Below are positions 1-49,091 of a stretch of DNA of 49,091 bases, piece by piece (the stretch's first letter is position 1; every line of letters begins with the position of its first letter). The stretch is taken from positions 1 to 49,091 of the forward strand of contig JAPOYD010000012.1 of assembly GCA_026706735.1 (NCBI GenBank), written 5' to 3'. This DNA comes from Nitrospinota bacterium (lineage in GTDB: Bacteria; UBA8248). The notes under the pieces are model-generated. The model worked only from the letters and a program-made list of their open reading frames with translations. It did no database searches and was not told the origin of the DNA. The translations under genes and the position numbers were made by a program.

Positions 1-1624
1 CCTGCAGGGCCTCGATCGCCGCCGTGATGGCGCCGAAGGTTCCGCCCCAGCCGATGACGAGAACCTTGCCGCTCGCCTCGCCGATGACCTCCGCGGGTGG
101 GATGTCCTTCGCTATCCCTGCGATCTTCGCGTCGCGCGTACGCACCATGAACTCGTGGTTCTCGGGTTCGTAGTTGACGTTGCCGGTCTGGTCTTCCTTT
201 TCGATTCCGCCGATTCGGTGCTCAAGGCCCGGCGTTCCGGGAATCGCCCACGGGCGAGCCATCGTTTCCGGGTCCCGCAGGTAGGGCAGGAAACCCTCCG
301 GATCCGTGCGGAAGGAAACCGGCATCTCGGGGATATCCGAAGCCTTGGGCAGCAGCCAGGGTTCGGACCCGTTGGCCAGATAGCCGTCGCTCAGAATCAC
401 CACGGGCGTCATGTATTTCACCGCCAGGCGGCTCGCCTCTATCGCCGTCCAGAAGCAATCCCCCGGCGTGGCCGCCGCCACGACCGGCAGCGGGCTTTCG
501 CTGTTGCGCCCGAACATCACCTGGAGCAGGTCCGCCTGTTCGGTCTTCGTGGGAAGACCCGTGCTGGGGCCGCCACGCTGGATGTTGGCGATGACCATGG
601 GAAGCTCCGTCATCACACCGAGACCCATGGCTTCGGCCTTGAGAGCGATGCCGGGACCGCTCGAACACGTCACGCCGAGCGAGCCGGTGAACGATGCGCC
701 GAGGGCGGCGGAGACGGCGGCGATTTCGTCTTCCGCCTGGAAGGTCTGCACGCCGAAATTCTTGTGGCGGGAGAGTTCGTGGAGAACGTCGCTGGCCGGG
801 GTGATCGGATAGGCGCCCCAGAAGAGGTTGATCCCCATCTTCTTCGTCGCCGCGATGAAGCCGTAGGCCAGGGCGACGTTGCCCGAGATGTTCCTGTATC
901 TGCCGGCCGGATAGGTCGCCTCGCGCACGATGTAGTTGCTGGTGAAGACCTCGGTGTTCTCACCGAAGAAATAGCCCGCCTCGAGCGCGCGCGTGTTGGC
1001 CTGTACGAACTCGGGGCGTTTTCCGAATTTCTCCTCGATCCACTCCCTAGTCGGCTCGAGGGGGCGCGAGTACATCCAGTACATGAGCCCCAGCGCGAAG
1101 AAGTTCTTGCACCGATCCGCCAGGTTGGACTGAAGCTCCATGTCTTCCAGGGCCTGGCGCGTCATGGAGGTGATCTTCACCTCGTGGACGTCATAGTTGC
1201 TCTTGAACTCCTCATCCTCGAGGGGGTTGGACTCATAGCCGGCCTTGACCAGGTTCTTCTGGCCGAAGTTGTCCACGTTGGCGATGATGATGCCGCCTGT
1301 CTTCAAATCGCCGATGCTCGTCTTGAGCGCGGCGGGGTTCATCGCCACCAGAACGTCCACGGCGTCGCCCGGGGTATGGATGTCCCTGCTCGAGAAGTTG
1401 ATCTGGAAGCCGCTCACTCCGGCGAGGGTTCCGACAGGCGCGCGGATCTCGGCGGGAAAGTCGGGGAACGTGCTCAGATCGTTCCCGGCGACGGCCGCCG
1501 CGTTCGTGAACCTGTCTCCGGTGAGCTGCATCCCGTCGCCGGAATCGCCGGCGAAGCGTATCGCCACCGTTTCGAGTTCAACAAGCTGCTTCTCGGCCCC
1601 GTTTTTACCTGAAGACTCAGCCAT
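1..1624 (-). CDS. korA: 2-oxoglutarate (2-oxoacid):ferredoxin oxidoreductase, fused gamma-alpha subunit (partial)
   Basis: The reading frame is open from an ATG at 1624 to the window edge, giving 541 codons; the 3' end is outside. KorA oxidatively decarboxylates a 2-oxoacid to acyl-CoA and reduces ferredoxin, together with a TPP-binding beta subunit that should lie just beyond the window start. The N-terminal gamma-type domain carries FAGDSGDGMQ at residues 24-33. The alpha domain starts near residue 245 and shows YPITPASD (272-279) and NIQRGGPSTGLPTKTEQAD (347-365), both hallmarks of KorA-type fused subunits. AAAGGA lies about 10 bases before the start, and a near-consensus promoter is found at 1779-1807. 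Assignment to 2-oxoglutarate rather than another 2-oxoacid follows the KorA-type domain order and is likely but not proven. No catalytic lesion is visible. Confidence 0.93.
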   Translation of the reverse strand, partial: MAESSGKNGAEKQLVELETVAIRFAGDSGDGMQLTGDRFTNAAAVAGNDLSTFPDFPAEIRAPVGTLAGVSGFQINFSSRDIHTPGDAVDVLVAMNPAALKTSIGDLKTGGIIIANVDNFGQKNLVKAGYESNPLEDEEFKSNYDVHEVKITSMTRQALEDMELQSNLADRCKNFFALGLMYWMYSRPLEPTREWIEEKFGKRPEFVQANTRALEAGYFFGENTEVFTSNYIVREATYPAGRYRNISGNVALAYGFIAATKKMGINLFWGAYPITPASDVLHELSRHKNFGVQTFQAEDEIAAVSAALGASFTGSLGVTCSSGPGIALKAEAMGLGVMTELPMVIANIQRGGPSTGLPTKTEQADLLQVMFGRNSESPLPVVAAATPGDCFWTAIEASRLAVKYMTPVVILSDGYLANGSEPWLLPKASDIPEMPVSFRTDPEGFLPYLRDPETMARPWAIPGTPGLEHRIGGIEKEDQTGNVNYEPENHEFMVRTRDAKIAGIAKDIPPAEVIGEASGKVLVIGWGGTFGAITAAIEALQ

Positions 1625-1778
1625 TGGTTTGGTTGTCCTTTAATTGGATAGACCCGGTGTAGGAAAACACGTGGAGGGTTTTATTCACTGAGTAATACCA
1701 TATGTCGAGCATGTCTTTTGTGAGCATGTCTTTTTTTGAGTCCGAGTGGCGTTTCACGCACCAACCAGCCGATCGCGA

Positions 1779-1807
1779 ATTATGCGGAAATCCATCAAAG
1801 CCGTCAA
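1779..1807 (-). promoter_or_regulatory. Sigma70-type promoter for korA
   Basis: Read on the minus strand, TTGACG (1802-1807), a 17-base spacer and CATAAT (1779-1784) match the consensus at five of six positions in each box. It points at korA, about 150 bases upstream of the start. The leader also contains a 13-base direct repeat (GAGCATGTCTTTT at 1707-1719 and 1722-1734) of unknown meaning. Confidence 0.6.
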
Positions 1808-1845
1808 CGCAAAGTCAACCTTTTTTTTCAAAAAAATCAAACACA

Positions 1846-2421
1846 TCAGCCCGCGCGCGAGCCGTCGAGGCCCAAATCCTCAGCCGCGCCCTGCATGGCC
1901 TCCAGCGTAAAGGCGATGTGCTCCTCCAGAGGCACCCCGAGCTCCGAGGCGCCCAGCTCCACGTCCGCGCGATTCACGCCCTTGGCGAAATTCTTGTCCT
2001 TCCATTTTTTCCGGATACTTCTCGGCTTCACCTGCCGGATGTCCTTCGCCGGATTCACGAGGGCGACGGCGGTGATGAGGCCCACCAGTTCGTCCACGGC
2101 GAAGAGCGCCTGGGCGAGGCGCGTATCCCGGGGGACGTTCAGGTACTGCGCGTGCCCCAGGATGGCCTGTATCATCTCATCGGGATAGCCCGCCTCGCGC
2201 AGTACCGCGCAGCCGGTCTCGGGATGTTCTTCGGGCGAGGGATGCTTTTCGTAATCCATGTCGTGCAGAAGCCCTGTGACGCCCCAAAGCTCCTCGTCTT
2301 CTCCGTATTTTCTCGCATAGGCGCAAAGGGCGGCCTCCACCGCCCGGGCGTGCGCTCTTAAGCCCGGGCTTTTGGTCCACTCGAACAAGAGCGCCTCAGC
2401 GCTCGCGCGATCCAGTTCCAC
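1846..2421 (-). CDS. HD-domain metal-dependent phosphohydrolase family protein
   Basis: A 191-residue protein if started at the GTG at 2421, which has AGGGGGGAG six bases upstream; an in-frame GTG at 2439 lies inside that Shine-Dalgarno stretch and is less likely. HD-superfamily ligands are visible, numbered from the 2439 GTG: H30 (RAHARAVEAA), H59-D60 (LLHDMDY), H72, H96 (ILGHAQYL) and D116 (AVDELVGL). HD proteins hydrolyse phosphate esters, often of nucleotides or signalling nucleotides, but the substrate cannot be read from the sequence. Length and layout match the small stand-alone HDIG-like proteins annotated as putative hydrolases. It sits between korA and an M24 peptidase gene on the other strand, with no clear operon partner. 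Confidence 0.85.
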   Translation of the reverse strand: MELDRASAEALLFEWTKSPGLRAHARAVEAALCAYARKYGEDEELWGVTGLLHDMDYEKHPSPEEHPETGCAVLREAGYPDEMIQAILGHAQYLNVPRDTRLAQALFAVDELVGLITAVALVNPAKDIRQVKPRSIRKKWKDKNFAKGVNRADVELGASELGVPLEEHIAFTLEAMQGAAEDLGLDGSRAG

Positions 2422-2633
2422 GCTCGACTCCCCCCTCACGACGATGAATCAAAGAGACGGCCAACCAAAGAAGCAATCAAACCCTGTCGCAAGTATTAAA
2501 CCTTGCGCTTCGGCCCGAATCTGTCAAGGCGCACAGCCTCGCCTGAAGCGCTTTGGTTGTGATACATATTCCCCCCGAGATATTTTCCAACAAAATTCCG
2601 TGCAGTGAAAGAAATTTTTTCAGGGAGAAAAAC

Positions 2634-3866
2634 ATGCTCTACAACAGGGAACGCGCGCTGGAACTGATGCGGGAACACGACGTGGCGGCCATGATCGGCA
2701 CGACGCTCGAGAACGTCACCTACCTGACGGGCCACATCGGCTGGGCGCAGCGGGTCTACCGCGCGCGCAAAAGCTATGGCGTCATCACCAGCGATCCCGG
2801 CGCCGGCACCGACCTCATCATGAACCGCGCGGACAACACCTATTACGCCGCCTACGGCGGACACGCGGAGAACGTCTACGTCTGGGGCGGACAGGCGAAC
2901 CACATCGAACCGGAGGGCTACGAACCGCATGACGATGAAATGAGGCGCTACCGCGAACTCCACGCGAGCGGGGCGAAACACGCGACCCTCCTCGACGGGC
3001 TCCTCGCAGCACTCAGGGATCGGGGCATCACCTCCGGCCGAATCGCCCTGGACGAGGAGGGCTGTCCGGACAGCCTGTTCGCCACGCTCAAGGAGAAACT
3101 CCCGGGTTGTGAATTCATCCCCGGTTCGGGCCTGTTCCTGATGACTAGGCTCGTCAAGACGGCGGACGAACTCGACCGCCTGCGCGAGGCGGCCCAGGTG
3201 AACGAAGACGCCATCACCAAAGTGTTCGACTTTCTGCGCGAGGGCGTCAGCGAGCGCGAGGTGGCCGAGGTCTGGCGTCAGGAGGTGGCCCGGCCCGGCG
3301 GCATGTGGCACTGGTTCCACTTCAATTCGGGCCCGAGGGGCGTCTTCATCTTCCCGCCCACGGACAGAAAGCTCAGCAAGGGCGACGGCTTCATGTTCGA
3401 CGCCGGCCTGTTTCACAGGAACTACAACGCCGACACGGGGAGCTGCGGCTCTATCGGCGAGCCGAGCGCGCGCGTGCAGCGCGAGTGGAAGGGGGTCGAG
3501 GAAGGATTTCACGAGTGCCTGGAGGTCATAAAGGCGGGCTGCACGGGCAACCAGATATACCAGGCGCTGGTCCAAGGAATCCAGTCGCGCTTCCCCGCGT
3601 TCGACGCCCCGTTCGCGGGTCACACGATAGGCCTGGAAGCGCGGGAGTTCCCCTTCATCCTGGGGCCCGAATCGAAGCACGACGGGCCGTTCTACCCGGC
3701 GACTTCGGAGATTCCCCTGCCCGTCGACTCGGTGATCAACATCGAGGCGCCCATCGGCACCTTCGGCCAGGGGGGCTACCAGATCGAATACTCGGTCGTC
3801 GTGAAGGAAAACGGCTGGGAGATGCTCATCCCCCAGGACAGGAGTTTCAGGGTCATCGACGCGTAA
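2634..3866 (+). CDS. M24 family metallopeptidase (Xaa-Pro aminopeptidase/creatinase-like)
   Basis: A 410-residue protein. The ATG at 2634 is chosen because AGGGAG lies six bases upstream; an upstream in-frame start would add an unlikely 27-residue leader. The N-terminal creatinase-type domain (about 1-170) is followed by a pita-bread M24 domain. All five dinuclear metal ligands are present: D256 (MFDAG), D267 (NADTG), H330 (AGHTIG), E371 (NIEAP) and E385 (QIEYS). Members cleave N-terminal Xaa-Pro bonds, or act on small amidino or proline-containing compounds; the metal set argues for a hydrolase with metals rather than a metal-free creatinase. No signal peptide is seen, so it is probably cytoplasmic. 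It is monocistronic, followed by a 511-base repeat-bearing gap. The precise substrate is unknown. Confidence 0.88.
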   Translation: MLYNRERALELMREHDVAAMIGTTLENVTYLTGHIGWAQRVYRARKSYGVITSDPGAGTDLIMNRADNTYYAAYGGHAENVYVWGGQANHIEPEGYEPHDDEMRRYRELHASGAKHATLLDGLLAALRDRGITSGRIALDEEGCPDSLFATLKEKLPGCEFIPGSGLFLMTRLVKTADELDRLREAAQVNEDAITKVFDFLREGVSEREVAEVWRQEVARPGGMWHWFHFNSGPRGVFIFPPTDRKLSKGDGFMFDAGLFHRNYNADTGSCGSIGEPSARVQREWKGVEEGFHECLEVIKAGCTGNQIYQALVQGIQSRFPAFDAPFAGHTIGLEAREFPFILGPESKHDGPFYPATSEIPLPVDSVINIEAPIGTFGQGGYQIEYSVVVKENGWEMLIPQDRSFRVIDA

Positions 3867-3988
3867 GTGGAATGCGCGGGGACAAGCGATCTCGGACAGG
3901 CACAGAGGCCTGTCCCTACGGAAACCGCGCGTATCGAAACGAACCTGTAGGGGCGGCCCCCCGTGGCCACCCTTCGTATGCCTTTGAC

Positions 3989-4127
3989 CGTCATTCCGGC
4001 GCATGCCGGAATCCAGAGCCGATGGGGGTGGATACATTCGGGTATTTCATTCTACCTTCGATCGAGCGTGAATAAATGCGATAAGCAAAAGGCGAAACCC
4101 TGGATTCCGGCATGCGCCGGAATGACG
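3989..4127. repeat. MITE-like element with perfect 28-bp terminal inverted repeats, copy 1
   Basis: Positions 3989-4016 and 4100-4127 are perfect reverse complements, each beginning CGTCATTCCGG and ending GGAATCCAG when read inward. The 139-base element has no coding capacity. Each arm also contains its own palindrome (CCGGCGCATGCCGG). A second copy lies at 22438-22578, where both arms carry the same changed base. Confidence 0.85.
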
Positions 4128-4254
4128 AACAAAATCGTTTCACCTTTGTATGGGCATCGACCTCGGACAGGCACGGGGGCCTGTCACTACGGACCCACCT
4201 CCACAGTTGGTTCCATTCGCCAAATCACTAAATCAAGACTTTTTCATCAACCCT

Positions 4255-4282
4255 GTAGGGGCCGTTCGCGAACGGCCCCTAC
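4255..4282. repeat. Perfect 28-bp palindrome
   Basis: The sequence starts GTAGGGGCCGTTCG and reads identically on both strands. It would form a strong hairpin in RNA, but no T-run follows in either direction, so it resembles a REP-type element more than a terminator. A related GTAGGGGCGGCC sequence occurs at about 3948. Confidence 0.8.
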
Positions 4283-4377
4283 GATCTCAATAAGCAAGCA
4301 AATCCCCCGAATTGACCCCGAACGCAAAATAGGGTGAGATAGGGAGTCGCCACATTTCTCTAGCCTGGAGAAAGCCG

Positions 4378-5610
4378 ATGTCCCTTCATACCGACTTTTT
4401 AGCAAGACGCGATTTTATCCGAAAAGGCGCCTTCGCCGGCCTGGGCGCAGGACTCCTGCCCTTCGCGCGCGCCATGAACGCTGACGCCGCGCAGAACCGG
4501 GTCCGCCGCTACGTCACACTGGGCAAGACGGACATCAAGATGTCCGACATCTCCTTCGGCAGCAGCCGGCTCGGATCGGACGAGGAGGACCTCGTTCTCC
4601 ACGCGCTCGATCTGGGCATCAACTATTTCGACACCGCCGAGAGCTACTCCTGGGGGACATCGGAGACCACCATCGGCCGCGCGCTCAAGGGCAAACGCGA
4701 CAAGGTCTACATCGCCTCCAAAACGCATGCGGGGCTGAGCGACAAAAAAGAGTCGATGATGCGCTCGCTTGAGCAGAGCCTCCAGAAACTCCAGACCGAT
4801 TACGTGGACGTCTACTTCAACCACGCGGTGAACGACGTGGACAGGATGAGCAACCCCGAGTGGAGCGAGTTCACAGCGCTCGCGAAAAAGCAGGGGAAAA
4901 TCCGCTATTCCGGCATGTCGGGCCATGCGGGCAACCTGATCGCGTGCCTCGACTACTGCATCGACAACAGCGTCGTGGACGTATTCCTCATCGCCTACAA
5001 CTTCGGGCAGGACCCCGCCTTCTACCAGCGGTTCACGCGCGGGTTCGACTTCATCGCCCGGTTCCCGAAGCTGCCCCTCGCCCTCGCGCGGGCGAAGGCC
5101 AAAGGGGTCGGCGTCATCGCCATGAAGACGCTCATGGGCGCGCGCCTGAACGACATGCGGCCCTACGAGAAAGGCGGCGCCACCTTTTCACAGGCCGCCT
5201 TCCGCTGGGTGCTCTCGAACCCGAACGTGGACTCCCTCATCATCTCGATGACGAGCAAGGACAACATCACGGAGTTCGTGGGCGGTTCGGGCTGGAAGAA
5301 GATATCGCGCCGCGAGGTGCCGATCTTGAAGAAATACGCGCGGCTCAACGGAACCTCCTACTGCCGCCATGCGTGCAACGACTGCGCGGGCGCGTGCCCG
5401 GAGAACGTGCCCATCGCGGATGTGCTCCGCACCCGCATGTATGCGACCGACTATGAGGACGTGCGGTTCGCAAAAGCCGAGTACTCCATGCTGGGCGCGG
5501 GCGCATCGGCGTGCCTCACCTGCAGCCACCAAAGCTGTGCGGGCGCCTGCACGCACGGGCTGCCCATCGAGAAGATGACCGCGCCGACCCACGAACTGCT
5601 CACGGTATAG
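4378..5610 (+). CDS. Tat-exported aldo/keto reductase with C-terminal FeS-type cysteine motifs
   Basis: A 410-residue protein. The N-terminus carries a twin-arginine motif (RRDFIRK, residues 10-16) followed by a hydrophobic stretch (18-30), so export in folded form is expected. An aldo/keto reductase barrel follows with the classical tetrad D85, Y90 (FDTAESY), K115 (ASKTH) and H149 (FNHAV). The C-terminus adds two cysteine clusters, C329-x3-C333-x2-C336-x3-C340-P and C379-x2-C382-x4-C387-x3-C391, suggesting two [4Fe-4S] clusters. This architecture is known from AKR-related 4Fe-4S proteins with Tat leaders; the electron partner and substrate are not known. A GGAG Shine-Dalgarno supports the start. 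The atypical SDR at 5646 follows 35 bases later on the same strand. Confidence 0.85.
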   Translation: MSLHTDFLARRDFIRKGAFAGLGAGLLPFARAMNADAAQNRVRRYVTLGKTDIKMSDISFGSSRLGSDEEDLVLHALDLGINYFDTAESYSWGTSETTIGRALKGKRDKVYIASKTHAGLSDKKESMMRSLEQSLQKLQTDYVDVYFNHAVNDVDRMSNPEWSEFTALAKKQGKIRYSGMSGHAGNLIACLDYCIDNSVVDVFLIAYNFGQDPAFYQRFTRGFDFIARFPKLPLALARAKAKGVGVIAMKTLMGARLNDMRPYEKGGATFSQAAFRWVLSNPNVDSLIISMTSKDNITEFVGGSGWKKISRREVPILKKYARLNGTSYCRHACNDCAGACPENVPIADVLRTRMYATDYEDVRFAKAEYSMLGAGASACLTCSHQSCAGACTHGLPIEKMTAPTHELLTV

Positions 5611-5645
5611 GTCAAGCCGCCGCATAGGCGTATCGCAACAAGCGA

Positions 5646-6599
5646 GTGGCCCAACTGCGCACGGCCGCCATACGACCTGACGGGAGAAAACCCATCGACA
5701 TCGCCATCACGGGCGCGAACGGCGCCGTCGGCAAAGCGCTCATCGAACGCCTGGGCGGGAATCCGGCCATCGGGCCGGTGCGCCTGCGCGCGCTCGTGCG
5801 GGAACTGGGCCGAAGCGAGCACCTGCGCGATCTCCCCGCAGAACGGATTCAGGTGGACTACGACGACCCCGAAAACCTCATCCGCGCCCTGGAGGGCGCC
5901 GACTGCGTGGCCCACCTGGCGGGTTCGCTGGTCCCGAGAGCGGGCGATTCCCTGCTCGGGGCGAATCTGCTCACCACGAAAAACGTCGCCGAGGCAAGTA
6001 TTAGAGGCGGCGTGAAATCCTTCGTTTTTTTAAGTTTCCCCGGCGCGGACGCACGCTCCGAAAACGAGTATCTGAGAACGAAAGGACAGGCCGAGGACGT
6101 GATTGCAGAGAATTTCGCATCAGGCGCGATTTTCCGCGTACCCATGATTCTGGGGGCCGACACTCCCGCTATCAACCAGATAAAACGCCTGCTCCGCTCC
6201 TCGGTCGTCCCCCTCGTGGCGGGCGGCGCGGTGCGGATACAGCCGATATATCTGGGCGATGTCATCAGCGCGATAGAATGGGCGATTCTTCATCCCGAAG
6301 CGCCGCTCAATCGCATGAACCTCGTGGGGCCGGAAACGCTCTACTACCGTGAACTGCTCATGCGCGCAGGCCTTAGGCTCGGCAAACGGCCCCGTATCTT
6401 GCCGATCCCGAGAGGGCCGGCCCGGCTCGCGTCGAGCGTCATCGGCAGGCTCTCGCCCTCCTCCCCCATGAGCCGCACCGTTTTCGACATTATCTTTTAC
6501 GAGCATCTGTGCAACGATGAGGAAGCCGGAAGCGGCGCGCCCATCGCCCGTACGGGCGTCGACGAGATTCTGGACCTCTCGCTGCCGAACCGCGAATAG
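5646..6599 (+). CDS. NAD(P)-binding atypical short-chain dehydrogenase/epimerase (NmrA/NDUFA9-like)
   Basis: A 317-residue protein from a GTG start; no better start lies nearby and the Shine-Dalgarno is weak. The Rossmann motif G23-x2-G26-x2-G29 (TGANGAVGK) binds a dinucleotide, and Y142-x3-K146 (YLRTK) is in the place of the SDR catalytic pair. The sequence after residue 160 (FRVPMILG, RIQPIYLGDV) resembles NDUFA9-like and NmrA-like atypical SDRs, many of which act on quinone- or lipid-linked substrates or only sense NAD(P). The gene lies between the Tat-exported reductase and a flippase-like membrane protein, all on one strand with short gaps, so they may be co-transcribed. The substrate cannot be deduced. 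Confidence 0.8.
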   Translation: MAQLRTAAIRPDGRKPIDIAITGANGAVGKALIERLGGNPAIGPVRLRALVRELGRSEHLRDLPAERIQVDYDDPENLIRALEGADCVAHLAGSLVPRAGDSLLGANLLTTKNVAEASIRGGVKSFVFLSFPGADARSENEYLRTKGQAEDVIAENFASGAIFRVPMILGADTPAINQIKRLLRSSVVPLVAGGAVRIQPIYLGDVISAIEWAILHPEAPLNRMNLVGPETLYYRELLMRAGLRLGKRPRILPIPRGPARLASSVIGRLSPSSPMSRTVFDIIFYEHLCNDEEAGSGAPIARTGVDEILDLSLPNRE

Positions 6600-6625
6600 C
6601 CGCTGCGCCTGCAAGGAGTTTCGCT

Positions 6626-7579
6626 TTGGAGCAAAACCAGGATACACACCAATCAGGCAAAGCCGGCCGGCTCATCCCCATCGGCCTCACGGTCGTGATC
6701 TTCATCATCATCTTCTGGCGGATTCCGTTTGGCGAGTTCGTCCTCGCCATCTCGAAGGCGAGGCTTGCGCCATTCCTCGTGCTGATGGGGTGTTTTTCGA
6801 TCTGTTTTTTCCTGATGGACACCTTCGTCCTGAGCCGGATGATCCGCTGGTTCCACGGCCCGCTGACGTTCCCGACGCTGCTGCCCGTGCGCGCCGTCAC
6901 CTACGTCGTCTCCATCATCAACACCCAGCTCGCCCAGGTGGCGCTCGCGCTTTATTTCCACCGCAGGTTCCAGACCCCGCTCGCCGAGATCACGAGCACC
7001 GTCGCCATGCTCATCCTGCTCGAAGTCACGAACCTGATCTCCTTCGCCACAATCGGCCTCATCGCCTTCCCGGGCGGCGCGCCGCTCGTTCTGTTCGCCC
7101 TGCCCGCCGGGCTCGCCTGTTTCTGGCTCCTCATCACCCAGGTGGCGCGGGGAGGACTGGGCGCCCTCGGAGCGAAAATCGGCGGCCACACCCTGCTCAA
7201 CACGTTCCGTGCGGTGCGCTTCAGGCAGGGCGTCACCGTCCTGGCGCTCAAGGGCTCCGTATTCCTGCTCTCCCTGTTCGTGCACAAATACGCCCTGACG
7301 CTCTTCGGGATGGACATACCGCTGCTCCAGCTACTGACCTTCCTGCCGCTCGTCTTCATGATAGGGGCGCTTCCGGTGACGGTGGCCCACCTGGGCACCT
7401 CCCAAGCCGCGTGGATATTCTTCTTCAAGGACTACGCGGCGGAAGCGGACCTGCTCGCCTACAGCCTCGTCTCCCATCTCACCTTCATGCTGGCGAACGG
7501 GACGATAGGCTTGCTGTTCATGCCCAAGGCGTATTCGGATCTGTTCGGAAAAGGGCGCGCCGTTCAGGAGCGCCTGTAA
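6626..7579 (+). CDS. Integral membrane protein, lysylphosphatidylglycerol synthase TM/flippase-like family
   Basis: A 317-residue protein that starts at TTG 6626, which has AAGGAG eight bases upstream. It is almost entirely hydrophobic, with about seven to eight predicted membrane segments starting at residue 18 (IGLTVVIFIIIFW), and no soluble synthase domain. Composition and pattern resemble the UPF0104/LPG-synthase transmembrane family, sometimes called flippase-like, but no catalytic motif confirms this. It follows the SDR gene by 26 bases. It overlaps by 16 bases, tail to tail, with the CDP-alcohol phosphatidyltransferase gene on the other strand, so a role in lipid handling is plausible but inferred only from the neighbourhood. 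Confidence 0.65.
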   Translation: MEQNQDTHQSGKAGRLIPIGLTVVIFIIIFWRIPFGEFVLAISKARLAPFLVLMGCFSICFFLMDTFVLSRMIRWFHGPLTFPTLLPVRAVTYVVSIINTQLAQVALALYFHRRFQTPLAEITSTVAMLILLEVTNLISFATIGLIAFPGGAPLVLFALPAGLACFWLLITQVARGGLGALGAKIGGHTLLNTFRAVRFRQGVTVLALKGSVFLLSLFVHKYALTLFGMDIPLLQLLTFLPLVFMIGALPVTVAHLGTSQAAWIFFFKDYAAEADLLAYSLVSHLTFMLANGTIGLLFMPKAYSDLFGKGRAVQERL

Positions 7580-8142
7580 GACGCGAGCGCGTTTCGGATG
7601 AACAAATATAGTGCGTAGAAAAAAACCAGGTTGCCGAGCCAGGGCAGTACGGGTCTGAGCCAACGCCAGGATAAGCCGGCTTCCAGGACGACCCCGCCCA
7701 CCAGGACATAGAAGCCGACCCCCGCCCACTTGCCCGCCGCATCTTCGGGCAAGGCCTCGCCTGCGTTCTCCGCCTCGATCCAACAGCGCCACATGAACTG
7801 CGCGCCCAGCATCACGATGCCCACGGCGGCCCAGCGGCCGATAACGCCCGTCAGGAAGGCGGCCGTAAGCGCCGCCGCGTTGAAGGCGATGTCCGTAAAG
7901 GCGTCCACCTGCCCCCAGAAATAGCTCTCCGCGTTCGCCCGCCTCGCCAGCAGGCCGTCCGCCAGGTCGCTCAGGACCGCGTAGGCGTAGACGGCGATGA
8001 GCACGAACCGCCACATCCCGTCGGGCGCGGACTCCGTTTCGAACAATGCGTGCATGAAAAGCGGAATCGACAAAATCCGCACGAACGTGAGGCACCTCGC
8101 CAGAACCGCGATTACCGGCCTCATCGAACCTTCCTCATTCAT
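7564..8142 (-). CDS. CDP-alcohol phosphatidyltransferase family membrane protein
   Basis: A 192-residue membrane protein. The ATG at 8142 is chosen for its GGAGG six bases upstream; a second ATG at 8124, also with a purine-rich leader, is possible. The CDP-alcohol motif is recognisable as SDLADGLLAR followed by QVDAFTD, providing the four metal-binding aspartates. The usual glycine eight residues after the AR pair is a tryptophan here, with a glycine one position later. Family members transfer a phosphatidyl group from CDP-diacylglycerol to an alcohol (glycerol-3-phosphate, inositol, serine and others). The alcohol acceptor cannot be told. The gene overlaps the end of the convergent flippase-like gene by 16 bases. 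Confidence 0.85.
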   Translation of the reverse strand: MNEEGSMRPVIAVLARCLTFVRILSIPLFMHALFETESAPDGMWRFVLIAVYAYAVLSDLADGLLARRANAESYFWGQVDAFTDIAFNAAALTAAFLTGVIGRWAAVGIVMLGAQFMWRCWIEAENAGEALPEDAAGKWAGVGFYVLVGGVVLEAGLSWRWLRPVLPWLGNLVFFYALYLFIRNALASYRRS

Positions 8143-8446
8143 CGGGCTCCTCCCCGGCGGCCTGGCGCACAAAAACGCGAAAAATCCCGATCACTCTGCC
8201 TCAATCGGAGCCGCGGACAAAGCCTCCTTGCGGGGGCGTCGCCTTTACCCTCCTGAGGAGGGGGGCGGGGAGGGGGGTGGGATTTTCTTGTAAGGAATAA
8301 GGACAGGTCGCGACCTGTCCCTACCACGGCACGTAATACGGCAACCCCGACCGGACAAGGCTTTTTCAACAACCCCGTATGTCAGACATATATGTCTGAC
8401 CCTGCAAAACCCTCACCCCCCTAAAAGCCTTTTCCTCCATCCTCAA

Positions 8447-8475
8447 TTGACACGTCCGCCGCAAAGTTCTAGCTT
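8447..8475 (+). promoter_or_regulatory. Candidate promoter of the molybdopterin oxidoreductase operon
   Basis: A perfect TTGACA (8447-8452), a 17-base spacer and a weak TAGCTT (8470-8475) precede the first gene by about 55 bases. The poor -10 box would fit a promoter that needs an activator. Confidence 0.45.
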
Positions 8476-8489
8476 TGGACTACCAAAGC
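8472..8489. promoter_or_regulatory. 7+7 bp inverted repeat at the expected transcription start
   Basis: GCTTTGG, a four-base gap (ACTA) and CCAAAGC form a perfect inverted repeat overlapping the candidate -10 box and start site of the molybdoenzyme operon. It could be an operator or a 5' mRNA hairpin. No regulator can be assigned. Confidence 0.4.
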
Positions 8490-8531
8490 CAAGATATGAG
8501 AAACGCGCATTATCTCAAGTGAGGAATCTTC

Positions 8532-10052
8532 ATGCCCAAGTACGCGATGGCGATCGACCTCGAGTCCTGCATCGGGTGTCATGCCTGCACGATCGCCTGT
8601 AAATCCGAACACGACATTCCCATCGGCGTCTGGCGATGCTGGGTGAAGGAAGTCGAGAAAGGCGCCTTCCCGAGCACGAGGCGGGAATTTCTGCCCGTCC
8701 TGTGCAATCAGTGCGACGACGCGCCGTGCCAGAACATCTGCCCGACGAAGGCGCTCTTCCGGCGCAAGGACGGAATCGTGGACCTGGACCCGGACTGGTG
8801 CATCGGGTGCAAGTCCTGCATCGCGGCCTGTCCCTACGATCAGCTCTTCATCGACCCCAACACGATGACGGCGGAGAAATGCAACTTCTGCGCAAACCGC
8901 CTCGAAGCGAATCTCGAACCCGCCTGCGTGGTGGTCTGTCCCACGCAATGCCGCGTGTTCGGCGACGTGGAGGATGCGGATTCGAAGATATCGAAACTCA
9001 CCACCCAGCGCCCCTACCACGTGAGAAAGCCCGAATACAACACGGCGCCCAACATCTATTACCTCGAAGGCAGCCGCCAGCTCCTGGACCCCACCGAGGC
9101 GGGCCAGTCCGGCATCTACAAGCAGGGCGAGATGGACATGGAACGAGAAGACGTCGTGCCCGAGTGGGAGAACAAGCCCGGCGAGAGCCGCACCGTATAC
9201 GACACCTTCCACGAAGTCCCCTGGGAGACGAAAATCATAACTTATCTCTTGACCAAGGGCGCGAGCACGGGTCTTCTGGTCATCAGCCTGTTTCTGTGGA
9301 TGTTCGGCTATAAAAGTTCGCTGTTCTCCTTCTGGATGCCCGCGCTGAGCGGCGTCCTCCTCGCCGCCACGGGTTTCGTGCTCATCACCGACCTCAAACG
9401 GCCCGAGCGGTTCTACTACATCATGCTGCGCTCGAACTGGGGAAGCTGGATGGCGTGGGGCACGTGGTTCATCGCGCTGGACGGCGCATTCACCCTGCTC
9501 TGGGTGCTGGGCGCGCTGTTTGGCGCTACGGGCTTCATGAACCTCATCCTGTGGCCCACCATCCTCCTGGGCGTGCTTTCCTCGATATACACGGGCTTTT
9601 TCTTCGCCCAGGCATCGGCGCGCGATTTGTGGAAAGGAAGCGAGAACACGCTGGACATCGGCGTGCAATCGGGCTTGAAGGGCGCGGCCATCCTGCTGCT
9701 CTTCGCCACGCTGTTCCCGATCGCGAATCAGGCCTCGGCCCTGAACGTCCTGGGCGGGCTGCTCGCCGTTCTCATCGCGTTGCACCTGAGCATCCTGGTG
9801 TTCTCGATTCTCGTGCACCGCTTCGGTTCCGTCGCCCATGAGCGGGCGATCCACCTGCTGACGAAAGGCCCATTCAAGAACGATTTCTGGGGGGGCGCCA
9901 TCGTCGTGGGGTGCGTTCTCCCCCTGCTTCTTCTCTGGGCGGGCGGCTTCGGCGGCTTCGGCGCGGTGCTGGCCGGCATCATGGCCATGGCGGGCGCGTA
10001 TCTTTGGGACAAAATCTGGGTGAAGGCCGGGCAGGCCGTCCCCCTTTCGTAA
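8532..10052 (+). CDS. Fused four-cluster ferredoxin (PsrB/DmsB-like) and NrfD/PsrC-like membrane subunit
   Basis: A 506-residue fusion protein with GAGG seven bases before its ATG. Residues 1-140 hold sixteen cysteines arranged as four [4Fe-4S] sites: C13/16/19/23, C58/61/66/70, C90/93/96/100 and C117/120/132/136. After a linker, about residues 235-505 form eight predicted membrane helices of the NrfD/PsrC type, which exchange electrons with quinone. In the usual complexes these are two proteins and the FeS subunit is periplasmic. Here there is no Tat or Sec leader, so the FeS part most likely sits in the cytoplasm. The catalytic subunit gene follows 18 bases later. The fusion would carry electrons between quinone and the molybdenum site. 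Confidence 0.9.
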   Translation: MPKYAMAIDLESCIGCHACTIACKSEHDIPIGVWRCWVKEVEKGAFPSTRREFLPVLCNQCDDAPCQNICPTKALFRRKDGIVDLDPDWCIGCKSCIAACPYDQLFIDPNTMTAEKCNFCANRLEANLEPACVVVCPTQCRVFGDVEDADSKISKLTTQRPYHVRKPEYNTAPNIYYLEGSRQLLDPTEAGQSGIYKQGEMDMEREDVVPEWENKPGESRTVYDTFHEVPWETKIITYLLTKGASTGLLVISLFLWMFGYKSSLFSFWMPALSGVLLAATGFVLITDLKRPERFYYIMLRSNWGSWMAWGTWFIALDGAFTLLWVLGALFGATGFMNLILWPTILLGVLSSIYTGFFFAQASARDLWKGSENTLDIGVQSGLKGAAILLLFATLFPIANQASALNVLGGLLAVLIALHLSILVFSILVHRFGSVAHERAIHLLTKGPFKNDFWGGAIVVGCVLPLLLLWAGGFGGFGAVLAGIMAMAGAYLWDKIWVKAGQAVPLS

Positions 10053-10070
10053 TACGGGAGTTTCAAAAGC

Positions 10071-12947
10071 ATGAGCACAAGTCATCTACAAGTCGGCAAG
10101 GGCGCGCGCGACGTCGCCTCTCTGGGCCGCCCCGACCTGCTGGCCAAGGCCCCGCCCGCGGCCCCTGCGGGGCAACTCAACTATACGAACACGAACGGCG
10201 CCCTCACCTCCTACCCGAGCCCGGACCAATGGGACAACTGGACGGAATACGAGAGCACCAAGTGGCCGCAGAAGGTGGCGAGAAACTACGCGCTGGTCCC
10301 GACCCTCTGCTTCAACTGCGAGGCGGGGTGCGGCCTTCTGGCCTACGTCGACAAGGACGACATGAAGATCCGGAAAATCGAGGGGAACCCGCTCCACCCC
10401 GCCTCGCGCGGGCGCAACTGCGCGAAGGGCTGGGTGACGCTCAACCAGGTCTACGACCCCGACCGCATCTTCTATCCCTTGAAGCGCGTGGGCGAGCGCG
10501 GCGAAGGCAAGTGGGAGCGCGTGAGTTGGGACGAGGCGTTAGACGACATCGCCGGCCGCATCCGGGAGGCGATTCTCGCGGAGCGGCGAAACGGCGTCAT
10601 CTACCACGTGGGACGCCCCGGCGAGGACGGCTACATGTTCAAGACGCTCGCCGGCTGGGGCGTGGACGGCCACAACAGCCACACCAACGTGTGCAGCTCC
10701 TCCGCCCGCATCGGCCAGTTCCTCTGGAACGGGTCGGACAGGCCCTCGCCCGATTTCACGAACGCCGACGCCATCCTGCTCATCAGCAGCCACCTCGACA
10801 CGGGCCACTACTACAACCCCTCGGCCCAGCGCATCATCGAGGCGCAAACCAGCGGGGCGAAACTCATCGTCATCGACCCCCGGCTCTCCAACACGGCGGC
10901 GAAGGCCGACTACTGGCTGCCCGCCTACAGCGGCACCGAGAGCGCGATTCTGCTCGCCATCGCGCGCTATCTGCTCGATACCGGGCAGTTCGACGCGCAG
11001 TTCGTCGAGGAGTGGATGAACTGGACCGAATACATGCGGACCGTCCACCCCCATGAGGAGGCGAGCTTCGAGAACTTCATCGAGAAGCTCAAACAAGAGT
11101 ACGCTGAGTTCACCTTCGAGTACGCGGCGGAGGAGACGGGCGTATCGGCCGACTTGATCGCCGAGGTCGCCCAGGTGGTCGCCCGCGCCGGGAGCCGCCT
11201 TTGCGTCCACGTCTGGCGCGCAGCCGCCACGGGCAACCTGCACGGCTGGCAGGTGTCGCGCTGCCTGCACTTCCTGCCTTCGCTCACGGGTGCGGTGGGA
11301 ACGGTGGGCGGAACCCACCTGGCGAACACGCACAAGTTCGTGCCCAAACACCCCAACCCCGCGCCGGGACCCAAGGAGTGGAACGAACTCCTCTTCCCCC
11401 GGGAATACCCCCTCGCGTTTTTCGAGATGAGCTTCCTGATGCCCCATCTTGTGAAGGACAAGGGCCACAGCGTGGACGTCTACTTCACCCGGGTCTACAA
11501 CCCGGTGTGGACGAACCCCGACGGCTTCATGTGGGTGGAGATGCTCAAGGATCACGACAAGATAGGCTGCCACGTGGCGCTCACCCCCACCTGGAGCGAG
11601 ACGGCGTGGTTCGCGGACTACATCCTGCCCATGGGCAACGCGACGGAACGGCACGACAACCAGAGCCAGGAGACGCACCCCACGAAATGGGTGGGCTTCC
11701 GCCAGCCCGTCCTGCGCGCGCTGCGCGAGAAGATGGGCGAGACGTTCGAGACCTCGCGCGAGACGAACCCCGGCGAGGTGTGGGAGGAGGACGAACTCCA
11801 CATCGAACTCTCCTGGCGCATCGACCCCGACGGCTCGCTCGGCATCCGCCAGTACTTCGAGAGTCCCTACAGGCCGGGCGAGAAGATCACGGTGAACGAA
11901 TACTACCAGTGGATGTTCGAAAACGGCGTTCCGGGACTACCTGAGGCCGCCGAGAAGGAAGGCATGACGCCGCTCGAATACATGCGCAAGTACGGCGTGT
12001 TCGCCGTGCAGGAAAACGTGTACGAACCCCACATGCACGAGCTGTCAGAAGAAGCCATGCAGGACGCCCACGTGGATGAGGCGACGGGTTCCGTCTGGAA
12101 AGACGGGGCGCTCATCGGCAACATGAGCCGGGGAAGAGCGAGGGAGGGATTCCACACGCCGTCCAAAAAGCTTGAGTTCTACAGCCCGACCATGGCGGCC
12201 TGGAACTGGGGCGATGAAGCCATACCCAAATACATGAAGACACACGTCTACTGGCGCGACATGGAACGCGAGAACAACGAGTTCGACCTTCTGCCGAACT
12301 ATCGCCTCGCCACCCTCATCCACACGCGCTCGGCCGTGAAATGGCTCTACGAGATCACCCACAACAACCCGCTTTGGCTACACACCGACGACGCCAAGCG
12401 CCTGGGACTCAACACGGGCGACCTGGCGAAAGTCGAGACCGCGATTGGCCATTTCGTTACGAGATGCTGGGTGACGGAGGGCCTCAGGCCCGGCATCGTC
12501 GCCATGGCGCACCACCTGGGCCGCTGGCGGCTGAGCGAAGAGCAGGGCGCGCCCAAGATCGCCTCCGCCGTCGTTCGCCTCGACGAGAAGGGTGATGGGG
12601 AATACACCATGCGCCAAGTCCACGGCGTCCAGCCCTTCAAGAGCGACGACCCGGACACCGAGCGCATCTGGTGGCGCGAGGTGGGCGTGAACCAGAACCT
12701 CACCTTCCCGGTCAATCCCGATCCGGTGAGCGGGATGCACTGCTGGCACCAGAAGGTGCGGGTGACGAAGGCGGGGGCGGCGGATCGCTACGGGGACATC
12801 AGCGTCGACACGAAGAAGAGCTTCGAGCACTACAAGCAATGGCTCGAAATGACGAAGCCGGCCCCCGGCCCCGACAACCTCAGGCGTCCGCTGTGGTTCG
12901 CCCGGCCCAACAAGCCCCAGGCCGAGGCCTACACCATCTCCGAATGA
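10071..12947 (+). CDS. Molybdopterin oxidoreductase catalytic subunit (DMSO reductase superfamily)
   Basis: A 958-residue catalytic subunit. An N-terminal [4Fe-4S] site is formed by C80-x2-C83-x3-C87-x29-C117, followed by the conserved lysine K119 (CAKG). The likely molybdenum ligand is C208 in HTNVCSSSAR, so it is a cysteine-ligated enzyme, not a serine- or selenocysteine-ligated one. The C-terminal molydopterin dinucleotide-binding domain includes TGDLAKVET and AHHLGRW. The N-terminus has no twin arginines and no hydrophobic stretch, and only 18 bases separate it from the preceding gene, so an omitted leader is unlikely. The substrate is unknown; polysulfide/thiosulfate, arsenic-oxyanion or other reductases and dehydrogenases all share this organisation. 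Its stop overlaps the chaperone start. Confidence 0.92.
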   Translation: MSTSHLQVGKGARDVASLGRPDLLAKAPPAAPAGQLNYTNTNGALTSYPSPDQWDNWTEYESTKWPQKVARNYALVPTLCFNCEAGCGLLAYVDKDDMKIRKIEGNPLHPASRGRNCAKGWVTLNQVYDPDRIFYPLKRVGERGEGKWERVSWDEALDDIAGRIREAILAERRNGVIYHVGRPGEDGYMFKTLAGWGVDGHNSHTNVCSSSARIGQFLWNGSDRPSPDFTNADAILLISSHLDTGHYYNPSAQRIIEAQTSGAKLIVIDPRLSNTAAKADYWLPAYSGTESAILLAIARYLLDTGQFDAQFVEEWMNWTEYMRTVHPHEEASFENFIEKLKQEYAEFTFEYAAEETGVSADLIAEVAQVVARAGSRLCVHVWRAAATGNLHGWQVSRCLHFLPSLTGAVGTVGGTHLANTHKFVPKHPNPAPGPKEWNELLFPREYPLAFFEMSFLMPHLVKDKGHSVDVYFTRVYNPVWTNPDGFMWVEMLKDHDKIGCHVALTPTWSETAWFADYILPMGNATERHDNQSQETHPTKWVGFRQPVLRALREKMGETFETSRETNPGEVWEEDELHIELSWRIDPDGSLGIRQYFESPYRPGEKITVNEYYQWMFENGVPGLPEAAEKEGMTPLEYMRKYGVFAVQENVYEPHMHELSEEAMQDAHVDEATGSVWKDGALIGNMSRGRAREGFHTPSKKLEFYSPTMAAWNWGDEAIPKYMKTHVYWRDMERENNEFDLLPNYRLATLIHTRSAVKWLYEITHNNPLWLHTDDAKRLGLNTGDLAKVETAIGHFVTRCWVTEGLRPGIVAMAHHLGRWRLSEEQGAPKIASAVVRLDEKGDGEYTMRQVHGVQPFKSDDPDTERIWWREVGVNQNLTFPVNPDPVSGMHCWHQKVRVTKAGAADRYGDISVDTKKSFEHYKQWLEMTKPAPGPDNLRRPLWFARPNKPQAEAYTISE

Positions 12948-13582
12948 GTCTCCGCTGGAAGCGCCGCGCCTCACCCTCTGAAAACGCCGGGCAGGCGAGG
13001 CTCCGCGCGCAACTCTACCGGGTACAGGCCCGGGCGATGCTCGACCCGCTCGATGAGGAACTCGCAGGCTTTCTGCGGGAGAACTACCCGTTCCTCCTAC
13101 CCGAAGGATTCGAGGTCACCGAAGAAGCCCTCCGGAAACTCCGGGTCGATTTCACGAACCTCTTCGTGCTCTCCTCCCCGCCCTACGAAGCCGCCCTGAT
13201 GGATGAGAGCGGGCATCTGAACTCGAAGAGAACGGATGCGGTCGCCGATTTTTACCGCGCGTGCGGCTACAACCCCGGACGGGGAAGCGAGGGTCTCGCC
13301 CACCCCAGCGTATTGGCGATGGATCACCTGAGCGTGGAGCTCGAATTCCTGGCCCGGCTCGCCTCGGAAGAAGCGGACGCCTGGGAGGAGGGCGACGACG
13401 CCCTCGCGCGGGAAAAACTCTCCTTGAGCGCGCAGTTCATGGATGAGCATCTCATGCGCTGGATGCCCGTCTACACGTCGAGCATGGAAGAGGACGCGGA
13501 AACGCATCTCTACCGCGAACTCGCCGGATGGATACGCGAATTCGCTTTCTCGGACAGGAAATACATCGCCGGAATTGTTTAG
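12944..13582 (+). CDS. TorD/DmsD-family molybdoenzyme chaperone
   Basis: A 212-residue, helix-rich protein whose ATG overlaps the stop of the catalytic subunit gene (ATGA), showing translational coupling. Family features are PPYEA (79-83) and DHLSVELEFLARL (127-139), close to the D/E-H-x-x-x-E-x-x-F pattern of TorD-like proteins. Such chaperones bind the apo-catalytic subunit and help insert the molybdenum cofactor; in exported systems they also proofread the Tat signal. Because the partner enzyme here lacks a Tat leader, only the cofactor-loading role is expected. It ends the operon; no strong terminator is seen downstream. Confidence 0.85.
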   Translation: MSLRWKRRASPSENAGQARLRAQLYRVQARAMLDPLDEELAGFLRENYPFLLPEGFEVTEEALRKLRVDFTNLFVLSSPPYEAALMDESGHLNSKRTDAVADFYRACGYNPGRGSEGLAHPSVLAMDHLSVELEFLARLASEEADAWEEGDDALAREKLSLSAQFMDEHLMRWMPVYTSSMEEDAETHLYRELAGWIREFAFSDRKYIAGIV

Positions 13583-13604
13583 GGGAAAAGGGCGGCCATT
13601 CCTG

Positions 13605-13997
13605 CTACGGAGCTTCCTCTTGCATCGCGCGCGCCCACTTCCGGGCCTGCGCGAGGTGACGCCTCAATTCTCGCGTTTTCTTCGACCACTCCCGCCATGC
13701 GGCCCTGGACGGCGGGCACGCCTTCGACCAAGCGCGGTACCGGGCGAGGTTCTCCTCCGCCACCCCGTCGATGCGCGCGAGCAACTCCTGCACCCGGCCG
13801 TCCGAACCCGCCTCTCGAAAGAGGTTCTCCAGCATTCTGGCGCGGTTCTGAACGCCCGCGCGCAGGCCCATCTCCCCCGCAAGGGAGCGAATGCGGCTCC
13901 GGGTGAGAAATATACCCGAGCGGGCGGGCGTCACCAGAAATTCCGCCAACTCGTGCAGGTTCCCGCGCTCGAATGTTCGCGTGATGTCGGAACTCAT
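13605..13997 (-). CDS. Hypothetical helical protein
   Basis: A 130-residue protein from an ATG at 13997, with no clear Shine-Dalgarno. I do not recognise the family. It is rich in Arg, Glu and Ala, predicted to be almost all helix, with conserved-looking aromatic positions (ARYRAWSKACP, AAWREWSKKTREL). It has no signal peptide, membrane segment or metal motif. It lies tail to tail with the TorD-like gene, 22 bases apart. Amino-acid composition looks like real coding sequence, and it fits the space better than the overlapping frames, but the call rests on that alone. Confidence 0.6.
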   Translation of the reverse strand: MSSDITRTFERGNLHELAEFLVTPARSGIFLTRSRIRSLAGEMGLRAGVQNRARMLENLFREAGSDGRVQELLARIDGVAEENLARYRAWSKACPPSRAAWREWSKKTRELRRHLAQARKWARAMQEEAP

Positions 13998-14577
13998 AGC
14001 GCGTCCATATTACGCCAAAACGGAGCGGTTGACACCGCCGTGCGGGCTTCGGCGCGAATCCGGCGGCCAAAGGGGTTGCCCGAAAAGCCCGTGTTAGCCG
14101 GGATGAACCACTCCCCCCTTGAGGGGGAGTCGGTGAGCTAAGGGCGCAAGCCCGCAAGCGAACCGGTGGGGGGTATAATTCGAAATACGCAATAAAACGC
14201 GATTCACCCCCCACCGATTCAGCCTTCGCACAAACCGCTCGGCTTCATCGTCTGGCTTTCCCCTCGGGAAGCCAGACCCTCAAGGGGGGAGTGGTTGTAA
14301 AGTGCTCTACAGAGGGGGAATGTTGTCTCCTGTCTGCCTTAAAAGGCGCAATCGCTCCCTTCTCGGTCGCGATTGACCCCCAAAGCGCAAGATATTCATC
14401 CGCAACCGCTGATTCGCCCGAAATTCGCCGTTCTCACCCGGTTCGTTTATGACAGGCCGGGCCGCTTCGTGCTATGAGGAGGAAAGAGCAAAGCCCGCAC
14501 CGGAGAGCATGAAGGATATTGCTTGCGGCGCGGGTGAACCATCAAATTCCTGTTCTCGCAAATGGTGATTACACTTC
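13998..14577. other. Intergenic region containing a nested palindromic repeat
   Basis: No supported gene is present in these 580 bases. The middle is a 191-base inverted-repeat element (14106-14296). The remainder upstream of trmJ shows no recognisable promoter boxes or terminator. Confidence 0.7.
14106..14296. repeat. Nested inverted-repeat element (MITE/REP-like)
   Basis: The outer arms (14106-14125 and 14277-14296) are perfect 20-base reverse complements, AACCACTCCCCCCTTGAGGG read inward. An inner pair, GGTGGGGGGT (from about 14164) and CACCCCCCACC (from about 14205), nests inside. The RNA would fold into one long interrupted hairpin. Part of the arm sequence (AACCACTCCCC, and CCCCCTTGAGGGGG) recurs near 25790-25817. 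Confidence 0.8.
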
Positions 14578-15414
14578 ATGGACGAACCCGTTTCTATGGA
14601 AGAAAACGCCGATTTCGCCGTCATCCTCGTACGTCCGAGGGGCGCCGGCAACGTGGGCGCCATCGCGCGCGTCATGTCGCACTTCGGCGTGTCGGACCTG
14701 CGCCTCGTCTCGCCGCACTGCGACGTCAAGAGCGTGGAGGCGCGCTCGATGGCGATGAACGCGCAGCCCCTGCTGGCGAATGCCAGGCATTTCGCCAGCC
14801 TCCGCGAGGCCTCGCACGATTGCGGCTGGCTGGTGGGGACGTCGCGGCGCCTCGGCAGAAAACGACAGCCCACCATGCGCCCGAGAGAGGATGCGGGCGC
14901 CCTGCTCGCGCGCGCGTCGGGCAGGAAAGTCGGCCTGGTGTTCGGGCAGGAGGACAAGGGCCTGTTCACCGAGGAGTTGAGCCTGTGCCAGGAGAGGCTC
15001 CTCATACCGGCGCTGCCGGACGGCGAGTCGTTCAACCTCTCGCAGGCCGTGCTGATCGTCTTGTGGGAGTTGTTCTGCCAGAACCAGTCGAGCGCCCGGC
15101 CCGGGGCGGCCGATGCGAAGCGCGAGCGCGCGATTGAACATGAGCCCGCATCGCGCGAGGAAATCGAAGGCCTTGTGGATCATCTCCTCGAATCCCTGGA
15201 GCAGATAGGCTTCGTCCCCCACAACGACCCGGACCGCGTGGCGCGGACCTTCCGGAGGATGCTCGACAGGCTGGGGCCGGACGAACGGGAGGTCCGGGTG
15301 ATGCGGGGCGTACTGCGGCAGGCGATCTGGAAACTCCTTCATCCGGGAGAAAAAGACGGATCGGAAGAGGCCGCCGTCTCGTCCCACCTCGTCCAGGAGG
15401 ATGAAGAAGACTGA
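14578..15414 (+). CDS. trmJ: tRNA (cytidine/uridine-2'-O-)-methyltransferase, TrmJ-like (SPOUT family)
   Basis: A 278-residue protein with the three SPOUT motifs: RPRGAGNVGAIAR (19-31, with N25), GLVFGQEDKGLF (119-130) and LPDGESFNLSQAV (146-158). These form the knotted AdoMet site, and the extended C-terminal region is typical of TrmJ, which methylates the ribose at tRNA position 32. A second in-frame ATG at 14596 is an alternative start; neither has a strong Shine-Dalgarno. The gene precedes queA by 26 bases on the same strand, so two tRNA-modification genes probably form one transcription unit. Confidence 0.85.
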   Translation: MDEPVSMEENADFAVILVRPRGAGNVGAIARVMSHFGVSDLRLVSPHCDVKSVEARSMAMNAQPLLANARHFASLREASHDCGWLVGTSRRLGRKRQPTMRPREDAGALLARASGRKVGLVFGQEDKGLFTEELSLCQERLLIPALPDGESFNLSQAVLIVLWELFCQNQSSARPGAADAKRERAIEHEPASREEIEGLVDHLLESLEQIGFVPHNDPDRVARTFRRMLDRLGPDEREVRVMRGVLRQAIWKLLHPGEKDGSEEAAVSSHLVQEDEED

Positions 15415-15440
15415 TTTCGGGCATCGCCCCGAAGGGAATC

Positions 15441-16481
15441 ATGAGACGCATGAAACTCGACGACTTCGACTACCACCTGCCCCGGAACCTCATCGCCCGC
15501 TACCCGCCGCCGAACCGGGAAGACGCGAGGCTTCTCCACCTCTCAAGAGAGAATGAGGCGCTCACGCATCTTCAGGTCACCGACCTGCCGCGTTACCTAA
15601 GTCCGGGGGATCTGCTCGTCATCAACGACACGAAGGTGAACCCGTGGAGGATTCACGGCAGGCGCCGGAGCGGCGGCCGGGTGGAGGTCTTGCTGCTCAA
15701 ACAACTCTCTCCCGGAAAATTCCGCGCCATGGCGCATGCCAACCGCCCGCTGCCCGAGGGGGAAACGATCGTCTTCGACGAGGCGCACCGCGCCACGCTC
15801 GGGCCGCAGGGTCTGGAAAGAGAACTCGAATTCTCCTCCCCGCATGATCTCACCGAATGGCTGGAATCTTTCGGGGAGATGCCGATTCCGCCATACCTGG
15901 GCAGAAGCGCCGAGGCGGTCGACAGGGAGCGCTACCAGACCGTTTTCGCCCGAAACCCGGGGGCCGTCGCCGCACCCACGGCGGGCCTGCACCTGAGCGA
16001 AACGATGCTCGAAGAGGTCTCGGCCGCCGGCGCGCGGGTCGCCCGGCTCACCCTCCACGTGGGCGCCGGCACGTTCCGGCCCGTTCAGGCGGAAAACATC
16101 GAAGAACACGAGATGGACGCGGAAAGCTACATTCTCACCGAAGAGGCCGTCGCCTCGATTCAGGATACGAAAGCGGGCGGCGGCCGCGTCCTGGCCGTGG
16201 GCACGACGGTGGTTCGGGCGCTGGAATCCGCACACATCGAGGCGGCCGCGCACGGCCACGCCCTGCAGCCGGGAGAATTCAGCACCCGGCTGTTCATCCG
16301 GCCGGGCTTTCGGTTTCAGGCCGTGGACATGATGCTGACCAACTTCCACCTGCCGCGCTCGACCCTGCTCATGCTCGTGGCGGCGTTCGCGGGCAGGGAG
16401 AAAATCCTGAGCGCATACGCGCAGGCGATTGAGAAGGGATACCGGTTCTACAGCTACGGGGACGCCATGCTGATAGACTAG
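15441..16481 (+). CDS. queA: S-adenosylmethionine:tRNA ribosyltransferase-isomerase
   Basis: A 346-residue protein, the normal length for QueA, which moves the ribose of AdoMet onto 7-aminomethyl-7-deazaguanine in tRNA to make epoxyqueuosine. Family signatures include FDYHLPRNLIARYP near the start, LLVINDTKV, GAVAAPTAGLHLS, LHVGAGTFRPV and NFHLPRSTLLMLV. AAGGGA lies just upstream of the ATG at 15441; the ATG at 15450 is also possible. It follows trmJ closely and lies tail to tail with ihfA. Confidence 0.96.
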   Translation: MRRMKLDDFDYHLPRNLIARYPPPNREDARLLHLSRENEALTHLQVTDLPRYLSPGDLLVINDTKVNPWRIHGRRRSGGRVEVLLLKQLSPGKFRAMAHANRPLPEGETIVFDEAHRATLGPQGLERELEFSSPHDLTEWLESFGEMPIPPYLGRSAEAVDRERYQTVFARNPGAVAAPTAGLHLSETMLEEVSAAGARVARLTLHVGAGTFRPVQAENIEEHEMDAESYILTEEAVASIQDTKAGGGRVLAVGTTVVRALESAHIEAAAHGHALQPGEFSTRLFIRPGFRFQAVDMMLTNFHLPRSTLLMLVAAFAGREKILSAYAQAIEKGYRFYSYGDAMLID

Positions 16482-16502
16482 GCGAAGGAGAGGTTCACCG
16501 GA

Positions 16503-16796
16503 TCAATGAAATTTCACGTCGGCGCCGTTCACCGCATCCTTGAAGTGCTTGCCCGCCTTGAAGCGCACGACGCGTCGCGCGCTGATGGGCGCTTCCTGAC
16601 CCGTCTTCGGGTTGCGCCCCACGCGAGCGTTCTTCTCCCTGACCTGAAAGGAACCGAAGCGCCTTAAAATGACGGACTCGCCATTCTGGAGGGATTCCTT
16701 GATGGTCTGGATGATCGTCTCTACCGCCTCTTCCGCCTTCACTTTGCTGAGACCCGTATCGTCCGACACGAGGTTGATGATATCGATTTTCGTCAA
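16503..16796 (-). CDS. ihfA: HU/IHF-family DNA-bending protein (IHF alpha-like)
   Basis: A 97-residue protein from the TTG at 16796, which has GGAGG six bases upstream; that length is normal for the family, whereas starts further upstream would add an Arg-rich leader. It shows TKIDIINLV at the start, RFGSFQVREKNARVGRNPKTG (46-66) with the intercalating-proline arm P63, and the C-terminal VVRFKAGKHFKDAVN. IHF and HU bend DNA and organise nucleoprotein complexes. The GRNPKTG arm and overall length favour IHF alpha over HU, but this is not certain. A promoter with a TTGAAC -35 box lies about 90-120 bases upstream. Confidence 0.88.
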   Translation of the reverse strand: MTKIDIINLVSDDTGLSKVKAEEAVETIIQTIKESLQNGESVILRRFGSFQVREKNARVGRNPKTGQEAPISARRVVRFKAGKHFKDAVNGADVKFH

Positions 16797-16884
16797 AGGA
16801 CTCCTCCCCCTTCTTACCCGGAGCCCCACCCTCATTCAGGGAAAAAACCGGGGTAGAAACCTTGGATTCTCCGTTAAAAATCTT

Positions 16885-16914
16885 ATCATAATCCGTGTAA
16901 CGTCTTGAGTTCAA
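16885..16914 (-). promoter_or_regulatory. Candidate promoter for ihfA with an overlapping inverted repeat
   Basis: On the minus strand TTGAAC (16909-16914), an 18-base spacer and TATGAT (16885-16890) form a plausible sigma70 promoter. The -35 box is the centre of an inverted repeat, CTTGA-N6-TCAAG (16904-16919), which could be an operator. Confidence 0.5.
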
Positions 16915-16981
16915 TCAAGTTTACCACTAGCCTTGCTGGTGAGCAACCACTTAAAAACATCGGAAAATGAAAGGTAAAAAC

Positions 16982-18133
16982 ATGAAGCAACTCTCCGTAC
17001 CGGCGCGCATCTCGGGCATCAAGCCCTTCCTCGTGATGGACATCATGGAGCACGCTCATCAACTGGAGGCGCAGGGCCGCGAGGTGATCCACTTGGAAGT
17101 AGGAGAGCCCGATTTCGACACGCCCGAGGTCGTCACCCGCGCCGCCGAGAGCGCCCTGCGCGCCGGCCACACCCACTATACGGCAGCGTTGGGCATTCCC
17201 GAGCTGCGCGAGGCGATCGCGGATTTTTACAACAATAAATATGGCGTATCCATAACACCCGAGCGCGTGGTGGTGACGAACGGCACGAGTCCGGGCCTGT
17301 TGATGCTCTTCTCCGTTCTCGTGGATGCGGGCGATGAAATCATCATTTCAGACCCCCACTACGCCTGCTACCCGGCATTCATCCTCTCCGCCTGCGGGAA
17401 ACCGGTGCGGGTGCCCACCCATGCGGAGCACGGCTTCTCGCTCGAGGCAGAGGCCGTTCGCAATTTCATCACCCCTGAAACCAGGGCCATCCTCATCAAC
17501 TCGCCGTCCAATCCCACGGGCGCGGCGCTCTCACGCCAGGATATGGCGGCGCTCGCCGAACTGGGAAAGCCCATCATTTCGGACGAGATATACCACGGAC
17601 TCAGCTACGAGGATGAGGAATACACGGCCCTTCATTTTACGGAGGATTGTTTCGTCATCAACGGTTTTTCAAAGTATTTCGCCATGACGGGCTGGCGGGT
17701 CGGCTATCTCATCGTGCCCCCCGATTACGTCCGCCCGCTGGAGATACTGCAGCAAAACTATTTCGTCTCGCCCAATTCCTTCGTCCAGCACGCGGCGATC
17801 GCCGCCCTGAAAGAAGGCTTGCCCGAAGCGGAGCGCATGCGCGGGATTTATGACGAAAGACGCAAGATCATGCTCGCGCGCCTCGAGGATATCGGCCTCA
17901 AAATGCGCCACGAACCAACGGGCGCATTCTACGCCTTCGCCGATGCGCGCGCCTATGGCGAGGACAGCCTGGAACTGGCCAAAGAAATACTCGAGGCCAC
18001 CGGCGTGGCCGTAGCGCCGGGAGCGGATTTCGGCCCCGGGGGGGAAGGGTTCCTGCGGTTCTCTTATTGCAACTCGATCGAAAACATCGAAACCGGCCTC
18101 GAAAAAGTGGGAGCGTTTCTGAGGGAGAGATAA
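16982..18133 (+). CDS. Class I/II pyridoxal-phosphate aminotransferase
   Basis: A 383-residue fold-type I aminotransferase. The ATG at 16982 is preferred over 16967 because GAAAGG then lies at normal spacing. PLP-binding residues, numbered from the 16982 start, are N177 (SNPTG), D201 and Y204 (SDEIYHGL), the Schiff-base lysine K231 (GFSKYFAMTGWRVG), R239, and the substrate-carboxylate arginine in FLRFSYCNS near the C-terminus. The subgroup resembles aspartate/aromatic or alanine-type aminotransferases, but the amino donor and acceptor are not determined. It is divergent from ihfA and appears monocistronic. Confidence 0.9.
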   Translation: MKQLSVPARISGIKPFLVMDIMEHAHQLEAQGREVIHLEVGEPDFDTPEVVTRAAESALRAGHTHYTAALGIPELREAIADFYNNKYGVSITPERVVVTNGTSPGLLMLFSVLVDAGDEIIISDPHYACYPAFILSACGKPVRVPTHAEHGFSLEAEAVRNFITPETRAILINSPSNPTGAALSRQDMAALAELGKPIISDEIYHGLSYEDEEYTALHFTEDCFVINGFSKYFAMTGWRVGYLIVPPDYVRPLEILQQNYFVSPNSFVQHAAIAALKEGLPEAERMRGIYDERRKIMLARLEDIGLKMRHEPTGAFYAFADARAYGEDSLELAKEILEATGVAVAPGADFGPGGEGFLRFSYCNSIENIETGLEKVGAFLRER

Positions 18134-18163
18134 AAAACCGCCGCCCAGTGGACCGGGCAGCGG
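18132..18163 (-). terminator. Rho-independent terminator after rpoZ
   Basis: On the minus strand CCGCTGCCC, an eight-base loop and GGGCGGCGG pair (one G-U) and are followed by six T residues (18137-18132). It lies 24 bases past the rpoZ stop and overlaps the end of the convergent aminotransferase gene. Confidence 0.8.
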
Positions 18164-18186
18164 CCGGCGTGCGATTTCAAGCGAAA

Positions 18187-18462
18187 CTACGCCTCGTCGT
18201 CGAACCCGACATCCATGAATCCCTGGTCTATATCGGTCAAATCCAGGGCCGACGCGGTCTTTCGCCACTCCAGTTTTTCTTCGATGATTTCGCGAAACAC
18301 GATCTCTTCGGGCGTCTCATGGGACTGTGAGGGAACCAGAGGCTCCGCACCCCGCCTGAGCTGGGCCACCCGCTTGGCGAGAAGCACCGAAAGCAGAAAG
18401 CGATTCTTCACGACACCTAGCGCTTCTTCGAACATCTCGTCATATGACGTCGACACGGCCAT
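18187..18462 (-). CDS. rpoZ: RNA polymerase omega subunit
   Basis: A 91-residue protein with the omega core pattern: VVKNRFLLSVLLAKRVAQL (17-35), RRGAEPLV (36-43) and TPEEIVFREIIEEKL (50-64). Omega helps fold and latch the beta-prime subunit and, in many bacteria, contributes to (p)ppGpp sensing. GGGGGA lies upstream of the ATG. It is the last gene of the proteostasis run, 78 bases after the DUF1844 gene, and is followed by a strong terminator. The acidic C-terminal tail (LTDIDQGFMDVGFDDEA) is lineage-specific. Confidence 0.85.
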   Translation of the reverse strand: MAVSTSYDEMFEEALGVVKNRFLLSVLLAKRVAQLRRGAEPLVPSQSHETPEEIVFREIIEEKLEWRKTASALDLTDIDQGFMDVGFDDEA

Positions 18463-18540
18463 ATATTCCCCCGCATGAGGTAAAAAAAAGATGATCGGGT
18501 ATGACGCGCATCAAACCGGCGCCTCGCCGATCCTTCGGAC

Positions 18541-19068
18541 CTACCCGAACCCTACTTCCCGAACATATATCATTTGCAAATCGGAGTGAACCTGATTCAG
18601 AAGTTGCTCCTCCTCCGGAGAAAGATTGCCTTCCGTCTTCTCCTTGAGGGCGGCGAACAAATCCACGAAAATTTTTGAACTTCGCGGGTCCGCCGCTCCG
18701 ATGCGCTCACCCGTCTGCGGATGAATGCCCATCGCCGCCAAGGCGTTTTGCTGGACGATGGCGATGAGCATCTCGAAACTCTTGTCTTCCTCCTCGTCCT
18801 CGTCCCCCTCATCGTCCGGAGGCTGCGCTCTTTCCTCGGCTTGCGGATGCGGAACCTCCGGGGGCGGAGCCTGCTCTGGTTCCATCACCTCGTCGGGACC
18901 GGACGAAACCGCGCCGGTTTGCGGACTTATCTCTTCATCCGCCGCATCCGGTGAGAGCAACTGCCCTTCATCTCCCGAAGCAGGCGATTCTTCATCCTCG
19001 TATCCCCTCACGGAGAATCTCCGGTCGGATATCTTGAATCCCTTGTTTTCTGCGTTTTCCTCTTCCAT
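18541..19068 (-). CDS. DUF1844 domain protein with long acidic N-terminal region
   Basis: A 175-residue protein. The C-terminal third (about 96-175: SFEMLIAIVQQNALAAMG, SSKIFVDLFAALKEKTEGNLS, EEQLLNQVHSDLQMIYV) matches the DUF1844 pattern, a family of unknown function common in Deltaproteobacteria, Acidobacteria and Planctomycetes. The first 95 residues are low-complexity, rich in Glu, Asp and Pro, and look disordered. It lies between dnaJ and rpoZ with gaps of about 70-80 bases. No enzymatic motif is seen. Confidence 0.8.
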   Translation of the reverse strand: MEEENAENKGFKISDRRFSVRGYEDEESPASGDEGQLLSPDAADEEISPQTGAVSSGPDEVMEPEQAPPPEVPHPQAEERAQPPDDEGDEDEEEDKSFEMLIAIVQQNALAAMGIHPQTGERIGAADPRSSKIFVDLFAALKEKTEGNLSPEEEQLLNQVHSDLQMIYVREVGFG

Positions 19069-19138
19069 CGCTTACCCTCCGGCGCCGAGTGCCGGGGCTA
19101 TCTGACCCCGCCTCTTCTCGTTTCGCCCGAATGCGCGC

Positions 19139-20287
19139 CTATCCCCAAAGAGAACTCAACTTGCCTAGAATGCCCTTTTTCCCGGCGCCATTTTCCTCGG
19201 CTCTACCGGCCCCGTTTTTCTCCGCTTTTTCACGCTCGATCTCCGACAATTCGCCAAAGAGCCTCTCCTCGTCCGCCGTCAGTTTCGTCGGCGTCTGGAC
19301 GTGAACCAGGAACATATGATCACCGCGCCCTCTCCTGCCGAGGCGCTGGAATCCCTCGCCCCTCAGCCTGAGAACGTCCGAGGATTGCACCCCTTTGGGT
19401 ATCTCGAGTTCGGATTCCCCGTAAAGCGTCCTCACCTTCACCGTATCGCCCAGCGCGGCTTGTGAGAACGTAACGTACACCTCGCTCGCCACGTCCGCCC
19501 CGTTGCGCTCGAATTCCTCATGCGCGAGCAGGGAGACGACGACGAACAAATCCCCCGCCGGCCCTCCTTTGGCGCCCCCCTCTCCTTCTTCGCGAAGGCG
19601 CAGCCTGGCGCCCTCGTCCACGCCGGGGGGAATCTTCACCTTCATCTTCCTCTGTTCCAGGCGGCGTCCGGCCCCACTGCACTCCGCGCAATGAGCGGTG
19701 ATTTGACTGCCCGCGCCGCCGCAATCCGAGCAGGTGGTGGAAAAGGTCATGAAGCCCTGGCGGTAGGACATCTGGCCGCTGCCGCGGCAGGACGGGCACT
19801 CGCGAATCGCATCGGGCGACTCGGCCCCGCTTCCGCCGCAATAGACGCATTCCGTAGGCCGCTCGAATTCGATTTCGCGCTCGATGCCGGAAGCCGCCTC
19901 CTCGAACGTCATCTCCAGTTCGTAGGCGAGGTCCCGGCCCTTTTGCGGCCCGTCGCGGCGAGCGCGAGAACCTGCGAACACGCCGCCGAACAAATCCCCG
20001 AAAATATCCCCGAACGAGGAGAAGATATCGTCGAAACTCGAAAACCCTTGATGCCCCATTCCCCGAAGCCCGTCGTGGCCGAAGCGGTCATACGCGCTCC
20101 TCTTCTCGGGCTCGCTCAACACCTGATAGGCCTCGGAGGCTTCCTTGAACAACTCCTCGGCCTGCGCATCGCCCGGGTTGCGGTCCGGATGATGCTTCAT
20201 CGCCAGCGTGCGATACGCCTTCTTGATGTCGGCGTCGCTCGCATCACGGCCTACGCCCAGCACTTCGTAGTAATCACGCTTGCTCAT
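19139..20287 (-). CDS. dnaJ: Chaperone protein DnaJ (type I Hsp40)
   Basis: A 382-residue protein with the complete type I layout: J-domain with HPD at 33-35, a Gly/Phe-rich linker (70-115), and a zinc-binding region with four CxxCxGxG repeats (C147/C150, C164/C167, C186/C189, C200/C203). The C-terminal substrate-binding domains follow. DnaJ delivers unfolded clients to DnaK and stimulates its ATPase. The gene lies downstream of grpE by 78 bases. A second J-protein, without zinc finger, is encoded at 22790. Confidence 0.97.
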
Positions 20288-20365
20288 GCTTTCCTTTCAT
20301 CCCGAAAATCGAAAAACACGCGAAGATACTATGGGCACGCATCCGGTTCAAGGGCGCGACACCGG

Positions 20366-21064
20366 CTATTCGCCCGCATACTTGCCCACCGAGACGCGCG
20401 CGGGCCTCAAGACCGCGTCGCCCAGCCTGTAGCCGCAAGCCAGTTCCTCCACCACCAGGCCGTCCTGCGCCTCATCGTCTACCTCGACCATGCGCACCGC
20501 CTCGTGCTCCTCGGGGTTGAAGGCGGCGCCCATCGCCGAGAGCGGCTCCACCCCCAGATTCGAGAGTTCCTGAAAGAACCGGCCCTGAATCATCCGGACC
20601 CCCTGCACCAGGGTATCCAGCGCGCTGCCCTCTTCCCCCTGAGAGATTCCGCTATCCACGGCCGCCGTGGCGCGCGCCAGATCATCGGCGATGCCCAGAA
20701 AGCCCGAAACCGCCTGTTTTTTCACCTCCTGGGTCCTGCGCTCCATCTCGCGCTCCTGGCGCGCCCTGAAGTCGGCCGTATCCTTGTCGATTTTCTCGAC
20801 ATATTCCTTGAACTTCTCCTCGGCGGCGGCGACCTTCGCCTGGAGCTGCTCCACGTAGGCGGGCACGCGCGGGGTTTCTTCGGCTTCTTCGGCGCTTTCC
20901 TCACTCACCTCGCCGTCTTCGCGGATGCGCCGCCTGTCCACGACGCGCGGCTTCACCTTGGCTTCCTCTTCCGCGTCCGCCGCTTCTACCGGCTCATCGC
21001 TAGCGGCTTCGGCCTTTACGCCATCGCCGTTATCCGTCCCTACACCTGCATCTTTCGCTTTCAT
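20366..21064 (-). CDS. grpE: Nucleotide exchange factor GrpE
   Basis: A 232-residue protein. The first 75 residues are acidic and probably disordered. A long coiled coil follows (about 78-125), then the compact beta domain with SGFLGIADDL, GVRMIQGRFFQELSNLGVEPL and the signature FNPEEHEAV near residue 185. GrpE releases ADP from DnaK. The N-terminal extension makes it longer than the typical 190-200 residues. It lies between htpX (21 bases upstream) and dnaJ, probably in one transcript. Confidence 0.95.
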   Translation of the reverse strand: MKAKDAGVGTDNGDGVKAEAASDEPVEAADAEEEAKVKPRVVDRRRIREDGEVSEESAEEAEETPRVPAYVEQLQAKVAAAEEKFKEYVEKIDKDTADFRARQEREMERRTQEVKKQAVSGFLGIADDLARATAAVDSGISQGEEGSALDTLVQGVRMIQGRFFQELSNLGVEPLSAMGAAFNPEEHEAVRMVEVDDEAQDGLVVEELACGYRLGDAVLRPARVSVGKYAGE

Positions 21065-21085
21065 GAAAACCCTTCCTCCCGGTTC

Positions 21086-21946
21086 CTAGTATCTCATTTC
21101 CATCAGCCGCCGGATCCTCTCCTCCATCGGCGGGTGCGTGCTGAAAAGATTCGCCATTCCACCGCCCGAGAGCGGATTGACGATATACATGTGGGCCGTC
21201 GCCTCGCTCGCGCAGTGGAGCTCCTCGCGGTGGGCGGCCTCGTCCAGTCGATGCAGAGCGTTCGCAAGACCTACCGGCGTGCCCGCGATCTGCGCGCCTG
21301 TGGCGTCGGCGAGGTACTCGCGCGACCGGCTCACCGCCATCTGGAGCAGCGTCGCCGCAATGGGCGCCACGATGGCGGCGACGATGATGCCCAGCAGGCC
21401 GCCGCCACCGCCCTCCTCGTCGTCGTCCCTGCCGTAGGCGCCGAAAAACGCGGCGAACTGCGCCATCTGCGCGAGATACATGATAGCGCCCGCCAGGGAG
21501 GCGGCGATGGTGCTCAGAAGAATGTCGCGGTTCTTGATGTGGGCGAGTTCGTGCGCGGCCACGCCTTCGAGTTCCTCGCGGTTGAGGTCGTGCAGAATCC
21601 CCTCGGTGAAGGCGACGGCGGCGTTCTCGGGGTTCCTGCCCGTGGCGAATGCGTTCGGCGCATCCTCGGGAATGACGTAGACACGCGGCATGGGCAGGTT
21701 CGCACGCCTCGCCAGGTCCGCCACCATGCCGTAGAGCTCGGGCGCATGTTCGGGAAGCACCTCGCTCGCACCCGTGCTGGCGAGAACGATTTTGTCCGAA
21801 TACCAGTAGCTGTAGCCGTTGATGCCCACCGCGAGCACCAGGGCGATGACCAGCCCGGTCGTTCCGCCGAGCAGATTGCCGATAAGCAGAATCAAACCCG
21901 TCAACAAACCGAGCAGCAAAAAGGACTTGATGGAATTCGTGCTCAC
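21086..21946 (-). CDS. htpX: Membrane zinc metalloprotease HtpX
   Basis: A 286-residue M48-family protease. Two N-terminal membrane helices (about 8-28 and 30-49) precede the zinc site H132-E-x-x-H136 (AAHELAH), and a third ligand glutamate lies in [13 protein letters not shown]. Two further hydrophobic segments are around 145-165 and 180-200, with an acidic, glycine-rich loop between them. HtpX degrades misfolded membrane proteins with the active site facing the cytoplasm. Its start overlaps the end of hspR by four bases, so it is likely under heat-shock control. Confidence 0.96.
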
Positions 21947-22350
21947 AACCGCCTCCTCCTGACATGCACGAGTTTGGCGGCAACCGAAGGTATCATGGCC
22001 TGCATCTCGGGCGTCGCGTTGCTCATCTGCTCGCGCAAATCCTCGAACGCCCGGCTCTCGATCAACTCCTCGAGTTCGCCCAGACGCTCGAGCGCGCGCA
22101 TCAGCTTCTGGCGAAGCTCGATAATGACCTGCACGCCCGCCAGGTTCACGCCCATGTCCCGCGTGAGCGCCATGATGACTTCGAGTTGATCGATATCTTC
22201 TTCGGAGTAATAGCGCGTCCCGCCCTCGCTGCGACCAGGCTCGATGAGACCCTGACGCTCATACATCCTGAGCGTCTGCTGGTGAATCTCGAACATCTCG
22301 GCCACCGCGCTGATGGTGTAGCGCCCGTCTCTCACGCCTCTACGCGCCAT
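21943..22350 (-). CDS. hspR: MerR-family heat-shock repressor HspR
   Basis: A 135-residue protein. The N-terminal winged helix-turn-helix ([20 protein letters not shown], 11-30; [23 protein letters not shown]) is characteristic of HspR, which represses dnaK-type operons and uses DnaK as co-repressor. A coiled-coil region (about 75-105) and a basic C-terminus (HVRRRRL) follow. It opens the hspR-htpX-grpE-dnaJ run and overlaps htpX by four bases. Its usual operator (CTTGAGT-N7-ACTCAAG) was not found upstream of any gene here, so the targets within this window remain unproven. Confidence 0.88.
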
Positions 22351-22437
22351 TGTCCTCTCCCGCCCTTATCGACATCCTTCGTCCGCTCCCGCCTGGGGGG
22401 TCTTAAAAACCCCTCCTCGCTCGAAATCGACCACTGT

Positions 22438-22578
22438 CGTCATTCCGGCGAATGCCGGAATCCAGAACCGACCCAAAAGCCGGAGTTCGTGAAACATGGC
22501 CACCTACGCCGGATTGCGGCATTTCTGCATACCTTCCATCCGAGTCCGCTCTGGATTCCGGCATTCGCCGGAATGACG
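22438..22578. repeat. MITE-like element with perfect 28-bp terminal inverted repeats, copy 2
   Basis: Arms 22438-22465 and 22551-22578 are perfect reverse complements and differ from copy 1 (3989-4127) by the same single base in both arms (CGAATG in place of CGCATG). The internal 85 bases show no obvious similarity to copy 1 and no coding capacity. Confidence 0.85.
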
Positions 22579-22597
22579 GCGGAAGGCAACCCCGGAA

Positions 22598-22617
22598 GGA
22601 CAGGTCGCGACCTGTCC
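22598..22617. repeat. Perfect 20-bp palindrome, second copy
   Basis: GGACAGGTCGCGACCTGTCC, identical to the sequence at 8301-8320, and in both places followed by CTAC. A short REP-type unit. Confidence 0.85.
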
Positions 22618-22789
22618 CTACGGTCGCTATGCCAAGGAGGCGTCAGGACCCCATAGCTGCGGCCTGGCCCTTTCGCGCCGCGCCACCCTCGAACGGGCTG
22701 CATATATGTCTGACCTACAAAACCACCCCTCCAACCTCCCTTGCCACCAGGGCCTTTTTCAACAACCCCGCATCCGTATCCCTCCACCG

Positions 22790-23743
22790 CTACATGCTCA
22801 CGCCCGTCATGTTCGCCCGCGGCGACGTGGGGTTGCGCCGCTCTAACTCGCGGACGATCTCCCTGCTTTCCTCATCCATCTTCTCCGGCAACAAGACCTG
22901 GACCCTGACGAACAAATCACCCTTGCCGGAGGCCTTGAGCTTAGGCGCCCCCTTGCCCGGAAGCCTAAAAACCTGGCCGTTCTGCGTCGAGGGGGGAATC
23001 GTCATCTTCGTCACCCCCTCGAAGGTGTTGATCTCCACGCGCGCGCCCAGAAGCGCCTCGCCGAGACTGACGGGAAGTTCGAGATACAGATTATCCCCTT
23101 TTCGCTCGAAGAAGGGGTGTTCGCGCACCTTTGTGACGATGAAGAGGTCCCCCTGCGGCCCCCCGTTCAGGGAGGCTTCTCCCTTGCCCGCCAGACGGAT
23201 GCGCGAGCCGTTCGAGACGCCGGGCGGTATTTTCACCTGAATGCGCTCCGTCGTGTGCTGGATTTTTCCGTTTTCGTTCGTTGTCTTGGGTACGGTGATG
23301 GTGGTGTTGAGCCCCTTCAGGGAATCGTCGAAACCAATCTCCATCGAGTAGTTCACGTCCTGGCCCCGCCGGGGGGCCTGGGGCTGCGCGTGGAAGCCGC
23401 CGCGCGCAGCACCACCGCGCGCGCCGCCGAAAATTCCGCCGAAAATATCGCCCAAGCCGAATTCGCGCAGAATGTCTTCCATGCCGGGGGGCGCGCCTTC
23501 GCCCCAGGGGCTGCCCCCGCCGAAGGCGGCATGCCCCATCGCGTCATACTTTTTGCGCTTCTCCGCGTCCGAGAGGACGGCGTACGCCTCGCTGATCTCC
23601 TTGAAGCGCTCCTCCGCTTTCGCATCCCCCGGGTTGACGTCGGGGTGATACTGGCGCGCCAGCTTCTTGAAAACGCGCTTCAGCTCCGCTTCCGAGGCGC
23701 TCCGGTCGATTCCCAGCACCTCGTAATAATCACGCTTGGCCAT
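22790..23743 (-). CDS. DnaJ-class co-chaperone without zinc finger (CbpA-like, type II Hsp40)
   Basis: A 317-residue protein with an N-terminal J-domain (YEVLGIDRSASEAELKRVF, HPD at 33-35), a Gly/Phe-rich region (about 70-120) and directly the C-terminal beta domains (VNYSMEIGFDDSLKG, IPPGVSNGSRIRLAGKG, GDLFVRVQVLLPEKM). The cysteine-rich region of DnaJ is absent, as in CbpA. It probably works with the DnaK encoded 24 bases upstream in the same transcript, as an alternative J-protein to the DnaJ at 19139. Confidence 0.9.
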   Translation of the reverse strand: MAKRDYYEVLGIDRSASEAELKRVFKKLARQYHPDVNPGDAKAEERFKEISEAYAVLSDAEKRKKYDAMGHAAFGGGSPWGEGAPPGMEDILREFGLGDIFGGIFGGARGGAARGGFHAQPQAPRRGQDVNYSMEIGFDDSLKGLNTTITVPKTTNENGKIQHTTERIQVKIPPGVSNGSRIRLAGKGEASLNGGPQGDLFIVTKVREHPFFERKGDNLYLELPVSLGEALLGARVEINTFEGVTKMTIPPSTQNGQVFRLPGKGAPKLKASGKGDLFVRVQVLLPEKMDEESREIVRELERRNPTSPRANMTGVSM

Positions 23744-23767
23744 ACCATCCTCATCCGGGCAGGACGC

Positions 23768-25687
23768 TCAGGGCTTGTCCTTGTCCACTTCCTCGAACTC
23801 CGCATCCACGACGTCACCCGCGGGCGCGCCGTTCTCCCCGCCGCCGGACTCAGGAGCCTCGGCAGCGGCGCCGCCGGCCTGACTCGCCTGTTCGTACATC
23901 GCCTGCGCGAGCTTGTGAGAGGCCGCCTCGAGTTTTTCCTGGGCTTCCTTGATTTCATCCACCGTCGCGTCCTCTTTCTCCAGAACCGCCCGGAGCGCGG
24001 CGATGGCGTCTTCTATCTCTTTCTTGTCCTCGGCCGAAACCTTCTCCTCGTTCTCCTTGAGCATCTTCTCCGTGCTGTACGCCATGCTGTCGGCCATGTT
24101 TCTCGCCTCGACGGCCTCGCGCCGCTTCTTGTCCTCCTCGGCGTGTTCATCCGCCTCGGACACCATGTTGTTGATCTCCTCCTCGGAGAGGCCGCTCGAA
24201 CTCGTGATGGTGATCGCCTGCTCCTTGCTGGTGCCCAGGTCCTTGGCGGAGACGTTCACGATGCCGTTGGCGTCGATGTCGAACGTCACCTCGATCTGGG
24301 GAACGCCACGTGGCGCAGGGGGAATGCCGACGAGATGGAACTTGCCCAGCGAGCGGTTGCCCGAGGCCATCTCGCGCTCGCCTTGGAGAACGTGCACCTC
24401 GACGGACGGCTGGTTGTCCGCAGCAGTCGAGAAGGTCTCGCTCTTCTTGACGGGTATCGTCGTGTTGCGCTCGATGAGCTTGGTGGACACGCCGCCCAGC
24501 GTCTCTATCCCTAAGGAAAGCGGGGTGACGTCCAAGAGCAGAACGTCCTTGACGTCTCCGGCGAGCACGCCGCCCTGCACGCCCGCGCCGACCGCCACGA
24601 CCTCGTCGGGATTCACGCCCTTGTGGGGCTCTTTTCCGAAAAATTTCTCCACCGTCTCCTGCACCAGCGGCATCCGCGTGGAGCCGCCAACCAGCACCAC
24701 TTCGTCGATGTCCCCGGGCTGGACCTTGGCGTCATCCAGCGCGCGCCGGCAGGGAGCCAGCGTCTTTTCGACAAGATCGCCGGTCAACTGCTCGAGCTTC
24801 GCGCGCGTGAGCTTCAGGTTCAGGTGCTTGGGACCCGAGGCGTCCGCCGTGATGAACGGCAGGTTGATCGTCGTCTCCATCGAACTCGAAAGCTCAATCT
24901 TCGCCTTTTCGGATTCCTCGCGCAGGCGCTGAAGCGCCATCGGGTCGCCCGAGATGTCGATGCCCTGATCCTTCTTGAACTCCTCGGCCATCCACTCGAT
25001 GATCCGGTGGTCGATGTTGTCGCCGCCCAGATGCGTATCGCCGTTCGTGGCCTTCACCTCGACCACGTTGTCCCCCACCTCGAGGATGGAGATGTCGAAC
25101 GTGCCGCCGCCGAAGTCATAGACCGCGATGGTCTGATCCGACTTCTTGTCGAGTCCGTAGGCGAGGGCGGCGGCCGTCGGCTCGTTGATGATGCGCTGGA
25201 CGTTCAAGCCGGCGATTTTCCCGGCGTCCTTCGTCGCCTGCCGCTGGCTGTCGTTGAAATACGCGGGCACCGTGATGACCGCCTCGCTCACCTTCTCGCC
25301 CAGGTAGTCCTCCGCGGCCTGTTTGAGCTTTTGCAGCACGCTCGCCGATATCTCGGGCGGGGCGTGCTCCTTGCCGTCGATCTTGATGCGCGCGTCGCCG
25401 CTGTCCGACTTCACGACCTCATACGGCACGATTTTGACTTCCTCGGGCACTTCGGCGAACCGCCTGCCCATGAAGCGTTTTGCCGAGTATATGGTCTTGG
25501 TCGGGTTGGTCACCGCCTGGCGCTTGGCCACGAGGCCGACGAGCTTCTCCTCATCGTCGGTGAACGCCACGACGCTGGGCGTCGTGCGGTTCCCCTCCTG
25601 GTTGGCGATGACCGTAGGCTGCCCACCCTCCATGACGGAGACGACCGAGTTGGTGGTGCCCAAATCAATTCCGATTACCTTCGACAT
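23768..25687 (-). CDS. dnaK: Chaperone protein DnaK (Hsp70)
   Basis: A 639-residue Hsp70. The ATG at 25687 is preferred over the TTG one codon upstream; AAGGAG lies eight bases before it. The nucleotide-binding domain shows GIDLGTTNS at the start, [14 protein letters not shown] and [10 protein letters not shown]. The substrate-binding domain begins around [15 protein letters not shown], and a helical lid and acidic tail ending EEVDKDKP follow. DnaK is also the expected co-repressor of HspR. A TATAAT box (minus strand, 25717-25722) lies about 30 bases upstream, but its -35 region is poor, so the promoter is only tentative. The cbpA-like gene follows 24 bases downstream. Confidence 0.98.
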
Positions 25688-25956
25688 CAATCTTTCTCCT
25701 TATCATCCGAACAGGAATTATATATTTGAGTTGATGACTTCCTTGCCGATCGACTCATAGTTCCCTCTCCAAAACCACTCCCCATGCCTGATCTTTTTCA
25801 CTACCCCCTTGAGGGGGAAACCCCATAAAGGCAACCCTGTCAATAGGGGCTTTTTCAACAACCCCGTATGCGTGGGGCGCTACCGAGGAGGGAGCGGCCC
25901 CTACAAACCGAACCCTCCTTCCGCGGGTTATTCTACAAACCCGCATCAAAAAACAT
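25688..25956. repeat. Intergenic repeat cluster between clpB and dnaK
   Basis: This gap carries AACCACTCCCC (shared with the 14106 element), a CCCCC-TTGA-GGGGG hairpin (25804-25817) and a third copy of GGCTTTTTCAACAACCCCGT (from 25848). The dnaK leader occupies the low-coordinate end. Confidence 0.65.
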
Positions 25957-28587
25957 TCAGGTCTTCACCGTTTCCGCCTCCATGAGTACGGCGAAGGTGA
26001 GCGCATCCGCCCCCTCGGGGTGATCGGCCTCCACGGTTTCTCCGGCTTCGAATTCTCCGGCGAGGAGCTTCTTGCCGAGCGGATTCAAGACGTAAGTCTG
26101 AATCGCCCGCTTGAGCGGCCGCGCCCCGTAAACGGGGTCGTAGCCGCGCTCGGCCAGGAAGCTCCTGGCGGCGTCCGTCAAGCGCAGCTTGATCTTCTGC
26201 GCTTCGAGGCGCTTTTCGAGTTCGCGCAACTGGATCTCCACGATCTCGCCGATTTGTTCTTTCGTGAGCGCACCGAAGACGATGATCTCATCCACCCGGT
26301 TCAGGAATTCGGGCCTGAAGGCCTTGCGAAGCTCCGCAAGCACCTCTTCGGACTCATCCGTCTCCTCCACGCTGCCCGTATTGAAACCGAGCCTGGTTCG
26401 CGCAAGCTCTGCGGTTCCCACGTTGCTCGTCATGATGATGACGGCGTTTCTGAAATCGACCGTGCGGCCGTGCCCGTCCGTGAGGCGCCCGTCATCGAGC
26501 AATTGCAGGAGCAGGTTGAAGGTCTCGGGGTGCGCCTTTTCAATCTCATCGAGCAAAAGCACGGAATAGGGCTTTCTCCGGACGGCCTCGGTGAGCTGGC
26601 CGCCTTCCTCGTAGCCGACGTATCCCGGCGGAGCGCCGATGAGCCTGGCCACGGCGTGTTTTTCCATGTATTCGCTCATGTCCACGCGAATCATCGCCGC
26701 CTCGTCGTCGAACAGGAACTCCGCGAGCGCGCGGGCGAGTTCGGTCTTGCCCACGCCGGTGGGACCCAGGAAGATAAAAGAGCCGACGGGCCGGTTCTCG
26801 TCCATGATGCCCGCGCGGGCGCGGCGCACGGCTTCGGCAAGGGCCTCCACCGCCCGGTCCTGGCCCACGACGCGCTTGTGGATGTTCGCCTCCATCTGCA
26901 GCAGCTTCTCCCGCTCCGTCTCGAGCAGCCGGCTCACGTTGATGCCCGTCCAGCGGCTCACGATGGCGGCCACGTCGTCTTCGGTGATCTCCTCTTTCAG
27001 CATCCGGCCATTGCTCTCTTTTTCGAGATGCGCCTCCGCTTCAGACATCTCTTTTTCGGCCGAGATGATCCCGCCGTAGCGAAGCTCGGCCGCCCGGCCC
27101 AGATCTCCCTCGCGCTCCGCGCGCTGGGCCTCGGCCTTGAGCTCCTCGATGCGTTCCTTGATTTCGCGCACGCGCGAGATGGCTTTCTTCTCATCCGCCC
27201 ACCGGTTCCGCTGCGCCCGGCTCTGCTCATCGAGAGAGGAGATGCGCTCGCGTATCTGCTTCAGACGCTCCCGGCCCTCCTCGTCAACTTCGGCCTCCAG
27301 GGCGCGCTCCTCGATTCGCAGCCGGAGAAGCTCTCGCTCCTGGCGATCGATTTCCTTGGGCAGGCTGTCGAGTTCCAAGCGCAGGCCGCTCGCGGCCTCA
27401 TCTATTAGGTCGATGGCCTTGTCCGGCAGATGGCGATCGCTGATGTAGCGATGCGAGAGAGCGACGGCGGCGACCAGGGCGTTGTCCAGGATGCGGACGC
27501 CGTGGTGAATCTCGTATTTTTCCTTGAGACCGCGCAGAATGGAAATGGCGTCTTCCGTGCTCGGCTCATCGACCATCACGGGCTGGAAGCGCCGCTCGAG
27601 CGCCGCGTCCTTCTCGATGTGTTTCCGGTATTCATCGAGCGTTGTGGCGCCCACGCAGTGAAGCTCTCCCCGGGCGAGCGCAGGCTTCAGGAGATTGGAG
27701 GCGTCCACCGCCCCCTCCGCGGCGCCCGCGCCCACGACGGTGTGAAGCTCGTCGATGAACAGGACGACCTCGCCGTCTGATTCGCTCACTTCCTTGAGCA
27801 CGGCCTTGAGCCTGTCTTCGAACTCGCCCCGGAACTTGGAGCCCGCAACGAGCGAGCCCATGTCGAGACTGAGCAGACGCTTGCCTTTGAGACCTTCCGG
27901 CACGTCGCCGTCCACGATGCGCCGGGCCAGACCCTCGACGATGGCGGTCTTGCCCACGCCGGGGTCTCCGATGAGCACCGGATTGTTCTTCGTCCGCCGG
28001 GAGAGCACCTGCATGACGCGCCTGATCTCCTCCTCGCGGCCCACGACGGGGTCGAGCTTGCCCGAGCGGGCCTGGCCGGTGAGGTCGACGGCGAAACGCT
28101 CGAGCGCCTGGTAGCGGCTCTCCGCGTTCTGATCTGTGATGCGCTGGCTCCCGCGAATATCCTTGAGCGCCGAGAGGACGGCCTCGCGGTCGAGTCCCCC
28201 TGCGCGCAGGATTTTCCTGACCTCAGCGTCGCCGTTCTCCAGCGCGGCCAGAAGCAGATGCTCGCCGCTCACGTAGTCATCCGCCATGGCCTTCGCTTCG
28301 CGCCCCGCCGCCTGGAAGAGCGTCGCCAACTCCTGGGTGACATACACGGGGCCGCCGTTTGCGGCGACTTTCGGAAGCTTCTCCAAGGAGGCTTCGAGTT
28401 CGCGGCTCAAGACGTGGACTTTCCGCCCCGCCTTCTCGATCAGGGGCGCAAGCACGCCTTCGGGCTGATCCAGAAGCGCCAGGAGAACGTGCGCGGGCAT
28501 GACGCCCTGGTGGCCTCTCGTCTGGGCCGACTCCTGGGCATGCTGGAGCGCTTCTTGCGTCTTGTGGGTGAACTGCTCAAAGTTCAT
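25957..28587 (-). CDS. clpB: ATP-dependent disaggregase ClpB (Hsp100)
   Basis: An 876-residue protein with the full ClpB architecture: the N-terminal substrate domain (1-150), AAA1 with Walker A GDPGVGKT and Walker [10 protein letters not shown], the long coiled-coil middle domain (about 400-530, rich in Glu and Arg) and AAA2 with Walker A GPTGVGKT and [13 protein letters not shown]. The middle domain separates ClpB from ClpA/ClpC. It extracts proteins from aggregates together with DnaK, DnaJ and GrpE, all encoded downstream on the same strand. Transcription probably starts from the near-consensus promoter at 28735-28763; the gene is separated from dnaK by 269 repeat-bearing bases. Confidence 0.98.
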
Positions 28588-28734
28588 GAAAATGTGCTCC
28601 GGATTTTATGCGAAAATTCCCGTAAAATTAGATAAATTACGATAAATTTCCACTGATTTTCGATACATTTCCCGGCGCCTGAAACCTCGTCAATACCGGA
28701 AATCGGAGGCGGCCAAGGCTTGTGGCACAGGGAA

Positions 28735-28763
28735 AATATAATATCTTAGTCTTCTTCTGTCAA
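28735..28763 (-). promoter_or_regulatory. Near-consensus sigma70 promoter for clpB
   Basis: On the minus strand a perfect TTGACA (28758-28763), a 17-base spacer and TATATT (28735-28740). The leader to clpB would be about 140 bases. Confidence 0.75.
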
Positions 28764-28891
28764 GTTTTATATTTACAACATATATATATTTATAAATTCA
28801 CATACATGCACTTCCCTGCTCGCCCGAAAGCAAAAAGGTGCCTTCGTCCATGAACAAGCCTGTATTTCAAAGATATATGGGTCTCAAGCCT

Positions 28892-28919
28892 TTGCAAAAA
28901 GGAAAAAAAGGAGTATATT
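28892..28919 (+). promoter_or_regulatory. Candidate promoter for the A-type FeS carrier gene
   Basis: TTGCAA (28892-28897), a 16-base purine-rich spacer and TATATT (28914-28919) lie about 60 bases upstream of the start codon. Confidence 0.5.
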
Positions 28920-28980
28920 CAGGAAGTGGATATCACGATAAATTTCAATCGCCATCATCAAGGTCAAGGAGAAACAACAG

Positions 28981-29364
28981 ATGACGGATGGAACGGTCAC
29001 TTTATTCGATCAATCCCAAAAGAAACCCCAAGCCCTTGAAGGCATTACGGTTACGCCGCTCGCCAGCCAGAAGGTGAGCGAGATTCTCGAGGGCGAAGGC
29101 AAGACCGGCCACGGGCTCAGGCTGGCCGTCACCGCCGGCGGTTGCTCGGGTTACAACTATGGCCTGTACTTCGAGGAATCCGCGAATCCGGAGGATAAAG
29201 TGTTCCACGCCGAGGGGTTCGACGTGTTCGTGGACCCCCAGAGTTATCCCGTCATCGCCGGAACGGAAATCGACTTCGTCGACAGCCTCCAGGGCTCAGG
29301 CTTCAAGATCAACAACCCCAACGCCATGAACATGTGCGGCTGCGGGAAATCGTTCACTACGTGA
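28981..29364 (+). CDS. A-type iron-sulfur cluster carrier (HesB/IscA/ErpA family)
   Basis: A 127-residue protein with the three conserved cysteines of the family, one in GGCSGYNY and two in MCGCGKSF near the C-terminus. A-type carriers receive [2Fe-2S] or [4Fe-4S] clusters and pass them to target enzymes. AAGGAG nine bases before the ATG supports the start. It has its own promoter and a strong terminator directly downstream, so it is monocistronic. The radical SAM selenoprotein gene begins 72 bases later and could be a client, but that is inference from proximity. Which of the IscA, ErpA or SufA roles it fills cannot be decided. Confidence 0.92.
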   Translation: MTDGTVTLFDQSQKKPQALEGITVTPLASQKVSEILEGEGKTGHGLRLAVTAGGCSGYNYGLYFEESANPEDKVFHAEGFDVFVDPQSYPVIAGTEIDFVDSLQGSGFKINNPNAMNMCGCGKSFTT

Positions 29365-29381
29365 TAAAACAATGCCTTACG

Positions 29382-29414
29382 AGCCCCGGGCATCACGCGC
29401 CCGGGGCTTTTTTT
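29382..29414 (+). terminator. Rho-independent terminator
   Basis: AGCCCCGGG (29382-29390), a nine-base loop and CCCGGGGCT (29400-29408) pair perfectly, followed by seven T residues. It ends the A-type carrier transcript. Confidence 0.92.
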
Positions 29415-29436
29415 GTGACGAACGAGAGATTTCGCC

Positions 29437-30891
29437 TTGAACCCTCACGATAAGGCCTCCGAGTGGCGAGCGCCCGGCGCCGTCGTCCTCATCTCCTGCT
29501 ACGAGTTGGGTCACCAGCCCCTGGCCGTCGCCTCGCCCATGGCATTTTTGCGCGAAGCGGGTTTCCGGCCCTGGGCGATGGACATTGCGGCGGAGGATTT
29601 CTCGCCGGGGAAAATCGCAAATGCAAAATTCGTCGGCATCAGCGTACCGATGCACACGGCGCTCAGGCTCGGCGTGGAGGTGGCCGCGAAAGTACGCGAG
29701 ACGAACCCGGGGTGCCATATTTGTTTCTATGGCCTCTACGGCCTGCTCAACAAGGACTATCTTCTTGAAAACGGCGGGGATTCGGCCATCGGCGGGGAGT
29801 TCGAGTTGCCGCTCGCTCAGCTCATTCAAGGGCTGTCGCAATCAAACGGCTCCACCCAAGTTCCCGGAGCGGCCACGAGGGAACATACGTCCGGCCCGTA
29901 TCTCGAGAAAATCCCCCTGCTCAAACCTGAAAGAGAGGGACTGCCCAGGCTTCAGGCATACGCACACCTCGCAAGGGAGGGGACACACTATCCCGCAGGA
30001 GCCGTCGAGGCGAGCCGGGGCTGCAAGCACTTGTGCCTCCATTGCCCCATTCCGCCGGTCTACGAGGGCCGCTTCTTCATCGTGCCTCAAGAGAAGGTTC
30101 TAGAAGACATCGAAGATTTGGCGGCGCAAGACGCACGCCACATCACCTTTGCAGATCCGGATTTCCTGAACGGCCCCTCTCATGCGCTCCGAGTCGCCCG
30201 CGCCATGCACGAGAGGTTTCCCTCGCTCACCTTCGACTTCACGGCCAAGGTCGAGCACATCATCAAGCACGAGGAGCTTCTGCCGGAGTTCGCAAAATAC
30301 GGATGCGCGTTTTTCGTCACCGCAGTGGAATCTCTGAGCGACCTTGTTCTGCGTCATCTGGTTAAAGGTCATAACCGGGAAGACGTCTTCCGCGCCGTGA
30401 AAGCCGCCCGGGAGGCGAACATCTCCATTCGACCATCGCTGGTCGCGTTCACGCCGTGGGCGAGCGCGCAGGATTATTTCGATCTGCTGGATTTTATCGA
30501 AGAATACTCTTTAATCGACGAGGTCGACCCCATCCAGATGGCCATCCGCCTTCTGGTACCGCCGGGCTCCCATTTGCTCGAATCACCCCACATGACGAGA
30601 CATATCACCGAGCTCGATGCCGAGAATTTCATCTATCGCTGGGAGCATCCGGACGAAAGAATGGACAAACTGCACCAGGAGGCGCTCCTCCTCGCCGAAG
30701 ATGCGGCAGCGCGCCAGGAGGACGCCGCCGTGACTTTCGCGAGGATTCGCGAATTGGCGGCCGCTATTTTGGAGCGCCCCGATCAGGCAAGGCCAAAGGC
30801 CGCCTTCGCGCCCGATCGAATTCGCCCGCCTCGCTTGACCGAATCGTGGTTTTGCTGAGCGGAGCCCACCCAGGGCCAGTTGGCCCTCTAA
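29437..30891 (+). CDS. Radical SAM selenoprotein with Cys-Sec-Ala-Glu-Pro tail (CUAEP-tail family)
   Basis: A 484-residue protein when the in-frame UGA at 30856-30858 is read as selenocysteine (Sec474); it starts at a TTG and stops at TAA 30889-30891. Residues 14-135 resemble a B12-binding-type N-terminal domain. The radical SAM cluster motif is C196-x3-C200-x2-C203 (SRGCKHLCLHC), followed by a SAM-binding barrel. The end reads WFC-Sec-AEPTQGQLAL: exactly the tail after which the CUAEP/CCAEP-tail radical SAM family is named, in which relatives have either Sec or Cys. Conventional calling would stop at residue 473 and lose the tail. A hairpin with the geometry of a bacterial SECIS lies directly after the UGA. 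The reaction is unknown. Other genes here use TGG for Trp and TGA as a true stop, which excludes a changed genetic code. Confidence 0.9.
30859..30887 (+). promoter_or_regulatory. SECIS-like hairpin of the radical SAM selenoprotein
   Basis: Immediately after the UGA, a 13-base spacer leads to AGGGCC (30872-30877), loop AGTT and GGCCCT (30882-30887). The loop starts 19 bases after the UGA and has G in its second position, as in bacterial SECIS elements bound by SelB. The hairpin runs up to the TAA stop. Confidence 0.75.
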
Positions 30892-30906
30892 GTCACCGGT
30901 TACGAC

Positions 30907-31257
30907 TTATTTCAAAACCTGTGAATACGTTTCCTCGTCGAAACCGACGATGAGGGCGTTTCGATGTTTGATGACCGGCGCTCTGAGCGTACCCGAGCGG
31001 CCCATCAACAGCGCCAGAACGTCTTCACGCGCAGGGTTTTCTTCTTTGATATTCAGGTGAATGACCTTTCTGCCCTTGGTCGAATACACATCCGCCACGC
31101 CATCCAGAACCGAGTCGACGTTGCCCTCATCCACCACGTCTTTTTTGGAACTGGCCTGCTCGGATACCTCGATACCATTTTCCGCAAGAAACGCTTGCGT
31201 TTTGGTGCAGGTCTTTCAGCCGGAACGATGGTAGTACCAATCCACTGTCTTCGACAT
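30907..31257 (-). CDS. ArsC/Spx-like selenoprotein with Sec-x-x-Cys active site
   Basis: A 116-residue protein from the ATG at 31257 (AGGAG about 11 bases upstream) that contains an in-frame UGA at 31218-31216, read here as Sec14. The sequence around it, WYYHRSG-Sec-KTC-TKTQ, puts Sec14 and C17 in the redox position of the thioredoxin-like ArsC/Spx fold, where relatives have Cys-x-x-Cys. The C-terminal part, MGRSGTLRAPVIKHRNALIVGF (about 85-106), carries the R-x-P segment typical of ArsC-like proteins. Without recoding only a meaningless 76-residue fragment starting at GTG 31137 would be called. A SECIS-like hairpin follows the UGA. The function is likely thiol-disulfide or arsenate-type reduction, but the substrate is unknown. 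It is convergent with the radical SAM selenoprotein, 15 bases apart. Confidence 0.9.
31183..31215 (-). promoter_or_regulatory. SECIS-like hairpin of the ArsC-like selenoprotein
   Basis: On the minus strand, starting 17 bases after the UGA, CGCAAG (31199-31194), loop CGTTT and CTTGCG (31188-31183) form a perfect 6-bp stem. The loop begins 22 bases after the UGA and has G at its second position, matching the usual bacterial SECIS geometry. It lies inside the coding region, as expected. Confidence 0.78.
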
Positions 31258-31371
31258 GTCTCAGAATCTCCTCACGAAACGAAAAACCCTCTCGTTGAAA
31301 AACCTTGAAGGCGGCTAAGCGATTCGGGGGATGCCAGCCTTCAACTCACCCGTGATGAAGGCGCAATTGAT

Positions 31372-32085
31372 TCAAAGATTCATTACGGCGACGGCCCGTA
31401 CGGGAGAGCCCGTGCCATCGCGAATCTTGAGCGGGAGCCCCACATAGAGAAATTCCTTGCCCGCCACCGCTTCGATATTCGCGAGATTCTCCGTGTTGTG
31501 GCGCTGAAGTTCCCGGCAAAGCACGTGACAGGGGAACGTCAGCTCTATGGTGTTCACGCCGGCATCGATGCTGGGCGCATCCTGGCCGATGTTCACCACG
31601 CCGCATTCGCGATAGAGGAAGTTCGCGGCGTCATACCCCAAGCCCGGGTACGTGCTTAGATAATCATCCGTCGGATAAGTGCGCTTGAAATGCCCGCCCG
31701 TGAAGAGGAGCGTGCCGTCTTTTGGGGGCGTGAGTTCCGTTGACGAAAGTTCATCCTGCAAGAGTTGTAAGGATATCTCCTCCATCGGTTCCACCTTGCC
31801 CGTGAAATCCAGCGCAATCGCCCGGGTGATGAACCACTCGAGCGGCGCCTGATCGATGTTCGGCGCCGTTTCCCGCTCATCGATATGGCTGACCGAATCG
31901 GTGTGCGTCGGTCCGTGATCGCACATGTGGAGCATCATGGCTGCATACGTGATGTCCTTGGGTTTGATCGGCGCATTGGCCGCGTCTTCGTGCCGGGCGA
32001 CGTATTCGATTTCGGTAGCCGGATGCCCGGGAAACCTGGGCGCGCCGGTATAGATCTCCTGGCTCAGATCGATGATTTCGTACAT
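31372..32085 (-). CDS. Cyclase-family metal-dependent hydrolase (kynurenine formamidase-like)
   Basis: A 237-residue protein. The ATG at 32085 has GAGGAG at correct spacing; an ATG two codons upstream abuts that site. The metal motif H57-G-P-T-H61-T-D63-x3-H67 corresponds to the HxGTHxDxxxH signature of the cyclase/KynB family, whose members hydrolyse amides, lactones or cyclic intermediates. Start (MYEIIDLSQEIYTGAPRFPG) and length are typical. It lies downstream of the luciferase-like monooxygenase gene, separated by a terminator, and may act on products of that enzyme. The substrate is not known. Confidence 0.88.
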   Translation of the reverse strand: MYEIIDLSQEIYTGAPRFPGHPATEIEYVARHEDAANAPIKPKDITYAAMMLHMCDHGPTHTDSVSHIDERETAPNIDQAPLEWFITRAIALDFTGKVEPMEEISLQLLQDELSSTELTPPKDGTLLFTGGHFKRTYPTDDYLSTYPGLGYDAANFLYRECGVVNIGQDAPSIDAGVNTIELTFPCHVLCRELQRHNTENLANIEAVAGKEFLYVGLPLKIRDGTGSPVRAVAVMNL

Positions 32086-32110
32086 GCTCATCTCCTCAAA
32101 AACATTATGC

Positions 32111-32139
32111 AAAACCCCCGCATGCGGATGCGGGGGCTT
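32111..32139 (-). terminator. Hairpin terminator between the LLM oxidoreductase and cyclase genes
   Basis: On the minus strand CCCCCGCAT, a four-base loop and ATGCGGGGG form a perfect 9-bp stem, followed by TTTT. The short T-run suggests that some read-through into the cyclase gene could occur. Confidence 0.7.
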
Positions 32140-32154
32140 CATCGTTAACAAATA

Positions 32155-33399
32155 TCAGGCGACGCCACCGACCGTGACGCCGTTCGACACCGGACACTCC
32201 AGGTCGGGCCAGACTTTCGTCATGAACGTTTCCAACTCATAAATGACTTCTTCCTTGGGGCATTGCGCGTAGTGCCAAATCAGGGTGATGAACTCGGCAG
32301 GCACTTTTTCGTACGTTTCCTCCCATTCGCGCTTGAGCTTGTCCACCGGACCACCAAGGAAGATTCCGCTTTCCTTGATATTCTGGATCCAGTCGATGCT
32401 TTCCGTGTCGTCGGGGAACTGCGGGAAGAAGGGTACGTAGAAGTTCTGGTAGATATCCTGATCGTATTTCCTGAGCTTCTCGTCGTATTCTTCTTCGGTG
32501 TCCGTCACATGAATCCACCGGCAGACGCACTGCCGCTCGCCATGAGCGAAGTTGTGGCCCGCCTTAGCTGCCTCCTCAACGTAGAGGTGGGAGAATTCCT
32601 CCATCTTTTCCAGTTTTGTGAAATACACGGGCCGGAACCCGTGTCTCGCCGCGAATTTTATGGAATCCGGGCTCGCGCTCACGGCCTGGAACATGGGCGG
32701 ATAAGGCTCCTGGTAAGGTTTGGGAACAACGCTCACCTTTCTGACCCGATTGTCATCACCGATCTCGCCGATAGCGCCGGCGTCCCGGGCGCTTTTCCAG
32801 GCCGGATAATCGATGCCATCCTTATACGGGTATGGAATCTCATAATAATCACCCTTCACTTCCACCGAATCTTCCTGCCAGAATTTAAGCAACATCTCGA
32901 CGCGTTCTTCAAAGATGTCGCGGTTCTTCACGTCGTCGGCCCCACCGAGGGCGTCGGAGACAGTGGCCCGGGTGTCGCTGAACTGTCCCAGGACGTTCGA
33001 CCATCTGGACTGATACCCCCTTGCCAAGCCACAGAAGAACTTCCCCTTGGTGATGTGGTCGAGTATCGCCGTCTCCTCGGCCACGCGAATCGGATCCTGC
33101 GTCGCCATGACGTAACCCAGCGCGCCCACCCGCGCATTCTTGACATGATTCGCCCACCAAGCGTTGAGAACGCCCGGATTGGGACCTACCTCGTAACCCT
33201 CGGAGTGCAGATGGTGCTCAATGGTGCTGATACCCCAGACACCCATCTCGTCCGCGGCCTTTACGATGTCGACCCATTCATGAAGCACGTGATGGTACAA
33301 ATCCTTGTCCCTGGCCAAGGGCCTTTTCTGCTCGCGCTCCTCTCGGCTTTCCGTCGGCAGCATAGGATATAGCTGGATAATCACTTTGGGTTTTGCCAT
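32155..33399 (-). CDS. LLM-class flavin-dependent oxidoreductase (luciferase-like monooxygenase)
   Basis: A 414-residue protein. The ATG at 33399 has AAGGAG nine bases upstream and is preferred to a TTG at 33420. The bacterial luciferase-like TIM barrel is recognised from WVDIVKAADEMGVWGISTIEHHL (about 43-65), VMATQDPIRVAEETAILDHITKGKF (about 98-122), PPMFQAVSASPDSIKFAARHG (about 236-256) and the C-terminal ESGIFLGGPVDKL. Such enzymes use F420 or FMN, the latter supplied reduced by a partner; no reductase is encoded here. It lies between the MarR regulator (33 bases upstream) and the cyclase, suggesting oxidation and hydrolysis of one compound. Confidence 0.9.
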   Translation of the reverse strand: MAKPKVIIQLYPMLPTESREEREQKRPLARDKDLYHHVLHEWVDIVKAADEMGVWGISTIEHHLHSEGYEVGPNPGVLNAWWANHVKNARVGALGYVMATQDPIRVAEETAILDHITKGKFFCGLARGYQSRWSNVLGQFSDTRATVSDALGGADDVKNRDIFEERVEMLLKFWQEDSVEVKGDYYEIPYPYKDGIDYPAWKSARDAGAIGEIGDDNRVRKVSVVPKPYQEPYPPMFQAVSASPDSIKFAARHGFRPVYFTKLEKMEEFSHLYVEEAAKAGHNFAHGERQCVCRWIHVTDTEEEYDEKLRKYDQDIYQNFYVPFFPQFPDDTESIDWIQNIKESGIFLGGPVDKLKREWEETYEKVPAEFITLIWHYAQCPKEEVIYELETFMTKVWPDLECPVSNGVTVGGVA

Positions 33400-33432
33400 C
33401 GCCTTATTCTCCTTTCTCAACAGAGATTTTCT

Positions 33433-33975
33433 TCATCCTCGGGCGCCGGAGGCCAGCGCTTGTTTTGATAAATTCATTTTATTTTTCACTTTGTGGAGGA
33501 GTTTGGATAGCCTCTCTCTTTCATCGTCCTCCAAATCATTCATGAGGTCCGCTATGCGTGAGTAATAGTCCGGGAAAATAGCGTGTAGGCTCTCTTTTCC
33601 CTTGGGCGTCAGGCGCACGATGACTTTCCTCCTGTCACCATCGTGGCTGAAGCGCTCGATGAGTTCATCGCGCTGAAGTCCCTTCATCAACCCGGTCATC
33701 GTCGCGCGCGTCACGCCTGCCTGCCTGGCCAACTCCGACGGACTGAGACCCGAACCATTGTTTCTCATTTGGGAACGCAGCAGCAGCAATAAAACGATGA
33801 ATCTGCCCTGAGAAACGCCGTGATTGGCCAGATACGTTTCAAAGGCGGTAAGCATATCGCTGCCTACCTGCAAGAAAAGATAAAACAGCATGACGGAGGA
33901 TGTATCCAGAGAGGAATACTCCGGCACGAGTGGCCTGAAGTCTTCCTCGTTGGGCAGTTCTTTCATGTAGAACAT
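33433..33975 (-). CDS. MarR-family transcriptional regulator
   Basis: A 180-residue protein with the winged helix-turn-helix of MarR: LSPSELARQAGVTRATMTGLMKGLQRDELIERF (about 77-109) followed by the wing DGDRRKVIVRLTPKG. MarR proteins usually repress neighbouring genes and are released by aromatic or other small ligands. GGAG seven bases before the ATG at 33975 supports the start. It is the first gene of the MarR-LLM-cyclase run, expressed from a near-consensus promoter that overlaps a direct repeat, so autoregulation is plausible. The ligand is unknown. Confidence 0.9.
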   Translation of the reverse strand: MFYMKELPNEEDFRPLVPEYSSLDTSSVMLFYLFLQVGSDMLTAFETYLANHGVSQGRFIVLLLLLRSQMRNNGSGLSPSELARQAGVTRATMTGLMKGLQRDELIERFSHDGDRRKVIVRLTPKGKESLHAIFPDYYSRIADLMNDLEDDERERLSKLLHKVKNKMNLSKQALASGARG

Positions 33976-34000
33976 GGGTTCGCTCCGAGAATTAAATGCT

Positions 34001-34039
34001 ATGGGGCCTAATTATATGGAGCCTTACAATCCAAGTCAA
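34001..34039 (-). promoter_or_regulatory. Promoter of the MarR operon with overlapping direct repeat
   Basis: On the minus strand TTGACT (34034-34039), a 17-base spacer and a perfect TATAAT (34011-34016). On the plus strand the octamers ATGGGGCC (34001-34008) and ATGGAGCC (34016-34023) bracket the -10 box 15 bases apart and could be regulator contacts. Confidence 0.7.
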
Positions 34040-34110
34040 CCAGATCTTTCTCACGGATGTTTCTTGAGCATTGAACATGGCGCTGCTGGAAAAAACCACA
34101 ATTTCGGGTC

Positions 34111-34138
34111 TTGAAACATTCATCAAATGGGATATATT
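34111..34138 (+). promoter_or_regulatory. Candidate promoter for the BAX-inhibitor-1 gene
   Basis: TTGAAA (34111-34116), a 16-base spacer and TATATT (34133-34138), each five of six to consensus, lie about 120 bases upstream of the gene and diverge from the MarR promoter. Confidence 0.55.
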
Positions 34139-34256
34139 AGCGGTTGTATGGTGATATCCTTGAGTTTGGAGGATATGAATGCATCGGTTCGTGAAAAAAC
34201 TTTGGCCGCTTCGCCTAAGATACCAAATGATTGGATAATCCAGGAGGATTTCTGAA

Positions 34257-34967
34257 ATGCGCTCTCAAGACTTCACTCGCTCGACCGGGCAACGCGTCAT
34301 CGCACAAGACGCCGCCGCATTTATGCAGCGCGTCTACGGTTGGATGACGCTGGGGCTCTTCGTCACGGGCTTTAGCGCCCTCTACGTCGCATCCAGCCCC
34401 GCCGCCATTCAATTCATCTTTGGAAGCTCCATCTCGGTATTTCTGGTTATCGGTGTCCAACTCGCGCTGGTTTTCTCCATCAGGCCGGTGATGCGCAGCA
34501 AGGGCTGGCAAGCAGGTGCGGTTCTGTTCCTGCTCTACAGCGCGACGCTGGGCGTCACCGTTTCCACCCTGCTCCTGCGCTACACGTTCACTTCGGTGGC
34601 CCAGGCGTTTTTCGTCACCGGCGGCGCGTTCGGCGGATTGACCCTCTTCGCCTTCGTGACGAAAAAAGACCTCTCGGGCGTGGGCAATTTCTGCATGGTG
34701 GGACTCATCGGCATCATTCTCGCCAGCGTCGTCAACATATTCGTGGGCAGTTCCGCCGTTCATTTCGCCATCAGCGTTCTGGGTGTTCTCATCTTTGCGG
34801 GTCTGACGGCCTATGACACCCAGAAGATGAAGGAATACGCCTACACCCAGGACACGGACAACGAAACGGGCAGGCGCGCCTCCATCATGGCGGCGCTCGA
34901 GCTCTACCTTGACTTCATCATGATGTTTATCTATCTTACGCAGCTTCTGGGCGCCTCGCGTGAGTGA
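34257..34967 (+). CDS. BAX inhibitor-1/YccA-family membrane protein
   Basis: A 236-residue protein with seven predicted membrane helices (starting about 27, 51, 83, 109, 138, 161 and 205) and the family-typical segments VYGWMTLGLFVTG, GLTAYDTQKMKEY (179-191) and ALELYLDFIMMFIYLTQLLG at the C-terminus. The two aspartates in these last segments match the pH-sensing pair of bacterial BI-1 proteins. In bacteria the family includes YccA, an interactor of the FtsH protease, and BsYetJ-type calcium leak channels; which role applies here is not clear. It has its own candidate promoter and a hairpin downstream. Confidence 0.92.
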   Translation: MRSQDFTRSTGQRVIAQDAAAFMQRVYGWMTLGLFVTGFSALYVASSPAAIQFIFGSSISVFLVIGVQLALVFSIRPVMRSKGWQAGAVLFLLYSATLGVTVSTLLLRYTFTSVAQAFFVTGGAFGGLTLFAFVTKKDLSGVGNFCMVGLIGIILASVVNIFVGSSAVHFAISVLGVLIFAGLTAYDTQKMKEYAYTQDTDNETGRRASIMAALELYLDFIMMFIYLTQLLGASRE

Positions 34968-34987
34968 AGAGAGTGTCTTCATCAAAG

Positions 34988-35009
34988 AGCCGGGGCTTGG
35001 GCCCCGGCT
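34988..35009 (+). terminator. Probable hairpin terminator after the BI-1 gene
   Basis: AGCCGGGGC, loop TTGG and GCCCCGGCT form a perfect 9-bp stem 21 bases past the stop. No T-run follows, so intrinsic termination may be weak. Confidence 0.5.
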
Positions 35010-35124
35010 TCGCTATAATCACAACGAATCGATAGCTGATCTCTTCCAATTTCCCAAAAATGAGTGTTATAATTAGAATTGTGGAAGAAGAAATGCCCAT
35101 TATCGCCCTGGTAGGAGAATAATC

Positions 35125-37695
35125 TTGGGCCTTCGCATCTCCATAGGGGCGATTATCGCCGTTCTGCTCGGCGGGACAGGATATTTCGCCCAGCAATCCC
35201 AATCGACAAAAGAACTGCTGCAAGAACGAGAGATTGAGCTTTCTAAAGAAAAAGAAAGTTCCGCAAAACTCAAGAGCGATATCCAGCGCTTCAAAGGCAT
35301 AGAACAAAAGGTGAAGGGCCTGGAGTCAAGGTTCGCAAACGTAAGCGCCTCCGCAAAGACGCGGATGGAAGAGCTGAGCAATCTCGTCGCCGAGAAAAAC
35401 ACCGCCATCGAGCAGGATAAAGCAAAACTTCTAAGCCTCGCGACCGCTCTCAAGGAAAATCAGACAGCTCTTGAGAACGAGCGCAAGGCGCGCGCCGAAG
35501 CCGAAAAAGCAAATCAACAAAACACCGAACTCGCCGGAAATCAGGCCGCAGAGATAAAGCGTCTCGATACCCAAGCCAAAGAGATGAGCCGGCTCATCAC
35601 CGAGAAAAGCGCCGACATCAAACAGCGAAAAGCCCAAATCAGAAGCCTCAAAGTCACGCTCGACATCATCAATGGCTCCCTCGAAAACGAGCGCAAGGCG
35701 CGCGCCAACGCTGAAAAAGCGAATCAACAAAACATCCAACTCGCCGGGAATCGGGCGGAAGAGATAAAGCGCCTGGATACCCAGGCTGAAAAGATGAGCC
35801 GACTCATCGCCGAGAAAAGCGCCGACATCGAGAAAGGGGCGGTGAAGAATCAAAACCTCGAGCGTACCCTCAAGCAAATCGAGGCTACTCTCGAAAACGA
35901 GCGTAAGGCGCGGGCCGAGGAGATAAAAGGACTCGAGGCCCAAGCCCAAAAGATGAGCAAGCTCGTCGCGGAGAAAAGCGCCGACATCGAACAGGAAAAA
36001 ACAAAGGCCAAAAAACTTGAGCGCACGCTCAAGCAAATCCAGACCACTCTCGATAACGAGCGCAAGATGCGGGCCGAGATGGAAAAATCAAATCGGCAAA
36101 ACGTCCAACTCGCCAGCACCCGCGCCCGGGACACGAAGCGCCTCGAAAAAGTCAGGGAACTTCTCCAGACGCAAGTACGCAGGATGCGCCAACTCATCGC
36201 GATGAAAAGCGCGGACATCGAGCAGGAAAAAGCAAGAACTCAAAAACTCGAACTCGCGCTCAAGCAAATCCAGGCGGCCCTCGATGCTGAGCGCAAGAGG
36301 CGCGCCAAGGCCGAAAAAGCAAGTCAGCAGAGCATCAAACTCGCCAGCGAACGGGCCGCAGAGATAAAGCGTCTCGAAAAAGCCAGAGAGCGTCTCGAGA
36401 CCCAGGTTCGCATAATGCGTCAAATCATAGCGAAGAAGAGCGCCGACATCGAAAAGGAAAAAACAAAAACCCAAAGTCTCGAGCGCGCGCTCAAGCAAAT
36501 CCAGGCGGCCCTCGAAACCGAGCGCAAGATAAGAGTGAAGGTTGAGAAATCAAATAAAGAAACCATCGAACTCGCCCAAAAACGGGCCGCAGAGATAAAA
36601 CGACTGGAACAAGTCAGAAAGATTCTCGAGACCCAGGCCCGAAAGATGGGGCAACTCATCAAAGCCGAGCAGGCAAGAGCGAAGAAACTCAACGTCACCA
36701 GTCAGCGCAAGGCGCCGGCCAAAGCCGAGAAATCAACTGCGCAAAAAACCGAACTCGCACAAAACCGGGCCGCGGAGATGAAGCGCCTCGAGAAAACCAG
36801 GGAAATCCTCAATACCCAGGTTCAGGCGATGAGCCGACTTATAGCGGAGAAAAACTCCACCATCGAAAAGGGAAAAACCAAAACCCAGAACCTCGAACTC
36901 GCGCTCGAACAAACCCGGAAAACTCTCGATATTGAACGCAAGACGCGCACGGAGGCGGAAAAAGCAAAGACCCGAAATGCCGAACTTGCAAGAAAGCGGG
37001 CCGAAGAGCTAAACCGTCTCGGAAAAGCCAGGGAACTCCTCCAGGCGCAGGTTCAAGAAATGAGCCAACTCATCGCGGAGAAAACCTCCGTGGCCGATCT
37101 CATCAGGAACAAGCTGAATCAGACAAATCTGAGCCTGGCTGAAACGATCAAAAAACACACGCTGGCAATCGCACGCTCTAAAGTCCTGGAGAAAAGAGCA
37201 CGCGAAGAAGCCGAACGGGCCAAAAAGCTGGAATCAGACCTGAAGGAGATGGACAGCAAGTTTCAGGAACAATCCATCACGCTGCGAAGAACCAAAGACT
37301 TGCTCCGCGTGACCTTCGTGAACAATCTTTTGTTTGATCTGGGAAGCGCCAGAATCAGGAAAAAGGGAAGCGAGGTGCTTTCAAAAATTGCGGAATTTCT
37401 CGGAAAACAAAAAGACAAAATGATACAGGTAGAAGGACATACGGATAATCGGCCCATCAAAGGCAATCTGCTCAGACGCTATCCCTCGAATTGGGAACTA
37501 TCGTTCGCGCGCGCTATCGCCATCGTCAAGTTCCTGGAATCGAAAAACATATCGCCTGAGCGCATGTCGGCGACCGGCTACTCATTTTATCGCCCGGTGG
37601 CGAACAACGACACCAAAGAGGGCCGCGCCAAAAATCGTCGAACGGAAATACTTCTCAGCAGCCCCCGGGTGCCGGTAGAAGAGGCGGCTCGCTAG
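35125..37695 (+). CDS. Membrane-anchored heptad-repeat coiled-coil protein with C-terminal OmpA/MotB domain
   Basis: An 856-residue protein from a TTG at 35125 with AGGAG eight bases upstream. Residues 5-22 form a single membrane anchor. From about 27 to 725 the chain is an uninterrupted coiled coil of tandem repeats recognisable by LENERKARAEAEK and RLIAEKSADIE; repeat starts are at residues 116, 186, 256, 309, 386, 463 and 601. The C-terminal 125 residues are an OmpA/MotB peptidoglycan-binding domain (LLFDLGSARI, VEGHTDNRPI, NWELSFARAIAIVKFL, NRRTEILL). It should span the periplasm between inner membrane and cell wall. The exact role is unknown; related layouts occur in MotB-like and cell-envelope spacer proteins. 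Transcription may start at TATAAT 35068-35073. Confidence 0.88.
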   Translation: MGLRISIGAIIAVLLGGTGYFAQQSQSTKELLQEREIELSKEKESSAKLKSDIQRFKGIEQKVKGLESRFANVSASAKTRMEELSNLVAEKNTAIEQDKAKLLSLATALKENQTALENERKARAEAEKANQQNTELAGNQAAEIKRLDTQAKEMSRLITEKSADIKQRKAQIRSLKVTLDIINGSLENERKARANAEKANQQNIQLAGNRAEEIKRLDTQAEKMSRLIAEKSADIEKGAVKNQNLERTLKQIEATLENERKARAEEIKGLEAQAQKMSKLVAEKSADIEQEKTKAKKLERTLKQIQTTLDNERKMRAEMEKSNRQNVQLASTRARDTKRLEKVRELLQTQVRRMRQLIAMKSADIEQEKARTQKLELALKQIQAALDAERKRRAKAEKASQQSIKLASERAAEIKRLEKARERLETQVRIMRQIIAKKSADIEKEKTKTQSLERALKQIQAALETERKIRVKVEKSNKETIELAQKRAAEIKRLEQVRKILETQARKMGQLIKAEQARAKKLNVTSQRKAPAKAEKSTAQKTELAQNRAAEMKRLEKTREILNTQVQAMSRLIAEKNSTIEKGKTKTQNLELALEQTRKTLDIERKTRTEAEKAKTRNAELARKRAEELNRLGKARELLQAQVQEMSQLIAEKTSVADLIRNKLNQTNLSLAETIKKHTLAIARSKVLEKRAREEAERAKKLESDLKEMDSKFQEQSITLRRTKDLLRVTFVNNLLFDLGSARIRKKGSEVLSKIAEFLGKQKDKMIQVEGHTDNRPIKGNLLRRYPSNWELSFARAIAIVKFLESKNISPERMSATGYSFYRPVANNDTKEGRAKNRRTEILLSSPRVPVEEAAR
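35470..36970 (+). repeat. Tandem coding repeats of 210 and 231 bp
   Basis: Within the coiled-coil gene, units start at 35470, 35680, 35890, 36049, 36280, 36511 and, after a degraded unit, 36925. Spacings of 210, 210, 159, 231 and 231 bases equal 70, 70, 53, 77 and 77 residues; 70 and 77 are 10 and 11 heptads. The 53-residue unit has lost 17 residues. Confidence 0.85.
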
Positions 37696-37715
37696 CATTT
37701 CCCGGGGATAGGTGG

Positions 37716-38969
37716 CTAAATTTTGAGGGCCGCCTCGATTTCGGGTCCGAGTTGCCGCTCCGCGATCACGGCGCCTGTCAGTCGGTCTTCCTGAAACACT
37801 TCATTGGCCACGCGCTGAATATCCTGCTCGCCCACGGCGTCGATATCCGCCAACTCTTCCTCCACAGGATAAATTTTGCCTTTGAGCATGAGGTTCGAAC
37901 CGTTTCGCCCCGCATGGTATTGTGAACTCTCGTGTATCTGGAGATTGCCCTTGATGTAGCGCTTCGCTTCCGCCAGTTCCTCTCTCGTTACGGGTTCGGT
38001 CTTGAACTTTCCTGTTTCGGAGAGCATCACCTCGGTCGCTTCCACCGCCTTTTCAAGCGCCACGCCCGCTTTCAGTTCAATCATCCCGGTATCGGTATAA
38101 CGGTGCGGTGCGGCGCCCACACTGTAAGCAAGACCCCGCTTTTCGCGCACTTCGGTGAACAATCTGCTGCTCATCTTGCCGCCCAGTATGTTGCACATCA
38201 CACGAAGGGGGGCGGCGTCCTCGTGATTCAGACCGAAGGCGCGAAACCCGAGCGCGAGATTCACCTGATCCGTCTGGCGGGCCTGATCCACAATTTTGGC
38301 TTTGCTTTCCCCGGGCAGATCTGGGGACAGAGGCTTCTCCTCGCTGCCGGTCCGCTCCCCGAAGTGTCGTTCGGACAACTCCATTACCTCTTCGTGTTTC
38401 ACGCCGCCCGCCACGGAGACTACCGTGTTGCCCGGGGTGTACCATTTTTCTATCAGCTCGCGCATATGCTCGGGTTCTATTGCATTGATGGTCTCCCGGT
38501 TGCCGATGACGCCCATTTGCAGGTTGTAGACGGTGGTCTCCAGCATATCCGACACCCAGATACGCGGCATGTCCTCATACATCTTCAACTCTTCGAGGAT
38601 GACCATCCGCTCCCGGTCCCACTCGTCCTTGTCCAGCAGGCAGTTGTTCACCGCATCCGCATAGACTTCCAGAACCGTGGCGAACGCTTCGGCCGGCGCC
38701 GTGAAGTGATAACAAGTGCGCTCGGGCGCCGTATTCGCGTTGATGGACGCGCCGTTTCCTTCCATCTCACGCGCGATGTCGAGCGTCGTTCTCGAAGGCG
38801 TCCCCTTGAAGACCATGTGCTCCAGCGCATGGGAAACGCCCACTACTTCATCGCGTTCATGCCTGCCGCCACAACCAAAATAAATATGAAACGCCACGGC
38901 CGCCGATTCCGCGCGTTCCGCCGTCACCACGCGAACCCCGTTGGAAAGTTTATCCTCGACTATCTTCAT
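37716..38969 (-). CDS. M16-family zinc metallopeptidase (processing-peptidase-like)
   Basis: A 417-residue protein with the inverted zinc motif H47-x-x-E50-H51 (SHALEHMVFKGT) and the downstream glutamate E126/E127 (MVILEELKMYED), so it should be catalytically active. The C-terminal half has the typical inactive M16 domain with RGLAYSVGAAPHRYTDTGM. Size and sequence resemble the bacterial PqqL/MPP-beta-like single-unit peptidases. No signal peptide is visible. It ends tail to tail with the OmpA-domain gene, and tRNA-Leu lies upstream on the same strand. Substrates are unknown. Confidence 0.93.
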   Translation of the reverse strand: MKIVEDKLSNGVRVVTAERAESAAVAFHIYFGCGGRHERDEVVGVSHALEHMVFKGTPSRTTLDIAREMEGNGASINANTAPERTCYHFTAPAEAFATVLEVYADAVNNCLLDKDEWDRERMVILEELKMYEDMPRIWVSDMLETTVYNLQMGVIGNRETINAIEPEHMRELIEKWYTPGNTVVSVAGGVKHEEVMELSERHFGERTGSEEKPLSPDLPGESKAKIVDQARQTDQVNLALGFRAFGLNHEDAAPLRVMCNILGGKMSSRLFTEVREKRGLAYSVGAAPHRYTDTGMIELKAGVALEKAVEATEVMLSETGKFKTEPVTREELAEAKRYIKGNLQIHESSQYHAGRNGSNLMLKGKIYPVEEELADIDAVGEQDIQRVANEVFQEDRLTGAVIAERQLGPEIEAALKI

Positions 38970-39025
38970 GGAGCCTCCGGGACAGGAAAAAGGCGGACTT
39001 TACCCCAAGCGATTTCATTTTTTAT

Positions 39026-39112
39026 TGGTGCCGGAGAGAGGACTTGAACCTCCACGGGCCGAAGCCCACTAGAACCTGAATCTAGCGCGTCTACCAGTTC
39101 CGCCACTCCGGC
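39026..39112 (-). tRNA. tRNA-Leu (anticodon CAG)
   Basis: Read on the minus strand, the acceptor GCCGGAG (39112-39106) pairs with CTCCGGC (39036-39030), followed by A73 and an encoded CCA (39028-39026). The anticodon stem CTAGA/TCTAG encloses TTCAGGT with anticodon CAG (39078-39076). A long variable arm (TGGGCTTCGGCCC) marks a class II tRNA, and the T arm contains GGTTCAAGTCC. The D loop contains the TGGTAGACGC expected in tRNA-Leu. A near-consensus promoter precedes it. Confidence 0.97.
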
Positions 39113-39132
39113 GAGAAGATTGGTAGTCATTC

Positions 39133-39161
39133 CCTATATCGGGGGGCGAATGCGTTGTCAA
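39133..39161 (-). promoter_or_regulatory. Promoter of tRNA-Leu
   Basis: On the minus strand a perfect TTGACA (39156-39161), a 17-base spacer and TATAGG (39133-39138). The spacer is GC-rich (GCCCCCCGA next to the -10), reminiscent of a stringent discriminator context. The mature tRNA begins about 20 bases downstream of the -10 box. Confidence 0.75.
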
Positions 39162-39256
39162 GGATTCGAGTCGATGAATAAAACTATCTCGTCATTTGAT
39201 ATAGTTCGAGGAAGGCAAGACAACTTCGAACCTAAATCCGACAAACCAGGGGAAAG

Positions 39257-39496
39257 ATGCCCAAAATCACGCTCTATACGCGAAGCGAGTGTCATCTATG
39301 CGATGAGGCGAAAACAACGATGATGCGGCACTTTCCGAATCTCGCGATCGATGAGGTCGACGTGGATACGGATCCCGAACTAACCCGCCAGTACGGCGAG
39401 GAGGTGCCCGTCGGTTATCTGGGGGAAACTAAGGTTTTCAAATACCACTTAGACGTCAAGCGATTGCGCCGCCTGCTCGATGAGACAGAACATTAG
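39257..39496 (+). CDS. Glutaredoxin-like (DUF836/thioredoxin-fold) protein
   Basis: A 79-residue thioredoxin-fold protein with the redox motif C12-H-L-C15 directly after the first strand (MPKITLYTRSECHLCDEA). The cis-proline region is EEVPVGYL (48-55). Length and sequence fit the small DUF836/YjhA-like glutaredoxins, which reduce disulfides or bind ligands; partner proteins are unknown. GGGGAAAG lies upstream of the ATG. The exporter gene follows after two bases, so both are co-translated. Confidence 0.88.
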   Translation: MPKITLYTRSECHLCDEAKTTMMRHFPNLAIDEVDVDTDPELTRQYGEEVPVGYLGETKVFKYHLDVKRLRRLLDETEH

Positions 39497-39498
39497 GC

Positions 39499-40125
39499 AT
39501 GAACCTCCTCGCATTTTATGGATTCATCACCGTCATCTCGCTTAGCGGCGTCATGTCGCCGGGGCCCCTCACGGCATTCCTCATCGCGCGCGGCAGGCAA
39601 AGCCCGTGGGCCGGAATCTGGGTCACTATCGGACACGCTCTGGCTGAAGTTCCCCTCATCATCGCCTTATATGCCGGGCTACAGCCTTTCTTTGAAATTC
39701 AGGGAATCCGCGAGGGCGTCTCCTTGCTAGGCGGTGGTGTCCTCATCTATCTGGGAAGCGGCGTATTCAAGAATTTCCGGGCATCCGCCCCCGAGGGAAA
39801 TGGCGTTCTTGAGTGCAACTCCCTCGCCGGCGGCGTCTTGCTTACGGTTCTGAATCCCTACTGGATTTTATGGTGGCTCACCATTGGCGCCAGCCTCATC
39901 TCACGAACGAGCGAATTCGGATGGTTTGCCGGTTTGGCGGGAATGATTTTCGTTCACCTGCTGGCGGACGGCGTGTGGGCCGTTTTCATCACGTGGTCAT
40001 CGAACCAGGGGAGCCGCGTCATCGGCGAAACCGGGTGGATGAGAATCGAACAAGGCTGTGCGTGGGTGATGCTGGGCTTCGGGGTTTTCTTCATCTACGA
40101 CGGTCTGGTGGGACTTGTGGCCTAG
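39499..40125 (+). CDS. LysE/RhtB-family transporter
   Basis: A 208-residue integral membrane protein with about six predicted helices. It shows the family N-terminus (FITVISLSGVMSPGPLTAFLIARG) with the conserved PGP, and LLTVLNPYWILWW in place of the usual NPKA(W) element. LysE/RhtB proteins export amino acids or related compounds. It overlaps ribF by four bases tail to tail, and follows the glutaredoxin-like gene by two bases. The substrate cannot be predicted. Confidence 0.9.
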   Translation: MNLLAFYGFITVISLSGVMSPGPLTAFLIARGRQSPWAGIWVTIGHALAEVPLIIALYAGLQPFFEIQGIREGVSLLGGGVLIYLGSGVFKNFRASAPEGNGVLECNSLAGGVLLTVLNPYWILWWLTIGASLISRTSEFGWFAGLAGMIFVHLLADGVWAVFITWSSNQGSRVIGETGWMRIEQGCAWVMLGFGVFFIYDGLVGLVA

Positions 40126-41054
40126 ACATTCAATTTTTTCCGCCCGTTTTCGATATCGACATGTATTTGCCGCACGAGTTCCTGGGGACCTGAGAACTTC
40201 TTCTCCTCGCGCAGGCGGGAGACGAATTCCACTCGAATGGATTTCCCATAAAGATCCCCTTCCCAATCCAATAAGTGGGTTTCGAGAGTTACTTGCTTTT
40301 TATCGAACGTGGGACGATTCCCGATGTTCGTCACGGCGGGATGTCGGAGGCCCTCTCTCCCATCAATCTGCACCCGGCAGGCGTACACCCCGTTTTCGGG
40401 AATCAGGATGGACGGATAATCCACGTTGGCCGTCGGTATACCGATTTGCCGGCCCCGCCCATCACCGTGAATCACTTCTCCCTCGATGAGGTGGTGCTGC
40501 CCCAGCAAACGTGCGGCCTCCTCCACCGCCCCGCCCAGCAACAGCTTTCGTATTTCCGTGCTGCTGACCCGCCTTCCCTCGAACATATAAGGGTCCAGCA
40601 CGTGCGTTTCGAACCCGGCGCTCGCCCCCTCTTCCTGCAAGAGTTCGACGTTTCCCGCACGCCCTTTCCCAAAACGGAAGTTGAAACCGATCACCACCAA
40701 CGAGGCTTTCAGGCCTTCGCCGATAATCTGCCGCACGAAATCCCTGGCCACGGTTTGCGCCAGAGTGGGCGTGAATTTCTCAATCACCACGGCGTCGATA
40801 TTCTGGGTTTCCAGGCGGGCCAGCTTCTCTTCGAGGGTCGTCATCAGGGGGGGACGTCTTTCAGGAGCAACCACGGAGAGAGGGTGCGGCTCGAACGTCA
40901 ATATGACGCTCCGGCCTCCGCGCCGGACGGCCTCTTCTTTGATGAATCGGCAAATCTCTCTATGAGCGAGATGAACGCCGTCAAAATTCCCGATGCTCAA
41001 TACCGAGGGAGAATCCTCAGGATCATAGGCGTCTACTCCCTCAAAAACTTCCAC
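40122..41054 (-). CDS. ribF: Bifunctional riboflavin kinase/FAD synthetase
   Basis: A 310-residue protein of the usual RibF length. It starts at a GTG with GAGGTGAG seven bases upstream. The N-terminal adenylyltransferase domain shows SIGNFDGVHLAHREI (20-34) with the H28/H31 nucleotidyl-transfer motif, and ISSTEIRKLLL-like SSTEIRKLLLGG follows. The C-terminal riboflavin kinase domain contains GRQIGIPTANVDYP, the flavokinase PTAN motif. It converts riboflavin to FMN and FAD in the cytoplasm, serving flavoenzymes such as the luciferase-like enzyme encoded nearby. Confidence 0.95.
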   Translation of the reverse strand: MEVFEGVDAYDPEDSPSVLSIGNFDGVHLAHREICRFIKEEAVRRGGRSVILTFEPHPLSVVAPERRPPLMTTLEEKLARLETQNIDAVVIEKFTPTLAQTVARDFVRQIIGEGLKASLVVIGFNFRFGKGRAGNVELLQEEGASAGFETHVLDPYMFEGRRVSSTEIRKLLLGGAVEEAARLLGQHHLIEGEVIHGDGRGRQIGIPTANVDYPSILIPENGVYACRVQIDGREGLRHPAVTNIGNRPTFDKKQVTLETHLLDWEGDLYGKSIRVEFVSRLREEKKFSGPQELVRQIHVDIENGRKKLNV

Positions 41055-41353
41055 CGTTCGCTCACCTCAAAAGAATCGCGCCTTGCGAAAAGCAACTACG
41101 AACCAAAGGTTTCTTCCGAAAATCTTTCTAGCAGAGCGTCACGCACTTGCGCAAGAAAAGAAAGGGCAACGCTCTATCTCCCACATTTACAAAGAGTAAA
41201 CGATGACAAAACAAAAACTCATTTCCCTTTTCGCCCCGATGCGAGTAGTATATTCTCAAGAAGCCGAAAAACTGGACCGGGAGAATAAGGTGTAGATTCA
41301 CGGTACAAGCGACCTACGATCAACGCCGCCAGTAACGTGGAGCAAGGTTTTTC
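41055..41353. other. Intergenic region between ribF and the TolC-like gene
   Basis: About 300 bases without a supported gene. A TATATT box at 41249-41254 points towards the TolC-like gene, but no convincing -35 box accompanies it. No repeat or terminator is seen. Confidence 0.5.
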
Positions 41354-42973
41354 ATGAGACCGCCCAAATTATTTTCTTTCCGCATCATTGCGCCTTTAAT
41401 TCTCATTTCTTTATTCGCACCCCCTCTCCCCGACACGGCCTCAGCCGCAAAATCCACCATGTCTACAGAAACGTCCTTCGAGCGTCCGCGCAGCAACGTG
41501 GCGCCGCCAAATATAAGAGGCCCTCGCCTCGCGCTATCCATGCGAGAAGCCGTGAGCATCGCCCTCGCGCGTAATTTCGACATCACCATTGCCGGGTTCG
41601 ACCCCCACATCGCAGAAAGCAGCGTCGTCCGGGAACGCTCCGCCTTCGATCCCCAGGCCTTTGTGGACACGAGTATCAGCAAATCCAAGCTCGGTTCTAC
41701 GAACAGCGCATTTAACGTAACCGGGGGAATACGAGAAACCGATTCCCTGGGTATCGCGGCCGGCATCCGCCAAAGGCTCATCACAGGAGCCGAGTATTCA
41801 CTTATACTGCGAAACATCCGGGAATCGACGAATTCTCCACAAAACGTATTCGATCCGAGTTATCAAACCAGCCTTACTTTCACCATCGAACAGCCTTTGT
41901 TCAAAAATTTCGGCATCGATATCAACCAAGCCAGAATCAGAGTGGCCATGGCCACCAAGGAACAAACGCTTCATGATTATCGAAGCCAGGTCATCCAGAC
42001 GGTAGACGCCGTTCAGCAAGCCTATTGGAATCTCGTCTTCTCCATCGAAAACCTCCAGTTCAGGAGAAAATCGCTCGATCTGGCAAAGGACCTCTTGCGC
42101 AGGAACAAGATTCAAGTCGAAGTCGGCACGCTCGCCCCGATAGAAATTACGGAGGCGGAAGCAACCGTCGCCTCCCGGGAAGAAGCTCTTCTCGTGGCGG
42201 AGCGCGAAGTCAAGGACAGGGAAGACTCCCTGAAGATGCTGCTGAACGTTGCGGAAAAGCCCTCTTCCTGGGGCATCAGCATTCTGCCGAGAGACAAGCC
42301 GACGTTCAGAAACATACGAGTGGATGAGATGCAACTCACGCTCGACGCCTTGCGCAAGCACGCGGCGCTGGAGAATGCGCGCCTAGAAATCGACAAAAGA
42401 CAAATCGATATGAAAGTAGCGAAACAAAACCTGCTGCCCGAATTCAACTTGAACGCATCGGCATCCAACAACGCTCTAGCGGAAAGCGAAGGGAGAGCCT
42501 TCGAGGAGCAATTCAAAAACGAAAGATACTCATTCTCCGGTGGCGTCTCGTTCCGTATGCCCATCGGAAACAGGCAAGCGAATGCGGACTACCGCCAGGC
42601 GCAACTCAGGCACGCCAAAACGGTGGCCACCTACCACCAAACGCAGCAAGCCATCATGGAGGAAGTCCGGCGCAACGCGCGCAGAGTTCGCGTAAACGTA
42701 AAAAGGATCGAGGCGACGCGCGTCGCGAGAAGGCTGGCGGAAGAGCGCCTTGATGCCCAGGAGAAAAAATTCAAGGTCGGACTCTCGACGAGCAGAGACA
42801 TTCTCGAAGACCAGGAAAGGCTCGCCAACTCCCTGACGCAGGAAACCCGGGCGCTCATCGACTATCACAAATCTCTCGCCTCATTGGATAGGGCGACGCA
42901 CTCCACACTCGAGCGGTTCCAGATCGAAATGTTCTATCCCGGCGAGGCCAAGGCGAAAACAACTACAAAATGA
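41354..42973 (+). CDS. TolC-family outer-membrane channel protein
   Basis: A 539-residue protein. The first about 35 residues are a Sec signal peptide (basic start, hydrophobic core IIAPLILISLFA, cleavage near ASA-AKS). Two outer-membrane-efflux-protein repeats follow, each with long helices (for example TVDAVQQAYWNLVFSIENLQFRRKSLDLAKDLL and ARRLAEERLDAQEKKFKVGLSTSRDILEDQERLANS). TolC-like trimers form exit ducts for efflux pumps or type I secretion. No membrane-fusion protein or inner-membrane pump is encoded adjacent. The gene overlaps ruvX by four bases, an unusual coupling. Confidence 0.92.
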   Translation: MRPPKLFSFRIIAPLILISLFAPPLPDTASAAKSTMSTETSFERPRSNVAPPNIRGPRLALSMREAVSIALARNFDITIAGFDPHIAESSVVRERSAFDPQAFVDTSISKSKLGSTNSAFNVTGGIRETDSLGIAAGIRQRLITGAEYSLILRNIRESTNSPQNVFDPSYQTSLTFTIEQPLFKNFGIDINQARIRVAMATKEQTLHDYRSQVIQTVDAVQQAYWNLVFSIENLQFRRKSLDLAKDLLRRNKIQVEVGTLAPIEITEAEATVASREEALLVAEREVKDREDSLKMLLNVAEKPSSWGISILPRDKPTFRNIRVDEMQLTLDALRKHAALENARLEIDKRQIDMKVAKQNLLPEFNLNASASNNALAESEGRAFEEQFKNERYSFSGGVSFRMPIGNRQANADYRQAQLRHAKTVATYHQTQQAIMEEVRRNARRVRVNVKRIEATRVARRLAEERLDAQEKKFKVGLSTSRDILEDQERLANSLTQETRALIDYHKSLASLDRATHSTLERFQIEMFYPGEAKAKTTTK

Positions 42974-43413
42974 ATCATCCCCGATTCTTGGGAATGGATT
43001 TCGGCGAAAAGCGGGTAGGGCTCGCCATCAGTGACTCGCTGGGTCTGACGTCCCAACCACTCGGCCTCATCGAAAGGCAAAGCGATGAGCAACTGCTCGA
43101 CGAGATAAGGAACATCATCCGTGAGCATCGTGTTCATCTTCTGGTCGTGGGACACCCCGTCGGACTGTCGAATCGTGATACATCCAGGGCGAAGCGCACC
43201 AGAAGGTTCGTGAAATTCTTGCGAAATAATCTTGAAATTCCCGTCGAAAAATGGGATGAGCGGCTCAGCACGACGCAGGCGAACCGGGTTTTGAATGAAA
43301 TGGAAACCAAGCCGAGCCGGAAGATGAAAAAGCGCGACGTCATCGCGGCGCAACTCATACTACAGGCCTACCTGGACCATCAAAACGCGAAGCGCCCGAC
43401 TTCCCATGACTGA
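42970..43413 (+). CDS. ruvX: YqgF/RuvX-family nuclease (putative pre-16S rRNA nuclease/Holliday junction resolvase)
   Basis: A 147-residue RNase H-fold protein. Catalytic elements are D10 (GMDFGEKRVGLA), the acidic segment in WDERLSTTQANRVL and the C-terminal aspartate in KKRDVIAAQLIL. The family processes the 5' end of 16S rRNA and has also been called a Holliday-junction resolvase. The start overlaps the TolC-like stop (ATGA) and the end overlaps mltG by eight bases. The ruvX-mltG pairing is a common bacterial gene order. Confidence 0.92.
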   Translation: MNHPRFLGMDFGEKRVGLAISDSLGLTSQPLGLIERQSDEQLLDEIRNIIREHRVHLLVVGHPVGLSNRDTSRAKRTRRFVKFLRNNLEIPVEKWDERLSTTQANRVLNEMETKPSRKMKKRDVIAAQLILQAYLDHQNAKRPTSHD

Positions 43414-44473
43414 AAACGAAAATCATCTAGAAGAAACCGATACGCCGGAAACAGCGCCTCCCGCCAAAAAGCGTCGGCTCGGGAAAATCCTCGTTGCGCT
43501 TTTTTCCTCCATCGTCCTGGTCGCTTTTATCGGCTATCAATATCTCGACGGTGAATTCAACCGGCCCGCGAACCCCAAAGCGGATGAAACGAAACACATC
43601 CACATCCGCTCCGGCATGTCCTTCGCCCAAATACTCGAACTGCTGGAGAAAAACCGTTTGATTCAAAACCCCGGGTTGTTCCATCTGCAGGCCAGACTCA
43701 GGGGCGGCGCCAAGAGCATTCAAGCCGGCGTCTATGCGCTCAAAGCATCCATGTCGCCGCGAGAGATATACCGGCACTTATCAGAGGGCAGGGTCGCCCG
43801 GCGCACTTTCACCATTCCCGAGGGTTACAACGTCCGGGAAATCGCTCGAACAATCCAGCGCGCCAAACTCGCCGTCAAAAGAGAAATTCTCAGGCTCTCG
43901 CAGGATCCGTCTTTTCTTAAAGAACTCGAGATTTCCGCGGCCTCCATCGAGGGATATCTATTCCCCGACACGTATCATTTCCCGGTGGGCACGGAAGCGA
44001 AAAAAATCCTGACTCTCATGGTTCGAACGATGCGGAAAAAATTCTCGCCCGCTCTCAGAGAACAAGCGAAAGCGATGGGATTCACCATCCACCAAGCGCT
44101 CACCCTGGCCTCGATCATCGAAAAAGAGACTTCCCTGAGCAACGAACGACCACTCATTGCGGCCGTGTTCATCAATCGGCTCAAACGAAGAATGCGCCTC
44201 CAGAGCGACCCCACCGTCATATACGGACTTCCCCATTTCGACGGAAACATCACAAAAAAAGATTTGCGATACGATTCACCCTACAACACCTACCTCCACC
44301 GGGGACTCCCCCCGGGCCCCATCGCCAGTCCGGGGCTGGAATCCATCAAATCAGCCTTGAACCCTGCCAAAGTGAAATACCTGTATTTCGTGGCCACCAA
44401 GGACGGCGGCCATCAATTCTCCCGCACGTACCGCGAACACCGCCGCGCCGTGAATCGATATCAACGCAAATAG
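43406..44473 (+). CDS. mltG: Endolytic murein transglycosylase MltG
   Basis: A 355-residue YceG-family protein. An N-terminal cytoplasmic Pro/Glu-rich segment is followed by a single membrane helix (28-46) and a periplasmic LysM-like domain (about 64-135). The catalytic domain has the essential glutamate E239 in ASIIEKET and the family block RLQSDPTVIYGLP with PYNTYLHRGLPPGPI. MltG cleaves nascent peptidoglycan strands and so sets glycan chain length. It starts inside the end of ruvX. A 157-base gap separates it from the next gene. Confidence 0.95.
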   Translation: MTENENHLEETDTPETAPPAKKRRLGKILVALFSSIVLVAFIGYQYLDGEFNRPANPKADETKHIHIRSGMSFAQILELLEKNRLIQNPGLFHLQARLRGGAKSIQAGVYALKASMSPREIYRHLSEGRVARRTFTIPEGYNVREIARTIQRAKLAVKREILRLSQDPSFLKELEISAASIEGYLFPDTYHFPVGTEAKKILTLMVRTMRKKFSPALREQAKAMGFTIHQALTLASIIEKETSLSNERPLIAAVFINRLKRRMRLQSDPTVIYGLPHFDGNITKKDLRYDSPYNTYLHRGLPPGPIASPGLESIKSALNPAKVKYLYFVATKDGGHQFSRTYREHRRAVNRYQRK

Positions 44474-44630
44474 ACGCAGGTTGACCCCGGAATTGCGGTA
44501 GTGGCATGATTGTCAACCAGTTGTCCTGGCATAGGAAGGCGCAATAGATCGAAAGATATTTGAGCGTAGACTCCTTGTTCTTATCCCCCATTCGGCTCAT
44601 CCAGCGAACGCCCGGACGAGGACCGAACAC

Positions 44631-45407
44631 ATGACGACCAAATTACTTCTCCTCGATGAAAGCCTCCTGGTGCAACGCGTCGTGGAATTGGCCTACAGGG
44701 ATAAAGGAGTCGATGTCCAGATAGCGGAGAATGCAGACGAAGCGCTTGAAATGGCGGAGAATGCGGCGCCGGACATCGTCGTCGCCAGCCTGGACATGGA
44801 GCATTCCGACGGCCTGGACTTTTGCCGCCGCCTGCGTGAAAAACCGGATTCCTCCCAAGTGCCTCTTCTCGTTTTAACGAGTACGCGCACAAGCGTCAGC
44901 GATGAGGAAATCCAGGAAGTGGGCGCGATAGCAAACATCGAAAAACCGTTCAAACCGGTGGTATTTACGGACGAAGTGGAGCGCATCATCGGCCCCGGAC
45001 ATATCGCATCGAAACCAGAGCCCGAAGCGCAGGCGGTGTCCGATTCCCCGGAAATCAGAACGGAGGAATCGCCCTCCTCTTCAGGAGACGCCATAGAGGA
45101 ATCCGAAGAAACTCCTGCTGCCCCGGCTGCGGAAAAAACGCCCGAAGAAATGGAAACGGCTCCTGCTGAAACAGAGAGTGCGGAATCTCCGGGTGAAGAA
45201 GATGAGCAACCCTCCTCTTCTCGCGCCCCGCTCGCTCTCGATAGCGAAACACTCGCTCCCGTCATCGAGAAACATCTGGAAGAGGCCGTAGAAAAAATTG
45301 CCCCCACGTTGCTCCGCCACATCGAAGACGCCGTGGTGAAACAGCTCCCCTATATCGTAGAGAAAATCGTCATTCGAGAAATCGAAAAAATCAAACGCGG
45401 AGAATAA
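44631..45407 (+). CDS. Degenerate receiver-domain protein with acidic linker and C-terminal helix
   Basis: A 258-residue protein. Residues 1-120 form a CheY-like receiver fold with the acidic pair D9-E10, T83 (LVLTSTR) and K105 (IEKPF). The position expected to hold the phospho-acceptor aspartate is S53 (IVVASLDMEHSDG), so normal phosphorylation is doubtful unless D55 substitutes. A Glu/Pro/Ser-rich disordered linker (about 123-200) leads to a C-terminal helical region (VIEKHLEEAVEKIAPTLLRHIEDAVVKQLPYIVEKIVIREI), a layout seen in some Deltaproteobacterial response regulators of unknown output. The gene ends three bases before valS, so the two are probably co-transcribed. Confidence 0.82.
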   Translation: MTTKLLLLDESLLVQRVVELAYRDKGVDVQIAENADEALEMAENAAPDIVVASLDMEHSDGLDFCRRLREKPDSSQVPLLVLTSTRTSVSDEEIQEVGAIANIEKPFKPVVFTDEVERIIGPGHIASKPEPEAQAVSDSPEIRTEESPSSSGDAIEESEETPAAPAAEKTPEEMETAPAETESAESPGEEDEQPSSSRAPLALDSETLAPVIEKHLEEAVEKIAPTLLRHIEDAVVKQLPYIVEKIVIREIEKIKRGE

Positions 45408-45410
45408 GTT

Positions 45411-48032
<2,622 letters not shown>

Positions 48033-48800
48033 ATGAACCCCATCGGCGCCAACGAGAAAACCCTCGATTGGCGGGTCGAAACGGTTGACGAAACAAGTTC
48101 CACCAACGATCTGGTTTCGGCCCGTGCGCGAGAAGGCGAGGCGAGCGGCTTCGTGATACGCGCAATTTCCCAAACCAAAGGAAGAGGCAGGCGGGGACGC
48201 TCCTGGTTTTCACCGCCGGGGAGCGGACTCTATTTCTCCGCCCTGCTTCGCCCGGGCGGCGAACCCGGAATTTCATCCCTCCTGACGCTACTGCTCGGCG
48301 TCGCAGCCGCAGAAGGACTGGCTGAGGCGACGAGCCTTCGGGTCGGGCTCAAATGGCCGAATGATTTGAGGGTGAACGGCAAAAAAATCGGTGGAATCCT
48401 CTGCGAATACATTGATCTTCCGAACCAGCTCCCCGCCATAGTCGCAGGCTTAGGCATCAACCTCACGACGCGGGAAGCCGACTTCCCTCCCGAACTGCGC
48501 GAATCGGCGTCCTCGGTTCTTCTCTCGGGAGGGCGGGTTCCCGATGCGGAGCATCTCCTCCACCTTATTCTTGAGCGCATCGCTTTCTGGTACAAGGAAT
48601 ATGAATCGAGCGGTTTCGAGGCCGTCCGTGAGCAGTGGCTCGGGCTGTGCGACAATCTGGGCGAGATGGTGTCCGTCCGCGTCGCGGATGAGACGTTTTC
48701 TGGAAAAAATAACGGGATTGACGAGGCGGGCCGCCTGCTGCTCGAAAAAGCGGACGGCTCCACCCAGAGAATAACCTCCGGCGAGGTGGAACTCACATGA
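48033..48800 (+). CDS. birA: Biotin--[acetyl-CoA-carboxylase] ligase (monofunctional)
   Basis: A 255-residue protein with the biotin protein ligase catalytic domain: TKGRGRRGRSW (the biotinyl-AMP loop), LKWPNDLRVNGKKIGGIL and the C-terminal SH3-like domain (GEMVSVRVADETFSG). The N-terminal DNA-binding domain of the repressor-type BirA is missing, so it should only biotinylate carboxyl-carrier proteins and not regulate transcription. It begins right after the valS stop and overlaps coaX by four bases. The birA-coaX order is a widespread cofactor gene pair. Confidence 0.95.
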   Translation: MNPIGANEKTLDWRVETVDETSSTNDLVSARAREGEASGFVIRAISQTKGRGRRGRSWFSPPGSGLYFSALLRPGGEPGISSLLTLLLGVAAAEGLAEATSLRVGLKWPNDLRVNGKKIGGILCEYIDLPNQLPAIVAGLGINLTTREADFPPELRESASSVLLSGGRVPDAEHLLHLILERIAFWYKEYESSGFEAVREQWLGLCDNLGEMVSVRVADETFSGKNNGIDEAGRLLLEKADGSTQRITSGEVELT

Positions 48801-49091
48801 ACAAAGGCTCCTATTTGCTGGCCATCGACGTAGGCAACACGCAGACCGTCGTGGGGCTTTTCGATGGAGAAGATCTCCTGTCGAGTTGGCGGCTCGGCTC
48901 CGTGGCCCGCCGCACGACGGATGAACTGGCCATTCTCATGGAAGGCTTGTTCCGGCTCGGGGAACACCAGATGTCGGACGTGGGCCGTGTAGTGATTGCG
49001 AGCGTCGTTCCTCCCCTGGGACCGAATCTGGAGGACATGGCGAAACGCTATTTCGGCGTAAAACCGCTGGTCGTCGGCCCGGGAATACGGA
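48797..49091 (+). CDS. coaX: Type III pantothenate kinase (partial)
   Basis: The first 98 codons of CoaX; the 3' end lies beyond the window. It starts at ATG 48797, overlapping the birA stop. The ASKHA-fold phosphate-binding motif is present (LLAIDVGNTQTVVGLFDG, residues 7-24), followed by the family's S-W-R-x-G-S...R-R-T-T-D-E-L (30-44) and VVIASVVPPL (about 67-76). The enzyme phosphorylates pantothenate in the first step of coenzyme A synthesis. Confidence 0.95.
   Translation, partial: MNKGSYLLAIDVGNTQTVVGLFDGEDLLSSWRLGSVARRTTDELAILMEGLFRLGEHQMSDVGRVVIASVVPPLGPNLEDMAKRYFGVKPLVVGPGIR

Follow-up and report, generated by a model that had tools for sequence, protein, structure and literature searches.

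The stretch of DNA analysed here (49,091 nucleotides of a Nitrospinota bacterium, referred to as the window) contains on its minus strand a frame in which 13 codons, beginning with the ATG at 31257-31255, lead to a TGA at 31218-31216. Beyond this TGA, 102 sense codons follow up to a TAA at 30909-30907. Read through, the frame codes for a small protein related to ArsC and Spx, and the following features were assigned to it:

30907-31257, minus strand: predicted ArsC/Spx-like selenoprotein gene of 116 residues, TAA included, identified by its family model, its copies in the phylum and the comparison with relatives

31216-31218, minus strand: predicted UGA selenocysteine codon, Sec14 of the motif Sec14-Lys-Thr-Cys17

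31268-31272, minus strand: Shine-Dalgarno-like AGGAG, located 10 nt 5' of the ATG and retained in 7/7 genes compared

31183-31199, minus strand: SECIS-like hairpin with a 6-bp stem (CGCAAG/CTTGCG) and a 5-nt loop (CGTTT), spanning nucleotides 17-33 after the UGA, assigned by comparison

A sequence-only reading of this DNA had proposed that an in-frame UGA splits an ArsC/Spx-like protein, separating a 13-residue start, equipped with ATG and AGGAG, from an otherwise orphan 76-residue fragment. The UGA was confirmed to be in frame, read-through yields the full 116 residues, and start, ribosome binding site and fragment are each present as described. Without read-through, a mechanical list of open reading frames retains nothing but the 76-residue fragment in this frame (30907-31137). 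Judged by the codons 3' of the UGA, which display a dN/dS of 0.14-0.26 against six close relatives, the frame behind the UGA is under purifying selection.

With the UGA read as cysteine, the protein matches the NCBIfam model NF041106 (ArsC_rel_Se_1, 'ArsC family (seleno)protein') with 121.5 bits at a cut-off of 85. The active site specified for this family is present as U14-K-T-C17, and selenocysteine or cysteine at position 14 as well as Cys17 are found in 51/51 aligned sequences. In the own phylum, 11 matches above the cut-off are present in 11 of 18 genomes, that of the window included, and all of them contain one TGA. A sample of 392 genomes of the Planctomycetota group revealed 81 such matches in 80 genomes (70 with one TGA, 11 without), and 377 genomes of the Myxococcota group revealed 79 in 78 genomes (78 with one TGA, one without). 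Taken together, 159 of the 171 matches above the cut-off in the three phylum samples carry one TGA, the position of which was checked base by base in the fetched loci, namely 44 Sec loci, 41 of them among the 159. Seven of the 12 matches lacking a TGA were fetched, and in all seven a cysteine codon (TGC or TGT) occupies the column of the UGA. Cysteine at this column in the homologues is what the sequence-only reading had wanted to see in an alignment. Its view that Sec-containing forms of this fold are rare did not hold, since the family is mostly Sec and already catalogued.

The table of known and predicted families of selenoproteins in a review from 2026, in the excerpt available, lists NF041106 as 'Arsenate reductase-like protein' with the motif UxxC, apparently under the section 'Predicted with high confidence' (PMC13188914). 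The same name and motif appear among the predicted families in an excerpt of a review from 2022 (PMC9312934). Furthermore, an ocean survey from 2008 contains, in the part available, an 'Arsenate reductase 2' with UxxC and 42 in the first count column (PMC2398784), which we infer is probably the same family. Since the family stands in NCBIfam and in the review tables, this kind of protein is already known, and the gene adds a member to a catalogued selenoprotein family and does not represent a new kind. An experimental study of NF041106 did not turn up in the literature listings searched.

The protein shares with this family the score above the cut-off, the UxxC site, the UGA column and the SECIS-like hairpin in the copies examined, and no essential difference from the family was seen. 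Its identity is 84-91% to copies within the genus and 30-50% to the aligned copies outside of it. We hold with high confidence that the predicted product is a selenoprotein and a member of NF041106, and it is very probable that the in-frame UGA indeed encodes selenocysteine.

The sequence-only reading had also named selA, selB, selD and tRNA-Sec as genes to be sought in the same genome. All four were detected over their curated cut-offs, with 578.2 bits for selA, 382.9 bits for selB, 334.3 bits for selD and 75.8 bits for tRNA-Sec. Among 14 control genomes, the same models exceeded their cut-offs in five (tRNA-Sec), two (selB), two (selD) and one (selA). The selD match lies outside the window (G000:C112:1964-2926, L063) and contains one in-frame TGA, because of which the selenophosphate synthetase of this genome is itself probably a selenoprotein. 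UGA also serves as an ordinary stop in this genome, since the upstream gene 31372-32151 terminates in TGA. On this ground, and because the Sec machinery is present, a genome-wide recoding of UGA was rejected.

The hairpin was claimed to lie at the distance known for bacterial SECIS elements, and it does: the 6-bp stem closes the loop CGTTT, which starts at nucleotide 23 after the UGA. When the window was scanned with Rfam at gathering thresholds, one tRNA and no SECIS family were returned; therefore, the evidence for the hairpin rests on comparison. For this, 51 loci were used (44 Sec and 7 Cys forms), of which L073, L087, L091, L093, L102 and L106 were placed by coordinates. In line with the proposed check of the bases after the UGA, the hairpin is stronger in the Sec forms: the mean fold energy of nucleotides 13-37 after the UGA is -10.2 kcal/mol in the 44 Sec forms (recodings: mean -6.4, mean z -1.36) and -3.7 kcal/mol in the 7 Cys forms (recodings: mean -3.9, z +0.22), with a Mann-Whitney P of 4e-5 that is uncorrected for relatedness.

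Taken alone, the hairpin of the window is modestly unusual, since at -7.3 versus a mean of -4.8 for its recodings (z -1.3) it is equalled in stability by 8.3% of 300 synonymous recodings. It thereby fails the 5% recoding test, which 8 of the 44 Sec forms pass individually. One Sec form (L074) reaches only -3.8 kcal/mol, and L062 and L085 keep one of the six pairs in the register of the window and fold only interrupted hairpins. The stem sequence varies by lineage, with CCCAGG/CCTGGG in L077, CGTCCA/TGGACG in L099 and L105 and CGCGGG/CTCGCG in L094, and the predicted loop position stays within nucleotides 23-29 after the UGA across lineages. In 16 sequences, the stem is paired in 93.8% of cells compared to 22-66% when slid by one to three columns. 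Covariation in the same 16 sequences is thin, with a compensatory change in one pair only and an equal score in 26 of 500 shuffles; a control slid by -2 even outdoes the structure (0.188 versus 0.137, with double changes in three pairs versus one). It is the comparison across the family that gives the predicted hairpin of the window its weight.

An extra feature of the locus is a second predicted selenoprotein gene, which converges on the first one from the opposite strand:

29437-30891, plus strand: predicted CUAEP-tail radical SAM selenoprotein gene, UGA read through to a TAA at 30889-30891, start codon uncertain

30856-30858, plus strand: predicted selenocysteine codon (UGA) within the C-U-A-E-P tail of the radical SAM protein

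30872-30887, plus strand: SECIS-like hairpin AGGGCCA-GT-TGGCCCT of the radical SAM gene

The protein belongs to NF040546 by its 639.6 bits (cut-off 500) and by the CUAEP tail that appears after read-through. A plain listing of open reading frames ends this gene at 473 aa. One TGA is present in 15 of the 16 copies above the cut-off in the own phylum, the sixteenth lying at a contig end without the tail, and in 5/5 copies of the Planctomycetota group. All seven pairs of the hairpin are kept in 14/14 sequences, with a compensatory change in two of the seven. For the Planctomycetota group, the comparison covered four loci (L108, L110, L111 and L112, but not L109); other stems fold at the same place in three of the four (L110, L111 and L112), and the predicted fold differs in L108. 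The distance between this hairpin and the 3' end of the ArsC-like gene is about 20 bases. A paper naming CUAEP or NF040546 was not found in the literature searched, which left two possibly relevant Haft papers uncovered. With 306.2 bits against the ArsL model (cut-off 450), the CUAEP protein is related, by sequence, to ArsL, which is described in an excerpt of PMC8552651 as an arsinothricin enzyme that acts on arsenite.

Of the 11 genomes of the phylum that carry the ArsC-like gene, 10 have the two genes next to each other in convergent orientation; in the remaining one (G012) they are located on different contigs. Because of this arrangement, a functional module was considered. Five of the 16 phylum genomes with a CUAEP gene above the cut-off lack an ArsC-like match, an absence that is soft as these genomes are drafts, and a CUAEP gene above the cut-off was not found in the five genomes of L058-L062. 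In the Planctomycetota group, 80 of 392 genomes contain the ArsC-like gene, five the CUAEP gene and one both, where about one would be expected by chance, and in this single genome (G103) the two genes lie on different contigs. Here, CUAEP was searched at E 1e-40, and the two draws of 392 genomes were taken as identical since their handles agree. The module was rejected, since convergent genes are not co-transcribed and a co-occurrence beyond chance was not seen in the Planctomycetota group.

It is therefore very doubtful that the pair forms an organoarsenic (or organoselenium) module, in which the ArsC-like selenoprotein would make a reduced oxyanion and the CUAEP protein would modify it. In such a module, the ArsL-like CUAEP protein would transfer a SAM-derived group to the reduced oxyanion, and its C-terminal Cys-Sec pair would serve as metalloid ligand. 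If true, this would represent a pathway of metalloid chemistry in which two consecutive steps use selenocysteine, to our knowledge the first of its kind.

Outside the own phylum, ORF clustering revealed no conserved operon partner of the ArsC-like gene. The neighbour clusters comprise at most 7 of 49 loci, the largest being L077-L080, L083, L089 and L090; clusters of the ArsC-like frame or its antisense are excluded, the ORFs are approximate, and in 39 of the 49 loci the flanks are about 1.5 kb or less per side. Within the window, the same-strand upstream genes (31372-33975, minus strand) encode a putative cyclase, a luciferase-like monooxygenase and a MarR-type regulator, homologues of which lie upstream in four, three and five, respectively, of the five relatives L053-L057. 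Further away, a long coiled-coil-like ORF with repeated segments is present (35125-37695, plus strand), the C-terminal part of which we take, by eye, to look OmpA-like.

The structure of the ArsC-like protein was predicted with a pLDDT of 91.2 and a pTM of 0.83 from an alignment of 12 sequences. The top ten fold matches are Spx and ArsC-related chains with Spx leading, at modest agreement (TM 0.50-0.57, rmsd above 5). Within the 51 aligned sequences, Arg11, Sec/Cys14, Cys17, Gly86, Gly89, Leu91, Arg92, Pro94, Gly105 and Phe106 are invariant; the 35 distant loci in this set, from the Planctomycetota and Myxococcota groups, were those with the highest scores, a choice that biases the set towards conservation. 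The UXX-star glutaredoxin-like selenoproteins are likewise small and weakly similar to the protein, which stays far below the cut-offs of their models (20.9 versus 66 for NF041212 and 14.4 versus 72 for NF041114).

Mechanistically, the hairpin that starts 17 nt downstream of the UGA would direct SelB and Sec-tRNA(Sec) to insert selenocysteine at this codon, the fourteenth of the gene. For the product, a thioredoxin-like fold of the ArsC/Spx type is predicted, in which Sec14 and Cys17 would take the places of the first and the second cysteine, respectively, of the Spx CxxC motif. In an active site shaped by the invariant Arg11, Arg92 and Pro94, the selenolate of Sec14 may attack a substrate in its oxidised state, which is probably either a disulfide or a small molecule, arsenate for example. 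The intermediate would be resolved by Cys17 as a Se-S bond, which cellular thiols or thioredoxin could then re-reduce. A stand-alone selenol/thiol oxidoreductase is the role that we consider probable, and most likely this oxidoreductase stands nearer to Spx than to the classical ArsC enzymes.

This closeness raises the question whether the protein is a regulator that, like Spx, binds RNA polymerase, so that the Sec-Cys pair would be an oxidant-sensing redox switch and not an enzyme site. Among relatives with a solved structure, the five that match best in sequence are Spx chains (best E 6.4e-7), Spx also heads the fold matches, UxxC aligns with the CxxC of Spx, and a search of the genome with PF03960 found no match besides this protein. 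It also shares with the Spx families (TIGR01617, PRK01655) the predicted fold, the position of the redox pair, an arginine and a proline near the active site and a VGF/VGY-type C-terminal motif. On the contrary, it carries selenocysteine in place of the first cysteine and scores below the curated Spx cut-offs, with 49.4 versus 75.05 for TIGR01617 and 35.9 versus 123 for PRK01655, and two further Spx family models are likewise not reached (34.8 versus 159 and 30.5 versus 152). Furthermore, selenocysteine in proteins is usually retained for catalysis rather than for sensing, and a role as regulator appears improbable on this ground as well. Somewhat less improbable, yet still unlikely, is a true arsenate reductase in which selenocysteine replaces the catalytic cysteine of ArsC. 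The protein does score above the cut-off of the Pfam ArsC family (34.4 versus 24), its Sec occupies the nucleophile position of ArsC, and its radical SAM neighbour is related to an enzyme of arsenite, as described above for ArsL. Nevertheless, TIGR00014, which the excerpt of PMC13188914 names as the model of arsenate reductase, is absent from its matches up to E = 1, its motif is UxxC and not the CxxS stated for E. coli ArsC in an excerpt of PMC2757866, and family models recognised no arsenic gene among the neighbours (six proteins of the window).

Each of these roles presupposes that the UGA is read through. The fragmentation of the source assembly into 191 contigs might raise the suspicion that it is instead a normal stop codon, a mistake of the assembly or a lesion of a pseudogene. 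But the same UGA is present in separate assemblies and in distant phyla, selection continues past it, and the genome encodes the Sec machinery, which together make this explanation extremely improbable.

A selenocysteine codon was detectable for a reader from the raw sequence, where a plain listing of open reading frames keeps only a piece of 76 residues. With selenocysteine dominating the family, NF041106 is of some interest to the field.
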